NCBI RefSeq assembly: GCF_021021555.1
Contig: NZ_JAINWA010000001.1
Span: 682,001-746,000 of the forward strand
DNA length: 64,000 bases
DNA from: Teretinema zuelzerae
GTDB taxonomy: Bacteria; Spirochaetota; Spirochaetia; Treponematales; Treponemataceae
Reading direction: 5' to 3'
Shown here: positions 1-64,000 of the stretch, in pieces
How positions within the stretch are numbered: position 1 is the first letter of the stretch
Layout of the letters: every line of letters starts with the position of its first letter
Program-made: the position numbers and the translations under genes
Notes under the pieces: model-generated
The model's database searches: none
What the model saw: the letters and a program-made list of their open reading frames with translations, nothing else
Told to the model about the DNA's origin: nothing

Positions 1-1083
1 GGAGATAGACAGCGGATCGAAGCGATTTTCGCCGCCGAACGACAAGCGAACGGATCAGCGGACGACGGTACGGCGGGACTTTCTACGGCGCGCCCGGTTT
101 CAAGGTGGGCGCCGCGGGTTGTCGGAGGGGCAGAGCTGTACTTTACGGAAGAATTTTTTCCGGTAGCCGGCTCCGCCGAGGTGAAATTCCACGCGGTCGA
201 TCCTGAGCGAGAGGAGACGGTTTTCCGCACTCCGCGGATGATCGAAAAAGGCCGTTGGCTGAAGAAGGGAGACGAAGGAATCGTGATCGGCGGCTGGCTT
301 GCCGAAGACATCGGCGCTGACGTCGGGTACATGGTCAGCGTAGAGCTCAAGGGCCGCGGCGGATTTTATCAAACCTTCGACGCTGAAATCGTCGGCATCG
401 CCCTCACCGACAATCCCTACGTAAACAGAAGCGCGATCTACATGGACCTCTCTCGCGCGGACGAACTCTTGGCCCTAGAAGGAGCCGTAACCGAATACGC
501 GATCGCCTTTCCTCCGGAAGGCAAAAAGGAAAATCATCGAAAAGCGCTTTCGTCAGCCGTCGCCCGAAGCATGAACGGCGGATCTCAAGCTCCGGAAATA
601 TACGGATGGGATGAAATCGAATCGGACGCGGTCCTGCTCACCAAGACGAAAAGCGGCGGCTCCAAGGCCTACCTCTTTTTCATGTTCGTCATCGCGGCGG
701 TCGGAATATCGAATACGATGCTGATGGCCGTCATGGAGAGAAAAAACGAAATCGGCATGCTTCGTTCGCTCGGCTACGGCAACGGCAGCATACGATGGCT
801 CTTTCTGGTGGAAGGCTTCGCGATCGGTTTGATCGGAACCGCCGCGGGAACTCTTTTCGGCAGCGTCATCGTCGCGCTCATGGTCGAGTACGGAATAGAC
901 TTCAGCTTTATGATGCGCGAAATGGACGCCGGCTACCGGCTCACCGGAGTCATGCGTTCGGCCTGGCATCCTCAGGGAATGCTGTCCGCTATCGTCGGGG
1001 CTCTCGTCATATCGTCGGCAGTCGCGTGGTTTCCCTCGGGACGGATACTCAAGGCCGAAGTCGCCGAGATACTGAGATCTTAA
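1..1083 (+). CDS. ABC transporter permease, FtsX/MacB (LolC/E) type, 5'-truncated
   Basis: The reading frame is open from base 1, so the N-terminus and first membrane segment lie outside the window; 360 residues are visible. The N-terminal part is the extracytoplasmic MacB-like domain. The C-terminal part holds three hydrophobic segments (around KAYLFFMFVIAAVGISNTML, FLVEGFAIGLIGTAAG and MLSAIVGALVISSAVAWF) with the FtsX-family stretch MAVMERKNEIGMLRSLGY after the first. Such permeases pair with a MacB/LolD-type ATPase and move lipoproteins or other envelope cargo. The next gene is a second permease 24 bp downstream, so the two probably form a heterodimer; the ATPase is presumably upstream, outside the window. 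Confidence 0.88.
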   Translation, partial: GDRQRIEAIFAAERQANGSADDGTAGLSTARPVSRWAPRVVGGAELYFTEEFFPVAGSAEVKFHAVDPEREETVFRTPRMIEKGRWLKKGDEGIVIGGWLAEDIGADVGYMVSVELKGRGGFYQTFDAEIVGIALTDNPYVNRSAIYMDLSRADELLALEGAVTEYAIAFPPEGKKENHRKALSSAVARSMNGGSQAPEIYGWDEIESDAVLLTKTKSGGSKAYLFFMFVIAAVGISNTMLMAVMERKNEIGMLRSLGYGNGSIRWLFLVEGFAIGLIGTAAGTLFGSVIVALMVEYGIDFSFMMREMDAGYRLTGVMRSAWHPQGMLSAIVGALVISSAVAWFPSGRILKAEVAEILRS

Positions 1084-1107
1084 GATGCGAAAGCGAAAGG
1101 ATACGCT

Positions 1108-2364
1108 ATGAAAATAATGAAGACAGCCTGGAAGAATCTCTGGCGCAACCGAGGACGAACGATTCTATCGGCGACCGCAATCGCGGTCAGCTCCTTCATC
1201 GTCATGTTCGTCATCGGATTCGAGGAAGGATTCATCGGCGATATGACGAACAACCTTACCGCGAACGTAACCGGAGATATCCGGATAATGCGGCGCGAAT
1301 ACGTGGAAAACGATCGGGTTTCGCCGCTGCAGTTCTACATAGAAAACACAGAGGAACTGATCGCCGCCGCGGAGTCGAACCCGCTGGTGGAGTTCGCCAC
1401 GGCGAGAACCGAGTTCGGGGTCTCGCTGTACCGGGACGGCAAACAGATACCCTCTCGAGCGGTCGGCGTGGACATGAACCGCTCGAAGCTCGTGAACGGC
1501 CGCAATTCCCTGGTGGAAGCCGGGACGCTTCCGGCTCCCGGGAAGAATGAGATTCTGATAGCGACCGGCTTCGCGCGGGAAACGGGAATCAAGCCGGGAG
1601 ACCGCGTAACACTGCTTACGAAAACGGCATCGAGCGGAACGAACGGACGAACCTTCACAGTCTCCGGTGTGCTTTCGGTGGCTGACGCCTCGTACCGAAA
1701 CCGGGCGATCTTCCTCGATATCGAACGCGCGGGCGATTTTCTCAGGATGGGCCGCGACGCTCTGCAGATTCAAGTTTTCCTTAAAAACGGACCGACCATC
1801 AATATGGAAGACGCGGCGAAAGACGTCTCGCGGACGCTAACGGCTGCCGCGGGAGCCGATTTCGAAAAAGACTACGACCTGCGTCCGTGGTACGCCGTCA
1901 GCAGCACCTTCAGCTTTTTCAAACTCGCCTCGGTGATGTATTTCTTCATCGGAGCGATTTTCTACTTCCTTGCGGGCACGGTGATCATCAATACGACGAT
2001 GATGTCGGTTCTCGAGCGGCGCAAGGAGATCGGCACACTCGCCGCCCTCGGCATGGAGAAAATCCGCATACTTGCCCTCTTTCTCGCGGAATCGTTGTGG
2101 ATCGCGGTTATCGGAACCCTCTCCGGAGGAGCCGCGGGACTCGCGGGGCTCGCGGCCCTCGGCACGGTGGGCGTCGACTTCCAGAAAATGGGAGGCGGTT
2201 CGATCGACGGATTAAGCGCCTCCGAAATCATTTATCCGTCGATCAGCGCGGGAAGCGCGGCTCTCGTCGTCGTTCTCGGCATCGTCGTGACCCTCATAGC
2301 CTGCGTAATGCCGGCGCGGATGGCCACCCGCGTCGAACCTGCGGAAGCCCTTCGAGTTCAATAA
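1108..2364 (+). CDS. ABC transporter permease, FtsX/MacB type
   Basis: A full-length 418-residue permease. TM1 is near residues 17-40, then a large extracytoplasmic domain, then three C-terminal TMs, with MMSVLERRKEIGTLAALGME after TM2 as in FtsX/LolC/LolE proteins. It starts at an ATG after GAAAGGATACGCT. It follows the first permease and precedes a LolA-like protein (gap 13 bp) and a putative barrel. The cluster therefore looks like an envelope transport system that extracts lipoproteins or lipids from the inner membrane and hands them to a periplasmic carrier. That role is inferred from order and family; the cargo is unknown. Confidence 0.88.
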   Translation: MKIMKTAWKNLWRNRGRTILSATAIAVSSFIVMFVIGFEEGFIGDMTNNLTANVTGDIRIMRREYVENDRVSPLQFYIENTEELIAAAESNPLVEFATARTEFGVSLYRDGKQIPSRAVGVDMNRSKLVNGRNSLVEAGTLPAPGKNEILIATGFARETGIKPGDRVTLLTKTASSGTNGRTFTVSGVLSVADASYRNRAIFLDIERAGDFLRMGRDALQIQVFLKNGPTINMEDAAKDVSRTLTAAAGADFEKDYDLRPWYAVSSTFSFFKLASVMYFFIGAIFYFLAGTVIINTTMMSVLERRKEIGTLAALGMEKIRILALFLAESLWIAVIGTLSGGAAGLAGLAALGTVGVDFQKMGGGSIDGLSASEIIYPSISAGSAALVVVLGIVVTLIACVMPARMATRVEPAEALRVQ

Positions 2365-2377
2365 GGAGACACAGCAC

Positions 2378-3151
2378 ATGAAACGAATCACACCGGCCCG
2401 CGCGATTTTTCGCCTTCTCTCTCTGGCCGCCGTTCTCGCCGGCGCCGCCGCGGTTTCGGCCCAAAGCGGAGGAGAACCGTCGAGCGCCGCCATCCTCGGA
2501 AAGCTCGAGAGCAACCAGAGTTGGAACGCCGGCAAAATAGAAGCCTCGCTTGCGGTCTCGAACCGCTTCGGCGTCACCGACAACGACTTTACCTCATGGT
2601 CGCGAAAAGGCGGCGACGCACTCATCGAAATCACGAGCGGACCTGACCGCGGCCAGAAAGTGCTCAGGCAAGCGTCTAACATCTACCTCTTCTATCCGGA
2701 AGCGGACGAGGTGATCTGGCTTAAAGGCACGGCGCTCAGGGACTCTCTGATGGGTTCCGACTTTTCCTACGAAGACCTGACCGACGACCGCACCCTCATG
2801 GACCGTTTCGACGGAGAATTGCTCGGCAGCGAAGCAGTCGACGGGGAAGACTGCTGGAGGCTCAAGCTGAAAGCGAAAAGCAAAAAGGAAACGTACCAAA
2901 TTCAGGAAATCTGGGTGGACAAGACGCGCTATGTACAGAGGAAAGCCATCCTCTACAGCGCCGCGGGAAAGGCGCTCCGCTCGATGACGGCGACAGACGT
3001 CAGACCCATCGGAGGCCGCTATCTCGCCTACTCCACCACGATGACCGACCTTTTGAAAAAAAACACCTCCACAGTGATGACGATTAAAAAGGCCGAGATC
3101 GACATCGACATACCGGAGCGCTACTTCAACCGGGAGGAGCTGTCATGGTGA
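2378..3151 (+). CDS. LolA-like outer-membrane lipoprotein-sorting protein
   Basis: 257 residues with an N-terminal signal peptide (hydrophobic core LLSLAAVLAGAAAVSA, cut after SAQS likely). The body resembles the LolA-like family (PF17131-type) found next to MacB-like permeases: DRGQKVLRQASNIYLFYPEADEVIW, then a long beta-rich stretch ending in IDIDIPERYFNREEL. It probably acts as a periplasmic carrier for a hydrophobic ligand delivered by the two upstream permeases. Its stop overlaps the start of the next gene by 7 bp, so the two are translationally coupled. Function within the export route is inference. Confidence 0.75.
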   Translation: MKRITPARAIFRLLSLAAVLAGAAAVSAQSGGEPSSAAILGKLESNQSWNAGKIEASLAVSNRFGVTDNDFTSWSRKGGDALIEITSGPDRGQKVLRQASNIYLFYPEADEVIWLKGTALRDSLMGSDFSYEDLTDDRTLMDRFDGELLGSEAVDGEDCWRLKLKAKSKKETYQIQEIWVDKTRYVQRKAILYSAAGKALRSMTATDVRPIGGRYLAYSTTMTDLLKKNTSTVMTIKKAEIDIDIPERYFNREELSW

Positions 3152-4266
3152 GGAGTCTTCTTCCGTTCGCCGCCGCCTGGCTTTTCGCTTCCGCGCTTTC
3201 GCCGCTTGCTGCGGAAATCGTTCCCTCGGCGCGGCTCGAAGCGAACGCCTCGATTCCTTCGGCCGCAGACGGCTCAGCGGCGGACTTTGCCGGAATCGCG
3301 CGGATCAGCCTTGATTCCGCGAAAAACGACGCGATAAAAGGCAGGGTGAGCTTCTCGCTCGCAGATACAAGCGGATCGAAACCAGTGGAAAACCAGCTTG
3401 CGCTCGAACAGGCGTGGATCAAGACCCGCTTTCCCTGGATAACCGAGAACTCGTCGCTCAGGCTTACCGCCGGCAAGGCGCCCCTGTCCTGGGGGCGGGG
3501 ATTTCTGTACAACGCGGGAGACCCGGTATTCGGCGCAGTGCCGGAGACAATCTCGCCGGGAACGGGAGAATACCGCACCGCTACAGACTGGCTCGCATCT
3601 TTGTACCTCCCCCTCGGGGATTTCAGCTTTGCAGAATTCTTGGCGCTTCCCTATGAAAACGCGGGAGCAGGGGCGAGGCTTTTCTTCACGCCGGAGCTCG
3701 GAGCCCTCCACTCGATCGAAGCCAGCTATCTTGCCAGGGAAGCAGAAACCGTAAGCGCGGCCCACACCGCAAGCCTTTCAGCGGACGGAACGATCTGGGC
3801 GGACTGGTACGCTTCGGCCTCCCTTTCTGCTCCTTTCGAAACATCGCCGGCTCCTGAAAACATGACAGGAAGGATCTCGGGCGGCGTGTTCAGAATGTTC
3901 TCGCCGCCGGCAGTCGAAAGTCTTTCCTTCCGGCTGGAAGCCCTCTATATTCCCGCGAGTCTCTCCGACTTCGAAAACGCCCACCTCTACGGATACGCGT
4001 CGATCCAAACCGCTTTCGACGAACTCTGGTCTGTTGCAGCCCAAACCGTAATTACCCGAACCGCAGGAATCGGAGCGGGAGAAGCAGACACCGCAGAGAA
4101 TAGAGCAGTATTCTTTCCGAAGTCTACAATAGCATCCCTCATCGTGACCTTTACCCCTATAAAAGGATTCTCGATGAATACGGGAATGGCGGCAATGGAC
4201 ATGCCGTCGCTGAGTTTTGACGATAAGGGGTTAGTCTATACGCTTGGATTTACCGCGAGTTTCTGA
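3145..4266 (+). CDS. putative outer-membrane beta-barrel protein of the export cluster
   Basis: 373 residues, signal peptide at about 1-20 (LLPFAAAWLFASALSPLAA). The mature part is rich in alternating aromatic/hydrophobic strands (LRLTAGKAPLSWGRGFLYN, SLSFRLEALYIPASL) and ends in GLVYTLGFTASF, with a terminal Phe as in many barrel proteins. I do not recognise a named family. The start overlaps the upstream LolA-like gene, so it is the last gene of the permease-permease-LolA unit and may be the outer-membrane partner of that system. This assignment rests on sequence character and context only. Confidence 0.6.
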   Translation: MVRSLLPFAAAWLFASALSPLAAEIVPSARLEANASIPSAADGSAADFAGIARISLDSAKNDAIKGRVSFSLADTSGSKPVENQLALEQAWIKTRFPWITENSSLRLTAGKAPLSWGRGFLYNAGDPVFGAVPETISPGTGEYRTATDWLASLYLPLGDFSFAEFLALPYENAGAGARLFFTPELGALHSIEASYLAREAETVSAAHTASLSADGTIWADWYASASLSAPFETSPAPENMTGRISGGVFRMFSPPAVESLSFRLEALYIPASLSDFENAHLYGYASIQTAFDELWSVAAQTVITRTAGIGAGEADTAENRAVFFPKSTIASLIVTFTPIKGFSMNTGMAAMDMPSLSFDDKGLVYTLGFTASF

Positions 4267-4523
4267 GACGCGTTATTCGCGGCCGAATCGGATCTCTGCC
4301 GCTCTTTTATTCCCTCCTAAAAACCCGAAATCCCGATCCGCCATCATATTCTCCTGAAATTACGGACTGTAAAGGGGTATACTCATGAGAGTCGTTCTCG
4401 ATTCGAAAGAAAAGGGCGCAAAGAGCGAGTAAAGAGATATTGAAGTTTTTCACCATTTTTTACTATTTTTACCTGTAAAAATGTACAAGAGATATTACAC
4501 TATATCATGCAAAGTGAGGTATC

Positions 4524-6392
4524 ATGAAAAGTCATTCCGCCGTTTACCGCATGCTCATCGCGATAGCATCGATATCGTTTCTGCTGGCGGCCCTCGTATT
4601 TATACGATTAACAAAAAATGTCGTGTCCCCGAATGAAGGCAACTTGATGCCGGTTCTGCTTTCGGCGATCGTTTACCTTATCATTGTAAATTTCGCTTCG
4701 GGGCGTAATGCTTCGACTTTCGACACAGACTTTCCTTCGCTTCAGGGCAACCAGAACGAATACCGGAAACAACTGGATCATTTCGGAAGGGTTCCCCTCA
4801 AGACCCTCCTCGTTTTCATCCTTATTTCCGCTGTGTGGAGTTCAACTCTGCGTTTCAGCTGTGCAACCCTCGGAATGAGGACTGATGTCCTCGTACCCCT
4901 CATCATGCTCTTGATATCGGTCAGCATGCTTGCCGCTTCCTTCATCTATGTCATCGGAGACAACAACATCTCCATAACGCTCCTCTCAGGAAAACTACGC
5001 GAATATCCGGTGAATCTGAAATACCCGCGACAACGGAATAAAAACTTCATAATACCCTTTTTTATCGCGGTAATGACCATTTTTTGCGCGGTCGCCATAC
5101 AACAGCTTCAGATCAACCTGCGGGGCTATATGTCGCTTGAAAACGCGGGCAAGGGCAACGGGATGCTCTATGCGTTCTTTACAGCCTATCTCCTGATAGT
5201 CGGAACCCTTATTTTTCTCTGGACCAAGGGAAACAGCCTCATCTATAAATCCCTGATGAAGCAGCTCGAGGATCTCACCGCGAGCGAAAAAAACCTCGCA
5301 GGCAGGATCAATGTCGCGTCCATCGACGAACTGGGATTTATCGCGGGCCGAGTGAACGAGTTCTGCCAGGGTCTTTCCGTCAGCGTGGTGGAACTCAAAG
5401 AGGCGCAGAAGGCTCTTACCGATCTGGGAAGCGAGCTCCACTCGAGCGCGAAGGATTCCGCCGAGGCCATCGCGCGGATTTCAGAAAGCGTCGAAGAAGT
5501 CAGCGGCCGGATGCGCGATCAGGCGGGAAGCGTCCAGGAGTCCTCCGGCGCGGTCGAGCAGATTGCGCGGAATATCGAGTCGCTGGAAGACCTCATCAAC
5601 GAGCAGGCCTCCAGCGTAACCGAAGCGTCCGCCTCCATCGAGGAGATGGTCGGAAACATCAATTCCATTACGGCATCCACCAATAAAATGGCGGCCCGCT
5701 TCAGCGAGCTTCTTTCGGCCTCGGAGGCGGGTAAAGAGGCGCAAGCATCTTCCGACATCAGGATCAAGCAGATCGCCGAGCGGTCGAAGGCCCTCTTCGA
5801 CGCGAACCAGGTGATCGCGGGAATAGCGGCTCAAACGAACCTGCTTGCGATGAATGCGGCGATCGAAGCCGCCCACGCAGGAGACGCGGGACGGGGATTC
5901 TCGGTAGTAGCGGACGAAATTCGCAGCCTCGCAGAAACCTCCGCGAAACAGTCGAAGAATATCCGCCAGGAAATATCGAGCGTTCAGAAAGCCATCGAGG
6001 AGCTGGTAGCCGCTTCCAGGGGCTCGGAGGCCTCGTACGGAAAGGTGGTGAACCTCATCACGGAAACCGGCGGCCTCGCGAAGGAACTTGAACACGCCAT
6101 GGCGGAACAGCGCAACGGTTCAATGGAAATACTCGAGGCGCTCCGCGCGATGAACTCGATAACCCAGCAGGTTCAAAGCGGCTCGAAGGAAATGACATCC
6201 GGAAACGAAACCGTTCTGGGGGAAATCGGACGGCTGAAAGAAAACACCCAGGCGATCGGCCGGAGCATGAGCGCGATGAAGGACGCGAGCGAGAACATCA
6301 ACCGCTCGTCCAGACGGTTCAACGAGCTCGCCGACGGAACAGCGGACACCATTCTCAGAATGGACGAGGCGCTGAAAGGCTTCCGAACCTGA
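4524..6392 (+). CDS. methyl-accepting chemotaxis protein with a six-TM N-terminal sensor
   Basis: 622 residues. Instead of two TMs around a periplasmic Cache domain, the first ~235 residues hold about six hydrophobic segments with short loops (for example MLIAIASISFLLAALVFIRL and FIIPFFIAVMTIFCAVAI). A HAMP-like region at ~236-290 leads into a long coiled-coil signalling domain with the hallmark hairpin tip NLLAMNAAIEAAHAGDAGRG and VVADEIRSLAE. The input is probably something membrane-bound or a state of the membrane. GTGAGG precedes the ATG at a good distance. Monocistronic; the 257-bp upstream gap is A+T-rich just before the gene and I could not identify a flagellar-class promoter in it. 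Confidence 0.92.
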   Translation: MKSHSAVYRMLIAIASISFLLAALVFIRLTKNVVSPNEGNLMPVLLSAIVYLIIVNFASGRNASTFDTDFPSLQGNQNEYRKQLDHFGRVPLKTLLVFILISAVWSSTLRFSCATLGMRTDVLVPLIMLLISVSMLAASFIYVIGDNNISITLLSGKLREYPVNLKYPRQRNKNFIIPFFIAVMTIFCAVAIQQLQINLRGYMSLENAGKGNGMLYAFFTAYLLIVGTLIFLWTKGNSLIYKSLMKQLEDLTASEKNLAGRINVASIDELGFIAGRVNEFCQGLSVSVVELKEAQKALTDLGSELHSSAKDSAEAIARISESVEEVSGRMRDQAGSVQESSGAVEQIARNIESLEDLINEQASSVTEASASIEEMVGNINSITASTNKMAARFSELLSASEAGKEAQASSDIRIKQIAERSKALFDANQVIAGIAAQTNLLAMNAAIEAAHAGDAGRGFSVVADEIRSLAETSAKQSKNIRQEISSVQKAIEELVAASRGSEASYGKVVNLITETGGLAKELEHAMAEQRNGSMEILEALRAMNSITQQVQSGSKEMTSGNETVLGEIGRLKENTQAIGRSMSAMKDASENINRSSRRFNELADGTADTILRMDEALKGFRT

Positions 6393-6530
6393 TTCTCCCG
6401 CCCGCCTGATCGGACGGCGCCCCTGCAGGGACACCCTTGCCGGGGGCTCCGGACGAACAGATTCCGCCGGGCATGCGCTGCCTGCCTCGATCCTGATTCT
6501 TCCTGACTCCCCTGTACCTCCGCCCTACCG

Positions 6531-6559
6531 TTGCAAACGAGGGAGTTTTCCGGTATTCT
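6531..6559 (+). promoter_or_regulatory. sigma-70 type promoter, leaderless for the ABC-F gene
   Basis: -35 TTGCAA (6531-6536), 17-bp spacer, -10 TATTCT (6554-6559). Only seven bases separate the -10 box from the ATG at 6567, and there is no Shine-Dalgarno sequence, so the transcript would start at or next to the start codon. Confidence 0.55.
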
Positions 6560-6566
6560 TGAACAC

Positions 6567-8204
6567 ATGATAACCGTATCCGATCTTTCGCTTTCATTCA
6601 GCGATCGTCCGCTTTTCAAGGACGTAAACCTCAAATTCACCCCGGGCAATTGTTATGGAATCATCGGCGCGAACGGCGCGGGAAAGTCCACGTTCTTAAA
6701 GATTCTTTCGGGGGAGCTCGAACACGACAAAGGGGACATCATCATCCCCGCCGGCCAGCGGCTCGCCGTCCTGAAGCAGGACCACTTCGCCTTCGACGAA
6801 CACACCGTGAAGGACACGGTGATGATGGGATATCCCAAGCTGTACTCGGTCCTCAAGGAACGCGAAGCCATCTATGAAAAGGAAGACTTTTCGGAAGCTG
6901 ACGGAATCCGCGCCAGCGAGCTTGAAGGCGAATTCGCCGAGATCGGCGGCTGGGAGGCCGAGAACGAGATAGAAAAGATGTTATCCGGACTGGGGCTCGA
7001 GGAAGCCTACCACGACCGAAAAATGATAGAGTTGGACGAAAGCCAGAAGGTCCGCGTGCTTCTCGCCCAGGCGATCTTCGGAGAGCCGGACATCCTGCTG
7101 CTCGACGAACCTACAAACGGTCTCGACCTTGAGTCCATCACCTGGCTGGAAGAATTTCTGATCAACTTTCCGAACACCGTCATCGTCGTATCGCACGACC
7201 GGCACTTCCTCAATCAGGTGTGCACGCATATCTGCGATATCGACTTCGGCAAGATCCGCATGTATTCCGGAAACTACGATTTCTGGTACCAGATGAGCCA
7301 GCTCATGCAGCGCCAGTCGCGCGACCAGCAAAAGAAGCGCGAGGACAAGATGAAGGACCTGAAAGAGTTCATCCTGCGCTTCGCCTCGAACGCGTCCAAG
7401 AGCAAGCAGGCGACGAGCCGCAAAAAGGTCTACGACAAGCTCGCCCTCGAGGAAATCGAGGTTACCACGAGAAAATTCCCCTACGTCAATTTCAAACCGG
7501 ACAGGGATCTGGGCAATAATGTCGTGCGCGTGGAGAAGCTCAATTATTCCTACGAAGGGATTCAGCTTTTGAAGAACTTCGATCTCACCGTCAACCGCGG
7601 CGACAAGATCGCCTTCGTCGGGATGGAACACAATTCCAAGAGCGCGTTTTTCGACATCATCGCAGACGAGGCCAAGGCGGAATCAGGCGAGGTCTACTGG
7701 GGCCAGACCGCGAAGTTCACCTACCTCGGAAAAGACAACACGAACTATTTCGCGAACGATCTGAACATCACCGATTGGCTGCGCCAGTATTCGCCCGAAC
7801 AGGACGACGCCTACGTGCGCGGCTTTCTGGGGCGGATGCTCTTTTCCGGCGACGAATCGCTGAAGCCGGTAAAGGTGCTTTCCGGAGGCGAGAAGGTCCG
7901 CTGCATGCTGTCGAAGCTCATGCTCTCCGGCGCCAACGTGCTGATCATGGACGAGCCGACGAACCATCTCGACCTTGAAGCCATAACGAGCTTGAACGAG
8001 GCCCTCATCGATTTCCCGGGCGTGGTGCTTTTCAACAGCCACGACCACGAGTTCATCTCGTCTGTAGCAAACCGCATCGTGGAGATCACTCCCGGAGGCG
8101 TTATCGACCGGATGATGAACTTCGAGGATTATCTTGTAGACGAGCAGGTGAAGAATCTCCGCGCCGAGTATTACAAAGGCAGCGTGAAGAAATTCAATAT
8201 CTAG
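6567..8204 (+). CDS. ABC-F family ATPase (YbiT/YkpA-like)
   Basis: 545 residues, two ABC domains without TMs, joined by the charged linker of translation-associated ABC-F ATPases (~245-300, RDQQKKREDKMKDL). ABC1 has a perfect Walker A (GANGAGKST, 34-42) but a diverged signature (LDESQKVR) before LLLDEPTNGLD. ABC2 has a degenerate Walker A (GMEHNSKS) with an intact signature LSGGEKVR and LIMDEPTNHLD. One composite ATP site is therefore canonical and the other degenerate. Members bind the ribosomal E site and relieve stalling. The ATG at 6567 is preferred over an in-frame TTG at 6531, which overlaps the -35 box. Confidence 0.9.
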   Translation: MITVSDLSLSFSDRPLFKDVNLKFTPGNCYGIIGANGAGKSTFLKILSGELEHDKGDIIIPAGQRLAVLKQDHFAFDEHTVKDTVMMGYPKLYSVLKEREAIYEKEDFSEADGIRASELEGEFAEIGGWEAENEIEKMLSGLGLEEAYHDRKMIELDESQKVRVLLAQAIFGEPDILLLDEPTNGLDLESITWLEEFLINFPNTVIVVSHDRHFLNQVCTHICDIDFGKIRMYSGNYDFWYQMSQLMQRQSRDQQKKREDKMKDLKEFILRFASNASKSKQATSRKKVYDKLALEEIEVTTRKFPYVNFKPDRDLGNNVVRVEKLNYSYEGIQLLKNFDLTVNRGDKIAFVGMEHNSKSAFFDIIADEAKAESGEVYWGQTAKFTYLGKDNTNYFANDLNITDWLRQYSPEQDDAYVRGFLGRMLFSGDESLKPVKVLSGGEKVRCMLSKLMLSGANVLIMDEPTNHLDLEAITSLNEALIDFPGVVLFNSHDHEFISSVANRIVEITPGGVIDRMMNFEDYLVDEQVKNLRAEYYKGSVKKFNI

Positions 8205-8228
8205 GTTTTATTAGCGGCGGGAATCCCT

Positions 8229-9326
8229 TTACGGGACCCGTCCGTTGTTCCTGATCCGCTCTATTTCATCCCATTCAAACACCAAATCCATGTAATCGAA
8301 AACCGGCTTCCGCGGGGGCCGGCGTTTTCCGTTGTGCGCCGTTATTTCGGCGTCCAGATCGGCGATATCCGCGCGTACAAGCCAGGGATCGCCGAGCGCG
8401 AAGAAAGATTCATCCGGAGACAAAACGATTTTCACCGGCTTCGCGGCGAAGTCCGCCGTCCCTTCGTAGACTACCGCGTCGGGAATGAAACGGACGGCGA
8501 ATTGAGCGGCATCGCCCGCGGCGGCGGGGCCGCCCGTTGCGGAGCTCTCCCCGAACGCGTCGGCGCCGGAATCGAGCTGTAGGCGGCCGGTCTCGTAGTT
8601 TCTGAGAACCGTTCCTGTGCCGGTGACGCAGGTATAGAGCGTCTCTCCTACCTTCAGGAACTTCGGGACGCGGGCGGTATAGCCGGAGAGCGCCGGAAAT
8701 TCGGCCCGGCGGTCGCGGTAACGGGCGTCTGTTTTCCAATACCGGATGCGCCAGTAGCGGTCGGAAAGAAAAAGATAGCAGAAAAAATCGTCTTTCGGCT
8801 CCTCCGGATGAAGCCGTATCGCGGAAGCGTTCCCCTGTTGTATCCAATAGCCCTCGAGGCCGGCGAACGGGTTGCCGCCGGTTTCCGGGGTTTCCAGCGG
8901 GGGCGAAATTTCAACCGGCAGCGGGCGGAAAAAGTCGAGATACAGGCCGTTTCCCAGAACCGCTACAGGTATAGAGTCTCCGCCGCGCGCCCCCTTGCGC
9001 TGGAGGCCAAGACGGAAGATGCGAGCGGAAGCGGCAGCCGGCGGGCCTGAGTTGTCGCCGGAGTCTTGGGTTTCGCCTGGGTCAGGCGGGTAGTAAGGCT
9101 CGATGCCGCACGGAATCCAGCCGAAGTCTTCGTAGACAAAGCCGTAATAGGGCTTGAGCACGATGCGGAGTTTGTCGGGCTCTTGTATTTCAACGAAGCG
9201 GCCGCTGTTCTCCCAGACGCCTGAAAGCGCATGGGAAGGGGCCGCGGCTTCCTGCGAGGAGAGAGCCCCTGAAGCGGAGAGGACGAAACAGACGAGTTGA
9301 GCAAACAGGAAGCGGACCGTTTTCAT
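8229..9326 (-). CDS. secreted protein of unknown function, third gene of the peptidase operon
   Basis: 365 residues with a clear signal peptide (FLFAQLVCFVLSASGALS, cut near SSQEA). The mature protein opens with LSGVWENSGRFVEIQEPDKL, a phrase typical of lipocalin-like or stress-type beta folds, and is rich in Tyr, Arg and Pro. No enzyme motif is visible and I do not recognise a family. The start overlaps the end of the upstream gene by 4 bp (ATGA), so it is translated from the same message as the metallopeptidase lipoprotein; it ends 24 bp from the convergent ABC-F gene. Confidence 0.7.
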   Translation of the reverse strand: MKTVRFLFAQLVCFVLSASGALSSQEAAAPSHALSGVWENSGRFVEIQEPDKLRIVLKPYYGFVYEDFGWIPCGIEPYYPPDPGETQDSGDNSGPPAAASARIFRLGLQRKGARGGDSIPVAVLGNGLYLDFFRPLPVEISPPLETPETGGNPFAGLEGYWIQQGNASAIRLHPEEPKDDFFCYLFLSDRYWRIRYWKTDARYRDRRAEFPALSGYTARVPKFLKVGETLYTCVTGTGTVLRNYETGRLQLDSGADAFGESSATGGPAAAGDAAQFAVRFIPDAVVYEGTADFAAKPVKIVLSPDESFFALGDPWLVRADIADLDAEITAHNGKRRPPRKPVFDYMDLVFEWDEIERIRNNGRVP

Positions 9327-9796
9327 TCGATGACTTTCCAGACGAGAGGGATGCAGGGTATATCGTTCTTCGATCCGGGAACAAAGCCGCGAATCGCGGG
9401 TTCAGGGGCATCCAGCGGAACAAGAAGCTCAAGTTCAAGCCGGAGGCCCTGATATTGCTGAAGAAATCGAGCCGATTTCTCCGGATAGAGAACGTATGTC
9501 CTTTCATCATCTTCGGCACGGAAACACACATAACTGAAGGGTTCGTTGCCCCGGACCGTAATTCGGCCCTGCGCGGAAATCCGCTCCCCCGGCTCGTCCG
9601 GCTCGGGAAACGCGCCCGAGAGCTCGATCGATTCCACGAAAGCAGTCTGCCGGCCGCCGAGGGAGCGCCCGCTCGCCTCCCCCTTTCGATTCCCGGCCAA
9701 GGCGTCCCGGTTCCCGAAAGCGAAAACCGGGAGGGCGGCGCAAAGGAGACACGCGAAAAAAAGCGCGACCCGGTATCCGGGGGCTGTTTTCATCAC
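9323..9796 (-). CDS. small secreted protein of unknown function
   Basis: 157 residues. Signal peptide VALFFACLLCAALPVFAFG, followed by a short polar linker and a compact domain containing FVESIELSGAFPEPDEPGERISAQ and SYVCFRAEDDERTYVLYP, likely all-beta. No Cys at the cleavage site, so a periplasmic or exported soluble protein is more likely than a lipoprotein. It overlaps both neighbours by 4 bp, so the three genes form a tight operon with the metallopeptidase first. Function unknown. Confidence 0.65.
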   Translation of the reverse strand: MMKTAPGYRVALFFACLLCAALPVFAFGNRDALAGNRKGEASGRSLGGRQTAFVESIELSGAFPEPDEPGERISAQGRITVRGNEPFSYVCFRAEDDERTYVLYPEKSARFLQQYQGLRLELELLVPLDAPEPAIRGFVPGSKNDIPCIPLVWKVIE

Positions 9797-11652
9797 TTTA
9801 CCGCGATGTAAAGCTCGAAGGCCGGATCGAGTTCGGTGATATCGACCGTGATGGTCAAATCTCCGGAGACTTCGGTCCAGTCGTCGTGGGAAAAGGCCAT
9901 AAAGCTCCAGGGCTTATGGCTGTAAAAATAATCGATGCTGTATATAGTCGGACCCTTGTAGCCCTGCGGCAAAACAGGAAGAGAATCCGTATAATCGGCA
10001 TTGTAGTTGTCGAAACTCCAAAGGTCGAAACCGGCAAGGGCGTAGGTGTACGAGTCGAGCGTCAGGGAAGGCGGCGTTGCATCGAAGGTACGAAAGCCGG
10101 CGGACGCGTCGCTCGAATCGAAGAACAGAACCTGCCAGTACTCGGAGAAGGCCCGGGAAAAAGCCCCGGAATCTGTAAGAGCTGCCGGGAAAGAGTCGGG
10201 AGCCGTCGCCTTGAGGGCGGCGCCCACGGATTCTATTCCCTGAGTGCCGTTGTCGATTATCGCCTTGATCAGGGCGGGCCCGGCAAAGTTTCTGGCTATG
10301 TAGGAGCCGAAGCTGTACGCCGAAGCATAGGAAATAAGGACATTCTCATCCGCTCCGTCATACCAATCCGTTACGCCGGACCAATTATACCCGGTATTGA
10401 AGTACGGAATCCGTCCAGCCGCAGGGCCGTCTCGTTCTATATCAATGTCGTCGCCCGCCTCGTCGATCATGGGAAGAATAAGGTCCTCGGCGACCATGGA
10501 GAGCATTTCGTTATACCAGGTTTCGGAGTTTACGCCTTTGCGCGCATAGTGAATCATGTGCTGGAATTCGTGGATAAGGGTGGAATACATGACGCCCGGA
10601 CTCGCATCCAAAAAATGAGAGTCGACGTAGAACATCTCTGCGAGATTGCCGTCAATATACCCGGCATCTTGATCTCCTGAATCAAAGTATCCGTAGACTC
10701 CGCTGTATTGATCTTCAGCGTAGTCTCCGGCGATATCGAAGGCGACTATGTGGATGCGGGGATCTTCGTCGCAGCCGCCGTAGTTTTCTTCTCCGGCTTC
10801 GAGTCCTCCTCCGTTTTCATGGCCGAAAAGCGTGGTTTCCTTGTCGTAGATCGCGTCGAATTTCGCGGCGAGGAGGGAGAGCTGGTCATGTGTCAGCATG
10901 TTGTCCTGCCCGTTTTCGTCCTCGACTTCGGTCAAACGTTCGGCTGGCATCCAGACGTAGCAGTGTTCGCCGCGGGCGTACAGGGTGACGGTAATGGTCG
11001 AAGCGTCGTTTCCAGTCCATGCGTTGACTTCGCAGGTTGCCGTTCCTACCTGGTCTTCTGTGAAAGGTCCGGCTGCGAAGGCGCTAACGACGGAAGGGTC
11101 GGCCGCGCGGGCGCCGGTGCTTTTCGGCGCTTTTAAAAAAGATCGCGGTGGATCGATCCGGGTATAACCGCCGGAAGTCGCCGCTGCAGGCATGGAGACA
11201 GGCTCGGCGAAGCCGGCGTAAAGAGGGGGCTCTGATCCCGAAGAGGCCGCGCTCCGGAACGAATTAGCGCCGTCTGAGCTTGGATTCCAGTACACCGTTC
11301 CGCCGGTATTCGTATACGAGGAGCCGCTAGGAATCGCGCCTACGACGCTACCAGATATGTTCGACCTCACGAGGAAGACGTTCTGTCCGGTCAATCCTTT
11401 CACCTCAACTGAAACAAACTTGCGGTTATTGTACACATTCGTCGGTTCTGTTTCGCTGGTTATTTTTCCGATTATCCTGTCTCCGCCTCCATAGACGGGC
11501 GACTCGTCAGTATAGCTCACCGGAACAGGATAGAGAGAATATTGCACTACAGGATCCTCGCCGCCGGAAGAACCCGGGCAGGAGGTAAAGAGCGCTACAG
11601 TCGAAACGAGCGCGGCCATAAACGCGATTTGAGGGTATTTAGATTGTTTCAT
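9793..11652 (-). CDS. M30 (hyicolysin)-like zinc metallopeptidase, probable lipoprotein
   Basis: 619 residues from the ATG at 11652; a GTG 33 bp upstream is open but gives a worse signal sequence. The signal peptide ends ALFTSC, a lax spirochaetal lipobox with Cys25. The zinc motif HEFQH lies at 361-365, with a downstream ETWYNEMLSM whose Glu382 fits the third ligand, as in the M30/hyicolysin-type families common in spirochaetes. The N-terminal ~200 residues are a beta-rich Ser/Gly/Thr segment. It is first in an operon with two secreted proteins, so it probably acts at the cell surface on host or envelope proteins; the substrate is unknown. Confidence 0.8.
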   Translation of the reverse strand: MKQSKYPQIAFMAALVSTVALFTSCPGSSGGEDPVVQYSLYPVPVSYTDESPVYGGGDRIIGKITSETEPTNVYNNRKFVSVEVKGLTGQNVFLVRSNISGSVVGAIPSGSSYTNTGGTVYWNPSSDGANSFRSAASSGSEPPLYAGFAEPVSMPAAATSGGYTRIDPPRSFLKAPKSTGARAADPSVVSAFAAGPFTEDQVGTATCEVNAWTGNDASTITVTLYARGEHCYVWMPAERLTEVEDENGQDNMLTHDQLSLLAAKFDAIYDKETTLFGHENGGGLEAGEENYGGCDEDPRIHIVAFDIAGDYAEDQYSGVYGYFDSGDQDAGYIDGNLAEMFYVDSHFLDASPGVMYSTLIHEFQHMIHYARKGVNSETWYNEMLSMVAEDLILPMIDEAGDDIDIERDGPAAGRIPYFNTGYNWSGVTDWYDGADENVLISYASAYSFGSYIARNFAGPALIKAIIDNGTQGIESVGAALKATAPDSFPAALTDSGAFSRAFSEYWQVLFFDSSDASAGFRTFDATPPSLTLDSYTYALAGFDLWSFDNYNADYTDSLPVLPQGYKGPTIYSIDYFYSHKPWSFMAFSHDDWTEVSGDLTITVDITELDPAFELYIAVK

Positions 11653-11730
11653 TAAAAGAGTGTAGATCCGCTCAGCCTTATTCACAAGAAAGAACCCGGC
11701 AGGAAGAGCTTTTTTTTTGTCCGCGGCGGC

Positions 11731-12144
11731 TTAAAAAAGAACAAGAACGAGGGGAAACAAAAACAAGAGATTTATCGCTGCCCATAATCCGCGGCCAAGC
11801 TTGCGCAAAGATTCGGAATACTCGTTGTGGTCGCATCTACGGTAGACGAACCAGAATCCGTTGAACGCAAGAAGGAGAGAAAGAAACTGGAAGGGGAGTA
11901 TTTCGTCCCAAAAGGCGGCCTTCGTATAGAGCACGACAGCGGAAGCCGCGAAGGCGAACGACACGAACCAGAATACCAAACTCAACAGCCGGCTTAAGGC
12001 ACGGACATCGATCCGGGCCCGATGGTCGAGATCCAGGCGCAGTACGCCCGCGAGCAATTCCCAACCGGGCAGTCGGAATTGCAGAATCAGCGCGGCGGCG
12101 AGGGCGGAAAACGAGCAGAGGGCACAGACGATCAAGGCAACCAT
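11731..12144 (-). CDS. small four-TM membrane protein, unknown function
   Basis: 137 residues with hydrophobic segments at about 1-24, 57-77, 85-103 and 117-137 and a short charged loop RRCDHNEYSESLRKLGRG before the last helix. It resembles the small membrane proteins grouped under domains of unknown function in Firmicutes and spirochaetes; I cannot name the family. Its start is 62 bp downstream of the acyl-CoA ligase stop on the same strand, so co-transcription is possible. Confidence 0.6.
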   Translation of the reverse strand: MVALIVCALCSFSALAAALILQFRLPGWELLAGVLRLDLDHRARIDVRALSRLLSLVFWFVSFAFAASAVVLYTKAAFWDEILPFQFLSLLLAFNGFWFVYRRCDHNEYSESLRKLGRGLWAAINLLFLFPLVLVLF

Positions 12145-12206
12145 GAATCAAACTATACCCTCCGCAAATACCCGGAGTCAACCAAAGCAGACAGCCCGGG
12201 ACGGAA

Positions 12207-14171
12207 TCATTCCGCGAAAAGAAGCAAAATTTCTTCCCTATAGAGCTCGAGGATGCGGTGGCGCATCATTTCCTGCTTTCCCGACAATTCTTTTCCTACC
12301 TGGAAGGAATCGCCGAGAAACGAAAAGCGGAAAATATACTCGAAAGGACGGAATCCTGTTTGCCTGTTGACCCGCGCGTCTATTTCCGAGCGGAACAGCT
12401 GCACAACCGCGGGATTTTCCAGCAGGCTCTCGTAATCTTCGCACGGGATGTCGTTTTCCTGCGCCCAGGCCAGAAGAGCGTCTTTGGCCGGAACGATGAG
12501 GGCTGCCAGATACTTGCAATCCTGGCCGAGAACGACGACCGATTCCACTAATGGAAAGCCCTTAATCGCCCGTTCGATCGGGGCAGGCTCCACGTTCTCT
12601 CCGCCGCGGAGAACGATCGTGTCCTTCGCCCGGCCGGTGATCTTGATTTCTCCGTCGTACGACAGCATTCCCAAGTCGCCGGTATTAAACCAGCCGCCTG
12701 CGTCTATCACGCGAGAAGTAAGATCGGGACGCTTGTAGTAGCCTTTCATTACCTGGCCGCCGCGCACCAGGATGACGCCGTTTTTCCCCGGGCCGAGCTC
12801 GTACGGCGCCCGCCATGCGCCCCCGTTCGCCTCTTCTACGACCCGCTCAAGCTCTTCAGCGTCTACGATGCGGCACTCGGTTTCGGCGAAAATCTTCCCG
12901 ACGCAGCCGGGGCGCGGCTTCCATTGGTCGCGGAAGGAAAGCAGGGGCGCGGTTTCGGTAATTCCGTACCCTTCCAGCATATTCAGCCCGATAGCCTGAT
13001 AAAAGGAATCAACCTCGTTTTGAAGCGCCCCTCCGCCTGAAATGCAGATGCGGACTCGGCCGCCCAGGCGGGCGCGAACCTTCCGGAACACCAGCACATC
13101 ACCGAGCGCGCGCAACGGGCTTAACAAAAGCCAGGGAAGAAGGCCGAGAAGGGTATCGAACAGGCGAATCCGGGGGGTGAAGCGGACGACCCTGCCGAAC
13201 ACCAGGTCGCGGGCGGAGCACCAGCGCCTTCCCACAGCCACGAAAAACAGGAAAAGAGCCTTCTTCGCGCCGCCTTCCTTGCGCACCGTGCGGAGAATGC
13301 CCGCAGCGAGAGCTTCCCAGAGCCGGGGAACGCCGGGAATGATCTGAGGCTTTATCGCGGCGATATCCGGCAGCATTATCGAGGCGACCGGCTTTGAATA
13401 CGCCATCCCGCTTCCGCGCTCCAGAATGATGTACTGCATGAGCCGTTCGAAACTGTGCCACACCGGCAAAACGGTGATCCACATATCGCCGGGCTCGACA
13501 TGGAGCACCTGCGGAATCCGTTCCAGCTGCCAGGTATAGTTTCCGTGAGTGAGCATGACGCCCTTGGGCTCGCCGGTGGTTCCGGAAGTGAAGATCACCG
13601 TCGCGACGTCTTCGCTTTTCACCGCTTTCATGATCGATTCAAGCTCGTCGACAGCGCCGTTGCGAGCAACCGAACCCTGGGCGAGAACCGCGTGGAAAGA
13701 CAAGAGCTCGATTCCGGCTTCCCGTGCAGCCTCGGCGTCTGCGATCGCAGGCTCCGCGAAAAGAATAACCCTGGAAAGGAGCGGCATTTCAGAGCGGAGA
13801 GCAAGAATTTTATGAAGCTGCGAACGGTTTTCGGCGAACGCGATGCGGCACTCGGTCGTCGATAGAATATAGGCGATTTCCTTTTCCATTGAATCGCAGC
13901 CGCGCGGGACGTCGGCGGCTCCGAGCGCAAGAACCGCAAGGTCGGCTATCAGCCATTCGCGCCTGTTGTCCGAGATTAGGCCGACGAGGTCTCCCCTCTT
14001 AACTCCGAGGCCGCGCAGGGCTTCGGCCATATCGAGAACATCGCCGTAGAGCTCCCGATAGCTTCTGCGGACGAACGAACCGGAAGAATCCTTCCAGGTC
14101 TGAGCGACGACGTCGGGATAACAGCGTACCCGTTCTCTGAACAATAACGGAATGGTAGATTCGATCGACAT
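12207..14171 (-). CDS. long-chain acyl-CoA ligase (AMP-forming)
   Basis: 654 residues of the ANL superfamily. The P-loop VATVIFTSGTTGEPKGVMLTHGN, the A5 motif LEGYGITETAPLLSF and WFNTGDLGMLSYDGEIKITGRAKDTIVLRGGENVEP are all intact, followed by the C-terminal lid domain. It activates fatty acids with ATP and CoA for phospholipid use or degradation; the hydrophobic segment near residues 290-355 fits membrane association seen in long-chain enzymes. CAGGAGTCAGC precedes the ATG. It is divergent from recO. Treponemes usually scavenge fatty acids, which fits the role. Confidence 0.9.
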   Translation of the reverse strand: MSIESTIPLLFRERVRCYPDVVAQTWKDSSGSFVRRSYRELYGDVLDMAEALRGLGVKRGDLVGLISDNRREWLIADLAVLALGAADVPRGCDSMEKEIAYILSTTECRIAFAENRSQLHKILALRSEMPLLSRVILFAEPAIADAEAAREAGIELLSFHAVLAQGSVARNGAVDELESIMKAVKSEDVATVIFTSGTTGEPKGVMLTHGNYTWQLERIPQVLHVEPGDMWITVLPVWHSFERLMQYIILERGSGMAYSKPVASIMLPDIAAIKPQIIPGVPRLWEALAAGILRTVRKEGGAKKALFLFFVAVGRRWCSARDLVFGRVVRFTPRIRLFDTLLGLLPWLLLSPLRALGDVLVFRKVRARLGGRVRICISGGGALQNEVDSFYQAIGLNMLEGYGITETAPLLSFRDQWKPRPGCVGKIFAETECRIVDAEELERVVEEANGGAWRAPYELGPGKNGVILVRGGQVMKGYYKRPDLTSRVIDAGGWFNTGDLGMLSYDGEIKITGRAKDTIVLRGGENVEPAPIERAIKGFPLVESVVVLGQDCKYLAALIVPAKDALLAWAQENDIPCEDYESLLENPAVVQLFRSEIDARVNRQTGFRPFEYIFRFSFLGDSFQVGKELSGKQEMMRHRILELYREEILLLFAE

Positions 14172-14240
14172 GCTGACTCCTGTGCGTTTTCCGGCGAAGC
14201 TCGTCCGCCTTCTCTGGCGGAAACCGCAGAATGATATTTA

Positions 14241-14269
14241 TTGACATGATCCGGCCAATGTCTCATTAT
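14241..14269 (+). promoter_or_regulatory. sigma-70 type promoter, leaderless for recO
   Basis: Perfect -35 TTGACA (14241-14246), 17-bp spacer, -10 CATTAT (14264-14269). Seven bases lie between the -10 box and the recO ATG and no Shine-Dalgarno sequence is present. Confidence 0.6.
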
Positions 14270-14276
14270 ACCACAC

Positions 14277-15032
14277 ATGTCGGACCGCACGTGGAGTTCC
14301 CGGGCTCTGGTTTTAAGTCTCAGCACTTTCGGAGAAGGCCACAGGGACGCGAAGCTCCTGACCGAAGACAGGGGAATCGTTCAGGCAGCGGTTTTCGGCG
14401 GCGCCAAAAGCAAGCTCAAAGGCCTCGTAAATCCCTGGCACACCGGCACAGTCTGGATATATTCGGACCCGGTGAAAAACCACCATAAAATCACCGATTT
14501 CGATGTCAGCGAGTGGCGGCAAGGGATCAGGGAAAGCCTCGCGAGAACCTTCGCAGCCTCCGTCTGTACGGAAATAGTGACCCGCTCCCACGGCGTTGCG
14601 GACTGGACTCTCGTGAACGCGTTTCTCGACGGCATCGCGGTATCCTCCGACGACGAATGCCGCAGGGCGCTGAACCGTTTTCTCTGGAGGATTCTCCATT
14701 CGGCGGGAATCGCTCCCGATCTTTCATGCTGTTCCCGCTGCGGACGGGGCATGTCTGGCGAAAACGGAGAAAGTACGGTATCATACTATTCTCCCCACGA
14801 AGAAGCCGTTCTCTGCGCGGACTGCGCAAGGCCGGAAGAACGCTCCGTTCCGCTCTCGATCGAAGCTCGAAGCTGGCTGCTCGCGGTAGAGCGGCTGCCC
14901 CCGTCCCGATCGCGGGCGTGGAAATGCGACCCGCGCGAAGAAACGGAAATACGCCGGTTTCTGCGCTTCCTCGTTTCCCGCCATTTCGGAGGGGAGCTGA
15001 AAACCCTGAACGCGGCTGAAGGAATTCTCTAG
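14277..15032 (+). CDS. recO: DNA repair protein RecO
   Basis: 251 residues. An N-terminal OB fold (SRALVLSLSTFGEGHRDAKLLTEDRGIVQAAVFGGAKSK is the family opening) is followed by a helical domain and a four-Cys zinc site: CSRCGRGM and CADCARP. RecO loads RecA onto SSB-coated DNA together with RecR in the RecF pathway. It sits 36 bp before recJ, which supplies the 5'-3' exonuclease of the same pathway, so this is a coherent recombination-repair pair. The start is fixed by a promoter whose -10 box is only seven bases upstream. Confidence 0.92.
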   Translation: MSDRTWSSRALVLSLSTFGEGHRDAKLLTEDRGIVQAAVFGGAKSKLKGLVNPWHTGTVWIYSDPVKNHHKITDFDVSEWRQGIRESLARTFAASVCTEIVTRSHGVADWTLVNAFLDGIAVSSDDECRRALNRFLWRILHSAGIAPDLSCCSRCGRGMSGENGESTVSYYSPHEEAVLCADCARPEERSVPLSIEARSWLLAVERLPPSRSRAWKCDPREETEIRRFLRFLVSRHFGGELKTLNAAEGIL

Positions 15033-15068
15033 CCGCAACCGATTTTTTACATAGGAAGAAACTAACAT

Positions 15069-17201
15069 ATGATTTGGAACAAAAAAGACGTAGGCCGCGA
15101 ACTGATCCGCGAAGTGAGCGGAAGATACGGATGCGACGCGCTCACCGCTTCGATTTTGGCGCGCCGCGGCATGTACGAGGGAAAAGACCTGCTCTTCTAT
15201 CTGGAAGAGGATCTCAGATACGCCCATAACCCCTTTTTATTCGCGGATATGGAAGACGCGGTGGACCGGGTGATCGACGCACGCGACGAAGGCGAGAAAA
15301 TCCTCGTGTTCGGAGACCGCGACGTCGACGGAATCACCAGCACAACCCTTCTCGTGCAGGCCCTGGAAGACCTGAAAATCGACGTGAGCTGGAGGGTTCC
15401 CTCGGGGGACGACCCGTACGGGCTGACCAAGGAAGCCGTGGACGCCCACGCCGCGAACGACGGAACGCTCATCATCACGGTGGACAACGGTATCTCCTGC
15501 ATAGACGAGATAGATTACGCGGCAGACAAGGGCATCGACGTCATCGTTCTCGACCATCACAACCCCCGCGACGAACTGCCTGCGGCGGTCGCCGTAATCA
15601 ATCCAAAAATGGAAGAGGCAGGGTATCCCTTCAAGGATCTGGCCGGTTGCGCAGTCGCGTGGAAGTTCATCTCGGCGCTCAGATTTTCGCTTCTGGAAAT
15701 CTACAAACAGCAAATATGCCTGTTAAATGTGCGCCCGGCAAACGAAGCATGGGTTATAGAAGCGGTGAAAATCGTCAATATGGCCGAGGTAGACCGCATC
15801 AGCGAAAGCGTCATCCCCGGGATGGTGAAAATCGGCAACACGAGACTCCTCCCCTTTCTCGAAGGTCAGCAGATCATGGTATGGGACGCCCCCTTGCAAA
15901 AGAGACAGCTGGAAAAGATATTCGGCAAAAACGTCGAGTTCAATTTTATGGACATAGCGCCCGAAATAACGAGGGAGATACCGGCGGTCAGGAACATGAG
16001 CCTTCTGAAACTGAAGGATCTATCCAAAATAGGAAAATATCAGGACAAGCCGGTAAGCGAACTTGACGGATTCCTCAACATCTTCGTTACCTTCGTTCAA
16101 AAAAGAAACGCTCTTTTCGGAAAAAGGGAAAACGAGGAGCTGCAGCTCGTCGCGCTGGGTACGCTCGCCGACCTTATGCCGCTGAAAAATGAAAACAGGA
16201 TTCTTGTCCGCAAAGGCCTCGCCGCCATCAATCTGTCTCCCCGTCCGGGCATCGCAGAACTGCTTGCCCGGCAGGGCCTTACCGGGAAGAAAATTGGTAC
16301 GACCGACCTTTCCTGGCAGATTTCTCCGGCGATCAACGCCACCGGGCGCATGGGCAAGCCCGAGCTCGCCGTCCAGCTGCTTCTCTGCCAGGATCAGGCA
16401 GAGCGAAACCGACTTTCCGCGGAAGTCATCAAGCTCAACACCGACCGGAAGCAGATGGGAAACGACAGCTGGACCGTAGTCGAACCCCTTGCGAAGGAAA
16501 GCCTTGAAAAAATGTCGAGCCGGCTCATCCTCGCCGCGAGCCCGGAGATCCATCGCGGAGTTACCGGCATCATGGCGAACCGGCTCTCAAGCTGTTTCAG
16601 GGTTCCCGCCGTTGTCGTCTGCTTTATGGAGGACGGCACCGCAGTCGGCTCCATGCGCTCTGCCCGCGGCCTGAATCTGGAAAATCTGCTTTCTCCCTGC
16701 GCCGACCTCTTTCTCGACCACGGGGGACACGCCTTCGCGGCCGGCTTCAGCCTTCCGCGCGAACGGTTCCCCGAATTCGAGCAGCGCCTTGCCCGACTCG
16801 CTCCGGAGCTGGAATTTCCTGATACGCAGGAAGAAGAAGAAATCGATATAGACGCCGAGCTTCCGCACGAATTCATCAATCCCGAGCTTCTGGTCCTCGC
16901 CGACCGCTTCGAGCCCTACGGCGAAGGAAACGAACCCCTCGTCTTCCTCGCGCGCAATCTCACGCTCATGACCGCCGATATGATGGGAAAAACCGAAAAA
17001 CTCCACCTCAAGCTCACCTTCGATTGCGGGAAATTCAAGTGGCCGGCCATTTTTTGGCAGGCTGCGGAGCGGCTCAACCGCGATTTTTCGGTAGGAGACA
17101 AGATCGACGCGGTGTTTCAGGTCGGCAGAAACACCTTCAACGGAACAGAAACGCCCCAGATGATACTCAAAGATCTCCGCCGCTCGGGGAGCCCTGCTTG
17201 A
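15069..17201 (+). CDS. recJ: single-stranded-DNA-specific exonuclease RecJ
   Basis: 710 residues, well above the ~570 of E. coli RecJ. DHH-family metal motifs are present: FGDRDVDG (81-88), ITVDNG and VLDHHNP (160-166), with the DHHA1 motif DHGGHAFAAGFSL and a C-terminal OB-like domain. The extra length is an insertion of about 150 residues (~205-355) before LQLVALGTLADLMPL, where the canonical protein runs straight through. It degrades 5'-ended single strands for mismatch repair and the RecF pathway. TAGGAAGAAACTAACAT precedes the ATG; it lies directly downstream of recO. Confidence 0.92.
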   Translation: MIWNKKDVGRELIREVSGRYGCDALTASILARRGMYEGKDLLFYLEEDLRYAHNPFLFADMEDAVDRVIDARDEGEKILVFGDRDVDGITSTTLLVQALEDLKIDVSWRVPSGDDPYGLTKEAVDAHAANDGTLIITVDNGISCIDEIDYAADKGIDVIVLDHHNPRDELPAAVAVINPKMEEAGYPFKDLAGCAVAWKFISALRFSLLEIYKQQICLLNVRPANEAWVIEAVKIVNMAEVDRISESVIPGMVKIGNTRLLPFLEGQQIMVWDAPLQKRQLEKIFGKNVEFNFMDIAPEITREIPAVRNMSLLKLKDLSKIGKYQDKPVSELDGFLNIFVTFVQKRNALFGKRENEELQLVALGTLADLMPLKNENRILVRKGLAAINLSPRPGIAELLARQGLTGKKIGTTDLSWQISPAINATGRMGKPELAVQLLLCQDQAERNRLSAEVIKLNTDRKQMGNDSWTVVEPLAKESLEKMSSRLILAASPEIHRGVTGIMANRLSSCFRVPAVVVCFMEDGTAVGSMRSARGLNLENLLSPCADLFLDHGGHAFAAGFSLPRERFPEFEQRLARLAPELEFPDTQEEEEIDIDAELPHEFINPELLVLADRFEPYGEGNEPLVFLARNLTLMTADMMGKTEKLHLKLTFDCGKFKWPAIFWQAAERLNRDFSVGDKIDAVFQVGRNTFNGTETPQMILKDLRRSGSPA

Positions 17202-17270
17202 CCGGCCGCCCCTGTTTCCGCTATAGTCAATGCAATACTGACGGTCGGACCGAGGGGAGGTGATTTATTT

Positions 17271-17480
17271 ATGGCACATATCGTTGTCGACGATTCCGAA
17301 AACCTCGAGAAGGCGATCAAGCGCTTCAAGCGCATGGTTGAAAAAGAAGGCATCATCCGCGAATGGAAAAAGCGGGAATACTACGAGAAGCCCTCCACCA
17401 TCCTCAACAGGAAGAACAAGGCTCTCCGCCGGAAACTCTTGAAAAAGAACCGGAAAACCACTGACCACAAGGGTTTCTAA
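17271..17480 (+). CDS. rpsU: 30S ribosomal protein S21
   Basis: 69 residues, strongly basic, with the S21 pattern [20 protein letters not shown] and the lysine/arginine-rich C-terminal helix ([12 protein letters not shown]). S21 binds the 16S rRNA platform near the anti-Shine-Dalgarno region and helps initiation. It has one of the strongest ribosome-binding sites in the window (GAGGGGAGGTGAT). Follows recJ by 69 bp; possibly its own unit. Confidence 0.95.
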
Positions 17481-17663
17481 ATCCTTCTTCTCCCGCGCGG
17501 CCGGCATGATCCGGACGCCCGAGAGAAACGCCTTCCGCAAAGAGGCTCGGCTTGCATCCGGTTTTGTCCGGATCGTCTGCCGGGTCTTTTTTTTTCTTCC
17601 ATCGATTTCCCCAGCGTGAATGCGCGATTCCCGGTCGTAAAAACCTCCAAAATTCAGTCTCGG

Positions 17664-17692
17664 TTGACCTTTTATATGAAGGCATCTATTAT
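17664..17692 (+). promoter_or_regulatory. sigma-70 type promoter, leaderless for the PilZ gene
   Basis: -35 TTGACC (17664-17669), 17-bp spacer, -10 TATTAT (17687-17692), then nine bases to the ATG at 17702. No Shine-Dalgarno sequence. Confidence 0.6.
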
Positions 17693-17701
17693 AGTTATCG
17701 T

Positions 17702-18634
17702 ATGGGATACGCCACCAGTCAGCAACTGACCCGCTATTACGAACTCTATCACAGCATCGATGTAACCTTCTCAAAAGAGGTCATCAAAGCAACCGGTTTG
17801 ATTCCCCAACAGGTCTACGTGAAAGCGCTGGGCGGGCAATGGCCGTGCGTGATAAATTCATCGTCCCTCTCCGGCGCGAAGATCATCGCCGGCATTAAAA
17901 GCGGCATATACGAAAAGATTCAGCAGGGAACCACCTCCGTCAGCCTCCGCTTTTCCTTCATGAACGTGGAGAAAAACGAGCCGATGAGCTTTTTCGTCGC
18001 GGCGAAAGTGCTCGGAGTCAATCAGTACGGCGGCTCTTCGGAACTCGTGCTGATCAGCATCGCGTATACCCAGCGACCCCCGGACGACCTCATCGAAACG
18101 CTCGGCCGCCTTCTCGAAGCGAACATCAACTCGACGAAGCGCAGGGAAGAGCGCATACTCATAACCCCCGATTCGATGCGCAAGCTCGGCATCCTTCAAA
18201 AAGAAACAGTCATCTTCATTCAGGGCATCCCCCGCCGGTGCATACTCAGGGATCTTTCATTTTCCGGCGCAAAAGTCATAATGGTCGGCATCGCGGCCTT
18301 TTTGACGAACAAGGAAATCGTGCTGCGGGTGGATATCGACGACCCGCGAACCGCCATCGGCCTGAAAGGAATAATAGTCCGGACAGAAGATGTTGAAAAC
18401 CGCAAGGACCTGGTCGCCCTGGCGATCCAATACAATGAAACCGAAATTCCCATGTCCTATAAAATGCATATCAATAATTACCTGACGCAACAGCGCAAGA
18501 CTCAGGGAAAAGACGACTCCGAACAAGCGGAACAGCCGTCTTCCGGTCAATCGGGTAAAAAACAGCAGGCAGAATCATCCGCCCCTCAGGCTGAGCCGCT
18601 TCCTGAAGCTGATACGCAAGAACCTTCATCCTAA
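17702..18634 (+). CDS. PilZ-domain cyclic-di-GMP receptor
   Basis: 310 residues. The C-terminal PilZ domain (~150-270) keeps both c-di-GMP motifs, RxxxR (R179-R183) and DLSFSG (184-189). The N-terminal ~140 residues form a second, YcgR-N-like beta domain, and the last ~40 residues are a Gln/Ser/Glu-rich disordered tail. PilZ proteins of this layout tune motility and attachment in spirochaetes. The start is taken at 17702: an open frame extends upstream to 17552, but a good promoter sits just before 17702. A TPR protein follows 17 bp downstream and is probably co-transcribed. Confidence 0.88.
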   Translation: MGYATSQQLTRYYELYHSIDVTFSKEVIKATGLIPQQVYVKALGGQWPCVINSSSLSGAKIIAGIKSGIYEKIQQGTTSVSLRFSFMNVEKNEPMSFFVAAKVLGVNQYGGSSELVLISIAYTQRPPDDLIETLGRLLEANINSTKRREERILITPDSMRKLGILQKETVIFIQGIPRRCILRDLSFSGAKVIMVGIAAFLTNKEIVLRVDIDDPRTAIGLKGIIVRTEDVENRKDLVALAIQYNETEIPMSYKMHINNYLTQQRKTQGKDDSEQAEQPSSGQSGKKQQAESSAPQAEPLPEADTQEPSS

Positions 18635-18651
18635 TTCTGCAAGAGGTACAC

Positions 18652-19788
18652 ATGTCGCATCCCCTTGATTCCCTGGTGTTCATCAACATCCCGGATTCCC
18701 ATGATCTTTCCGGCTTCATCGCCGGCTTTGATTCCTCCATCCCCCTCCCCGTCCAGCTCTCGGCGCCCGGGGAGAAATTCGATCCGGCGAACCTTTCAAA
18801 GGAAATGATTCTCGCGGGCATTCTGACGGTCTTCGCGTGGGATCAGGAAAACGCCCACCTCGATTACTACCGGTCTCTCATGCAAGCAGCCGCGCCGAAC
18901 ATCCGCGAGGAGCTCACCGAAGCCGCGATACTCAAGATCAGAAACGGGGACTTCGAAATGGCGGAGGAGATTTTCAGATCCCTCAGAGGACTCGATCCCG
19001 ACGATGTGACGACGGTGCTTAATCTCGCCCTGTTGATGGACGAACGGGCCGACAGCATGAGGCGTTCAGGACTCGAGGAGGAGGCCGACGCGTTCGACGC
19101 CGAGGCGTTCGCCCACTACCGGCAGGCGATGGCGGCCGAACCGCCGATGCCCGAAGCCTTCTTCAACGCCGGCTACTTTTTCCTCAAACAGAAAAATTTC
19201 CGCAAGGCGCGGCAAGCGCTCGAAGCATTCCTGCAGACCGAGACAGACAAATCGGACCGTACTGCGGAACGAAAAGAACGGGCAAAGGCGATTATTGAAG
19301 AAATTTCATCGCGCGACCTCGACGACGACCTTTTTAAATCCGCCTACGACTTCATCACGATCGGCCAGGAAGAAAAGGGCCTCGAAGCGGTCAGAGAATT
19401 TCTGGAGCATCATCCGAAGGTGTGGAACGGGTGGTTCCTGCTCGGCTGGGCGCTCAGACGCCTCGAACGCTGGCAGGACGCCCGCGCGGCCTTCGAACAA
19501 GCGATAGAACTGGCGAAGAACGATGAAGCCGGCATGGAAACAGGGTTTGTCGACATTTGCAACGAGCTTGCGATTTGCCTCATGGAGCTCGGAGAACTGG
19601 ATAAAAGCAGGGCATGCCTGATTTCCGCGCTGGAACAGGAAAGCGAAAACACGAAAATCATCGCAAATCTGGGCATGGTCGCGCTCAGGAAGGGAAACCA
19701 CGAGGAAGCAGACGGGTTCTTCCGCACCGTGCTGGAAATCGATCCCCGCGATCAGCTCGCGCGCGAAATGCTCGCTCGAGACCGATAA
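18652..19788 (+). CDS. tetratricopeptide repeat protein
   Basis: 378 residues, no signal peptide. The N-terminal ~75 residues form an alpha/beta start, then TPR units at about 85-120, 150-190, 215-285 and 310-375 (for example AHYRQAMAAEPPMPEAFFNAGYF and GNHEEADGFFRTVLEIDPRD). It is a cytoplasmic scaffold. Being 17 bp after the PilZ gene it may work with that receptor, but this is only positional. AAGAGGTACAC precedes the ATG. Convergent with the DUF192 gene, 4 bp away. Confidence 0.85.
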   Translation: MSHPLDSLVFINIPDSHDLSGFIAGFDSSIPLPVQLSAPGEKFDPANLSKEMILAGILTVFAWDQENAHLDYYRSLMQAAAPNIREELTEAAILKIRNGDFEMAEEIFRSLRGLDPDDVTTVLNLALLMDERADSMRRSGLEEEADAFDAEAFAHYRQAMAAEPPMPEAFFNAGYFFLKQKNFRKARQALEAFLQTETDKSDRTAERKERAKAIIEEISSRDLDDDLFKSAYDFITIGQEEKGLEAVREFLEHHPKVWNGWFLLGWALRRLERWQDARAAFEQAIELAKNDEAGMETGFVDICNELAICLMELGELDKSRACLISALEQESENTKIIANLGMVALRKGNHEEADGFFRTVLEIDPRDQLAREMLARDR

Positions 19789-19792
19789 CAGC

Positions 19793-20278
19793 CTAAAACA
19801 ACGCCTTCAACGAGGTTCCCGGTTCGGCTCCCGCAAGGCGGTCTCCGACAGAGATCCCTGCGCGGACGAACCAGCCTGCAGGAACCTCAAGCGCGTAGCG
19901 AACGGAACGGGTGCTGGTTATGGTTTCCCTGCTGAAGGGAGCCATATCGCGGATTTCCCGAATGATTCCGTCGGAATCGATAAAGGCGATGGAAAGGGGA
20001 TGAGGAGTGTTCTTCATCCAGAAACTCATTTTCCGATCGGCCGTGTACACGAAGAGCATGCCGGTGCCGTCGGGAATCCTCTCGCGGTTCATATACCCTT
20101 TTTCCTGTTCGGCAGGCGTCCGCGCGATTTCCGCCTGCAGCGGCACGCGTCCGCCTGAAGCGGTTTCGACGACGAGATTCATCCGGACGAGAGCGGAGCC
20201 CTGTTCGCAGGATATATGGGCGAAACTGCAGAGTATCAAAAAAAAGACAGCAACAAGCGGCTTGCCCTTAAAACTCAT
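19793..20278 (-). CDS. DUF192 family exported protein
   Basis: 161 residues with a signal peptide ending FAHISC, a plausible lipobox. The body carries DUF192 features: QAEIARTPAEQEKGYMNRERIPDGTGMLFVY and MSFWMKNTPHPLSIAFIDSDG. The family is widespread, small and beta-rich, with no firm function. It overlaps the 3' end of the upstream gene by 11 bp and has its own GGGAGGGC site, so the two are coupled. Confidence 0.88.
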   Translation of the reverse strand: MSFKGKPLVAVFFLILCSFAHISCEQGSALVRMNLVVETASGGRVPLQAEIARTPAEQEKGYMNRERIPDGTGMLFVYTADRKMSFWMKNTPHPLSIAFIDSDGIIREIRDMAPFSRETITSTRSVRYALEVPAGWFVRAGISVGDRLAGAEPGTSLKALF

Positions 20279-20843
20279 CGAGAAAGCCCTCCCGAATCAC
20301 GTCACTCGCAGCCTTCTCCACTCCGGACTTTTCAAGTATCTCCGAAAAAATAGCCTCGTCGATGTACTTAACCAGTAATGGACGTTCAAGGCTTAACACA
20401 ACGCCGCCGGAATTCCAGCGGGAGAGGCGGGGATTCAATTCTGAAGGTTCCCCGTATTTGTCGACCAGGGTTGAGTACACGGAATAGTAATCGATCCGGT
20501 CGGTATCCAGTGAAAAAGTCATCACGTAGAGCCGGTCGTTGTCGAATTGAAACCATGAACGCTTGATGAACGACATGCCCGTCGTTTCTATGAGGGTTCG
20601 GTTTTCTCCGTGCAAGAGGGAAACGTCGCGATCACCGCGGTATCCGAATACGGTATCCGCCAGGAGTGCTTTTTTTACTTCTTCCATCGAAGATCCGAGG
20701 GTAATATTTCTATATGAGGAAGAAAGCTCTATCCGGTCTTCGCCGGACGGCGATGTTTCGGACGGCGAGGCGGTTTGAGCGGCTATAGGAGAGATGAGAG
20801 ACACCATGAGGGCGGCACATAAAGAAAATTTCCCGAATTTCAT
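20268..20843 (-). CDS. secreted protein of unknown function
   Basis: 191 residues, signal peptide SLCAALMVSLISPIAAQT. The mature part has an SmpA/BamE-like phrase, YRNITLGSSMEEVKKALLAD, followed by YVMTFSLDTDRIDYYSVYSTLVDKYGEPSELNP, a layout common in small periplasmic or outer-membrane-linked proteins. I do not assign a function. It is first in a two-gene unit with the DUF192 gene. No convincing Shine-Dalgarno sequence lies before the ATG. Confidence 0.7.
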   Translation of the reverse strand: MKFGKFSLCAALMVSLISPIAAQTASPSETSPSGEDRIELSSSYRNITLGSSMEEVKKALLADTVFGYRGDRDVSLLHGENRTLIETTGMSFIKRSWFQFDNDRLYVMTFSLDTDRIDYYSVYSTLVDKYGEPSELNPRLSRWNSGGVVLSLERPLLVKYIDEAIFSEILEKSGVEKAASDVIREGFLDEF

Positions 20844-20910
20844 ACAAACATTGTCGGCTGAAGCAGGAAGGAACTAAAGAGAACCGCCGGTTCGATGCAG
20901 GCGGCGGAAG

Positions 20911-22164
20911 CTACCACAGAACGGTGCTGTTTGTTCCGGTTCCCCGGCCTTCCGCGCGGGAACGTTCGATGTTCAGCATTTTCTTGCGATACGCGGACTG
21001 CTTGCTCAGTTCGACCATGTCGGAGACCGCAATGCGATCGTCCACCAGACGAACGATGGGTTCCCTGAGAAACTCGGTCACTACGCGGTTGAGGCTGTCT
21101 TTTGGGAGGGCGCACATGTTCGCCAGCTCCATCGGTCCGAAATCGAAGGTGTAGGCCTTGCCCGCCTGAAAGGGAACCTTGAGCTTTTCAAGCTGAATCA
21201 CCAGCATGTCGTACATTCGTCCGACCGGATCGGTGATGAGCGTGTTCGCCAGCTGTTTGTACATGAGCCAGATCCGGTCAGCGAGCGTCGTGGTGAGCCT
21301 CGCGATGAGCTGAGGCTGAGTGGAAACCATCTGGTTGAAGTTTTGCCGGTTAACGGCAAGGAGCTGAGTTCCCTCGAGCGCGATGGCGCTGGCCGAGCGG
21401 GGTTTGTTCTCCAGCAGAGCCATTTCGCCGAACATGTCGCCTACTTTCAATACCGCAAGCAGAACCTCGTTGTTGTCCACGATCTTGGTTATCTTCACCT
21501 GGCCCTTTTGAATGATGTAGAGTTCCATGCCGGGTTGGCATTCGCAGAAAATCATCGATTCGACCGGATAGACGCGGGACATTTCACCTGATTTGGGTTC
21601 CAGAAGAGAAGGGTCGGCATGAACGCCCATGGATTTGAGAGCCATGAACCGTTCGCGGGCGACCGCGGCGTAGGGGCCGTTAGGAGCGTTTTTCAAGTAA
21701 TGATAATAGGCGTACAACGCAAGATTGTATTTGGTAAGCTTCGCATAGTACTCGCCGATCGTGAACAGATGGGTGATATCGCTTTCGACGTTCTTTTTTA
21801 AGGTGATCCGGGTAAGGGCTTCGTCCAGATACCGCATCTTTCGCGTAAACGAATAGATGATCTTCATCGCGACAGGGGTGTTCTTCTCGATGAGTTCGGA
21901 AAACTGATCGCGGCGAACGGAAATAAGGGTGACGTCTGTTACGGCGACGGCGGTTTCAATCTGGCTATGGCCGGACATGCTCGAAACGACGCCGATAAAA
22001 TCTCCGGGACCGAGAATGTTTCCGCCTTCTTCGGCAACGACCTCGGTTTCCTTGGTGATTTGAATCTTTCCGCCCTGAATAATATAGAAGCGATCGGATT
22101 CAGCCTTGTCTTCAACGAGAATATATGAGCCTTTCCTGAAATTAACAAACGCTAGCTGTAACAA
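20911..22164 (-). CDS. Crp/Fnr-like regulator with two cNMP-binding domains and a TPR-like linker
   Basis: 417 residues in the order CNB (~1-120), helical TPR-like segment (~128-178, HLFTIGEYYAKLTKYNLALYAYYHY), second CNB (~190-310, containing GDMFGEMALLENKPRSASAIA) and a Crp-type winged helix (~320-395, MCALPKDSLNRVVTEFL). The start codon is TTG with a weak GGGTGGTAGTGA site, placed 21 bases after a near-consensus promoter. It is probably a transcription regulator sensing a nucleotide or other ligand. The architecture equals the fusion of the two adjacent genes at 58621 and 59608. Confidence 0.85.
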   Translation of the reverse strand: MLQLAFVNFRKGSYILVEDKAESDRFYIIQGGKIQITKETEVVAEEGGNILGPGDFIGVVSSMSGHSQIETAVAVTDVTLISVRRDQFSELIEKNTPVAMKIIYSFTRKMRYLDEALTRITLKKNVESDITHLFTIGEYYAKLTKYNLALYAYYHYLKNAPNGPYAAVARERFMALKSMGVHADPSLLEPKSGEMSRVYPVESMIFCECQPGMELYIIQKGQVKITKIVDNNEVLLAVLKVGDMFGEMALLENKPRSASAIALEGTQLLAVNRQNFNQMVSTQPQLIARLTTTLADRIWLMYKQLANTLITDPVGRMYDMLVIQLEKLKVPFQAGKAYTFDFGPMELANMCALPKDSLNRVVTEFLREPIVRLVDDRIAVSDMVELSKQSAYRKKMLNIERSRAEGRGTGTNSTVLW

Positions 22165-22185
22165 TCACTACCACCCGTTCAAAAG

Positions 22186-22214
22186 AGTATAAAATCGGAA
22201 CACGTGCATGTCAA
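22186..22214 (-). promoter_or_regulatory. near-consensus promoter for the double-CNB regulator
   Basis: On the minus strand: -35 TTGACA (22214-22209), 17-bp spacer, -10 TATACT (22191-22186). It abuts the FecR stop codon, so the regulator has its own promoter. A leader of about 15 bases precedes the TTG start. Confidence 0.7.
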
Positions 22215-23309
22215 TCAAAACTCGGAAAAGGGAGAAACTCCGTCGTTTCTCAGCATATACTGCTTTTCTGCGGCATGGAAGAGAGAGGCCGCGTCCGAGA
22301 CGGCTTTGGAACTCTTCTTATACCGCGATACGAACTCGCGCACCGTTTGTCCGGTAGACAGCTTTTGATCCATGACGGAAGCCGGCAGATTCGGAACGAT
22401 TTCCTCCAGCCGATACCAGACGATCAGCGTCATGATCATATCTCCCCGAATGCCGACGAGATCCTTCATGACGGCTCTGCGTTCAGCCATCCAGTCGCCG
22501 AAGCTTCCCGACGGACGGGAAGGATTCTTGAGCCAGGCTTTCAGCGTCTGGTTCGATCTCAGAACGGCGGAGCCCTTCTCTACCTTCCCGTAATGAGTAT
22601 TCCAGGACTGTGCGAGATTATCAAGCAAAGGCATGGCGTTCGAAACCATCAGCTCGACCTGAAAGGCCTTCCATTTATCGCGCATTGAGTTCCATGAGGT
22701 TTCAAAATCTCCCGCGGGAAACTTTCCGGTGGCGACCTTACCCGACTCCTGGACTTCCACCAGGGTTCCGGGCACGGAGGACGCTCCCGATTTGGGAGAA
22801 ACGGTTCCGGTTACTTCGGAGGCGGCATAACAGAATACTTCGCCCTCTTTGCAGGCAACGAGAGAAGTCGCATTGAACGAAGCGACGACGAATTCGGTTC
22901 CCCGGACGCCGAGCACCGCGCTGGAAGTGCGAACCTGGGCGGCGGATTTTGCGCCGGCGATGCGCTTGACTTTCAGATTTACCGATCCAGCCATCAGTTT
23001 CACTTCGTTCGTGGTTGTTCCGGAAATCTGATCTGAGCGGATGAGGGCCGATGTTCCCGGCACGATCTGCAAGGTTCCGGTAAGGCCTGATTCGGGAGAA
23101 AAGGAAATAGACACAGATCCGTCTCCGCCGGTTTTCACCACATCCATGTTTTCGATCGGAGTGCCGATATCAATGACTCGCACCGGAACACCGTCGCGGG
23201 TTAGTTCTACGCTTCCTTCTATATAATCTACCTTGCCCAGGGTTTGAGCGCCGGCAAAGGCCATAACCAGTGTGATCAACATCGAAACAGCCGCTGTTTT
23301 TTTCTGCAT
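22215..23309 (-). CDS. FecR-domain protein
   Basis: 364 residues from the ATG at 23309, preceded by GGAGCGATG; an upstream in-frame start would overlap murB. Signal peptide MLITLVMAFAGAQT. A FecR domain covers ~25-150 (VKTGGDGSVSISFSPESGLTGTLQIVPGTSALI and AAQVRTSSAVLGVRGTEFVVASF). The C-terminal ~190 residues are helical and unassigned. In spirochaetes such stand-alone secreted FecR proteins are not tied to sigma factors and may act in the periplasm. Probably co-transcribed with murB 32 bp upstream. Confidence 0.85.
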   Translation of the reverse strand: MQKKTAAVSMLITLVMAFAGAQTLGKVDYIEGSVELTRDGVPVRVIDIGTPIENMDVVKTGGDGSVSISFSPESGLTGTLQIVPGTSALIRSDQISGTTTNEVKLMAGSVNLKVKRIAGAKSAAQVRTSSAVLGVRGTEFVVASFNATSLVACKEGEVFCYAASEVTGTVSPKSGASSVPGTLVEVQESGKVATGKFPAGDFETSWNSMRDKWKAFQVELMVSNAMPLLDNLAQSWNTHYGKVEKGSAVLRSNQTLKAWLKNPSRPSGSFGDWMAERRAVMKDLVGIRGDMIMTLIVWYRLEEIVPNLPASVMDQKLSTGQTVREFVSRYKKSSKAVSDAASLFHAAEKQYMLRNDGVSPFSEF

Positions 23310-23341
23310 ATCATCGCTCCTTATCTTGCATGTACATTCTT

Positions 23342-24340
23342 TTATTCGTCCCAATCTCCGGCTTGTATGACTTCCGGCTCGAGCAGGAAGCCTGTTTTAT
23401 CGTATACCTTGCCGCGAACCGTACGGACAAGAGCACGTAAATCCGCGGCCGTAGCGTTTCCGGCGTTTATCACGATATTTCCGTGCCAGGGGGCCACCTG
23501 GGCGTCCCCTATGCGGAAGCCGCGCAATCCGGCCTCATCGATGATTTTTCCGGAAGGCATCCCGAAGGCGCGGTTGTTTTTAAACATGCTCCCCGCCGAA
23601 GGAAAGCGGTAATGGCCCTTCTCCGTTCGATCCAGTATCCATCGGTCCATTTCGCTCCGAAGAGCCAGAGGGTCGCCGGTCCGAAGCGAAAATTCGGCGG
23701 ACAGCAGAACGGAAGCGCCGGGAGACAGCACCAGCGGATCCGGACCAGTCCGTTGCTGAAACGGCGATGTCTTGTAGTCCCATTCTTCCCGGCGCAGAGG
23801 CCATGTCTCAAGTGTACACCCTCCTTTTTGAAAATACAGCACGCGGGCGCTGAAAAACACATCCGCCATCGAAATATCATAACACCGGGCGTTCATGAAA
23901 ACGGCACCTCCGACGCTTCCGGGAAGGCCTGCGAATCGTTCAAGGCCGGCAATGCCGCGGATCTGGCACCAGTCGGTAAGATCCCGCATGGAGGCTCCGC
24001 ATTCGGCCTGTACGAGAAGGGAATCGCCGCTCTGGACGCTGGGGCCGGAGATATCGGCGAACCGGGCAAGGGAGACGACCAGGCCTCTGATGCCCCGGTC
24101 GGAGACGAGAACATTCGACCCTCCGCCTAAAAGAGAAACAGGAATATCCAGAACAGCGCAGCGGTCAAGGAGGAATACGAGAGATTCGATCGAATCAGGC
24201 TCCGCGAATATATCCGCCGGGCCGCCGACTTTAAATGTCGTATGGGCCCGCAAGGGCTCGTCGAACCGGATTTTCCCCGACAAAGAGGGGCATTCTTCCG
24301 TTATATTGCTATTTTCCCATAATTTCCGTACAGTGATCAT
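23342..24340 (-). CDS. murB: UDP-N-acetylenolpyruvoylglucosamine reductase
   Basis: 332 residues with the FAD-binding family signatures: HTTFKVGGPADIFAEPDS, SLLGGGSNVLVSDRGIRGLVVSL, ERFAGLPGSVGGAVFMNARCY, and a C-terminal SAGSMFKNN with GxAGLRGFRIGDAQVA. It reduces UDP-GlcNAc-enolpyruvate to UDP-MurNAc in peptidoglycan synthesis. The loop MNARCYDISMADVFFSARVLYF fits a type I-like enzyme. The ATG at 24340 is eight bases after a TATACT -10 box with no Shine-Dalgarno sequence, suggesting leaderless expression. Divergent from cysS. Confidence 0.93.
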   Translation of the reverse strand: MITVRKLWENSNITEECPSLSGKIRFDEPLRAHTTFKVGGPADIFAEPDSIESLVFLLDRCAVLDIPVSLLGGGSNVLVSDRGIRGLVVSLARFADISGPSVQSGDSLLVQAECGASMRDLTDWCQIRGIAGLERFAGLPGSVGGAVFMNARCYDISMADVFFSARVLYFQKGGCTLETWPLRREEWDYKTSPFQQRTGPDPLVLSPGASVLLSAEFSLRTGDPLALRSEMDRWILDRTEKGHYRFPSAGSMFKNNRAFGMPSGKIIDEAGLRGFRIGDAQVAPWHGNIVINAGNATAADLRALVRTVRGKVYDKTGFLLEPEVIQAGDWDE

Positions 24341-24348
24341 GGTGTCCC

Positions 24349-24356
24349 AGTATACT
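24349..24356. promoter_or_regulatory. palindromic AGTATACT shared as -10 box by murB and cysS
   Basis: The octamer reads TATACT on both strands (plus 24351-24356, minus 24354-24349). It can serve as the -10 element for both divergent genes, so only one could be used at a time. The -35 matches are weak on both sides (TCGATT for murB). Confidence 0.4.
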
Positions 24357-24392
24357 AAAGACGGACACTAAAATCGATACTCGGAGGACGCA

Positions 24393-25835
24393 ATGCCGCT
24401 GGAACTTTACAATACCATGGGAAGAGAATTGCAGGAATTTAAACCTCTTGTGGAAGGAAAGGCCGGCTTCTATGGATGCGGACCCACTGTATATAACTAC
24501 GCGCACATAGGAAACATGAGGGCCTACGTATTCCAGGACGTGCTTAAACGATCGCTTCGTTTCCTCGGATACGACGTAACCCATGTCATGAATATCACTG
24601 ATATCGGCCATCTTTCCGGAGACGCAGACGACGGCGAGGACAAGATGGTGAAAACCGCGAAGGAACGGGGACAGTCGGTTCTCGAGATCGCGCAGTTCTA
24701 TACCGACGCTTTTTTTAACGATACCGACAGGCTGAACATCGAGCGGCCCACCGTGGTGTGCAAGGCTACCGACCATGTCGAACAGATGATCGAGCTTATC
24801 AAAAAACTCGAAAAGAACGGACATACCTACATGGCCGGAGGAAATCTCTATTACGATATTTCCACCTTTCCGGAATACGGAAAGCTCGCGCGCATCAATA
24901 TAGAGGACCTGAAGGCTGGAGCGCGCATCGATGTCGACGAGAACAAGCGCAATCCGCACGACTTCGTGTTGTGGTTCACTAAAAGCAAGTTCGAAAACCA
25001 GGCTCTTGTGTGGGACTCGCCCTGGGGCAAGGGATATCCCGGCTGGCATATCGAGTGCTCTGCAATGAGCATGGAATATCTGGGAGAACAGATCGACATC
25101 CATACCGGGGGAATCGACCATATACAGATTCATCACACCAACGAAATAGCGCAGTCTGAAGGAGCCACCGGTAAAACATGGGTAAATTTCTGGCTTCACA
25201 ATGAATTTCTGGTGATGGATAAGGGTAAAATGTCCAAATCGAGCGGAACATTCCTGACCCTTCAAACCATCATCGATCAGGGATTCGATCCGCTGGACTA
25301 TCGATTCTTCCTTCTGGGAGCCCATTACCGCAGCCAGATAACCTTCTCGCCCGAATCGATGGAAAGCGCGAAAAGCGCGAGAAAAAACCTAGTGCAGAGA
25401 ATCGCGCGCATTCTTGAAACCGCCGGAAAGCCGGAATCGATCCCGGATAGCCGGGAACTGCCCGCAGGATCGCCCGCGCTCGAAAGGCTCGAAGCATTCC
25501 GGGGACATATCGAACAAGATTTGAACACGCCGCGGGCATTGTCGGAGCTGCAGGGGCTTGTCCGCGACGCGGAAATCAAGCCCGGCGAAGCACTCGCCGT
25601 CTTGCAGGCCATGGACGGAGTTCTCGGCCTCAAGCTGCTCGAGAGCGCCCTGCAAAGCATAGCCGAAGCGGCCCCTCAAGAAGGAGACCCGCGCATAGAT
25701 GCTCTCATCGAAGAGAGAAAGGCGGCGAAGCAGTCAAAGAATTTCGCCCGCGCCGATGAAATCCGCAACCTTCTTAAGGCAGAGGGGATCGTTCTGGAAG
25801 ACAGTCCGACCGGCACCACCTGGAAGAGAATGTAA
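24393..25835 (+). CDS. cysS: cysteinyl-tRNA synthetase
   Basis: 480 residues, class I. The HIGH-type motif is in CGPTVYNYAHIGNMR, the zinc/cysteine site has the expected Cys (GFYGCGPT, WHIECSAMSMEYLG), and KMSKS is in DKGKMSKSSGTF. The C-terminal helical DALR region ends EERKAAKQSKNFARADEIRNLLKAEGIVLEDSPTGTTW, as in the family. It charges tRNA-Cys. CGGAGGACGCA precedes the ATG. Confidence 0.96.
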   Translation: MPLELYNTMGRELQEFKPLVEGKAGFYGCGPTVYNYAHIGNMRAYVFQDVLKRSLRFLGYDVTHVMNITDIGHLSGDADDGEDKMVKTAKERGQSVLEIAQFYTDAFFNDTDRLNIERPTVVCKATDHVEQMIELIKKLEKNGHTYMAGGNLYYDISTFPEYGKLARINIEDLKAGARIDVDENKRNPHDFVLWFTKSKFENQALVWDSPWGKGYPGWHIECSAMSMEYLGEQIDIHTGGIDHIQIHHTNEIAQSEGATGKTWVNFWLHNEFLVMDKGKMSKSSGTFLTLQTIIDQGFDPLDYRFFLLGAHYRSQITFSPESMESAKSARKNLVQRIARILETAGKPESIPDSRELPAGSPALERLEAFRGHIEQDLNTPRALSELQGLVRDAEIKPGEALAVLQAMDGVLGLKLLESALQSIAEAAPQEGDPRIDALIEERKAAKQSKNFARADEIRNLLKAEGIVLEDSPTGTTWKRM

Positions 25836-25946
25836 GGGGATTTGAAATGACCCGAAACGAGAGTCCGGACGGCGCATCGCACTCCGGAATACCTACGGGA
25901 GAGCTTTTGAAAACGTTAAAGAATTGTAACATTTCGGGGGCTTCAT

Positions 25947-26489
25947 TTGTTAAATAACGCAGAGTGGCTCGACGCCAACCGCGATGAAGATTTCCGCGCG
26001 ATATACACGGCGACCATGCCGATACTCTTCAGAATTTCCCTCAGAATAGCGGGAAACGAAGAAGCCGCGGAAGATCTTTGCCACGACGCGTTGATTAAAA
26101 TGACCGAGAAGAACATGCAGTTCCCCTCGCTCAACGACGCGAAATACTGGCTCATACGGGTTGTGATAAACGCATCTTTGAACTACGCCAAGAGGAAGGG
26201 CCGCGAAAGGAGAGCATACGAAAGAGCTCTCAAGGAAGACAAACGCACAGTGGATTCCGGCGAGACGGCATTGCTGAAGCAGGATGCAGTCGCACGGGTG
26301 AAAACCGCGATGGACAAGCTTCCGCCGAACCTGCGCGCTGTCTTGCATTTAAAGGAATACGCGGAGCTGAATTACAAAGAAATCGGCCGCGTACTCGGCA
26401 TTACGGAAGGAAACGTGAAGGTTCGCGTTTTCCGCGCGCGGGAGCAGCTGTCCCGATTGATAGGAGAAGACGATGTCTACATGCCCTGA
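25947..26489 (+). CDS. ECF-type RNA polymerase sigma factor
   Basis: 180 residues. Sigma region 2 is FRISLRIAGNEEAAEDLCHDALIKMTE with WLIRVVINASLNYAKRK; region 4 is LPPNLRAVLHLKEYAELNYKEIGRVLGITEGNVKVRVFRAREQL. The start is TTG, after ATTTCGGGGGCTTCAT; no better in-frame start precedes region 2. Its end overlaps the next gene by 17 bp, and that gene encodes a zf-HC2 anti-sigma factor, so this is a classical envelope-signal pair. Target promoters cannot be told from the window. Confidence 0.9.
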   Translation: MLNNAEWLDANRDEDFRAIYTATMPILFRISLRIAGNEEAAEDLCHDALIKMTEKNMQFPSLNDAKYWLIRVVINASLNYAKRKGRERRAYERALKEDKRTVDSGETALLKQDAVARVKTAMDKLPPNLRAVLHLKEYAELNYKEIGRVLGITEGNVKVRVFRAREQLSRLIGEDDVYMP

Positions 26490-27177
26490 CCCCAGTTTAT
26501 TTTCAGCTTACGCCGACGGAGAGGTTCCGTCTCCATGGAAGGAAAAACTGGAAGCGCACCTGTCCTCCTGCGCGGAATGTTCGAAGCGTGTAAGCCGATA
26601 TAAAGCGTTTTCTTCGATTATCGCAGCCGACGGCGCCGAACTTTCCCCGGAACGGCTCGATTCCGGATTGGAACAGCTCCAGCGCAGAATACAGTCGAAG
26701 CGAAGCACTGAATCCGGCAGAACCGGACGCTTCGACGTGCGGAAATCAGGAAGCATCAGAATTCCCGTTCATACGTTAGCGGCGATGCTGGCGGCGGCCG
26801 TATTCATTCCATCCTTCATCATTCAAAAAACGACTGATGTTCTTGAGAAGCAGCATGAACTGGCATTAGCCTTGAACGCCGAACTGAACGATCAATATCT
26901 GCAGAAGACCTCCTTGAACATCATCGATCCGGCGCTTCCGGTGTACAGCCCGGACCTTCCCCAAAAAACAATCGAATCTAGAATTGCATCAGGCTCGGGA
27001 CAGTCTCTTTTCACCCTCGTGAATTACGCGCGACAGTTCGCCACCGATAAGACCCTTTTTTCCGACGCGGAAATAATCATCATCAAGCTTCCGAATCTGA
27101 CGAAATTCGGCACGCTCTCCGCCGAACCGGAACTGACGGACGATTCTTTTTTAAGGAACACAGGCTACTATAAATGA
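26473..27177 (+). CDS. membrane anti-sigma factor with zf-HC2 domain
   Basis: 234 residues. The N-terminal zinc-type anti-sigma motif is HLSSCAECSKRV (~31-42), followed by a linker, a single TM (LAAMLAAAVFIPSFII, ~97-112) and a ~120-residue periplasmic part. It should hold the upstream ECF sigma at the membrane until a signal releases it. It overlaps both neighbours (17 bp with the sigma gene, 4 bp with the TIG gene), so the three proteins are likely produced together. Confidence 0.82.
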   Translation: MSTCPDPSLFSAYADGEVPSPWKEKLEAHLSSCAECSKRVSRYKAFSSIIAADGAELSPERLDSGLEQLQRRIQSKRSTESGRTGRFDVRKSGSIRIPVHTLAAMLAAAVFIPSFIIQKTTDVLEKQHELALALNAELNDQYLQKTSLNIIDPALPVYSPDLPQKTIESRIASGSGQSLFTLVNYARQFATDKTLFSDAEIIIIKLPNLTKFGTLSAEPELTDDSFLRNTGYYK

Positions 27178-28853
27178 TGCGTTCTCTCTTTTTACGTCTC
27201 ATTCAGCGATCGGACCTGGCCCGCTATGCCTTGGTGCCGATAGTATTCGCTCTGGCCGCCGCCCTCCTTTTCGCGCTGTCAACCCTTGAAAAAAAGCCTC
27301 CTCATATCGATGCTATTACGCCGACGATCGGAGATCCCGGCGACGTCATGATCATACGCGGAAAGAATTTCGGCGACGAACGGAAAACCAGCTGGATCGA
27401 AATAGCTGACAACAGAATTACCGGGAGCTCCATCAGAAATTGGAACGATGAAGTTATCATCATGGAAATTCCCCATACCGTCCAGGACGGCCTCGTCTAC
27501 ATCAGGACTAAAGAAGGAAAAAGCAACCCTCATATCTTTGCGAACCGCCAAAACATTCCGGTCGTCGCGCAGGGCGACAAGGAAACAGGAATCCCGTCGA
27601 TCGAGGCGTTCGACCGCGACGTGAACGAAATCGGAGGGACCCTCGTCATCAAGGGCAAGAACTTCGGCATTTCGCAGGGGAAGGCGCAGGTGCTTTTCGC
27701 ATGGCAGGCAGAACCCGAGATTCCGATAGCGAACGCCGCGCGCTCTGACAAATTCAGCGTTGCCTGCTCCGATCACGACTTCGACTACGAGTTCTGGAGC
27801 GATAAGGAGCTTCGCGTCCGAATCCCCGACGGCGCGGTATCCGGAAACGTCTTCGTGGAAACTGAAAAGGGCTTAAGCAATCCCAAACCCCTGCGGTTGG
27901 TAAATCAGAGCGGAACAAAAAAATACTCCAACGCGAAAACATATATATTATCAGTCCAGGTCGACATTACCGGCGTTGAGGCGGTTCCAGAAAACTCCCT
28001 ATACATCCGCATTCCTCTGCCGGAAAGCACTCTCACCCAAAGGGACGTGAAAATCACCGCAAGCGAACCGAACCCCTACATAGACAATTATCAGGGAACC
28101 ATTCTCCATCAGCTTGAAGGCCTTAAAACCGGCAGAAACGAACGAATTTCGCATTCTCTGGTCGTCACGACCAGGGACCTGACGACTACGGTGAATCCCC
28201 AACAGGTTAAGCCGTATAAGGACACGGGCACCCCCTTGTACGCCCGGTTCACCGGTTCCGACGCGCTGGTGCCTTCCGACAATCCCGCGATAACGGCGCA
28301 GGCTGAAGCGATCGTGAAAAAAGAAAAAAATCCGTGGCGCAAAGCCCGTCTCATTTACGACTGGATTATCGATACAATCGAACCGAAGCAAATCGCCGAT
28401 CCCGACAGGCCGCTCACGACGGCTCTCGCGCAAGGCTCGGGCGACGCGTACGACATGGCCCTGCTTTTTACCGCCTTCGCCCGGGCGAGCGGAATACCGG
28501 CGACTCCGATCGCCGGCATTCTGGTAGACCAGCAGAGGCAGACGCATCTGCACTGGTGGGCGGAGTTCTGGATAGAGGGGACCGGCTGGATTCCCGTAGA
28601 TCCGGCGCTCGGCATGAACTTTCCCTTCGAACTTCGCAGCGCCAACAACAGGGACTGGTACTTCGGAAATATGGATTCGTCCCATATCGCGTTTTCCCGC
28701 GGATGGAACGATCAGAAGCCGATGATACCGAACAGCAGGGTCGTCTACAGGCCCCGGACCTATTCATTCCAGGCAGTCTGGGAGGAATCGACCGGCCAGA
28801 TCAAGGGATATACGACTTTTTGGAGCGCGCCGAAAATCACCGGCGTCTACTAA
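27174..28853 (+). CDS. TIG-domain protein with a transglutaminase-like fold lacking the catalytic Cys
   Basis: 559 residues. One N-terminal TM (~19-36) anchors it. Two IPT/TIG domains follow (~43-125 and ~140-245, each with a IRGKNFG or IKGKNFG phrase), then a beta domain and a transglutaminase-like core (~370-500). The core aligns with GVCxDYA/H/D enzymes, but the Cys position is Ala425 (GSGDAYDMALLF); His460 and Asp476 (HWWAEFW, GWIPVDPALG) remain. It is therefore probably a binding or structural protein. It is the third gene of the sigma/anti-sigma operon and may be its periplasmic sensor or effector. Confidence 0.8.
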   Translation: MMRSLFLRLIQRSDLARYALVPIVFALAAALLFALSTLEKKPPHIDAITPTIGDPGDVMIIRGKNFGDERKTSWIEIADNRITGSSIRNWNDEVIIMEIPHTVQDGLVYIRTKEGKSNPHIFANRQNIPVVAQGDKETGIPSIEAFDRDVNEIGGTLVIKGKNFGISQGKAQVLFAWQAEPEIPIANAARSDKFSVACSDHDFDYEFWSDKELRVRIPDGAVSGNVFVETEKGLSNPKPLRLVNQSGTKKYSNAKTYILSVQVDITGVEAVPENSLYIRIPLPESTLTQRDVKITASEPNPYIDNYQGTILHQLEGLKTGRNERISHSLVVTTRDLTTTVNPQQVKPYKDTGTPLYARFTGSDALVPSDNPAITAQAEAIVKKEKNPWRKARLIYDWIIDTIEPKQIADPDRPLTTALAQGSGDAYDMALLFTAFARASGIPATPIAGILVDQQRQTHLHWWAEFWIEGTGWIPVDPALGMNFPFELRSANNRDWYFGNMDSSHIAFSRGWNDQKPMIPNSRVVYRPRTYSFQAVWEESTGQIKGYTTFWSAPKITGVY

Positions 28854-28919
28854 AGAATTAGAATCAACAGTACAATCCATCGATTAGCTGCGATTGTTCA
28901 TTTATAGGAGTTCATACGT

Positions 28920-29606
28920 ATGGTTACAGTTCTTTCAGTCGGCGGTTCGATAGTCGCACCGGATAATCCGGATCCGGATTTCCTCAACCGCTTCGCGGCT
29001 CTGGTACGGGAGTGGCTCGCGGAAGACGCCTCCCGCAAACTTATTCTGGTGGTCGGCGGCGGCGGACCGGCCCGGTCCTACCAACAGGCATACCGCGCGA
29101 TTTCTCCTGCGGCGTCGGACGAACAGGCCGACTGGATCGGCATCATGGCGACGCGGCTGAACGCGCAGCTTTTAAAAGCCGTGTTCGCCGACCTCTGCCT
29201 CACCGATGTCGTTTACGATCCTACCGCGGTAGAAGTTTTCACCGGAAAAATCCTCGTCGCCGCGGGCTGGAAACCGGGATTCTCGACGGATAACGACGCG
29301 GTGCTGCTCGCGGAACGATTCAACGCTCCGACGGTGATCAACCTTTCGAATATCGCCAAGGTGTACACTGACGATCCCCGGGTAAATCCCGAGGCTAAGC
29401 CCATCGATGAAATCAGCTGGAAGGAATTCCGTCAGATAGTCGGCGACGAGTGGGTTCCCGGAAAAAACGTCCCCTTCGATCCCGTCGCGAGCCTTCACGC
29501 TCAGAAAGCGGGCCTTTCGGTCGTCTGCGCAGCCGGACGCGATATCGAAAACCTTCGCGCCATTCTGGACGGCAAACCGTTCACCGGAACCAAGATAGCC
29601 GGCTGA
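28920..29606 (+). CDS. pyrH: UMP kinase (archaeal/spirochaete type)
   Basis: 228 residues of the amino-acid-kinase superfamily: VLSVGGSIVAP at the N-terminus, LILVVGGGGPARSYQ, and FSTDNDAVLLAERFNAPTVINLSNIAKVYTDDPRVNPEAKPIDEISW in the nucleotide-binding part. Length and pattern match the shorter archaeal-like UMP kinases found in spirochaetes rather than the ~240-residue bacterial enzyme. It phosphorylates UMP to UDP. ATAGGAGTTCATACGT precedes the ATG. Confidence 0.9.
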   Translation: MVTVLSVGGSIVAPDNPDPDFLNRFAALVREWLAEDASRKLILVVGGGGPARSYQQAYRAISPAASDEQADWIGIMATRLNAQLLKAVFADLCLTDVVYDPTAVEVFTGKILVAAGWKPGFSTDNDAVLLAERFNAPTVINLSNIAKVYTDDPRVNPEAKPIDEISWKEFRQIVGDEWVPGKNVPFDPVASLHAQKAGLSVVCAAGRDIENLRAILDGKPFTGTKIAG

Positions 29607-29725
29607 TCCTTCCGGGAAAAACCGCGCAGCGCGGACGGAGATGCAACACGCCCGGCAGCTGAATGTTGCCGGGGTGAAAGCCGGGCCGAGAGTCGAAGCG
29701 CATACGCCTGCTCGCGGCCTGCCGC

Positions 29726-30340
29726 CTAGCCGTAGAGGCGGCGCAGAAGCGCTTCGAGCTTGGTCCCGTAGCCGGGGTCGCTCGCCCAGGTTCCCGAAAG
29801 ACCGTGAACATCCGGAGACTTCCCCTTCGGATTCACATACCGATAGCGGGGATCGACGAGGTCACCCAGTAGCGGTTCGGACGAGCCGTAAGCCTTTAGA
29901 TGCTGCACATGGGCGCGCACTCCGGTTTGCTCGTCCGGAAAGCTTAATCCCGGCTGTCCCGGACCGATCGACCCCAACCCGCAAAAATTATTCATATCGA
30001 TCGTAACCAGTCCGCCGAAACGCAAAAAACCCGTTTCCAGGCACATCTGCACGAAGGCCACATCGGGATTCACCCCTTCAGCCCTCGCCTCCGCCACATA
30101 GAACGCGGCAAGACGCCTGATCTTGCTTATATCGACGTCAGCGTTATGCGCAAGAAAAAAATCGACCAATGCCCGGGAATTCGCCCTGCCGATTCCCATT
30201 ATCAACAAATCTCCTGCTGAGAAAATCCGGCGGCTTTCGCCGAGAGGAGGTTGAGAAGTCTCCGTTGGAACAGTGCGGCAGCCGCTCATGATCGCCGCCG
30301 CTGCGATTAAACAGAGAAAAAAGAAAAACCGTAATTTCAT
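29726..30340 (-). CDS. N-acetylglucosaminidase-domain lipoprotein
   Basis: 204 residues from the ATG at 30340; further upstream the frame runs into radC sequence and is not protein-like. Signal peptide FFFFLCLIAAAAIMSGC with a lipobox Cys. The rest matches the endo-beta-N-acetylglucosaminidase family (PF01832/FlgJ-type): YVAEARAEGVNPDVAFVQMCLETGFLRFGG with the catalytic Glu in CLETG, NNFCGLGSIG, and FPDEQTGVRAHVQHLKAY. It cleaves peptidoglycan glycan strands, for cell-wall remodelling or flagellar assembly. Divergent from radC. Confidence 0.88.
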   Translation of the reverse strand: MKLRFFFFLCLIAAAAIMSGCRTVPTETSQPPLGESRRIFSAGDLLIMGIGRANSRALVDFFLAHNADVDISKIRRLAAFYVAEARAEGVNPDVAFVQMCLETGFLRFGGLVTIDMNNFCGLGSIGPGQPGLSFPDEQTGVRAHVQHLKAYGSSEPLLGDLVDPRYRYVNPKGKSPDVHGLSGTWASDPGYGTKLEALLRRLYG

Positions 30341-30369
30341 AGCTATTTCATCGGTTGCTGCGGGCAAAA

Positions 30370-30377
30370 AGTATAAT
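30370..30377. promoter_or_regulatory. overlapping divergent -10 boxes of radC and the glucosaminidase gene
   Basis: Plus strand TATAAT at 30372-30377; minus strand TATACT at 30375-30370. The two -10 hexamers share four bases, as at the murB/cysS junction. -35 matches are weak. Confidence 0.4.
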
Positions 30378-30407
30378 CGACGGCGAGAGAAATTCCCGGA
30401 GGGACCG

Positions 30408-31076
30408 ATGAATATGCAGGATAACAAAGAAGATGCGCAAAAGCCGGATGTACGAGAACGAATTAAAACGCGGGGAGCCCGTTCCTTAAGCGATCCCGAG
30501 CTTATCGCCCTGCTCCTGCGAAGCGGAACGAGGGATAATCCGGTGCTTAACCTGGCAGGGCGGGTTATGAAGGTGCTGGACGACTCGACTATCGACCAGG
30601 CGTTCGACCTGCTGCAGAATCTGCAGGGAATGGGCGAAGGAAAAGCGGCTACTGTTCTGGCGGCGCTTGAGCTCGGACGCCGCTTCTCGGGCATACTCCA
30701 CAAAAAAGTAAAAACCGCGGCCGATGTATATCCGCTGGTCCAGCACTACGCCGACCGGAAGCAGGAACACTTTCTCTGCGTCTCGCTCAACGGAGCCCAC
30801 GAGGTGCTGGGAATACGGGTAGTGAGCGTCGGGATACTCAACAGAACCATCGTGCATCCGCGCGAAGTATTCTGCGATCCGATAACGGACCGGGCCGCGG
30901 CGATCCTGGTGTGCCACAACCATCCGTCCGGCCAGCTCGAACCGAGCGAAGAGGACCGCGGCATCACCAAAAGACTTGCGGAAGCCGGAGAGCTTCTCGG
31001 AATATCGGTGTTGGATCATCTGATTCTCAGCCCGAGAGGCGGGTTTTTCAGTTTTGTCGAAGCGGGGATCATGTAA
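30408..31076 (+). CDS. radC: RadC family JAMM protein
   Basis: 222 residues from the ATG at 30408, preceded by CCCGGAGGGACCG; an open frame upstream to 30273 covers the divergent gene's signal sequence and is rejected. Helix-hairpin-helix-like N-terminal part (LQGMGEGKAATVLAALELGRR) and a C-terminal JAB/MPN metalloprotease-like domain with HNHPSGQLEPSEED (HxH-x7-Ser-x2-Asp). Despite the name, RadC has no firm repair role; it is linked to DNA processing. Confidence 0.92.
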   Translation: MNMQDNKEDAQKPDVRERIKTRGARSLSDPELIALLLRSGTRDNPVLNLAGRVMKVLDDSTIDQAFDLLQNLQGMGEGKAATVLAALELGRRFSGILHKKVKTAADVYPLVQHYADRKQEHFLCVSLNGAHEVLGIRVVSVGILNRTIVHPREVFCDPITDRAAAILVCHNHPSGQLEPSEEDRGITKRLAEAGELLGISVLDHLILSPRGGFFSFVEAGIM

Positions 31077-31170
31077 CGCAAAACAATCCGGAAAATCTCT
31101 TGAGCGAACGTTCGGGCAATGGTATTCTGGATTATCTTTTTCTGATCCGTTATTCAGGAGGTCTCATTAA

Positions 31171-32469
31171 ATGGAAAAACTATTCAAGCTCAAGGAGCAC
31201 GGGACGGACGCCCGCACAGAGCTTCTTGCAGGTTTAACAACCTTCCTCACCATGGCCTACATTCTCGCGGTAAATCCGGGAATCCTCGGCGACGCAGGCA
31301 TGGACAGGGGCGCCGTATTCACGGCAACGGCTCTCGCCTCGGCGATTGCTTCCATCGTGATGGCCTTCGCGGCTAATCTTCCCATCGCTCTGGCCCCGGG
31401 AATGGGACTCAACGCGTTCTTCACCTACACCGTCGTTCTGGGGATGGGATACAGCTGGCAGACGGCTCTTACAGCGGTTTTTCTCGAAGGACTCCTGTTT
31501 ATCATTCTCTCGTTCGTTAACGTGAGGGAAGCGATCGTCAATTCCGTACCTCTCAATCTGAAAAAAGCGGTGGCTGTCGGCATCGGAATTTTCATCACTC
31601 TGATCGGGATGAAGGGGGCGGGAATAATCGTGAGCAATCCCGCGACTCTCGTTTCGCTCGGCAACGTCACCGAGGGAACAGCCCTCCTCGCCTTCATCGG
31701 ATTGATCATCACAGCGATTTTGTACGCGTTGAAAGTGCACGGAGCGATCCTCATCGGCATCATAGCCACGACGCTCATCGGAATCCCGATGGGAATCACC
31801 GCGCCGTACGGCGGATGGGAATCGTTCAGCCTCATGAGCATGCCCGCAGCTCCCCACGCGTTCGCTCTAGATTTCTCGAACGTCCTCACCCTCAAGTTCT
31901 TCACCGTATTCTTCTCATTCCTTTTCGTGGACATCTTCGATACGGTCGGAACCCTCGTAGGAGTGAGCACCCAAGCCGGGCTTCTGGACAAGAACGGAAA
32001 CGTGCCCCGCGTTAAGCAAGCCCTTCTCGCGGACGCGATCGGCACCAGCGCCGGAGCTCTTCTGGGAACCTCTACCGTAACGAGCTATATTGAAAGCTCG
32101 GCGGGAGTCGCGGCAGGCGGACGCACCGGACTGACCTCGCTCACGACCGGCGCGCTTTTCCTCCTTGCGCTTTTGTTCTCGCCCCTCTTCCTGCTGATCC
32201 CGGGAGCCGCAACGGCGCCGGCCCTCATCATCGTCGGATTCCTCATGATGAAACCGGTCACGGAAATCGATTTTTCAGATCCTACCGAAGGCATCCCCTC
32301 CTTCCTCGCGATCGTGATGATGCCGTTCTGCTACAGCATCGCCGAAGGAATCGTGTACGGAGTTCTCTCCTACGTCGTCCTCAAGGTGTGCACCGGAAAG
32401 GCAAAGCAAATCCCGCTGGTCACCTGGGCGGTGTTCGCGATCTTCGTGCTCCGCTTCTTCATCCATTGA
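31171..32469 (+). CDS. NCS2 family purine permease (AzgA/PbuG-like)
   Basis: 432 residues, about 12-14 TMs. Family signatures: EHGTDARTELLAGLTTFLTMAYILAVNPGIL at the start, LPIALAPGMGLNAFFTYTVVLGMGYSWQTALTAVF, and LFVDIFDTVGTLVGVSTQAGLLDK with GTSTVTSYIESSAGVAAGGRTGLTSL. This is the hypoxanthine/guanine/adenine symporter branch, supplying purines to an organism that salvages them. TTCAGGAGGTCTCATTAA precedes the ATG. The 94-bp leader shows no purine riboswitch. Confidence 0.92.
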   Translation: MEKLFKLKEHGTDARTELLAGLTTFLTMAYILAVNPGILGDAGMDRGAVFTATALASAIASIVMAFAANLPIALAPGMGLNAFFTYTVVLGMGYSWQTALTAVFLEGLLFIILSFVNVREAIVNSVPLNLKKAVAVGIGIFITLIGMKGAGIIVSNPATLVSLGNVTEGTALLAFIGLIITAILYALKVHGAILIGIIATTLIGIPMGITAPYGGWESFSLMSMPAAPHAFALDFSNVLTLKFFTVFFSFLFVDIFDTVGTLVGVSTQAGLLDKNGNVPRVKQALLADAIGTSAGALLGTSTVTSYIESSAGVAAGGRTGLTSLTTGALFLLALLFSPLFLLIPGAATAPALIIVGFLMMKPVTEIDFSDPTEGIPSFLAIVMMPFCYSIAEGIVYGVLSYVVLKVCTGKAKQIPLVTWAVFAIFVLRFFIH

Positions 32470-32481
32470 TTTTATAAGCCC

Positions 32482-32510
32482 TTCACTTTTTACGCCCGCG
32501 GGAGTATGAT
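32482..32510 (+). promoter_or_regulatory. sigma-70 type promoter, leaderless for the PEGA gene
   Basis: -35 TTCACT (32482-32487), 17-bp spacer, -10 TATGAT (32505-32510), then six bases to the ATG. The nearest GGGAG lies inside the spacer, too far away to act as a ribosome-binding site. Confidence 0.5.
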
Positions 32511-32516
32511 TTATTC

Positions 32517-34073
32517 ATGAAAACCCGCGGGCTCTTTTTTTACTGCGCCTTGTTTCTGCTGACTTCCGTAAACCACGGAATCGCTTACGCGCAAACCGAT
32601 GACGAAACAACCCTTACCGTCCGTTCCGACATCGCGGGCGCCGAAGTTTTCATAAACGGAGCGCTCGCGGGAAAAACGCCGCTCATAGTCTCGCCCGCGA
32701 AGATCGGCCTCTGGAAGATCGCCGTCGCGATGAACGGATATTATACGGAAGAAAGAACGGTGCGCGTCGAGAAAGGCAAGGAAACGGAAGTCCTCATCGC
32801 GCTGCGCCGCATAACCGGAATGCTGAAAATCGAAAATCTGCCGCCGAATGCAGTCGTCTCGATACAAGGAATACCGCCGCGTTCAGGCGGAGAAGAGACG
32901 CTTATCCAACTGCCGGAGGGCCCGCACACCGTTTTAATCCGGGCATTCGGGTATGCGGACGTTCAAACAGACGTTAAAATAACGCGCGAAAAGGAAACGC
33001 TGTTGAAAGCGGAAATGCAGCCGGCGGCCTTCGAAGCGACCGGTTTCAAAGCTTCGAAAAAATCGTTCAATCCCGGAAATCCGGGCAATCTGGGAATCGC
33101 GGCGTTCAGTTTTTCGGTCAGCGCTCCGGGAAGCGCCGCGCTGACTCTGGAGTCTCCCGGCGGAGAACGTTTCGAACTTGCACGATGGGACGAGTTCGGC
33201 GGATGGGACCAGGAGGCTGTCTGGGACGGCCTCAATCCGCGCACAGGCTCGCTCGAAGAAGGCGTTTGGACTGCCATACTTTCGGCCTCGGACGGTTCAG
33301 AGAGCAGAACGCAAATCGAAGTGGACAGCGCCGTCTCCTATCCCGCTTCCGGCTTCTCGTCCGGAATGTCGGCCGCGGGTCCGGTCGCAAGCGGAACCGC
33401 GCTGCCCGCAGAATCAAAAACGATGCAGTTCGAGCTTTCCGCTCCCGCCGGACGGATTCAGCCGGGAGCGACTGCCGCTCTCGGGTGGCGGGTCGGTTCT
33501 CCCTGGACGCTTGAAACCGGCGCTCAAGCCGTCTTGAATCCCGGCGAACCGGGCGAAGGGCCTTCAGTTAGAGCCGCCTTCTCCGTCAAGGGAGGACGTC
33601 CGGTTCTGAAAGACCTTCGCGGAGCGTTCTATCTCAGGCACATGATGGGCTTCGGAGGATCAGGCGACGACGGAACGGACGGCGGGCATGCCGGAGAAAT
33701 CTTTCTCCGCAACGGTCTGGCGGCCGGATGCGCGGCCGACTGGAGCAAGGGCTTGTTTGCGCTGACCGCAGACCTTTCGGGAACAAAGGGCGATGCCCGC
33801 GGAAATCCCATGGAAAGCCCGTTCACCCTTTCGTTCGGAGCCGCCGCGGCTGTTCGGATCAAATTGTTCTCGGCGGCGTTCTGGCTCCGCGGAGAAACCG
33901 GAAATCTTGAAAACGGCGCCTCGGCTTTTACCGGGGACGGAACGGCATCTTTCGGATTGACGAACCGGCTGTTGCTGCCGGGAACGAATCTTGCGATCAA
34001 TGGAACCATTGGAAGAATGATAGGCGCGACGCGGATCGATTCGATTTCGGCGTCTTTCGGGTTCCTGTTTTAA
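32517..34073 (+). CDS. PEGA-domain surface protein with C-terminal barrel-like region
   Basis: 518 residues. Signal peptide (~1-23, FFYCALFLLTSVNHGIAYA). Two PEGA domains: ~29-97 (TLTVRSDIAGAEVFINGALAGKTPL) and ~98-170 (AVVSIQGIPPRSGGEETLIQLPEG). A FlgD/FlgN-type immunoglobulin-like segment spans ~180-265 (GWDQEAVWDGLNPRTGSLEEGVWTAIL). The last ~220 residues alternate strands and end SISASFGFLF, with a terminal Phe as in outer-membrane barrels. It is probably an outer-membrane protein whose PEGA part faces the periplasm or surface. Function unknown. Confidence 0.75.
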   Translation: MKTRGLFFYCALFLLTSVNHGIAYAQTDDETTLTVRSDIAGAEVFINGALAGKTPLIVSPAKIGLWKIAVAMNGYYTEERTVRVEKGKETEVLIALRRITGMLKIENLPPNAVVSIQGIPPRSGGEETLIQLPEGPHTVLIRAFGYADVQTDVKITREKETLLKAEMQPAAFEATGFKASKKSFNPGNPGNLGIAAFSFSVSAPGSAALTLESPGGERFELARWDEFGGWDQEAVWDGLNPRTGSLEEGVWTAILSASDGSESRTQIEVDSAVSYPASGFSSGMSAAGPVASGTALPAESKTMQFELSAPAGRIQPGATAALGWRVGSPWTLETGAQAVLNPGEPGEGPSVRAAFSVKGGRPVLKDLRGAFYLRHMMGFGGSGDDGTDGGHAGEIFLRNGLAAGCAADWSKGLFALTADLSGTKGDARGNPMESPFTLSFGAAAAVRIKLFSAAFWLRGETGNLENGASAFTGDGTASFGLTNRLLLPGTNLAINGTIGRMIGATRIDSISASFGFLF

Positions 34074-34090
34074 CCGGGGAGGATGGCGGG

Positions 34091-35605
34091 ATGAACATTG
34101 CGGGAATACTGCTGACGACAGGCTACGCGTTGAATATTCTGCTCATCCTCTTCATCCTGTTTTTCGAGGAACGCGATTCTTCGCACCGATTCACCTGGCT
34201 GCTGCTCGTCAGCTTCATTCCGGTCGCCGGTTTTCTGCTGTACCTGCTTTTTTCAGGGACCTTCTTCACCAGATCGCGGCGAATGCTTCGCGCGACCCGC
34301 AAGGCCTATTCCTATTACGAGAAAGTGCTGGACGACCAGCAGCGCAATTTGGAATCCCTCATTCAAAGCGGAACGAATCCTGCGGTGGAAGAATACGGGT
34401 CCCTCATCCACATGAACCTGACGTACGGGAAAAGCCCCGTCACCAGCCACAACTCTGTCGACGTCTTTCTCTCCGGAGAAGAAAAATACCAAACGCTTTT
34501 CGCCGATATTCTGCGTGCGAAGGAAACGATTCATCTTTCGTATTTCATCATCGTAAACGATTCTACCGGACGCGAACTGATTTCCGTTCTTTCGAAAAAA
34601 GCCGCGGAAGGAGTCGCAGTCAGGCTTCTGTACGATCATGTCGGATCGATCTTCACTTCGTCGACCCTTTTTCGTCCGCTGAAAAAAGCGGGAGGAATGG
34701 TCAGCCGATTCTTTCCGATATCCCTATTCAATCCCTTTTCGATCAATTACCGCAACCACCGGAAGCTGGTCATCATCGACGGAAAAATCGGTTATTTCGG
34801 AGGTATGAATATCGCCGACGAATACGCGAATCGGAACAACGCGCGGCCCTACTATTGGCGTGACACCCATTTGCGCATCACCGGTCCGGCCGTCCAGTTC
34901 CTTCAAAAGCAGTTTCTCGTGGATTGGTATACATCGATGGCCGAAGACCGCGACATGCACGAAGACATTCCCGTCTGGAAATTCTTCACTCAAATTTCCG
35001 ATGAAGAAAATCCGCGGCCGGCGGCTCTGAGCCGTTCCGAAGTTTTGCGCGTCTGCGATGTTCCGATGCAAATAGTCAACTCAGGACCGGACGATCCGCG
35101 CAACGACGAGATCCGCGACGCGATGATACACATGATAACCAAGGCGAAAAAAAGCGTATGGATCGAAACTCCGTACTTCACTCCCGACCAGGCGTTTTTC
35201 ACCGCGCTCAAAATCGCGGCCTTCTCGGGCGTATCGGTAGAAATCATCGTGCCGGGAAGCTGGGACAAATGGTACGTAAGGCTCGCCGCCATGCCCTACA
35301 TCCGGGAGCTTCTCGAATGCGGCGTGAAATTCTGGCAGTACGAAGGCTTCATCCATTCAAAAATGATGGTAATAGACGGATTGATCGCGACCATCGGCAC
35401 GACGAACATGGATACAAGAAGCTTCTCGCTGCATTTCGAGCTGAACGCCTTTTTCTACTCTGAAGACTTCGGAAAAACATGCTCCGCGATTTTTCATGAC
35501 GACCAGGCAAAGTCGAAGTCAGTTCCGCGAGACTTCTTCCATCATACGCCGATGATCCGGAGAGCAGTATGGAATTTCTTCCGCCTCTTCGCCCCGCTCA
35601 TGTAG
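34091..35605 (+). CDS. cls: cardiolipin synthase
   Basis: 504 residues. Two N-terminal TMs (~8-27 and ~36-56), then two phospholipase-D domains with complete HxKx4D motifs: HRKLVIIDGKIGYFGGMNIADEY and IHSKMMVIDGLIATIGTTNMD. It condenses two phosphatidylglycerols to cardiolipin at the inner membrane. GGGGAGGATGGCGGG precedes the ATG, 17 bp after the PEGA gene stop, so the two may share a transcript. Confidence 0.94.
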   Translation: MNIAGILLTTGYALNILLILFILFFEERDSSHRFTWLLLVSFIPVAGFLLYLLFSGTFFTRSRRMLRATRKAYSYYEKVLDDQQRNLESLIQSGTNPAVEEYGSLIHMNLTYGKSPVTSHNSVDVFLSGEEKYQTLFADILRAKETIHLSYFIIVNDSTGRELISVLSKKAAEGVAVRLLYDHVGSIFTSSTLFRPLKKAGGMVSRFFPISLFNPFSINYRNHRKLVIIDGKIGYFGGMNIADEYANRNNARPYYWRDTHLRITGPAVQFLQKQFLVDWYTSMAEDRDMHEDIPVWKFFTQISDEENPRPAALSRSEVLRVCDVPMQIVNSGPDDPRNDEIRDAMIHMITKAKKSVWIETPYFTPDQAFFTALKIAAFSGVSVEIIVPGSWDKWYVRLAAMPYIRELLECGVKFWQYEGFIHSKMMVIDGLIATIGTTNMDTRSFSLHFELNAFFYSEDFGKTCSAIFHDDQAKSKSVPRDFFHHTPMIRRAVWNFFRLFAPLM

Positions 35606-35732
35606 ATATAGGCAGGAAATGCCCGGAAAGCCGATAAAATCAGGGGTTTAGGCTGTCTCACTTGAAACGCCGTATGCATTCAGGTTATCATTCTATGTAT
35701 CCAAAACGCATTTTTTTTTACAGGAGATATCC

Positions 35733-37709
35733 ATGAAACTGTCCGCACTGCAGACTGCGCGCTATCAATACGCGCCGAAACTGCCCGCCGTTCTTACGGC
35801 GAAACTCGAACAAATCGCGATCGAAGCGGGAAAGCCCACTCAATCGATGGCGAATCAGGCTGAGTTGAAGGAACTCTTCAAACACACCTACGGCAAGCCG
35901 ATGGTGAATTTCAAGAAGGGCAAGAACCCTAATGCCGGAAAAAAACTTCGGGTAGGCGTAATCCTCTCGGGAGGACAGGCTCCGGGCGGACACAATGTTA
36001 TCGCGGGAATCTACGACGGACTGAAAAAGGGCAACCCCGAATCCAAGCTCTTCGGATTCCTCGGCGGACCTTCCGGTCTGATCGAAGGCTCCTATGTTGA
36101 AATCAAAGACAAGTTCATGGACGAGTACCGCAACACCGGAGGCTTCGACATCATCGGCAGCGGACGCACGAAAATCGAAACCGCCGATCAGATCGCCGCT
36201 TCCATGGCGACCGCTAAAAAAATGAAGCTCGACGCCGTCATCGTCATCGGCGGAGACGACTCCAATACGAACGCGGCCCTCCTCGCCGAACACTTCGTCG
36301 CAAGCGGCATGAGCACTCAGGTGATCGGCGTTCCGAAGACGATCGACGGAGACCTGAAGAACGACATGATCGAAACCTCCTTCGGCTTCGACACCGCGTG
36401 CAAAACCTATTCCGAAGTAATCGGAAACATCGAACGCGACGCGAACAGCGCAAAGAAATACTGGCACTTCGTCAAACTCATGGGCCGCTCAGCGAGCCAC
36501 ATCGCGCTCGAATGCGCGCTCCAGACCCAGCCGAACGTCTGCCTCATCTCCGAAGAAGTTGAAGCGAACAAAATGACGCTCCGCCAGATCACCGACTACC
36601 TCTGCGGAATCATCGCCAAGCGCGCGGAGAACAACGAAAACTTCGGTGTGATCCTCATTCCCGAGGGCCTCGTGGAATTCGTGCCTGAAATGAAAATTCT
36701 CATTGCCGAGCTCAACGACCTCATGTCCGTAAAAGCCGACGAGTTCAACAAGCTCGCAGGATTCGATGCACAGGCCGCCTGGCTCGCGAAGAATCTTTCA
36801 AAGGCTTCCGCCGACGCCTTCGCGTCGCTCCCCGCCGCCATCGCGGCGCAGTTCCTGATGGACCGCGATCCCCACGGAAACGTTCAGGTTTCCCGCATCG
36901 AAACCGAAAAGCTTCTCATTTCGCTCGTCGAGGAAAAGCTCAAGGCCATGAAGAAAGCTGGAACCTACAAGGGAAAGTTCAGTTCATACAACCACTTCTT
37001 CGGATATGAAGGCCGCTGCGCGTTCCCGTCGAACTTCGACGCGGACTACTGCTATGCCCTCGGATTCACTGCCTTCGTGCTTACGAACGCCGGATTGACC
37101 GGATACCTTTCATCGGTGCGGAACCTTACCGCTCCCGCGAAGGAATGGATCGCAGGCGGAGTGCCCCTCACCATGATGATGAACATGGAGCAGCGCCACG
37201 GTTCGCAGAAGCCGGTTATCCGCAAGGCTCTCGTGGAGCTCGACGGAAAGCCCTTCAAGGCTTTCGCGAAAAACCGCGACGTCTGGGCAATCAAGACCAG
37301 CTTCGTGTTCCCCGGCGCGATCCAGTACTACGGACCGGACGAGGTGTGCAACCAGCCGACGCAGACTCTTCTTCTCGAGCGCGGAATCGCAAAGCCCGCC
37401 GCGAAGGCGAAGTCCGGAGCAAAGGCTCCCGCCAAGGCAGCCGCGAAAGCCGACAAGCCGGCTAAAGCTCCCGTTGCCAAAAAAGCCGCCGCTAAAGCCG
37501 ACAAGCCCGCCAAGGCTCCCGTTGCCAAAAAAGCAGCTGCGAAAGCCGACAAGCCCGCCAAGGCTCCCATAGCCAAAAAAGCCGCGGTGAAAGCCGATAA
37601 GCCGGCCAAGGCTCCCGCTGCCAAAAAAGCAGCCGCGAAAGCCGACAAGCCGGCGAAGGCTCCCGCTGCCAAGAAGGCGACAGCCAAGAAACCTGCGGCG
37701 AAGAAGTAA
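35733..37709 (+). CDS. pfp: PPi-dependent 6-phosphofructokinase with a Lys/Ala/Pro repeat tail
   Basis: 658 residues. The core (~1-552) is a long PPi-type phosphofructokinase: [40 protein letters not shown] and [23 protein letters not shown], with [19 protein letters not shown]. It interconverts fructose-6-P and fructose-1,6-bisP using PPi, the normal glycolytic route in spirochaetes. The last 106 residues (~553-658) are a basic low-complexity tail with five copies of the 16-residue unit [16 protein letters not shown], like eukaryotic H1 or Hc1-type nucleoid proteins. The tail is in frame and GC-matched. ACAGGAGATATCC precedes the ATG. Confidence 0.93.
37443..37682 (+). repeat. five tandem 48-bp units coding the PFK tail
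   Basis: Each 48-bp unit encodes [16 protein letters not shown], where x varies among Val, Ile and Ala in position 10. Third-base differences between units show that the copies are not a very recent expansion. Confidence 0.85.
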
Positions 37710-37779
37710 TATGACGGGCGGCCGGAGTTTACGATTGACGTTCCGGCCGTTCTGCAAATAACTTCTGCAACGCCTGATA

Positions 37780-37811
37780 AGCCCGAAAGGCAAAACTTTC
37801 GGGCTTTTTTT
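37780..37811 (+). terminator. Rho-independent terminator after the PFK gene
   Basis: A 10-bp stem (AGCCCGAAAG, loop GCAAAA, CTTTCGGGCT) followed by a run of seven T. Confidence 0.9.
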
Positions 37812-37883
37812 ATGCGCTGATTGTCGAATCCTGAGTATTTATCTATATTTAAAGGTACACTATCCGGAGAACAGGAGTGATAT

Positions 37884-39110
37884 ATGCGTCTTTATAGTAA
37901 GAATCAGGTAATAGGAATCGTCCTTGTCGCGGCCGCTCTTGCCTCGGGATTCACCCTTTTGATTTCTTCGCGCGACAGCGATACAGCGGCTGTTAATTCA
38001 GAAGCATCATTAGAAACTCCCGAACTTGTTCTTCAAACGGGCACAATGTACGGCAACGACGAATTCGCGCTTTCAACTCTGGATGTTGCCTCCTCCGACG
38101 GGTATACACAGGACGAACAGCAAAACATATCGGTATACGAGCGGGCGAACGAAGCCGTCGTGAACATTACGACTGAGACGGTCGGCATCAACTGGTTCCT
38201 CGAGCCGGTGCCGCAGGAAGGCGGTTCCGGATCAGGGTCGATCATCGATACGAGGGGGTATGTCGTGACCAATACCCACGTAATAGCGAACGCGGTGAAA
38301 ATATTCATATCGCTCTCGGACGGAAGCCAGTTCGAAGGAACGGTAGTCGGTACAGACAAGGAAAACGATATCGCCGTGTTGAAATTCGATCCTCCGAAAA
38401 ACAGGGATCTCAGCACTATACCGTTCGGAAACTCCTCGAATCTCAAGGTCGGACAAAAGGTGCTCGCCATCGGAAACCCGTTCGGCTTCGAAAGAACGCT
38501 GACCACCGGCATAGTCTCCGCCCTCGGCCGTCCGATAAAAACAGCGTCGAACACCATCATCAAAGACATGATCCAAACAGACACCGCGATCAATCCGGGA
38601 AACTCGGGAGGCCCCCTCCTGGACACCCAGGGACGCATGATCGGCATCAATACCATGATCTACTCCACCTCCGGAAGCTCCGCGGGCATCGGCTTCTCCA
38701 TTCCCGTCAACACGGCCAAAAGAGTCGTGTCCGAACTCATTCAATTCGGAAAGGTTCGCAGAGGGTCGATAGACGCCGAACTTGTCCAGCTTAATTCGTC
38801 GATAGCCAATTACGCGCGGCTCTCCACCAACAACGGGCTTTTGGTTTCACGCGTGGGAGCCGGAAGCAACGCGGAAAAAGCAGGACTGAAGGGCGGAACC
38901 GAAGCCGTGCGCTACGGCGCCGGACGCTCGAGTTCAATCATTTATCTCGGCGGCGACGTCATCACCGGAATCGGAAAAGACAAAATCGATACACTCACCG
39001 ATTACTACTCTGCCCTCGAATCGAGAAAACCCGGAGAGACTGTCGAAGTGACGGTTCTCCGGGGAAGAAACCAATTAACCTTGAAAATGGTTCTGGCGGA
39101 ACGCCAGTAA
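37884..39110 (+). CDS. membrane-anchored HtrA/DegS-like serine protease
   Basis: 408 residues. An N-terminal TM (~9-27) acts as anchor. The trypsin-like domain has the full triad: His132 (VVTNTHVIANA), Asp162 (ENDIAVLKFDP) and Ser241 (NPGNSGGPLLD). One PDZ domain follows (~275-405, LVSRVGAGSNAEKAGLKGG). It degrades or processes misfolded periplasmic proteins and can take part in regulated proteolysis of anti-sigma factors; a link with the ECF system upstream is only a thought. AACAGGAGTGATAT precedes the ATG; uvrB follows by 12 bp. Confidence 0.92.
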   Translation: MRLYSKNQVIGIVLVAAALASGFTLLISSRDSDTAAVNSEASLETPELVLQTGTMYGNDEFALSTLDVASSDGYTQDEQQNISVYERANEAVVNITTETVGINWFLEPVPQEGGSGSGSIIDTRGYVVTNTHVIANAVKIFISLSDGSQFEGTVVGTDKENDIAVLKFDPPKNRDLSTIPFGNSSNLKVGQKVLAIGNPFGFERTLTTGIVSALGRPIKTASNTIIKDMIQTDTAINPGNSGGPLLDTQGRMIGINTMIYSTSGSSAGIGFSIPVNTAKRVVSELIQFGKVRRGSIDAELVQLNSSIANYARLSTNNGLLVSRVGAGSNAEKAGLKGGTEAVRYGAGRSSSIIYLGGDVITGIGKDKIDTLTDYYSALESRKPGETVEVTVLRGRNQLTLKMVLAERQ

Positions 39111-39122
39111 GGAAGGCAGGAC

Positions 39123-41108
39123 ATGCGCCCGTTCAAAGTCGTTTCCGATTACAGCCCCGCAGGAGACCAGCCGGAAGCGATTCGCGAGCTGGTTGAAGGA
39201 ATCAGGGCCGGCGACAGATTCCAAACGCTCAAGGGCGTTACCGGCTCAGGAAAAACCTTCACCATGGCGAAGATCATCGAGGAAGTACAGCGGCCGACCC
39301 TGGTAATGAGCCACAATAAAACCCTCGCCGCCCAGCTCTACCGCGAGTTCAAAAGCTTTTTCCCGAACAACGCGGTAGAGTACTTCGTTTCCTATTACGA
39401 CTACTATCAGCCGGAAGCCTATGTTCCCTCGCGCGATCTGTATATCGAAAAAGACGCGGCCATCAACGACGAAATCGACCGCATGCGCCTCGCGGCGACA
39501 TTCAGCCTCATGGAAAGAAGAGACGTGATCGTCGTCTCGACGGTATCGTGCATCTACGGATTGGGACTTCCCGAGTCCTGGAGAGATCTGCGCATCCATG
39601 TTGAAATAGGCAAGCCCCTCAATCCCGACGAACTGAAAAAGCAGCTGGTGTCCCTGCAGTACGAACGCAACGACGCCGTTCTGGACAGAGGAAGATTCCG
39701 CTCCAGGGGCGATGTGCTGGAAATATTTCCGGCGTATCTCGAAGAAGCGTATCGGCTCGAATTTGACTGGGAAGATCTGGTCAGAATACGAAAGTTCAAC
39801 CCGGTTTCCGGCGAAACCGTCATGGAGCTGGACGAACTTTCGATATATCCGGCGAAACACTTCGTCATGAAGGAAGACGCCATACCCAACGCGCTTGAAA
39901 GAATCCGCGGCGATCTCGACGAGCAGCTCGAACGGTTCCGCATTCAAGGAAAAATGCTGGAAGCGGAACGGCTGAAAACCAGAACCGAGTACGACCTTGA
40001 AATGCTCGCGGAAATGGGATACTGCCCCGGAATCGAAAACTATTCAGCTCCGATCGCGAACAGGAATCCCGGAGACCCGCCGGCAACACTCTTTCACTAT
40101 TTTCCGGACGACTTTCTCCTGTTCATGGACGAAAGCCATGTTACCTGGAGCCAGGTCGGCGCGATGTACGAAGGGGACCGTTCGCGCAAGCAGAACCTCG
40201 TTGATTTCGGCTTCCGCCTGCCCTGCGCCATGGACAACCGGCCGCTGAAGATGGCGGAATTCGAGCGGATGCTCAAGCAAGCAGTTTTCGTATCGGCGAC
40301 TCCGAGAAACGAAGAACTCAAGCGTTCGACGCGCGTAGTAGAACAGGTCATCCGTCCGACCGGCCTTCTCGATCCGGAAGTAGAAGTGCGCCCGAGCGAA
40401 GGGCAAATGGAAGACATCTACCGCGAAGTCAAGGACAGGATCTCGAAAGACGAGCGGAGCCTCATACTGACGCTCACCAAAAAGATGGCGGAAGATCTTA
40501 CCGACTACCTTACAGGCCTCGGTCTCAAGGTGAAGTATATCCATTCCGAGGTCGAAACGATCGAGCGGGTGGAAATACTGAAGGGCTTGCGCAAGGGCGA
40601 ATTCGACATTCTGGTCGGCATCAATCTGTTAAGGGAGGGAATCGACCTCCCCGAGGTTTCGTACATCGGAATCCTCGACGCCGATAAAATCGGATTCCTC
40701 AGATCCACTACCAGCCTCATACAGATAATCGGACGCGCCGCGAGAAACCAGAACGGCAAGGTCGTCATGTACGCCGACCGCATGAGCGACGCGATGAAAG
40801 AAGCGATCGAGGAAACTTCGCGCAGAAGGAAAATTCAGGAAGACTGGAATACCTCGCAAGGAATCACGCCGACTACCATCAAGAAAGCGATAAACGACAT
40901 TCTCGTCCGCGAAAACGAGCTGAAAAAGGAAGCCGTCGAGATGGAATCATCGGTACTGATCAACAGCTTCAACCTGATGATACCGAACGATCGCAAAAAA
41001 CTGATCCGGGAATTGGAAAAACAGATGGCCGAATACGCCGAAGCTCTCCAGTTCGAGGAAGCCGCGACGATCAGAGACAGAATCCAGGAAATCCGGAAGA
41101 TGGACTGA
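39123..41108 (+). CDS. uvrB: excinuclease ABC subunit B
   Basis: 661 residues. Walker A is in LKGVTGSGKTFTMA; the beta-hairpin is YYDYYQPEAYVPSRDLYIEKDA; helicase motifs include LLFMDESHVTW and QIIGRAARNQNGKVVMYAD; the C-terminal UVR domain is LIRELEKQMAEYAEALQFEEAATIRDRI. It verifies damage with UvrA and recruits UvrC in nucleotide excision repair. GGAAGGCAGGAC precedes the ATG; it sits 12 bp after the htrA-like gene. Confidence 0.96.
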   Translation: MRPFKVVSDYSPAGDQPEAIRELVEGIRAGDRFQTLKGVTGSGKTFTMAKIIEEVQRPTLVMSHNKTLAAQLYREFKSFFPNNAVEYFVSYYDYYQPEAYVPSRDLYIEKDAAINDEIDRMRLAATFSLMERRDVIVVSTVSCIYGLGLPESWRDLRIHVEIGKPLNPDELKKQLVSLQYERNDAVLDRGRFRSRGDVLEIFPAYLEEAYRLEFDWEDLVRIRKFNPVSGETVMELDELSIYPAKHFVMKEDAIPNALERIRGDLDEQLERFRIQGKMLEAERLKTRTEYDLEMLAEMGYCPGIENYSAPIANRNPGDPPATLFHYFPDDFLLFMDESHVTWSQVGAMYEGDRSRKQNLVDFGFRLPCAMDNRPLKMAEFERMLKQAVFVSATPRNEELKRSTRVVEQVIRPTGLLDPEVEVRPSEGQMEDIYREVKDRISKDERSLILTLTKKMAEDLTDYLTGLGLKVKYIHSEVETIERVEILKGLRKGEFDILVGINLLREGIDLPEVSYIGILDADKIGFLRSTTSLIQIIGRAARNQNGKVVMYADRMSDAMKEAIEETSRRRKIQEDWNTSQGITPTTIKKAINDILVRENELKKEAVEMESSVLINSFNLMIPNDRKKLIRELEKQMAEYAEALQFEEAATIRDRIQEIRKMD

Positions 41109-41182
41109 TAGAGGCTGCTTCTTGCAGGAAGCCGCCGCATAGAGGTATCATACGCTGTACTACTTACATTCAAGGAAATTAC

Positions 41183-41788
41183 ATGAAATTCAAAGCAGGT
41201 AAAAAGTTCTTTCTGCTGAGTTCGCTGCTGGCGTATTCGGCCGTTGCAAGCATATACGCGGGCCCCGGAGCCGGCGTTTCTGTCGGCATGAGCCGTACAA
41301 TAGAAGATCATTCCCAACGCGAATCGGAAGGCTACGAAATAAATACAGAAGGCATGCCGATTTCAGGCGAACTCTTCTGGGCGTTCGGCTCTGAAACAGG
41401 ATTAGACGCGGGCGTTCGGGGCGGACTGAAGCAGCATATCGAAACGGTATCGCCTCCCGACAGCCTGGCATCCTTCGCCGATATTTCGATCGACACGACG
41501 CCCTTTTCGGTATTCGCCCGCGCAAATCTGCCGTATTTCTTCGCGGAAGCCTCGGGAGGAATCCACTTCGCCGATATCCGCTACGTCACCGATTCGGACG
41601 ACCTCTCAGGCGAACAAAGGGGTCTTACCGCCGGACTGGCCATGGGTCCGCGGATGACCTTTATCGAGCGGCTTGTTGTAAGGGCCGCTTTTTCAGCGAA
41701 TCTCTTCCAAATAGACGACATCGGCCTCGGTTCGCCGGTCACCCTGCTCACGCTCGGCCTTTCGCTGAGCGGAGCATGGCGATTCTAA
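41183..41788 (+). CDS. small outer-membrane beta-barrel-like protein
   Basis: 201 residues, signal peptide FFLLSSLLAYSAVASIYA. The mature part has alternating strand patterns typical of an eight-strand barrel (FWAFGSETGLDAGVRGGLKQHIE, PFSVFARANLPYFFAEASGGIHFADIRY, LLTLGLSLSGAWRF) and ends in Phe. I cannot assign a family beyond the OmpA/OmpW-like barrel type. TTCAAGGAAATTAC precedes the ATG. It ends 8 bp from the convergent FAD oxidoreductase gene. Confidence 0.6.
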   Translation: MKFKAGKKFFLLSSLLAYSAVASIYAGPGAGVSVGMSRTIEDHSQRESEGYEINTEGMPISGELFWAFGSETGLDAGVRGGLKQHIETVSPPDSLASFADISIDTTPFSVFARANLPYFFAEASGGIHFADIRYVTDSDDLSGEQRGLTAGLAMGPRMTFIERLVVRAAFSANLFQIDDIGLGSPVTLLTLGLSLSGAWRF

Positions 41789-41796
41789 GCGTCGCG

Positions 41797-43035
41797 TCAA
41801 ACTTTCGCAAGCAGGGTTTCCAGGTCGGCGGCCGAGGCCGGCTGGCCTGAGAGCTTCTGCGCGAGGCTCTGGTTTTCCTTCGAACCGTACAGAATAGCTC
41901 CCGCGAGAAGGCCGGTTTCAGCGTCCACTACATATTTTTCATACCGCTTTTCATCAGCGCTTACTTTCGAGAACACCGTAAATTTTCCGGAAGAGGCTTC
42001 TTCCGGAGAAAGCACGGCCTTGCCCAGGGACATGAGCTCGACATCGCCGACTTTCAACGCGGTTTTCGGAACCGTCTGGGAATACGAGGGAGCGTCGATG
42101 CCCGCCGGCAGAAGGCCTGCCGAAGCAAGAATATTCTTCGCGGCTACCGGAGCCTGCTCCAGAGCGGCCGGAATTATGCCCCACACGATGCCGCCGAATT
42201 CGGCGCAATCGCCCACCGCGTAAATCCCCTTCCTGGACGTTTCCATCCTCTCGTTTACCACGATGCCGCGGTTGACCTGAAGGCCCGCCGCCTTTGCCAG
42301 CTCGGTGTTCGAATGAACGCCCATGGAAAGAAGGGTCGTCGCGCTGGCGAAGCTTCTGCCGTCTTTGAGCTTGATTTCATGGCATCCCGAAAGCCGCGAA
42401 GGCTCGAATACCGACGTTTCCGCGGAAGTCACGACTTCGATGCCCATTGCGGCGAAGCGTTTTTGCAAAAGAGCTGCGCCGGTTTCGTCCAGCTGGCGGG
42501 GAAGCAAGCGCGGAAAAATCTCGAACACCCTGACTTCCTTCGAACCGGAATCCTTCATGGCCCGGGCGGCTTCGAGTCCGAGGAGGCCGCCGCCGATCAC
42601 GGAAGAGGCCGAACAGTCGGCGGAGATGGACGCGCGGATGAGCGAAACGTCCTCCAGCGTGCGCATAGTGAAAATCCCGGGAAGATCCGAGCCGGGAATC
42701 GCCGGACGATTCGCGGAGGCTCCCGTCGCAAGAACGAGGTAATCCCATGATTCCTTTCGGCCGTCCTCGAGAACAACGGTTTTCGAGTCGGGATCGATTC
42801 CTGCTACGCGCCGGCCCTGGTGCACCGACACCCTCTTTTTCTCGTACCATTCGGGTTTATAAAAAGTGATCGCTTCGGGACCGACCGCTCCTGAAAGGAC
42901 TTCGGGAAGCCGCACCCGCGAATAAAAAGGATGGGCTTCTCCGCCATACACATCGACCGTAACCGAAAGCTCGGCGGCGAGGCCTGCCGCCGTATTGATT
43001 CCCGCTATTCCATTGCCTACAACTATTACGCGCAT
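41797..43035 (-). CDS. FAD/NAD(P)-dependent oxidoreductase
   Basis: 412 residues of the two-dinucleotide-fold family that includes rubredoxin and nitrite reductase flavoproteins: GNGIAGINTAAGL (FAD, N-terminus), LATGASANRPAIPGSDLPGIFTMRTLED, GGGLLGLEAARAM (NAD(P)H) and GIYAVGDCAEFGG. A C-terminal extension of ~100 residues is like that of NirB/NasB-type or rubredoxin reductases. It likely passes electrons from NAD(P)H to a small redox partner for oxygen or peroxide defence; no partner is adjacent. CAAGGAGAACTG precedes the ATG. Confidence 0.85.
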   Translation of the reverse strand: MRVIVVGNGIAGINTAAGLAAELSVTVDVYGGEAHPFYSRVRLPEVLSGAVGPEAITFYKPEWYEKKRVSVHQGRRVAGIDPDSKTVVLEDGRKESWDYLVLATGASANRPAIPGSDLPGIFTMRTLEDVSLIRASISADCSASSVIGGGLLGLEAARAMKDSGSKEVRVFEIFPRLLPRQLDETGAALLQKRFAAMGIEVVTSAETSVFEPSRLSGCHEIKLKDGRSFASATTLLSMGVHSNTELAKAAGLQVNRGIVVNERMETSRKGIYAVGDCAEFGGIVWGIIPAALEQAPVAAKNILASAGLLPAGIDAPSYSQTVPKTALKVGDVELMSLGKAVLSPEEASSGKFTVFSKVSADEKRYEKYVVDAETGLLAGAILYGSKENQSLAQKLSGQPASAADLETLLAKV

Positions 43036-43089
43036 CAGTTCTCCTTGAATCGGCGCCGGGCGCCGACATGTTTACCCTGTATTGCTTCG

Positions 43090-43716
43090 TCACCCGGCCC
43101 TGCCGAGCAGGCGGGACAACTGTTCGTCGAAAGCCGCTCCGGTCGTCTCTCCCCGGAGAAATCGCCGAACCGCCTCTTGAATCGAAGAAGGAAATTTCTT
43201 CCAATAAATCGAAACCCAGTCGCCGATTTCATCGCGCAGTTCCTGCTGGGCCCGTAGACCCATGTTGCCGGTAGAGTACGAAACGAACTGACAGATCATG
43301 TCGTACATGATATCCGGCGGGATTCCGTTGACGGCTCCGTTTTTCACGAGGGACTCGCCGGACGTCTCAAGCCGGGCTTTCGCTTTCGGGGCCGAAGCGG
43401 GAATCCAGCTGTCCACCAGCGACAGCATTTCCTCCCTGCTCAGCTCTGGTGCTTCCTTAAGAAGCAAATCCGCGGCGAATTCCCTGAACGTGCCCCTGAT
43501 GCCGTCCATGCTTTTTTGAATCGACGATTCTATCGCGCCTGACATCTGATGAGCCGCCTTCCCGGGATCGAGGGAAATAATGCCTGTGCTGGATTCCAGA
43601 TCTGCCTTCCGCCGTGTCACGGCGGCCTCGAGAGCGTCGATATCCCTGAGATCGGAGCGGTTTAATATGTAATCCAGGGCTGCGAACAGTTCCTGTTTTG
43701 TCGAACGGGAAGCCAT
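43090..43716 (-). CDS. hypothetical helical protein
   Basis: 208 residues, no signal peptide or TM. Mostly helical and charged (SRSTKQELFAALDYILNRSDLRDIDALEAAVTRRKADLES at the start). I recognise no family. The start is placed at 43716 (third codon of the longer frame), because a promoter -10 box ends six bases before it and no Shine-Dalgarno sequence is present. Its first gene position and 54-bp gap to the FAD oxidoreductase gene leave co-transcription possible; an 8-bp-stem palindrome (TCGGCGCC/GGCGCCGA) lies in that gap. Confidence 0.6.
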   Translation of the reverse strand: MASRSTKQELFAALDYILNRSDLRDIDALEAAVTRRKADLESSTGIISLDPGKAAHQMSGAIESSIQKSMDGIRGTFREFAADLLLKEAPELSREEMLSLVDSWIPASAPKAKARLETSGESLVKNGAVNGIPPDIMYDMICQFVSYSTGNMGLRAQQELRDEIGDWVSIYWKKFPSSIQEAVRRFLRGETTGAAFDEQLSRLLGRAG

Positions 43717-43722
43717 ATACAT

Positions 43723-43751
43723 AAAATACCCGCTGGAGAGCGTTTCCGCAA
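43723..43751 (-). promoter_or_regulatory. sigma-70 type promoter, leaderless for the hypothetical gene
   Basis: Minus strand: -35 TTGCGG (43751-43746), 17-bp spacer, -10 TATTTT (43728-43723), then six bases to the ATG at 43716. Confidence 0.45.
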
Positions 43752-43775
43752 GAGAAATAAAGCCGATGCCCGTTA

Positions 43776-43805
43776 TTGACCGATAAAGGCGCTCAAGCGT
43801 ATTCT
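43776..43805 (+). promoter_or_regulatory. sigma-70 type promoter, leaderless for the MBL gene
   Basis: -35 TTGACC (43776-43781), 18-bp spacer, -10 TATTCT (43800-43805), then nine bases to the ATG at 43815. The alternative TTG start at 43776 coincides with the -35 box and is rejected. Confidence 0.5.
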
Positions 43806-43814
43806 GAACACGTC

Positions 43815-44597
43815 ATGGAAATTGAATTACTTGGATCAGGGACAAGCCACGGAGTGCCGGTGATCGGCTGTTCATGTCCCGTATGCGCTTCGAAGGACCA
43901 GAAAGACAACCGGATGAGGGCGAGCGCCCTTATCAGGGGGAACGACGGCAGAACAATACTCATCGATCCGGGCCCGGAATTCCGCATCCAGGCGCTCAGA
44001 ACAGGCCTTGCGCGGCTCGACGCCATTCTCGCGACGCATGCGCACGCCGACCACGTACACGGCCTCGACGACGTGCGCATCTTCTCCCGGGATCATGACA
44101 TACCCCTCTACTGCAACGCCGTATGCCTCGAAGACATCAAAAACAGGTTCGACTATATCTTCAAACCTACGCAGGAAGGAGGAGGAAAGCCTCGCATTGC
44201 GCTGAAAGAGGCGCGCGGAGGCGAGAAGTTCTACGCCGCCGGCATCGAAGTCACGCCGATCCCGGTGATGCACGGACAGCTTCCCGTTTTCGGATGGAGA
44301 ATCGGAGACGCCGCGTATCTGACCGACTGCAACGGCATTCCCGACGGTTCGATCGAGCTGCTCAAAGGAGTCAAAAGCCTGATAATCGACGGATTGCGCG
44401 TCAGGCCCCATTCAACCCACTTTAATTTCGAAGGGGCTCTGGAGCAAATTCAGAGAATCAACCCCGATAAGGCATGGCTCACTCATTTATGCCATGATTT
44501 TACGCACGCCGAAATCCAGGACTGGCTTCGAAAACGCGTTCCGGGCAAAAAAATAGAGCCCGCGTTCGACGGGCTCTGCATCAGTATCGGACGATAA
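43815..44597 (+). CDS. PhnP-like metallo-beta-lactamase fold hydrolase
   Basis: 260 residues. It opens with MEIELLGSGTSHGVPVIGCSCPVC, typical of PhnP-like phosphodiesterases, followed by ILIDPGPEFRIQ and the metal motif THAHADHVHGLDD. Later ligands are in PVMHGQLPVFGWRIGDAAYLTDCNG and WLTHLCHDFTHAEI. It is probably a phosphodiesterase acting on a small nucleotide or cyclic phosphate; the substrate is unknown. Its last ~20 codons contain the terminator of the convergent rpmB gene. Confidence 0.87.
   Translation: MEIELLGSGTSHGVPVIGCSCPVCASKDQKDNRMRASALIRGNDGRTILIDPGPEFRIQALRTGLARLDAILATHAHADHVHGLDDVRIFSRDHDIPLYCNAVCLEDIKNRFDYIFKPTQEGGGKPRIALKEARGGEKFYAAGIEVTPIPVMHGQLPVFGWRIGDAAYLTDCNGIPDGSIELLKGVKSLIIDGLRVRPHSTHFNFEGALEQIQRINPDKAWLTHLCHDFTHAEIQDWLRKRVPGKKIEPAFDGLCISIGR
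44547..44577 (-). terminator. rpmB terminator embedded in the convergent MBL coding sequence
   Basis: On the minus strand an 8-bp stem AGAGCCCG/CGGGCTCT with a 7-base loop is followed by TA and a run of seven T. It lies inside the last codons of the MBL gene, 47 bp beyond the rpmB stop. Confidence 0.85.
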
Positions 44598-44623
44598 GAA
44601 ATCGTCAGATAGCCGAAAATAAA

Positions 44624-44815
44624 TCAGACCTTTTTGGTAACATAACCGCTTCTGAGGCAGCGGGTGCACATCTTAATGGTCATGGTTGTACCGCCGAGAA
44701 TAGTCTTTACCTCGACGATATTGGGCTTCCACAAACGGCGGGTGTGGTTGTAGGACTTACTGACCTTGTTACCGCTTATCGTACCCTTGCCGCAAATTTC
44801 ACATCTCCGGGACAT
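44624..44815 (-). CDS. rpmB: 50S ribosomal protein L28
   Basis: 63 residues: MSRRCEICGKGTISGNKVSK, SYNHTRRLWKPNIVEVK and MCTRCLRSGYV. Both CxxC pairs (CEIC and CTRC) are present, so this is the zinc-binding form. The ATG at 44815 follows AAAGGTAGGTTTAAT; a longer open frame upstream is not L28-like. Its terminator is found within the neighbouring gene. Confidence 0.95.
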   Translation of the reverse strand: MSRRCEICGKGTISGNKVSKSYNHTRRLWKPNIVEVKTILGGTTMTIKMCTRCLRSGYVTKKV

Positions 44816-44925
44816 ATTAAACCTACCTTTCAGAAGGGGACGCATGTACCCCTTTTAATTTGCCTATAATGGAAGCTCATAGTATCAGATTCATGAAACC
44901 ATGTAAAGTGGCTTCATGAAAATCA

Positions 44926-46788
44926 TTAGATTGTACCCTCGTATACCAGTTTTTCCTGGCTGTCCAGCGTGATTGTGGAACCCGGCTCGAGCGTTTTCAT
45001 CGCCCCTGATACCTGTGAAATCCAGATCAGGTTTGGATTGATCATAGACAACACTTCTTCGCTCATCTCGGACGGGTTCTCTACGACAAGACCGTCTACA
45101 ACCCGGAGGATGGGAACGAAGGACATATCGAGATTACGGGTAACCAGAATTTCGCCGCCTTTTTTCCTCAGGGCGACGAAGGCTTCTTCAAGATTTTCCG
45201 CGCGTACTATTCTTCCGGTCACCCGCTTTTTCGCGTCTTCCGCCGCGGCGTCCACGCTCTCGATTCCCGTCGGGCGGCACTGCCGGCATCCCCCGGCGTT
45301 CAAGCCGCGGGCGAGCACGTTGCCCACGAACACCACCCGGATCATGTTGATCATCAAGGGACTGATGATGGGCATGCCGGCGACGAGAACGACCTTGTCG
45401 GTTTTTTTAAGCCATTTGGTATCGAGAGAAGCGCGCATCGCGTTTTGAATCATTTGTTCCGAATCTTCGGCGACGGTAACCAGCAGAGGAACCACGCCCC
45501 AGTTTAGCAGGAGCTGTCGGCGGATGGTTTCGTCGGGTGTGGCCGCGATGACGGGCTGTTCGGGACGGAAGCTCGCAAGCAACCGGGCGGTATTTCCCGT
45601 CATGGTCGGAGTAAGAAGCGCGGCGGCCTGAATCTCGGTCGCGGTTTGGTAGGCCGAATACGCCATGATTTCGCCGATTCCGCCGCGGGAGCGGTCGAGC
45701 CGGTGGAACACCCGCATCTTGTTCCGGTATTCGTCGGAGGCTTCGACGGTTCTCGCAATCTTCGCAAGCATCTGCACCGCTTCGACCGGCCAGGCTCCGT
45801 TGGCCGTTTCGCCTGAAAGCATGACTGCGTCGGTTCCGTCGAAGATTGCGTTGGCCACGTCCGTCAGTTCAGCGCGGGTCGGACGGGGGTTGACGATCAT
45901 GGAGTCGAGCATCTGGGTCGCGGTGATGACCGGTTTTCCGGCCATGTTGCACGCATGGATGATCTTTTTCTGCGCAAGCGGGATGCGTTCCGTAGCCAGT
46001 TGGACGCCCAGATCCCCGCGCGCGACCATGATGCCGGCGGAAACCGCGATGATGTCTTCTATATTGTCCAAGCCCTCTTCATTCTCGATCTTGGAAATGA
46101 CGCGAACCTTGGATCCGAAGGGCTCGATGAAACGGAGGATGGATACAACGTCCGCAGGAGAACTCACGAAGCTCGCGGCGATGTAATCGATGCCCTTGGA
46201 AAGGCCGAATTCGATATCTTTCTTGTCTTGTTCGCTTAACACGGGAACGTCCGGATGAATGCCTATCACGTTGACGTTTTTGCGGCTGCCGAGAGATCCG
46301 GAATTGAGAGCGGTACAGGTAATCGCGTTTTCGCCGTCCGTATCCAGGACCAATAGCTCGACGAGTCCGTCTGCAATCAGGATGCGGCAGTCTTTTTTGA
46401 TTTCCCGGGGAAGCTGTTTCCAGCTGAGGGAAATCCTGCCGGGTTTTCCGGGACCGCCCGCTTCCTCCGATCCGGCTTCTATCGATACAGAGCCGTCTAC
46501 AGTGCAAAGAATGGAGTCGCCTTCCCGGATGGCGATCTTTCCGTCTCCGGCGACCATGCCGGTGCGGATTTCCGGACCCTTCGTATCCAACAACAGAGCG
46601 CAGGGAATTCCGGTGATGCGGGAAGCTTCCCGAACCCTGTCGATACCCGCTCCATGATATTCGTGATCGCTGTGGGAAAAATTAAAACGGGCAACGTTCA
46701 TTCCCGCGCGGAGAAGATCGCATACGACGTCGATATTCTCGGTTGTGGGACCCATTGAACACACAATTTTGGTTTTTCTGGAAAACAT
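44926..46788 (-). CDS. pyk: pyruvate kinase with a C-terminal extension
   Basis: 620 residues; ordinary enzymes have ~470. N-terminal TKIVCSMGPTTEN, RFNFSHSDHEYH, the K+/Mg2+ and PEP site in VRVISKIENEEGLDNI, and MVARGDLGVQLATERIPLAQKKII are intact. After the regulatory C domain a ~140-residue extension resembles the PEP-utiliser-like phosphohistidine-domain extension of Bacillus-type pyruvate kinases, but the usual TSHAA phosphohistidine motif is not seen. It makes ATP from PEP, complementing the PPi-dependent PFK here. The second of two adjacent ATGs (46788) has the better distance from TGAGGAG. Confidence 0.94.
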   Translation of the reverse strand: MFSRKTKIVCSMGPTTENIDVVCDLLRAGMNVARFNFSHSDHEYHGAGIDRVREASRITGIPCALLLDTKGPEIRTGMVAGDGKIAIREGDSILCTVDGSVSIEAGSEEAGGPGKPGRISLSWKQLPREIKKDCRILIADGLVELLVLDTDGENAITCTALNSGSLGSRKNVNVIGIHPDVPVLSEQDKKDIEFGLSKGIDYIAASFVSSPADVVSILRFIEPFGSKVRVISKIENEEGLDNIEDIIAVSAGIMVARGDLGVQLATERIPLAQKKIIHACNMAGKPVITATQMLDSMIVNPRPTRAELTDVANAIFDGTDAVMLSGETANGAWPVEAVQMLAKIARTVEASDEYRNKMRVFHRLDRSRGGIGEIMAYSAYQTATEIQAAALLTPTMTGNTARLLASFRPEQPVIAATPDETIRRQLLLNWGVVPLLVTVAEDSEQMIQNAMRASLDTKWLKKTDKVVLVAGMPIISPLMINMIRVVFVGNVLARGLNAGGCRQCRPTGIESVDAAAEDAKKRVTGRIVRAENLEEAFVALRKKGGEILVTRNLDMSFVPILRVVDGLVVENPSEMSEEVLSMINPNLIWISQVSGAMKTLEPGSTITLDSQEKLVYEGTI

Positions 46789-46840
46789 CATTTCTCCTCA
46801 ATAAAAATTGAACTACGCTTGCCTTCAACCGAGCACGGGC

Positions 46841-47842
46841 TCATTCAGGCATGGCGAGAACGGTTTCGATCCGGGACAATTCCGCCGATGAAAGCGGATC
46901 GCCCTCCAGAGCCTTCAGATTTTCATCCAATTGGGAAACCGAGCTCGCGCCGATCAACACCGAGGTGGAACGCGGATCTTTGAGAAGCCACTTGATCGCC
47001 AGGGCGGAAAGCGTTTCACCGCGTTCTTGAGCGATGTCGTTGAGAGCGTTCAGTTTAGCGAGCATTGCGGGAGTCAGCCGTTCGGGTTTTAAAAATACGC
47101 CGCGAGCCGCCCGCGAATCGGAGGGTACCTCTCCTGTCAGATAGCGGGAAGAAAGCAAGCCCTGAGCAAGGGGAGAAAACAGAATCATGCCGACGCCCTC
47201 CCTTCCCAAAAGATCGGTCAAACCGTCCTCGACCCAGCGGTCGAGCATCGAATAGCGAGCCTGGTGTATCAGGCAGGGCGTGCCGAGTTCCCGCAGGATC
47301 GAGATCGCTTTCGCGGCGGTTTCGGGGCCGTAGTTGGAAATGCCCGCGTACAGCGCTTTTCCCGAACGCACGATATGGTCGAGCGCGCCCATCGTCTCCT
47401 CCAGGGGAGTTTCAGGGTCGGGACGATGATGATAAAAGATATCGACGTAATCGAGCTTCATTCTCGCCAGGCTCTGATCAAGGCTCGAAACAAGGTACTT
47501 TCGGCTGCCCCAGTCTCCGTAAGGGCCGTCCCACATTCCGTAGCCGGCCTTCGTAGAAACGACGAGTTCGTCGCGGTAGGGGCGCAGGTCTTGGTCCATG
47601 ACGGAGCCGAAAAAAGTTTCGGCCGAACCCGGGGGAGGTCCGTAATTGTTTGCGAGATCGAAGTGGGTGATTCCCTTGTCGAACGCATGAAGCAGGACAT
47701 CCCGGGCGGGATCCGCGCGGTCTACGCCGCCGAAATTATGCCAAAGCCCCAGTGAAATTTCCGGAAGCTTGAGTCCGCTGCGTCCGCAGCGGCGATAGTG
47801 CATAGTTCCGTACCGGTCGTCGGCTGCCTTATATACGCTCAT
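46841..47842 (-). CDS. aldo/keto reductase (YghZ/L-glyceraldehyde 3-phosphate reductase-like)
   Basis: 333 residues from the ATG at 47842, which follows the strong site AAGGAGAACAA; an earlier open frame is not needed. Family motifs: GITHFDLANNYGPPPGSAE (catalytic Asp/Tyr), VVSTKAGYGMWDGPYGDWGSRKYLVSSLDQSL (catalytic Lys) and YVDIFYHHRPDPETPLEE (His). The C-terminal LLKDPRSTSVLIGASSVSQLDENL binds NADPH. It reduces small aldehydes or methylglyoxal. Divergent from the ROK regulator, which may control it. Confidence 0.92.
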   Translation of the reverse strand: MSVYKAADDRYGTMHYRRCGRSGLKLPEISLGLWHNFGGVDRADPARDVLLHAFDKGITHFDLANNYGPPPGSAETFFGSVMDQDLRPYRDELVVSTKAGYGMWDGPYGDWGSRKYLVSSLDQSLARMKLDYVDIFYHHRPDPETPLEETMGALDHIVRSGKALYAGISNYGPETAAKAISILRELGTPCLIHQARYSMLDRWVEDGLTDLLGREGVGMILFSPLAQGLLSSRYLTGEVPSDSRAARGVFLKPERLTPAMLAKLNALNDIAQERGETLSALAIKWLLKDPRSTSVLIGASSVSQLDENLKALEGDPLSSAELSRIETVLAMPE

Positions 47843-47873
47843 TTGTTCTCCTTCAGCATCAGGTTGAGTCGTC

Positions 47874-47903
47874 TTGTCAACCAACCCCGCTGTTGTATAT
47901 TAT
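47874..47903 (+). promoter_or_regulatory. promoter of the ROK regulator gene
   Basis: -35 TTGTCA (47874-47879), 18-bp spacer, -10 TATTAT (47898-47903). The ATG at 47914 is ten bases further, with no Shine-Dalgarno sequence. An overlapping TATATT at 47896 with a 16-bp spacer is an alternative -10. Confidence 0.5.
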
Positions 47904-47913
47904 AGTAGATACG

Positions 47914-49086
47914 ATGAAAACACTAAATGGTCCGGGGGACTTAAACATATCTCGCGTACTCCGGCTCATCTGGCAGCATAAAGGTATCAGCCGGATCGAA
48001 ATTGCGCAACAACTCGGCGTTGATAAATCTACTGTAACAAAGATTGTTTCATCCCTGGAAGAGATCGGCATAATCCGCGCCTTCGCCCAAGGGAACGCCG
48101 GGCCGCAGGGCGGCAGAAAACCCATACAGCTTGAGGTGACGCCCGACTTCGGGGTTACGTTCGGCATCGAAATAACCACCGACGGAATACTCGCGGTCAT
48201 GGTGAACTTGAACGGAGAAATCCTGGAATATCTGGACATCAGGATGCCCGTGACATCCGTGTACGACGCTTTCGATCTCGCGGTGGAACAGCTGAGCTTG
48301 AAGTGGGAAATCCTCGGACGGCCGCTTCTGGGAATCGGAGTCGGAATCCCCGCCATCGTCAACACGGAAACAGGAACCATCGTCCAGTCGATTCCCCTCG
48401 TCATCCATGATCCGATCCATTTTGCCGGCTGGGCCCGGGAAAAATACGGGACTCCCGTCTATATCGAAAACGACGCCAGATGCGGATGCCTCGGAGAGAT
48501 TACGCTGAGGCACGGCATGGAGCTCGACAACGCGTTGTTTCTGCTCGCGGAAATTCGAAAAATCACCGGTTCAACCGAAAGCCGAAAAAACCTTTCTGTC
48601 GGACTCGGCTTCATCCTCAACGGCCAGCCCCATTACGGAAAACAGTTTTCTGCCGGAGAATTCAGGAGCATTTTGTGGGAACCGGGAAACTCCGGACAGT
48701 TTCAGTCGAACGACATGACGGGAGACAGGATCGGCTCGGACGAATCCGTAACAGGCTCGATGTTCACCGAACTGGCCCGCCACGCGGCGCTTTTGACGAA
48801 CAGCCTGAACCTGAACTATGTGTTCATCGGCGGACTCGACGACTCTCTTACGGAAGATCTGATCGCCAGAATTAATTCGGAGATAGTGCGCAACTGGCCC
48901 TATGAACATGCGCAGCAATATTCGGTCATTCCTGCGTCTCTGGGCAGAAAGGCGGTCGCCTACGGTGCAGCCGGGCACTGCCTCCAGCGATTCTTTTCCC
49001 TCCCGAACATCTACCAGCCCTCGGGCAGCGGCCCGTCGATAAAAGAAACCCTCACCAAAATAAAAGACGTCTCTGCGGATAGCTGA
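47914..49086 (+). CDS. ROK-family transcriptional regulator
   Basis: 390 residues. N-terminal winged helix (~10-70, ISRIEIAQQLGVDKSTVTKIVSSLEEIGII), then a ROK sugar-kinase-like domain with IGVGIPAIVNTETG and ENDARCGCLGEITLRHG. The Cys-rich zinc motif of ROK kinases (CxCGxxGCxE) is missing, and the catalytic-loop region is reduced, so it is probably a regulator that senses a sugar or sugar phosphate without phosphorylating it. It may control the divergent aldo/keto reductase or the sugar transporter beyond the repeat. Confidence 0.88.
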   Translation: MKTLNGPGDLNISRVLRLIWQHKGISRIEIAQQLGVDKSTVTKIVSSLEEIGIIRAFAQGNAGPQGGRKPIQLEVTPDFGVTFGIEITTDGILAVMVNLNGEILEYLDIRMPVTSVYDAFDLAVEQLSLKWEILGRPLLGIGVGIPAIVNTETGTIVQSIPLVIHDPIHFAGWAREKYGTPVYIENDARCGCLGEITLRHGMELDNALFLLAEIRKITGSTESRKNLSVGLGFILNGQPHYGKQFSAGEFRSILWEPGNSGQFQSNDMTGDRIGSDESVTGSMFTELARHAALLTNSLNLNYVFIGGLDDSLTEDLIARINSEIVRNWPYEHAQQYSVIPASLGRKAVAYGAAGHCLQRFFSLPNIYQPSGSGPSIKETLTKIKDVSADS

Positions 49087-49096
49087 AGCCTGCAAG

Positions 49097-49490
49097 CGTG
49101 CGCGCCGGCGCTCCAGCGTGTTCGCCGGCGGTCGGCGTGTTCGCTTGCGGTAAGCGTGTTCGCCGGCGGTCAGCGTGCGCTTGCGGCCTGCGTGTTCGCT
49201 TGCGGTCAGCGTGCTCGCTTGCGGTCAGCATGCACTTGCAGTCAGCGTGTGCGCTTGCGGTCAGCGTGCGCTTGCGGCCTGCGTGTTCGCTTGCGGTCAG
49301 CGTGCTCGCTTGCGGTCAGCATGCACTTGCAGTCAGCGTGTGCGCTTGCGGTCAGCGTGCGCTTGCGGCCTGCGTGTTCGCTTGCTTGCGGTAAGCGTGT
49401 TCGCTTGCGGTCAGCGTGCTCGCTTGCGCTCAGCGTGCGCTTGCGGCCAGCGTGTTCGCTTGCGGCCAGCGTGCGCTTGCGGTCAGCTGC
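49097..49490. repeat. tandem array of about 22 G+C-rich 17/19-bp units with a 91-bp higher-order period
   Basis: The core unit TTGCGGTCAGCGTG is followed by TTCGC, CTCGC or CGC. Units of 19, 19, 17, 19 and 17 bp make a 91-bp block repeated exactly at 49181-49271 and 49272-49362, with a partial third copy from 49363; the flanks hold diverged units. The array fills the whole gap between the convergent ROK and LacI genes and includes the LacI stop codon. Long open frames across it on both strands are by-products of repetition. Confidence 0.9.
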
Positions 49491-50517
49491 GGGCGGCTGC
49501 GAGGGAGCCGCGGAGGACAAGTTCGGCGGTCAGCGTCATCGAAGAAACAGGCTGTTTGTTGATCATCTTCACCAGCAGCTCGGCGGCGGCCTCGCCTTTT
49601 TCGAAGCCGGGCTGCCTCAGCGTGGTGAGCGGAGGATTCATGAAAACAGAGAAGGGAATATCGTCGAAACCGACGACTGAAATATCATCGGGAATCGAAA
49701 GTCCCTGAGCCGCGCATTCTTCGTATACGCCGAGGGCCTGCACGTCTGCGAGGCAAACGATGGCAGTGGGGCGTTTTTTCTGGGACAGGAGGTCGCGGGC
49801 TACTTTTCGGCCGCTCTCGCTTGAAACTTCCGTATGATGCACCTGAATGCCGGTATGGGCGCCGAAGCTCAGGCCATGGCGCTTAAGCGCGCGATTAAAG
49901 CCGTTAAGCCGCGTATCGTTCGTCTGGCTGAAGTGGTCGCCGTTGTCGGAAAGAGTAACGTTTTGCAGCATGAACACCGCTATCTCGCGATGTCCCTGGC
50001 GAAGAACTTCTTCCATCAGGCTTTCCGCCGCCGCTTCGTCGTTAATGCCGACATTGACCAGCCCCTCTCCCGCTCCGCCGTCGATGGTAACAAAGGGAAG
50101 CCCCCGCTGGTGAAACAATTCAAGAACGGTCATTCCCGGTCCGATGCCGAGGGTGATGATTCCGTCCACGGCCGCGTTTCTGATGGTTTGGGTCAGGACT
50201 CCCTTTAAGGGGGAAAGAACCCCGAGTGACAGTCCTTCGCGGTCGCAGATATAGCCGATGCCGCGCATGATCTCCGAAATATAGGGGTTCTGGAATACTT
50301 CGTGAATCGACTGCGGCAGCAGCAGACCGATAGAACCGGTCTGCTTCATCGCAAGCGTCCGGGCTACCGGATCGGGCACATATCCCAGTTCGCGCGCGAT
50401 ATCCATAATCCTGGTAAACGTATCCTTGGATATTTTAGAAGGGTTGTTGAAGGCGAACGAAACAGTCGTCTTCGAAACGCCAGCCTCTCGCGCAATATCG
50501 TTGATTGTAGCCCGCAT
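49483..50517 (-). CDS. LacI-family transcriptional regulator of the sugar transporter operon
   Basis: 344 residues. Helix-turn-helix INDIAREAGVSKTTVSFAFN with hinge helix LGYVPDPVARTLA, then a periplasmic-binding-protein-like effector domain (IVCLADVQALGVYEECAAQGL, ISVVGFDDIPFSVFMNPPLTTL). It begins 5 bp after the MalG-like gene stop, so it is the last gene of the sugar ABC operon. Two LacI-type operators in the operon promoter (54280-54312) suggest autoregulation. The ligand is a sugar, identity unknown. The stop codon lies in the last unit of the tandem repeat. Confidence 0.93.
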   Translation of the reverse strand: MRATINDIAREAGVSKTTVSFAFNNPSKISKDTFTRIMDIARELGYVPDPVARTLAMKQTGSIGLLLPQSIHEVFQNPYISEIMRGIGYICDREGLSLGVLSPLKGVLTQTIRNAAVDGIITLGIGPGMTVLELFHQRGLPFVTIDGGAGEGLVNVGINDEAAAESLMEEVLRQGHREIAVFMLQNVTLSDNGDHFSQTNDTRLNGFNRALKRHGLSFGAHTGIQVHHTEVSSESGRKVARDLLSQKKRPTAIVCLADVQALGVYEECAAQGLSIPDDISVVGFDDIPFSVFMNPPLTTLRQPGFEKGEAAAELLVKMINKQPVSSMTLTAELVLRGSLAAARS

Positions 50518-50522
50518 TCACT

Positions 50523-51344
50523 TCATCCTTTTACTGCCCCGGCGGCAATGCCTTTGATTATATACTTCTGCAAGGCCAGATAGAACAACACGATGGGCAG
50601 AGCCGACAACGTGAGGGAGGCGGTCATGGCGCCGTACTCCTTGAGGAATTGGCCGTTGAACATCATCTGGGCTAGCTGGATGGTTCCCTGCTTCACCACG
50701 ATGAGGGGGAGAAGAAAGTCGTTCCAGAGCCAGAGCGCATCGATGACGGCGATTGTGGCTATGATTGTTTTCAAGAGCGGAAAGACAATATTGAAGAAGA
50801 TGTAAAACTGTCCCGCTCCATCGATCGCGGCTGATTCCTCAAGTTCGCGCGGTACTCCTTTTACGAAGCCGTGGAACATGAAGATCGCCGTCGGACAGCC
50901 GAGTCCCCAATACATGACGATAATACCGGGGATGCTCATCAGGTGCAAGTCCGCGGCCAATACCGCGACGGGAACCATGATGATCTGAAACGGAATCACC
51001 AGGGCGAGCACAAAATAACCGTAGATTCCCCAGGACAGCCTGCTGTCCGTGCGGGCGAGCTTATAGGCAGCCATCGAGCTGACCAATATTATGCCCGCAA
51101 GACCCAGCACGGTGATGGAAAGGGTGTTCAGGAACACCCGGGGAAACTCCATCGCAGTCCAGGCCCGCGCGAAGTTGCCGAAGAACAGGCCCCTCGGCAG
51201 GCCGAGCGGATCGACCGTTATCTGGGCGTCGGTCTTAAACGCGTTCAATATCACGAAGATCACCGGGTAAAAAAACACGAGAGCGAAAAGAACCATGACT
51301 CCGGTGAATACTCTTCTGGTTACGATCTGATGGGTTGTAGCCAT
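50523..51344 (-). CDS. carbohydrate ABC transporter permease, MalG-like
   Basis: 273 residues, six TMs. The EAA loop is AAAIDGAGQFYIFFNIVFPLLKTI-like (ELEESAAIDGAGQF onward), the contact point for the ATPase. It pairs with the MalF-like protein; the starts and stops of the two genes overlap (ATG/TGA at 51344). No ATPase gene is in the operon, so a shared MsmK/MalK-type ATPase encoded elsewhere is likely. Confidence 0.93.
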   Translation of the reverse strand: MATTHQIVTRRVFTGVMVLFALVFFYPVIFVILNAFKTDAQITVDPLGLPRGLFFGNFARAWTAMEFPRVFLNTLSITVLGLAGIILVSSMAAYKLARTDSRLSWGIYGYFVLALVIPFQIIMVPVAVLAADLHLMSIPGIIVMYWGLGCPTAIFMFHGFVKGVPRELEESAAIDGAGQFYIFFNIVFPLLKTIIATIAVIDALWLWNDFLLPLIVVKQGTIQLAQMMFNGQFLKEYGAMTASLTLSALPIVLFYLALQKYIIKGIAAGAVKG

Positions 51345-52864
51345 TATTGCTCCACCTCCTTCTTTTTCATTATGTACAGCTGTATTCCGGTTACGATGAA
51401 TATAATCGTGAACAGAAGCATCGCCTTCGCGGTGGCAAGGCCCGCGCGCTTTCTGGCGAAGGCGTCGAAGAAAATATCAAGGACGACGGGCACGGTTCCG
51501 TAGGTATAGGCGGAACCCGAGGTCATGGCGTAGATCAGGTCGAAGCTCTTCAGAGCATTCGCAATAGTAAGGAAAAACGAAATTGTGAGCGCGGGAACAA
51601 GGAGCGGCATCGTTATGTTGGTAAACCGCTGCCAGGGCGAGGCTCCGTCGATTTTCGCCGCTTCCACGACGTCGGTCGGAATATTTTGAAGGCCTGCCAG
51701 ATACACGATCATGTAATAGCCGGCGCCCTGCCAGATCGCGACCATCACGATGAGCCAGGGTGTTTTAGCCGGATCGCTCAGCCATTGATCGATTCCCGTT
51801 ACCCGGGGGAACATTTGGAAAAAGAGCATTTTCCAGATGAGCGCCACAATGACCATGGACAGCACGTTCGGCAAAAAGAAAACGGATCTGAGGAATTTCT
51901 GCCCCTTGATTCCGGTATCGAGGGCGAGGGCGAGAAGGAAGGCGAGAAGATTGATTCCTATGACCGAGAAAAAGGCGAAAAACGCGGTAAAGCCGATGAC
52001 GCCCAGATCGAAGCCCCGAGAGGTCCACTTCGCGCCGAGCACGGGCTTGAGCTCGCCCAGGGCCCACAGTCCTTCGGCGCCGGATTCTACGTCTTTCGCG
52101 CTTTCCGCGGAGAGGTTTTCAGATTTGACAAAAGAGGCGACGGCTTCCCTCCAGGCGTCCCGGTCTCGAGCGAGGGCTGCGGAACGTATGGATGAAATCA
52201 GCGCGGAAATAGAATCTGCTTTTATTCTGTCTTCGACCTCGAACTCGGGTATGAGCCAGATCTTGTCTTCAAAGGAAAATTCGTTCCATTCAGAGCGGAG
52301 AGAGAAATCTTCTTTAGTTTCCTCGTAGAACGAATCGAAGAGCGCGCGTTCATCCGCGGACAGCTTCGATAATAAGTTTTTCTGCAGATCTTTTTTCGCG
52401 ATCCGCTGAGGAATCGACGAGGTCGTATTGTAATAAGACTGGTCGAATGAGCGGGGATAAAACGATTCGCTCACTTTTCCGCCGATAATGTCGCGGTAGT
52501 TTTTCAGGCCGACGAAGCGGTTCGCTTCGCTTTCATATCCGGCCTTCCGGAAAATCGATTCCACTTTTCTTCTTTCAAAGCCGGAAAGCGAAAGCCGGCT
52601 GTAGGCGTTCTCGTCTCCGTTGCGGGCGTATACTGAAAGCAGATATTCTCTGTCTTTTTCGCTCTTCAATTTACCAAGTACGAGGTTTTCAAAATCGCCG
52701 CCGTCCATGACGATGGGCGAGCGCGGCGTAAGGCCGTCCCAGTTGGTCAGCGAGATGTACAGGCCGTTCAAAAAAGGGTAGATGAAAAAAATGGTGTACA
52801 ACACAAAGCTGGGCAGCAGAAATACCGCGAAGTACAGGTGCTTCTTGGTTTTTGATTCTACCAT
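51344..52864 (-). CDS. carbohydrate ABC transporter permease, MalF-like with a large extracytoplasmic loop
   Basis: 506 residues from the ATG at 52864, after AAAGGAGCCAGTTC. Usual partners of this class have ~300 residues. TM1 (~10-33) is followed by a ~230-residue hydrophilic segment (~42-275), then five TMs; the EAA loop is VVEAAKIDGASPWQRFTNITMPLL. The extra loop recalls the P2 loop of E. coli MalF, which contacts the binding protein, but I see no close sequence match. The first gap after the binding-protein gene contains a terminator that would lower expression of this gene. Confidence 0.9.
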   Translation of the reverse strand: MVESKTKKHLYFAVFLLPSFVLYTIFFIYPFLNGLYISLTNWDGLTPRSPIVMDGGDFENLVLGKLKSEKDREYLLSVYARNGDENAYSRLSLSGFERRKVESIFRKAGYESEANRFVGLKNYRDIIGGKVSESFYPRSFDQSYYNTTSSIPQRIAKKDLQKNLLSKLSADERALFDSFYEETKEDFSLRSEWNEFSFEDKIWLIPEFEVEDRIKADSISALISSIRSAALARDRDAWREAVASFVKSENLSAESAKDVESGAEGLWALGELKPVLGAKWTSRGFDLGVIGFTAFFAFFSVIGINLLAFLLALALDTGIKGQKFLRSVFFLPNVLSMVIVALIWKMLFFQMFPRVTGIDQWLSDPAKTPWLIVMVAIWQGAGYYMIVYLAGLQNIPTDVVEAAKIDGASPWQRFTNITMPLLVPALTISFFLTIANALKSFDLIYAMTSGSAYTYGTVPVVLDIFFDAFARKRAGLATAKAMLLFTIIFIVTGIQLYIMKKKEVEQ

Positions 52865-52890
52865 GAACTGGCTCCTTTCGAAAATGATGC

Positions 52891-52922
52891 AAAAAAAGGC
52901 CGCGGTACGCCGTACCGCGGCC
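52891..52922 (-). terminator. intra-operon terminator between binding protein and permease
   Basis: On the minus strand a 12-bp G+C-rich stem (GGCCGCGGTACG and its complement, single-base loop) is followed by seven T. It lies 34 bp after the binding-protein stop and 27 bp before the MalF start. Partial readthrough would give more binding protein than permease. Confidence 0.85.
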
Positions 52923-52955
52923 CGGTCAATCAAACGGGTCCGCTAAAAACCGGAC

Positions 52956-54233
52956 TTACTTCTTGACGGCTCCGGCCCAGATCGAGTCGATTGACTCGAT
53001 AACCTTTTCGCCGGTGATCTTCTTGAACATATACTGCTGCGCGCCGTTCTTGCAACCATCCTCGAACGCGGTCGTAGGATAGGAAGAGAAGGCCCAGGGG
53101 TACGCGCCGTTCTTGTCAACGCTGGAAAGCAGATCCTGGAAGGGCTGTTTCATGCTGGAAAGATCGGCTCCCTTGAAGGCGGGAACGAGCTTGTAGTCTT
53201 CGATCCAGATTTTCTGGGCATCGGGAGACGCGAGCCAGTCCAGGAAGGCGAGAGCAGCGTCCTGCTTTTCCTTGGAAGACTGGGCGGAAACGCCGAAGCA
53301 GGAGTCGATGTCTGCGTACATTTTGTTGAGCTTCGCGTCGTTGAACACGGGATAGGGAATGAAACCACAGTTCAGTGAAGGATTGGTACCAATGGCGGCT
53401 CCGTATGACCAGAGGCCTTGAACCATCATCGCGGCTGAACCCTTGGCGAAGGCTGCCTGCTGCTGATCCCAGCCCCATTCGGCCGCTTTCGGATCCATGT
53501 TGTCTTTGTAGAAGTCGAGCGCAGCGAAGAGCTTCGCGGTGTCCACGGCTCCGTACGAAGTTTTTCCGGCGTTCATGTCCGCGACGAACTTGTCGACCGC
53601 GACGCCTTTCTCTCCGACGAGAAGAGCGGTGTGCACGAGGGTGATGAAGTGTCCGGCAGACCAGTTTTCTGCGAGAAGTCCGGCGAAGGGTGTCACTCCG
53701 TTGGATTTGAGGGTCGCGCAGACACGCTCGAGCTCGCGGGCGGTCGTTGGAGCCTTCAGGCCGTATTTGTCGAAAATATCCTTGTTATAGATGATTCCGA
53801 TTCCCGCGTAGTCCATCGGAAGGGCGTATTGTTTTCCGTTGTAGGTAACGGAAGCTTTAGAGCTGTCCACAACCTTGGACATGACGCTCTGCTTGGACAG
53901 ATCTACTACGTAGCCTTTTTCGGCGTATTCCCAAACGCGGGAGTATGTCTGCATCTGAAGAATGTCGGGTAGCTTACCCTGAGCGGCGCGAGCGGACATG
54001 GTCGCGTCGGCGTCGTTGGGAACGATCAGCAGGGAGATTTTTACTCCGGTTTTCGCGGTGTACGCGTCGACGAGCTTCTTGAGCCCTTCCTGATTTTCCT
54101 GCTTGTAATAGTACATTTCCAGTTCGACCGGCGCAGCGCCGGCTGAACCTGATTTCGCTTCCGCTCCGCCGCTGGCGAATACCGCGCCCGCCAACAGAAC
54201 GAGGCTGACCGCGGCGCTCATGATTTTCTTCAT
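52956..54233 (-). CDS. sugar ABC transporter substrate-binding protein
   Basis: 425 residues from the ATG at 54233, which follows GGAGGAGAGAAA. Signal peptide IMSAAVSLVLLAGAVFAS, then SGGAEA, as in other treponemal binding proteins; no lipobox Cys. The body is a family-1 extracellular binding protein: ELEMYYYKQENQEGLKKLVDAYTAKTGVKI, PDILQMQTYS, AAFAKGSAAMMVQGLWSYGA and ALAFLDWLASPDAQKIWIEDY. It captures an oligosaccharide or sugar in the periplasm. First gene of the operon, under a LacI-operator promoter. Confidence 0.93.
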   Translation of the reverse strand: MKKIMSAAVSLVLLAGAVFASGGAEAKSGSAGAAPVELEMYYYKQENQEGLKKLVDAYTAKTGVKISLLIVPNDADATMSARAAQGKLPDILQMQTYSRVWEYAEKGYVVDLSKQSVMSKVVDSSKASVTYNGKQYALPMDYAGIGIIYNKDIFDKYGLKAPTTARELERVCATLKSNGVTPFAGLLAENWSAGHFITLVHTALLVGEKGVAVDKFVADMNAGKTSYGAVDTAKLFAALDFYKDNMDPKAAEWGWDQQQAAFAKGSAAMMVQGLWSYGAAIGTNPSLNCGFIPYPVFNDAKLNKMYADIDSCFGVSAQSSKEKQDAALAFLDWLASPDAQKIWIEDYKLVPAFKGADLSSMKQPFQDLLSSVDKNGAYPWAFSSYPTTAFEDGCKNGAQQYMFKKITGEKVIESIDSIWAGAVKK

Positions 54234-54279
54234 TTTCTCTCCTCCATCAAATAAAGACATTTGTTTTTCCAACGGCTAT

Positions 54280-54324
54280 TAAACCGCTTTACCTTATTAT
54301 TAAACCGGTTTACTCATTTGTCAA
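54280..54324 (-). promoter_or_regulatory. promoter of the sugar operon with two LacI-type operators
   Basis: Minus strand: -35 TTGACA (54324-54319), 17-bp spacer, -10 AATAAT (54301-54296). Operator 1 TAAACCGGTTTA (54301-54312) is a perfect palindrome inside the spacer. Operator 2 TAAACCGCTTTA (54280-54291) covers the start point. They are 21 bp apart, two helical turns, on the same face, which suits cooperative binding of the LacI protein. Confidence 0.8.
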
Positions 54325-54366
54325 TATAAATAATGAAAGATTTTTTACGGTTCAAAAAAGAAAATC

Positions 54367-55899
54367 TTACTCGGATGTAAAGACCCACTTGCCGTTCGCT
54401 TCCGTCAAGCCGTATTCGTTGCGAAGCAGTTTTTCCAGCCCCGTATGCATTTCCCGGGAAACCGAGGCAAGTTCGGATTTCGATCCGCGAGACGGAGGCA
54501 GGCTGGTCAGCATGGTTTCCATCAGCATTTTAGCCGCAAGGAACCTTCTGCTCTTCTCTACCGCCAGGAACATCGGCTTATCCAACAGACCGATCACTTC
54601 CCAGGTAATCTGCTCAGCCTGGGCGTACTGTCCCGCGTCCTTATCCTGATCCGTGATGCGCAGCGGGAGCCGATACGGAATTTCGTCGAGCAGGGGATCA
54701 AGGCGCTCAAGATCGAAGAGGCCGATTCCGCAATTAAAGAGAACCGGCTTTCCTTCGGCCTCGAAGGCGAGCATGCGTTCGGTCGAAATAACCGGTCCGA
54801 TGTCCGCGCAGCTGAGTTTGCCGGAAGAATCGGCGACCAGAATGCCGCCTTTCACGTCCATGGGAGTGCGCCAGGATTCCTCGAACGCGGCGTCGAAACC
54901 GGAGAGGGCGAACACTGCCAGGGAAACAGGATCCACCGTGTACCCCATGTTGTCGATATTGCCGAGCCAGGCGAAGCGGATTCCCTTGCTCCTGAGTTTC
55001 CGGTAAATAGGGGCGAGCACCTCGAAATTTTGCCCGTGCCCGCCCGGCATCGCGATTCCCGTGTCGGCCCTGCCCCACGCCCGGTCGAAAATCTTGCGCG
55101 GACGGCCTGAGGATGAATGGGTAATAGCGGCCATCATCGTCTGGCTTGCGGTATACATTTCTACGGAGGGGCAGCCCAGAGATTCAGCGAGCGACAGGAG
55201 CCCCGGATCCGCTACATACTCGCGAAGGGCTTCAGCTATCGCGGAGTCTGTATGGACGCTCGTCATCTGAAAAGAAGGAAGGATTACCTCTGGAAGAGTT
55301 CCTATTTCTTCCTTATAAGCCTTCTTATGCTCAAGGAGCATTCTCAATTTCAGGAAGAGGAAACTCCACCCCGGCGAACCGTCCGGGTTCAGGAAGGCGG
55401 GAGTGATGCCCTTGGGCTTTCCGCGGCAATCGTCGGCGAGCGTATGAAAGAGATCCCCGAACTGGTCGAACAGCTCGGGATCCAGCGAACGGTTTTTTTT
55501 GTTGTCCGCATAGCTCGAGGCCGAGCCCCCGTTCAATACGCCGTACGCGGTCTGCGGATATAAGCGGATGCCGATCTTCCGCAGCAGAGCTTCGTCGAGA
55601 AGGAGAAGATCCTCGGACTCCGACGGAACTGCTTGGGCTCCGTTCAATAGAGAAAGCGGGAGGCCCAGATGAAAGAGGCGGGATTCAAGGGCGGCGCGGG
55701 TTTTTGACAATTCGGCGGGACCGCGGCGGTCCACAATCGCGGGATGGGGGAAGGAGGGGACCGTTTCCGGGACAATGCCCCCGGGAGCGTCGTATTTACC
55801 CGCGTTCAGGTCGTCGAGAAAGCGGAACATACGATCGAGATCGACCCCTTCCTTTTCAAGCTGGGACGCAAGGGTCGGAGAAATATCGTCTTTTTTCAA
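54367..55899 (-). CDS. UDPGP-family nucleotidyltransferase-like protein
   Basis: 510 residues, start TTG at 55899 with GGAG nine bases upstream; no better start follows. Resembles UTP-glucose/UDP-HexNAc pyrophosphorylases over the middle part: GVLNGGSASSYADNKK in place of the usual LAGGxGTRLGxxxPK loop, RFAWLGNIDNMGYTVDPVSLAVFALSG, and VISTERMLAFEAEGKPVLFNCGIGLF. The modified loop makes catalytic activity less certain than the fold. It may make an NDP-sugar for surface glycans. It is divergent from YifB and upstream of the sugar operon but outside it. Confidence 0.65.
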   Translation of the reverse strand: MKKDDISPTLASQLEKEGVDLDRMFRFLDDLNAGKYDAPGGIVPETVPSFPHPAIVDRRGPAELSKTRAALESRLFHLGLPLSLLNGAQAVPSESEDLLLLDEALLRKIGIRLYPQTAYGVLNGGSASSYADNKKNRSLDPELFDQFGDLFHTLADDCRGKPKGITPAFLNPDGSPGWSFLFLKLRMLLEHKKAYKEEIGTLPEVILPSFQMTSVHTDSAIAEALREYVADPGLLSLAESLGCPSVEMYTASQTMMAAITHSSSGRPRKIFDRAWGRADTGIAMPGGHGQNFEVLAPIYRKLRSKGIRFAWLGNIDNMGYTVDPVSLAVFALSGFDAAFEESWRTPMDVKGGILVADSSGKLSCADIGPVISTERMLAFEAEGKPVLFNCGIGLFDLERLDPLLDEIPYRLPLRITDQDKDAGQYAQAEQITWEVIGLLDKPMFLAVEKSRRFLAAKMLMETMLTSLPPSRGSKSELASVSREMHTGLEKLLRNEYGLTEANGKWVFTSE

Positions 55900-56049
55900 G
55901 GCTGCACGCTCCTATCAGTAATACCTATAATCATACGAGTACCTAGGGATAATTCAACCATCTTACAGTTTTTGCATGCGAAGTCAACCGAGGCAGACCT
56001 GGGCGGGCAGGAAGGCAGATCCCGCCCTATATGAGGGGCGGAGGATTTC

Positions 56050-57639
56050 ATGCAGATCGTCAGTTTCGCACGCGCCGGCTATACCGGAGAAATCGTAAAA
56101 GTGGAAGCGGATTTACGGAGAGGAATTCCGGCGATAGACATCGTCGGCCTGCCCGACGGAGCGGTGCGCGAAGCCCGGGAGCGGATGCGCGTCGCTATCA
56201 GAAATTCCGGGCTGGACTTTCCCCGCGAACGGATACTCATAAACTTAAGCCCGGCAGACCTGAAAAAAGAGGGAGGATCCTTCGATCTGCCGATTGCGTT
56301 GGGTGTGCTGGCCGCCTCGGAGGGAAACGTACCGGAAGGAGAAGCGATACTGGTTCTGGGGGAACTTGAGCTTTCAGGAACCGTCCGGCCGGTTCGCGGA
56401 GTTCTCGCCGCCGTCGCGCGCGCGCAGGAAGCGGGCATCGCCGACTTCATCCTTCCTGCAGAAAATCTGGAGGAAGCCCGGCTTTTGGGCGCCCCTGCCC
56501 GCGGAGCCCGTAATCTCGCAGAGGCATTGAACGCCTACCACGAAATATGCTCGATACGCGCGCTCTGCGGCTCGGATGCGGAAACAGAAGGCTCCGGCGA
56601 TGCCGACGGCGCGAAGGACATCTCGGCGGAGAATAACGCCGAAGAGCCCCGCTGGAGAAGCTACCGGCTGGGATACGAAGACGTGCGGGGCCAGGAGAGG
56701 CTCGTGCGCGGATTGCAGATCGCGGCCGCCGGAGGCCATCACCTTGTCGCTTGGGGGCCGCCGGGATGCGGAAAAAGCCTGGCGCTGGGACGCTTCGACT
56801 GCCTCCTCCCGGACATGGACCGAAAAACAGCGCTCGAGGCGACCCGCATCCACAGCATCGCCGGAACCCTCGAAGCGGATTTTTCCAACGGCTCTCGCGC
56901 CCTGCTTTCCCGGCCTCCCTTCAGGCAGCCCCATCAAAACGCGAGCCTTGAAGGCATGATCGGAGGCGGGAAGCACTGCCTTCCGGGAGAGATTTCGCTG
57001 GCCCACGGGGGAACCCTTTTTCTCGACGAAGCGGCGCAATTCCGAAGCGGCGTTCTCCAGGCTCTGCGGACTCCCCTCGAAACAGGCACGGTCACCCTCA
57101 GCAGGGCCGGAAAAAACGAAACTTTCCCGGCGGACTTCCAGCTGCTCATGGCCCTCAATCCCTGCCCCTGCGGACACTTCGGAGAAAGCGGCCGGGTATG
57201 CACCTGCGGACCCGAAGCCGTCGACCGCTACTGGAAGCGGCTGGCCGGCCCGTTGCTGGACCGCATGGATATACGGGTGCCTCTCTCCGCGCCTGAAGGC
57301 GAATCGTTCGCGGACCCCGGACGCGCGCCTGATACCGAAAGCCTCAGAAGGGAGATAGACCGGGCACGGAGAATGCAGAGAGAAAGGGGCGCGGTTTTGA
57401 ACGGGAAACTCGCCCCCGGGGACATCGAGAAACTCTGCGTATTATCGGAATCCGCACAGGCGCTGTTCGGAAAAGGGATGGAGACGGCCCGGCTCTCAGG
57501 CCGGGGCGGTCACGGCGTATTGAAGGTATCGCGAACGATCGCGGATATGGAGGGCTCGGTTCTGATAGAAGAAGAACACCTGATGGAGGCCTTCCAATTC
57601 AGAAGATGGTCGGGCTTGCTCCCCGACTTTCTCTCCTGA
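56050..57639 (+). CDS. YifB/ComM family Mg-chelatase-like AAA+ ATPase
   Basis: 529 residues. N-terminal subunit ChlI-like domain (GYTGEIVKVEADLRRGIPAIDIVGLPDGAVREARERMRVAIRNSGLDFP), then AAA+ ATPase with Walker A GPPGCGKSLALG and Walker B GGTLFLDEAAQF, and a C-terminal lid with the Cys cluster CPCGHFGESGRVCTCGP. ComM is a branch-migration helicase acting in natural transformation and homologous recombination. GGGGCGGAGGATTTC precedes the ATG. Convergent with the PHP gene. Confidence 0.92.
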   Translation: MQIVSFARAGYTGEIVKVEADLRRGIPAIDIVGLPDGAVREARERMRVAIRNSGLDFPRERILINLSPADLKKEGGSFDLPIALGVLAASEGNVPEGEAILVLGELELSGTVRPVRGVLAAVARAQEAGIADFILPAENLEEARLLGAPARGARNLAEALNAYHEICSIRALCGSDAETEGSGDADGAKDISAENNAEEPRWRSYRLGYEDVRGQERLVRGLQIAAAGGHHLVAWGPPGCGKSLALGRFDCLLPDMDRKTALEATRIHSIAGTLEADFSNGSRALLSRPPFRQPHQNASLEGMIGGGKHCLPGEISLAHGGTLFLDEAAQFRSGVLQALRTPLETGTVTLSRAGKNETFPADFQLLMALNPCPCGHFGESGRVCTCGPEAVDRYWKRLAGPLLDRMDIRVPLSAPEGESFADPGRAPDTESLRREIDRARRMQRERGAVLNGKLAPGDIEKLCVLSESAQALFGKGMETARLSGRGGHGVLKVSRTIADMEGSVLIEEEHLMEAFQFRRWSGLLPDFLS

Positions 57640-57689
57640 CGCTCGATTCTCGCCTCAGCCGCGCGCACACCATGCGCGGCGGCAAGGGA

Positions 57690-58532
57690 TCAGCCTTTGA
57701 GAATCGCTTCGAGAGCGCCGAAATAATACCGGTCCTCGATTTTCCTTCGTCCGGAAGTCCGCCCGATCTTGCGGTCGGGCCGGGCAGCGCCGTGAAAATC
57801 GCTGCCGGCGGTAACGAACATGCCCAGGCTCGAGGCGAGAGCTTCCAGACGCTCGGCGTCCACGATCCGGGCGGCCGGGTGCCAGGCTTCCAGACCCATC
57901 ACCCCGCGGTCGCGGAAATCTTCCATAACAGCGGGGAGAGCCCCCCAGGAAAGATAGAGCGACAGCGGATGCGCGAGAACCGGTACTCCCCCGCACGCCT
58001 TGATTGCCGCGATCCCCTCGTCGAGCTGAATGCTCTTTCTGTCGAGAAAAAAAGGCCGATCCTTTGCCAGATACCGGTCGAAGGCCTGTTGACGGTTTTT
58101 CACCGCCTTTGATTCAACCAAAAACTGGGCAAAATGCGGCCTGCCGACGGTTTCGCCTCCGGCAAGAGCCGAAACGCGCTCAAGATCGATGTCGATCCCG
58201 GCCTCCTGCATCTTTTGGATTATCTGCCGATTTCGCTCAAGACGGCCGTCCTGCAGCCTTGTTATCATATCGGTAAGACTCGGATGAATCTCTTTAAGGC
58301 CGAGGCCCAGCAGATGGCACTCGCCCGGCTTCCATTCGATATCCAGCTCGATGCCCGCAAGAAAGACCATGCCGACCTCGCGCGCAGCCGCGGAGGCTTC
58401 GTCGATGCCGGTAACGGTATCGTGATCGGTAAGCGCAAGAACGGAAATATCCTCAGATCGGGCGTGAAGCACAAGGTCGCGGGGAGAAAAGGAACCGTCT
58501 GAAGCAGTGGAATGCGTATGTAAGTCTATCAT
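57690..58532 (-). CDS. PHP-domain phosphoesterase
   Basis: 280 residues from the ATG at 58532, after TCGGAGAAATTCATT. The PHP metal-binding motifs are DLHTHSTASDG, LALTDHDTVTGI, GIELDIEWKPGECHLLGLGL, VPVLAHPLSLYLSWGAL and GSDFHGAARPD. The layout is the TrpH/YciV-type 5'-3' exoribonuclease and 3',5'-bisphosphate nucleotidase group. It probably removes phosphate from short nucleotides or trims 5S/23S rRNA ends, as E. coli RNase AM does. Divergent from the CNB-TPR gene. Confidence 0.9.
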   Translation of the reverse strand: MIDLHTHSTASDGSFSPRDLVLHARSEDISVLALTDHDTVTGIDEASAAAREVGMVFLAGIELDIEWKPGECHLLGLGLKEIHPSLTDMITRLQDGRLERNRQIIQKMQEAGIDIDLERVSALAGGETVGRPHFAQFLVESKAVKNRQQAFDRYLAKDRPFFLDRKSIQLDEGIAAIKACGGVPVLAHPLSLYLSWGALPAVMEDFRDRGVMGLEAWHPAARIVDAERLEALASSLGMFVTAGSDFHGAARPDRKIGRTSGRRKIEDRYYFGALEAILKG

Positions 58533-58620
58533 AATGAATTTCTCCGATAGTACCAGAAAAATAGACGAGAAGCGAGCTTGTGTGCTATACTCTTTTCCAT
58601 TAGCAGACAGAGGGGAGACC

Positions 58621-59604
58621 ATGCCAAAGGCCGTTCAGTATAAACCCAATTCAGTCATCTATTTCGCAGGAGACATGGATGAACGAGTGTTTCTTCTGCA
58701 AAAAGGACGAATCGCCCTCACCTCGACCGATATCGAAACCAACAAACAGGTTACCGAATACATCAAAGAAGGCGAATTCTTCGGCGTAAAGTCGGCCCTC
58801 GGACGCTTTCCGCGCGAGGAAAGCGTCATGGTCATCACGGACGCCATGGTTTTGTCGTTTTCCTCCGCCGAATTCGAAGCCTTCGTTCAACCCAACACGC
58901 GCATCGTCATGAAGATGCTCAAAGTCTTCTCGAACCAGCTCAGGCACATACACCGCCAGATCGAATCCCTCCTCCATAGCCATGAAGAAACCAACCCGGA
59001 CGACGGCATGTTCTCGGTCGCGAGCTCCTTCTACAATTCCCAACAGTACCGCGCGGCATCCGAAGTCGCCATACGCTATTTAAAGCTCTTCCCCACCGGC
59101 AAGCACGTGCAGGAAATGAAGCAGATCGCCCAAAACACCCTGCGCTCCGATCACGACTTCGGCGACCATCCCGGAACGGACGAAATGCCCTCCTCCGGCC
59201 CCGCCCAGAGAACCGGAAAGGCCCCGGCGGGCATCGATCCCAATCTCGCCCTCACCCTCGCTGAAGGCCTCGCCGGCCAGCAAAAATGGGACGAAGCCTA
59301 TAAACAGTACCACTCGATCATAGAAGCCGGTTCTTCGCCGGTCCTGGGAAAAGCCTACGTCGGAGCCGGCCGAAGCCTCTTCGAGATGGACGAATACGTC
59401 CGCTGCGCCCAGATCCTCACTTCCTACATCAGCCTCGAACCGAAATCCCTCCAAATGGGAGAAGTGCTGATGTACCTCGGCCTCGCCTACGGCAAAATGG
59501 ATCAAAATGACAAGGCGAAAGCCTTCCTTTCCAAAGCGATGACAATGGCCGGCCCCCTTCTTGTTCCTACTATTAAACAGCACCTTGCAGAGATCGGAGG
59601 CTGA
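58621..59604 (+). CDS. cyclic-nucleotide-binding-domain protein with TPR-like C-terminus
   Basis: 327 residues. CNB domain ~1-120 (IYFAGDMDERVFLLQKGRIALTS, YIKEGEFFGVKSALG), without an HTH. A TPR-like helical segment (~130-170, SVASSFYNSQQYRAASEVAIRYLKLFP) is followed by a linker rich in Pro/Gly and further TPR units to the end (~220-327, AYVGAGRSLFEMDEYVRCAQILTSYISLEP). The gene begins with GAGGGGAGACC before the ATG and lies 3 bp before the next CNB gene. With it, it repeats the order of the 20911 protein, in two pieces. Lacking DNA binding, it is probably a sensor or scaffold. Confidence 0.85.
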   Translation: MPKAVQYKPNSVIYFAGDMDERVFLLQKGRIALTSTDIETNKQVTEYIKEGEFFGVKSALGRFPREESVMVITDAMVLSFSSAEFEAFVQPNTRIVMKMLKVFSNQLRHIHRQIESLLHSHEETNPDDGMFSVASSFYNSQQYRAASEVAIRYLKLFPTGKHVQEMKQIAQNTLRSDHDFGDHPGTDEMPSSGPAQRTGKAPAGIDPNLALTLAEGLAGQQKWDEAYKQYHSIIEAGSSPVLGKAYVGAGRSLFEMDEYVRCAQILTSYISLEPKSLQMGEVLMYLGLAYGKMDQNDKAKAFLSKAMTMAGPLLVPTIKQHLAEIGG

Positions 59605-59607
59605 TGA

Positions 59608-60258
59608 ATGAGCGACGTATTTGCCGCGTTTTCGCGCTTCGCCAAAGTGTTTCCCAAGGGTTCGGTCATCTTTTCCGAATTCGAACCCGGAGACTGCTTC
59701 TACCTCATACAGAGCGGAAGAGTCCAGCTGATTAAAATCGTCAACGGCTTCCAGAAAAACCTCGACATCCTCCAGCCCTCGGAAATTTTCGGCGAAATGG
59801 CCATCCTGGAAAATTCGCCCCGCTCCGCCACCGCCATCGCCTACGACGACGTAAAAGCCCTCGAATTCAACAAAGCCAACTTCGAAGTGCTCATGATGGG
59901 CAATCCCGCCATCGCCATGAAACTTCTTAAAACCTTCGTAAAACGCATCTACGCCCAAAAACGCCGCTTCATGGTCCTCACCATCCCCGAGAAAATGGCG
60001 AGAGTCGGCGACGTATTCCTGATGCTCGACGAAACCCAGCCCTGCCCCGACCGCCTTGCCGACTTCCGCACCTTCAACCTCACCATGGACGACGTCGCCC
60101 GCTGGGCCGGCCTCCCCGTCGAAGAAGTCGAAGACGAACTGCACCGCTACATCGACCAGGGCAAAATGGAAATGTACGACGACCGCATAGTCGTCAAAAA
60201 CCTCCCCGAACTCTCCCGCTACGTCAACGCCCGCCGCTCCCGCGACCCAAACAACTGA
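59608..60258 (+). CDS. Crp/Fnr-family regulator (CNB plus winged helix)
   Basis: 216 residues. CNB domain ~1-120 (IFSEFEPGDCFYLIQSGRVQLIKIVNGFQKNLDILQPSEIFGEMAILENSPRSATAIAYDD), dimerisation helix and C-terminal winged helix (~160-205, MDDVARWAGLPVEEVEDELHRYIDQGKMEMYDDRIVVKNL). Start and stop of the two genes almost touch, so both proteins are made from one message. The recognition helix is poorly like Crp, so DNA binding is likely but not sure. Codon choice and the rich Ala/Asp/Glu content are native-looking. Confidence 0.85.
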   Translation: MSDVFAAFSRFAKVFPKGSVIFSEFEPGDCFYLIQSGRVQLIKIVNGFQKNLDILQPSEIFGEMAILENSPRSATAIAYDDVKALEFNKANFEVLMMGNPAIAMKLLKTFVKRIYAQKRRFMVLTIPEKMARVGDVFLMLDETQPCPDRLADFRTFNLTMDDVARWAGLPVEEVEDELHRYIDQGKMEMYDDRIVVKNLPELSRYVNARRSRDPNN

Positions 60259-60409
60259 CGCGTACAAGCGCGCCTCTGAGACCGCCGCCGAATCCCGCGC
60301 TCACCATATTCCCAATTACAAAAACAAAATATCGAGGCAGAACGGGCCATGGCAAAAGCAGACGGCCGGGCGGAGCCCCCGCCCAGAAATACCCTGCAGG
60401 GGCGTTCTC

Positions 60410-60438
60410 TTGACTCAATAAAACCAACCAGATATACT
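60410..60438 (+). promoter_or_regulatory. promoter of tRNA-Thr
   Basis: -35 TTGACT (60410-60415), 17-bp spacer, -10 TATACT (60433-60438). The tRNA starts 20 bases downstream of the -10 box, leaving a short 5' leader. Confidence 0.7.
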
Positions 60439-60458
60439 CCCTTCTGTCGTTTCAACCC

Positions 60459-60531
60459 GCCAAGATAGCTCAGTCGGCAGAGCAGCACCCTCGTAACGTG
60501 CAGGTCAAGGGTTCGATTCCCTTTCTTGGCT
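60459..60531 (+). tRNA. tRNA-Thr (anticodon CGU)
   Basis: 73 bases folding as a standard tRNA. Acceptor GCCAAGA/TCTTGGC, D stem GCTC/GAGC, anticodon loop CTCGTAA with anticodon CGT, variable AGGTC, T stem AAGGG/CCCTT with loop TTCGATT, discriminator T. CCA is not encoded. The anticodon stem GCACC/CGTGC has a C-C mismatch next to the loop (position 31-39). G1-C72 and C2-G71 agree with threonine identity. It is followed by a terminator and then three elements copying its 3' end. Confidence 0.9.
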
Positions 60532-60533
60532 AG

Positions 60534-60568
60534 AAAAAAGGTCAGTCCAACAGGACTGGCCTTTTTTT
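60534..60568 (+). terminator. bidirectional-looking terminator after tRNA-Thr
   Basis: A-run, then stem GGTCAGTCC/GGACTGGCC with a 4-base loop, then seven T. A-run before and T-run after allow use on either strand. Confidence 0.85.
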
Positions 60569-60571
60569 ATG

Positions 60572-60711
60572 GGCCAAGAAAGGGAATCGATCCGGAGCGA
60601 CGTCCCGAGCGCTGCGAGGGCTTGGCGCATGGATGCGCCAAGAGTCGCGGAGGCGGCCTGGAAGGAGCGCGTACGACGCGCGCGACTGCAAGGCGATTCC
60701 CTTTCTTGGCT
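60572..60711. repeat. tRNA-Thr-derived inverted-repeat element, copy 1
   Basis: A 140-bp unit. Its left end (60572-60589) and right end (60694-60711) are 18-bp inverted repeats with one mismatch, and the right end equals the last 17-18 bases of the tRNA gene (GATTCCCTTTCTTGGCT). The middle contains a perfect 10-bp stem, CTTGGCGCAT, with loop GG (60621-60642), and a smaller stem GCGCGT/ACGCGC. No start codon or Shine-Dalgarno supports a protein, although frames are open on both strands. Confidence 0.85.
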
Positions 60712-60713
60712 AG

Positions 60714-60748
60714 AAAAACAACCGGTCTTTGGGCCGGTTGTTTTTTTT
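60714..60748 (+). terminator. terminator after element copy 1
   Basis: A-run, stem CAACCGG/CCGGTTG around an 8-base loop, then eight T. The stem sequence differs from the terminator after the tRNA. Confidence 0.8.
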
Positions 60749-60751
60749 ATA

Positions 60752-60891
60752 GGCCAAGAAAGGGAATCGATCCGGAGCAACGTCCCGAGCGCTGCGAGGG
60801 CTTGGCGCATGGATGCGCCAAGAGTCGCGTAGGCGGCCTGGAAGGAGCGCGTACGACGCGCGCGACTGCAAGGCGATTCCCTTTCTTGGCT
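60752..60891. repeat. tRNA-Thr-derived inverted-repeat element, copy 2
   Basis: 140 bp, starting 180 bp after copy 1 and differing at only a couple of positions (for example GAGCAACG for GAGCGACG, GTAGGCGG for GGAGGCGG). Both inverted ends and the central hairpin are intact. Confidence 0.85.
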
Positions 60892-60893
60892 AG

Positions 60894-60927
60894 AAAAAAG
60901 GTCAGTCCACAGGACTGGCCTTTTTTT
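60894..60927 (+). terminator. terminator after element copy 2
   Basis: Same stem GGTCAGTCC/GGACTGGCC as the terminator after the tRNA, loop shortened by one base, seven T. Confidence 0.8.
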
Positions 60928-60930
60928 ATG

Positions 60931-61069
60931 GGCCAAGACTGGGAATCGATCCGGAGCAACGTCCCGAGCGCTGCGAGGGCTTGGCGCATGGATGCGCCAA
61001 GAGTTGCGGAGGCGGCTCGCAGGGAGCACACACGAAGTGCGCGACCGTAGAGGATTCCCTTTCTTGGCT
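60931..61069. repeat. tRNA-Thr-derived inverted-repeat element, copy 3 (diverged)
   Basis: 139 bp, 179 bp after copy 2. The left end is altered (GGCCAAGACTGGGAATCG) and the right third is diverged (AGCACACACGAAGTGCG in place of AGCGCGTACGACGCGCG), but the stem pairing is kept by paired changes. The central hairpin is identical. The right end keeps GATTCCCTTTCTTGGCT. Confidence 0.8.
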
Positions 61070-61071
61070 TT

Positions 61072-61109
61072 AAAAAAAGCGCGCGATCCAAAGGATCGTA
61101 CGCTTTTTT
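61072..61109 (+). terminator. terminator after element copy 3
   Basis: Seven A, a G+C-rich imperfect stem GCGCGCGATCC/GGATCGTACGC around AAA, then six T. Confidence 0.75.
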
Positions 61110-61155
61110 AAATTTTGCCCAAAACGTAAAACACATGCAAAAAACGCACACGCGA

Positions 61156-61169
61156 AACGTGCAGGTCAA
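61156..61169. other. 14-bp copy of the tRNA-Thr anticodon-arm 3' half; possible attachment-site remnant
   Basis: AACGTGCAGGTCAA is identical to tRNA bases 60495-60508 (anticodon-stem 3' strand plus variable arm). It lies 87 bases beyond the third element, at the border with A+T-richer DNA. No integrase gene is in the window. Confidence 0.4.
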
Positions 61170-61290
61170 AGAAAACTAAATCGTTGCTATATAAATAGTT
61201 AGTGTTTTTTTCTGAGTCAGAAAATGCGAATTGTGCAATGAATGTGCAATGGGAAAGCTCAGCTGGCTTTAAAAAACGTCCTGAACTAAA

Positions 61291-61324
61291 ACAAAAGGCC
61301 ATCCAGTAAACGCTGAATGGCCTT
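61291..61324 (-). terminator. terminator of the xylanase-antitoxin gene
   Basis: Minus strand: stem AAGGCCATTCAG/CTGGATGGCCTT with one mismatch, then TTTTGTTTT. It sits 20 bp after the stop codon. Confidence 0.8.
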
Positions 61325-61344
61325 AGTAAAACGAACCGGTAAGA

Positions 61345-61635
61345 TTAAACTGTAAGAATTTGTTCTACATATTCAGGATTTTTCGATACGATCTTTAACA
61401 GGGCTAAGGCCGGACCTTCCGGCTTTCGACGACCCTGCTCCCAATTTCGCAAGGTGGCAACACTTACTCCGATCATGTATGCAAAATCGGCTTGGGTTTT
61501 GTTACTGTGCTCGCGAATAGCCCGAATATCAGGGGCGTTCATTTCAAACCTTCGGCTTTCTTTCTGATGTCCCCTTTGAATTTTTCCAGCTTCTTTTATA
61601 CTGTCAACAAGCAATGCAAAATCATTGTCGTTCAT
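61345..61635 (-). CDS. HigA/NadS-type HTH antitoxin, able to start internally
   Basis: 96 residues in the same frame as the xylanase, beginning at an ATG (61635-61633) with its own strong site GAAGGAGGAACTAAA. HTH: IRAIREHSNKTQADFAYMIGVSVATLRNWEQGRRKPEGPALALLKI, the Xre-type domain of antitoxins paired with RelE/HigB toxins. The site and the ATGA overlap with the toxin remnant show that this was the second gene of a toxin-antitoxin operon. It may still be made on its own from this start. Confidence 0.75.
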   Translation of the reverse strand: MNDNDFALLVDSIKEAGKIQRGHQKESRRFEMNAPDIRAIREHSNKTQADFAYMIGVSVATLRNWEQGRRKPEGPALALLKIVSKNPEYVEQILTV

Positions 61636-63237
61636 TTTAGTTCCTCCTTCACAAGACGATTCAGGATTTTCTTTTGTTCCTGACTTAAATCTTCCTGCAG
61701 TGGTGTGAACCAATTTGACTTGGCTAATAGAAACGACACCTGTGGCCTGCCCAAGATTGAAAGCAAACTGCGATGCAGGATCGCTCTCGTTGGTCATCGT
61801 GAACACGAATTCATAATCCTGTTCAGACGAAGTCAAGTCGAATTCCTGCGAAGCATAGCTCGCCCATGGATTCGCCGACTGCTGGAACGAAACTTCAATT
61901 CGTCTTTCGGATTCTGCTTTTGCCTTAAAGGTCAGCTTGTACATCATGCCCTGGTCTAAACCCAATCCGTACTGCACCAGCTGAGGCTGATACGATTCAG
62001 CTCCAATGGTGGTTACGTTGATGGCGGCCATTCCGTTGCTCACGCTCGTCGAAGCCTCCGAATCACCCCAGTATTCTCCCTGACCTAAACGCCATGAGGC
62101 CGCGTCATTTTCAGCAATCACAGAACTCGTAGGAAAATCTCCATCCTTGATCAGATTCGCGGTACCTTCTCCAGACACCAAAGCAAACTTAGCCGTAACC
62201 GAACGATTTTCACTCATACTGACGGTGGTGGAAGTAGCGGAACCAGTGGCATCGCCATCCCAGCCAATAAACCTCCAACCTGTATTCGGAGTTGCCGTCA
62301 GTTCTACAGATGTATTGGGTGCATAGGAGCTTTTATCTGGAGTTTTGGTTACGGATCCCGCACCCGAGGGTGAAACATTTGATATCAGACTGAGTTCATC
62401 CACTGTGGTACTTCCACCAAAAGTCAAAAGATTTTTGGTCACTTTTGCAGATCCGTTCCCTTTTCCTCGACCTGTATTATCTTTACCCGAATAGGATTCT
62501 ACTTTCATGGCCACTTCGTACAGGGGGCAATCCATCATTTTCATGCCTGCTTTATCCCAGGCCTCGAAGTGTTTGGATACAGAAACTTTTCCACTTTGTC
62601 TATGGCTACTCGTGTTTTTGGGAACACTAAAATACTGTTTAAAATTACCTTTCCCAGTCAGCATCGCCTCGTTTAGCCTGTCGGCCACCCAGAACTCATA
62701 TTCAATCCCGTCAATCGTTCCACTACCATAGCGCTTTGCGTTTCGGCCACCTGAAGCGGGATTAAAAGAGCCACGGTCCTGAATGATATAGTATTCAATC
62801 TGATTGGAAAACGTGGCATTTTCATTCTTTTCTGTTTTTTTCGGTTTACTTCTCGCAGGGTAATAGGCCCATCCATAGATGCCAAGCATTTTGACATCAT
62901 CCGTGGAACTCCACGTTGCCGCAAAATCAACGGTGATTTTCCCCACATCCCTAGGAGTGGTAGTACTGGAAGCCCCCCATTTTTTGCCCGCTCGAAACAG
63001 AACGTTAATGGTCCCATTCCACTGGGCCTCGAATGTGCCGCCGTTTGGATCGGAACTGCCACCCGTGATTTTCATGATAGAAGTACCCACGTTGTCTTGG
63101 TTCCACAGTTCGTAGTCTATGCCATTGCAATTTCTAATAGTACTGGAAGTCCAAGTGCTGTAATCTTGCCCCCATGTGAGCGAAGCTCCCAATGCCACAC
63201 CTGCAAGTGCCGTGAATAGACATTTTTTGATACTCAT
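61345..63237 (-). CDS. GH11 endo-xylanase fused to an HTH antitoxin
   Basis: 630 residues. Signal peptide ~1-23 (FTALAGVALGASLTWG). GH11 jelly roll ~27-275 with nucleophile Glu148 (IEYYIIQD), acid/base Glu247 (MKVESYSG), and KVSVSKHFEAWDKAGM. A bacterial InlB-like repeat (~286-353) and a CBM4/9-like carbohydrate-binding domain (~360-511) follow. Residues ~512-534 are the remnant of a toxin gene read in another frame, and 535-630 an intact HTH antitoxin. The enzyme would cut xylan outside the cell. Codon use is A+T-richer than its neighbours and the layout recalls Fibrobacter-type fibre degraders, so transfer is likely. AAAGGGATTTGT precedes the ATG. Confidence 0.85.
   Translation of the reverse strand: MSIKKCLFTALAGVALGASLTWGQDYSTWTSSTIRNCNGIDYELWNQDNVGTSIMKITGGSSDPNGGTFEAQWNGTINVLFRAGKKWGASSTTTPRDVGKITVDFAATWSSTDDVKMLGIYGWAYYPARSKPKKTEKNENATFSNQIEYYIIQDRGSFNPASGGRNAKRYGSGTIDGIEYEFWVADRLNEAMLTGKGNFKQYFSVPKNTSSHRQSGKVSVSKHFEAWDKAGMKMMDCPLYEVAMKVESYSGKDNTGRGKGNGSAKVTKNLLTFGGSTTVDELSLISNVSPSGAGSVTKTPDKSSYAPNTSVELTATPNTGWRFIGWDGDATGSATSTTVSMSENRSVTAKFALVSGEGTANLIKDGDFPTSSVIAENDAASWRLGQGEYWGDSEASTSVSNGMAAINVTTIGAESYQPQLVQYGLGLDQGMMYKLTFKAKAESERRIEVSFQQSANPWASYASQEFDLTSSEQDYEFVFTMTNESDPASQFAFNLGQATGVVSISQVKLVHTTAGRFKSGTKENPESSCEGGTKMNDNDFALLVDSIKEAGKIQRGHQKESRRFEMNAPDIRAIREHSNKTQADFAYMIGVSVATLRNWEQGRRKPEGPALALLKIVSKNPEYVEQILTV
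61632..61691 (-). pseudogene. 3' remnant of a RelE/HigB-like toxin gene
   Basis: Read one base out of phase with the xylanase frame, the DNA encodes DLSQEQKKILNRLVKEELK and a TGA that overlaps the antitoxin ATG as ATGA. This is the usual ending of RelE-like toxins. The toxin's N-terminal and catalytic part is missing, replaced by the xylanase/CBM sequence; the exact junction lies a little upstream, about 61691-61725. Confidence 0.6.
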
Positions 63238-63374
63238 ACAAATCCCTTTAAAAAGTTTGAATTAAATATTTAACTGGAGGGAAACAAGTTTTACCAGTGC
63301 TTTAATTGCACCTTTAGTGTGGATAAAAGCATACCCACACCCAAATGTACCCATTCAATCCAATACATCGAGAA

Positions 63375-63476
63375 CTAGCTCTTAGTCGATACAGAGCCCT
63401 TTCCCGGCTTGCCTTGCGACTCAATCAGTTCCTTTGCCGCTTCGTCCATGGGGTTAAACCCTGTTGCCTTCGTCAT
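63375..63476 (-). CDS. 33-residue small ORF with a strong ribosome-binding site
   Basis: MTKATGFNPMDEAAKELIES, then QGKPGKGSVSTKS. The ATG follows GGAAAGGAGGCTCT, one of the best sites in the window. It lies 137 bp upstream of the xylanase gene on the same strand. No family recognised; it could be a leader peptide, a small secreted or regulatory peptide, or the 5' remnant of a longer gene. It is the only feature in the 63238-63700 stretch that I can support; an ORF on the other strand (63345-63557) lacks a site and looks spurious. Confidence 0.4.
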   Translation of the reverse strand: MTKATGFNPMDEAAKELIESQGKPGKGSVSTKS

Positions 63477-63708
63477 AGAGCCTCCTTTCCGCCTGCGTTG
63501 ACTTTCGGACGGAGATTATCCGTATCGTTTAATCGGTTTCGCCTTTCCGGATTGTAGAGATGACAAACATCATCAGTACGCTGTTAATACGCCCGAGTAT
63601 CTGCTAGCGATCCTCGCGCTCGTACTCATCGCACTGTATGTATATTACTGCAATTGCACTATTGCAAGCACAATGATGAATAGACCGCAAAAAAAACAAT
63701 ATCCAGAA

Positions 63709-63846
63709 TTGTAGACCCCTTTATCATAAGAGATACTGTTTGTCGGGTAGAGGATTCGCCTGAAAGAGGGATGCAGTCAGGCGGTGTGCGGATGAAGGGG
63801 GAGGCCGCAACCGTGTGCGGCCGGGGGGGAAGGCATTCCCCCCTTT
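63709..63846 (+). ncRNA. candidate structured small RNA with promoter and terminator
   Basis: -35 TTGTAG (63709-63714), 17-bp spacer, -10 GATACT (63732-63737), predicted start near 63744. Three hairpins follow: CGCCTGA/TCAGGCG (63757-63783), GGCCGCA/TGCGGCC (63803-63822) and GGGGGGAA/TTCCCCCC with loop GGCA (63824-63843), the last ending in TTT. No coding frame is evident. Not matched to a known riboswitch or RNA family by eye. Confidence 0.35.
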
Positions 63847-63867
63847 ATATGCCGAAGTCGTTATTCA

Positions 63868-63898
63868 TTGAGCAAGCGGCTTGATATTCTACTATAAT
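63868..63898 (+). promoter_or_regulatory. possible promoter of the last gene
   Basis: Perfect -10 TATAAT at 63893-63898; the best -35 is TTGAGC at 63868-63873 with a long 19-bp spacer. Confidence 0.4.
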
Positions 63899-63944
63899 AA
63901 CCACTGTTATTTTCGATGGAAAGGACCGCTATCGGGGAGTGCAT

Positions 63945-64000
63945 ATGAATATACGTTTCATCATTCATGAGTCATGCGAGGCGCCCGGCGCCTGTCTCAA
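63945..64000 (+). CDS. type 1 glutamine amidotransferase-like protein, 5' end only
   Basis: 18 full codons are visible: MNIRFIIHESCEAPGACL. This matches the opening of the GMP-synthase-like amidotransferase family (MxIxxIxHxxFExPGxI). GGGGAGTGCAT precedes the ATG, and the frame is open to the end of the window. Too little to say more. Confidence 0.5.
   Translation, partial: MNIRFIIHESCEAPGACL

Follow-up and report, generated by a model that had tools for sequence, protein, structure and literature searches.

Organization of the array behind tRNA-Thr

Downstream of the tRNA-Thr(CGT) gene of Teretinema zuelzerae lie three tandem units of ~140 nt (139-140 nt; positions 60572-61069 of the window, by which we mean the whole 64,000-nt stretch of DNA analyzed), and the question raised by this locus is what such units are and what they might do for the cell. 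An earlier note on this DNA had described three units with tRNA-Thr-derived inverted ends and terminators of their own, a description that sequence, coordinates, and folding all confirmed (Table 1). The right ends of the units repeat the tRNA-Thr 3' end (...CGATTCCCTTTCTTGGCT), while the left ends are its inverse complement, GCCAAGAAAGGGAATCG, over a perfect 17 bp in units 1 and 2 and with two mismatches in unit 3 (AAGACTGGG). Start-to-start spacing was 180 and 179 nt, and identity to the first repeat was 91% for unit 2 and 73% for unit 3. The central hairpin, CTTGGCGCATGGATGCGCCAAG, was perfect as the note had stated, although it comprised 9 bp in the fold rather than the 10 bp claimed, and the right-hand stem of the third copy (the P5 arm) is indeed altered and still pairs in the predicted folds. 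Terminator-like hairpins with an A-tract and a T-tract come after tRNA-Thr and after every unit; those after tRNA-Thr and unit 2 are near-identical, while those after units 1 and 3 are different, and therefore the units were not simply duplicated along with their terminators, a point on which the note was right for the window array. Exact duplication of the trailer does occur at other loci. An assembly artefact was ruled out, because units differing in sequence are present in many genomes and at many tRNAs.

Table 1. Features of the tRNA-Thr(CGT) array in window coordinates
Feature	Position	Strand	Remarks
Sigma-70-like promoter ahead of tRNA-Thr	60410-60438	+	TTGACT-17-TATACT; 10/12 consensus matches; consensus match only
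tRNA-Thr (CGT)	60459-60531	+	3' end is the source for both unit ends
Terminator-like hairpin after tRNA	60534-60568	+	GGTCAGTCC/GGACTGGCC; A-tract before, T-tract after; from sequence
Unit 1	60572-60711	+	Model R1, 159.6 bits
Left arm of unit 1	60573-60589	+	Inverse complement of tRNA 3' end; right arm is its copy
Hairpin P4 of unit 1	60621-60642	+	GGA-bearing loop CAUGGAUG, CsrB-like
Terminator-like hairpin after unit 1	60713-60748	+	AACCGG/CCGGTT
Unit 2	60752-60891	+	Model R1, 153.9 bits
Terminator-like hairpin after unit 2	60894-60927	+	Near-copy of the post-tRNA hairpin
Unit 3	60931-61069	+	130.3 bits; 3' half diverged, P5 stem compensated
Terminator after unit 3	61072-61109	+	
Partial copy of tRNA-Thr	61146-61169	+	88% copy of anticodon-arm region (60485-60508)
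TGTGCAATGAATGTGCAATG direct repeats	61232-61251	+	Like those before the integrase gene in L222 and those beside other arrays

The partial tRNA-Thr copy beyond the array resembles the terminus of an integrated element, and a stretch similar to it comes after a tRNA 3' half at another locus (L229). Farther along, a single open frame on the minus strand (61345-63237) encodes glycosyl hydrolase family 11, bacterial repeat, and carbohydrate-binding domains and ends C-terminally in an Xre/MqsA-like helix-turn-helix; this last part could instead be an antitoxin gene in its own right, with an internal ATG as its start.

Family size and distribution

BLAST searches with the unit core returned relatives in 17 of 40 related genomes, nearly all of them directly behind some tRNA and one behind tmRNA. 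A covariance model built from seven units (R1) located 12 units at seven loci in the T. zuelzerae genome, namely behind tRNA-Thr, two Met tRNAs, Leu(CAA), and tmRNA, and at two sites where only the tRNA 3' part is left. Across the order, this model detected units in 74 of 119 genomes; in a phylum sample of 296 genomes it did so in 45, nearly all of the same class. Counts reached ~17 units per genome, with 1-5 per locus (three in the window). The search, which the earlier note had proposed, also upheld the tie to tRNA 3' ends and the presence at many tRNAs: 169 of the 201 distinct units collected are preceded, on their own strand, by an intact gene for a tRNA or for tmRNA, and the upstream genes are of 15 kinds (Met, Leu, Ser, Thr, Glu, Pro, Gly, Asn, Val, Ala, Gln, Lys, Arg, Trp, and tmRNA). 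Of the other units, many lie at the end of a contig or come after the 3' half of a tRNA that has had its 5' half replaced, which is the result produced when integrative elements recombine into tRNAs. At one locus (L079, 1240-2764), a run of tRNA-Ser genes has several units in between, with cores that are 98-99% identical and left arms that are different.

Outside the spirochaetes, high scores were obtained in only 1 of 398 genomes of a sample centered on G388 (L244, 35 bits, with no tRNA nearby) and in none of 199 genomes of a sample centered on G390, both of them small samples searched with strict filters that would miss weak relatives. Pattern matches drawn from the genome collection outside the spirochaetes reached a model score of at best 15.8 bits.

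Unit ends are copied from the local gene

The agreement between unit ends and the upstream gene was measured over the 169 units. Right ends matched the last 18 nt of their own gene at a mean of 16.7/18 positions versus 9.7/18 for other genes, and left ends matched the inverse complement of their own gene at 12.8/18 versus 9.4. Right-end matches of at least 16/18 were found in 142 of the 169, and the window units matched at 18/18 over 17-18 nt. The same rule was evident in 202 pairs of units that have cores at least 78% identical and stand behind different kinds of gene (core identity between units at different genes being 78-87%): right arms fitted their own gene at 16.9/18 and that of the partner at 9.5/18, with corresponding values of 14.6 and 9.4 for left arms. 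It is the core that travels or is inherited, and the ends are local. In addition, 37 of 114 first units are followed by a near-exact repeat of the trailer that separates the RNA gene from the left arm.

RNA structure and covariation

The predicted structure consists of helix P1, made by the tRNA-derived arms, P2, P3 (a hairpin with tandem G-A), and the hairpins P4 and P5; conserved GGA/GGA and GA/GA internal loops were seen by eye in the alignment. The RNA of unit 1 folded at -82.4 kcal/mol (z = -6.4), with 0 of 200 shuffled sequences folding equally well. Among 110 distinct units, all 43 pairs of the common structure vary on both sides, and 91.3% of cells were paired as compared to 59.1% in shuffled controls; fitting the alignment to the model inflates the paired fraction, but is unlikely alone to produce a contrast this large. 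The covariation score was 0.677; shuffled controls gave 0.169, and slid structures never exceeded 0.08. Core helices contained 89 G-U/U-G cells versus 29 A-C/C-A cells (nominal p = 3e-8, the related sequences not being independent), an excess which indicates that selection acts on the sense-strand RNA. The selection on RNA or DNA structure suggested in the earlier note was thus supported, by covariation and by the G-U excess, for RNA.

Some units deviate from the common form. The interiors of units at L029, L037, and L033, and also at L224, contain a second repeat (..AGGCAAACGGCCCGAAGGG.CGTATG..) or another insert within the P4 loop, as if, to judge by these sequences, the loop of the P4 hairpin were itself an insertion target. 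In a unit after tRNA-Pro (L023), the P5 arm is now a long uninterrupted hairpin (GGGCTTCATGGAGCGC...GCGCTCCATGAAGCC).

Relationship to E. coli tRNA-linked repeats

It had been stated in the earlier note that no described family fits, and this was wrong: the tRNA-linked repeats (TLRs) of E. coli do. According to Egan and Landy 1978 and Rudd 1999, as cited in PMC8144298, E. coli has 22 such units at 10 loci. In PMC8144298, the sole paper on the subject found in the open-access literature, TLRs are treated as E. coli/Enterobacterales elements, most of them without known function. Like the spirochaete units, E. coli TLRs are positioned directly 3' of tRNA or rRNA genes, occur as 1-5 units per locus, and are of similar size, with a spacing of 178 bp at tyrT; they also share the end rule, in that the 3' 18-19 bp are identical to the 3' end of the gene (PMC8144298). 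The tyrT (rtT) units, behind tRNA-Tyr, are closed by a helix of 10 bp that derives from the 3' end of the tRNA and also contain a CGAGCGnnnGCGAG hairpin like the spirochaete P3, and the lysV TLR has a duplicated terminator, as in spirochaete loci. The spirochaete elements differ from E. coli TLRs in having an inverse left arm, as long as 17 bp, in being linked to at least 15 kinds of RNA including tmRNA, in reaching ~17 per genome, and in bearing GGA in P4 and often in P5 loops, whereas the hairpin loops of E. coli rtT lack GGA.

Known families gave no direct match. At the window, no Rfam family reached its gathering score, the RtT family (RF00391) gave no match up to E = 1, and miRNA-like matches were rejected as chance matches to hairpins. 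When a spirochaete-trained model (R2) was applied with filters off to 25 kb of tRNA/rRNA operons from E. coli, however, the first-ranking position was the TLR RrB at 18.4 bits, followed by three rtT units at 15.4, 15.0, and 13.7 bits; the E values of these four (0.006-0.07) are individually weak, yet four TLRs topping all positions are not likely to have done so by chance. Judging from these sequence scores, common descent of spirochaete and E. coli TLRs is likely but unproved. The three units of the window are thus, very probably, TLR-type RNA elements, and a tRNA-linked regulatory RNA, one of the options listed in the earlier note, is supported.

Evidence for a possible link to CsrA

GGA was present in 191 of 209 P4 loops and 149 of 209 P5 loops, most commonly as CAGGAUG, CAUGGAUG, CAGGGAUG, or ACAGGAUGU; the ~30% of P5 loops without GGA mostly have ACGA. 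In the window units, GGA was confined to the P4 loops, all three P5 loops being without it. Relative to shuffled units, CAGGA(U/A/C)G, which is the repeat element of CsrB (PMC7652899), was found at 14.5 times the shuffled rate, as opposed to only 1.25 times for GGA overall. The free-standing regulators CsrB, CsrC, RsmX, and RsmZ (Rfam clan CL00106) have the same CAGGA(U/A/C)G-type hairpin loops but differ from the units in lacking tRNA-derived ends. Sub-threshold Rfam matches were obtained to CsrC and rsmX at the window and to PrrB/RsmZ on the units of L130 (28.8 bits), and no unit reached the CL00106 gathering score (best 28.8 bits versus 44). In selected CsrA ligands, GGA is displayed by a hairpin loop at whose base AC pairs with GU, and the stem mostly has four or fewer pairs (PMC7652899); in this last respect the long P4 stems are unlike them.

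Three members of the E. coli family offer a precedent. RrA, RrB, and RrF, located behind 5S rRNA, are products of readthrough transcription, and in vitro they bind both Hfq and CsrA (PMC8144298). Like the spirochaete units, these Enterobacterales sRNAs belong to the TLR family and have GGA-bearing hairpin loops, including GCAGGACGC, and their readthrough RNA is made between two terminators; they differ in being linked to 5S rRNA instead of tRNA and are otherwise diverged in sequence. Most E. coli TLRs (19 of 22) are predicted not to bind CsrA (PMC8144298).

CsrA was found in 66 of 74 genomes with TLRs versus 25 of 45 others (Fisher p = 4.5e-5, a value that ignores phylogeny and is driven by whole clades). 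Eight TLR genomes had no CsrA found, most of these being incomplete, with the exception of G018 (99% complete), and 25 genomes with CsrA show no TLR. In the CsrA-less G018, GGA was kept in two of four distinct P4 loops, which is suggestive of loop decay but involves too few loops to use. The units, then, quite possibly bind CsrA, though we would stop short of calling this probable.

Alternative explanations

Among other readings, the one that survives best is that the units are a small mobile element which inserts on the 3' side of tRNA genes, copying both of its ends anew from each target, its RNA structure serving movement and not host regulation; we consider this possible but somewhat unlikely. 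The similar cores with ends fitted to different tRNA and tmRNA genes and the trailer repeated behind about a third of first units are in its favor, as is the fact that nearest neighbors of the core lay at another tRNA of the same genome in 18 cases versus 3.0 expected. Nearest neighbors were usually in another genome, however, and were at the same tRNA of another genome in 47 cases versus 7.7 expected, which makes vertical descent or homologous exchange at least as common. Both excesses together imply that units are inherited or exchanged at one tRNA and also pass between tRNAs. E. coli lysV bears on the same point, since this site has 0, 1, or 2 units among genomes (L215, L241, L242, L243) and a direct duplication of 61 bp (one mismatch), which begins in the T-loop and ends 11 bp beyond the terminator, brackets the unit there; as this duplication can serve equally to delete the unit, gain and loss are indistinguishable at the site. 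In an O157 strain, other DNA with a FlxA-like gene, perhaps a prophage, follows the lysV tRNA. The earlier suggestion of a miniature mobile element was therefore borne out as to similar cores with ends that fit different genes, but neither an associated mobility protein nor a mechanism was found. A bolder version, which we judge unlikely, is that TLRs are RNA-based mobile elements spreading from one tRNA or tmRNA gene to another by a copying process, with both termini re-templated from the target, and that spirochaetes have kept them as dispersed, tRNA-coupled CsrA-binding RNAs; re-templating would duplicate the region from T-loop to terminator, and the left arm would be its inverse copy.

That the units might be cis-acting readthrough devices, in which the left arm is antisense to the 3' half of the tRNA and the unit controls tRNA maturation or guards against misfolding of readthrough RNA, seems quite improbable to us. 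The tRNA, trailer, and left arm are predicted to form a long hairpin that destroys the cloverleaf, and the right arm of the unit could compete off this predicted hairpin, but the device leaves the conserved P3-P5 core and the GGA loops unexplained and the left arm is often an imperfect match to the tRNA (12.8/18).

Still less probable is the view, offered in the earlier note, that the units are attachment-site copies, either by-products or end parts of integrative elements at tRNA 3' ends. Association with integrases by a C-terminal motif gave false positives only and was redone by tblastn, which placed the tyrosine recombinase family (PF00589) near the arrays of L011, L012, L022, L080, L095, and L197. 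Also in line with this view, the array at about ten loci has nothing but the 3' half of a tRNA ahead of it, resembling the far end of an integrated element. By the same tblastn searches, the family was absent near most arrays (present at under ten of ~146), and for this reason we regard integrative elements as making use of the same tRNA genes and not as the cause of the arrays, which remain with the tRNA 3' half when elements integrate. Moreover, attachment sites need no conserved RNA fold with covariation and a G-U excess, and L222 has an integrase at tRNA-Thr yet no unit. In the genome concerned (G001; L222, L229, L237), tRNA-Thr is followed directly by an integrase-bearing element, a second tRNA 3' half by another element end, and a third 3' half by the unit array, apparently through stacked integrations that displaced the array from its tRNA.

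Finally, a REP-like or attC-like hairpin recognized as single-stranded or cruciform DNA would account for the strong inverted repeats and for hairpins forming on either strand but is highly improbable given that G-U pairs in the sense-strand core exceed A-C pairs three to one and that the sense strand of unit 1 folds better than the antisense strand (z -6.4 versus -4.6).

Proposed function and implications

The explanation that we prefer is that the array consists of three tandem spirochaete TLRs acting as a growth-linked readthrough RNA that titrates CsrA; taken whole, it is in our judgment probable, if only slightly so. RNA polymerase passing the tRNA terminator would make the unit RNA, which would then be processed. 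Pairing of the 5' arm with the 3' arm would create helix P1 and close a junction of the P2-P3-P4 arm and the P5 arm, so placed that P4, and often P5, would expose GGA in small CsrB-type hairpin loops. The likeliest job of such an RNA, and the function that we tentatively favor, would be that of a sponge that binds and titrates CsrA in proportion to tRNA transcription, through which growth rate would be coupled to the targets of CsrA.

A large, strongly covarying counterpart of TLRs in a distant phylum, at many tRNA genes and tmRNA, would make these elements a general class of stable-RNA-linked RNAs. Spirochaete TLRs offer a structure, a testable ligand in CsrA, and the evolutionary puzzle of how a core of ~100 nt gains ends that match its target. 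FliW is a suggested CsrA antagonist in Leptospira (PMC8668096), and the TLRs described here may provide CsrA-antagonist RNAs for spirochaetes.
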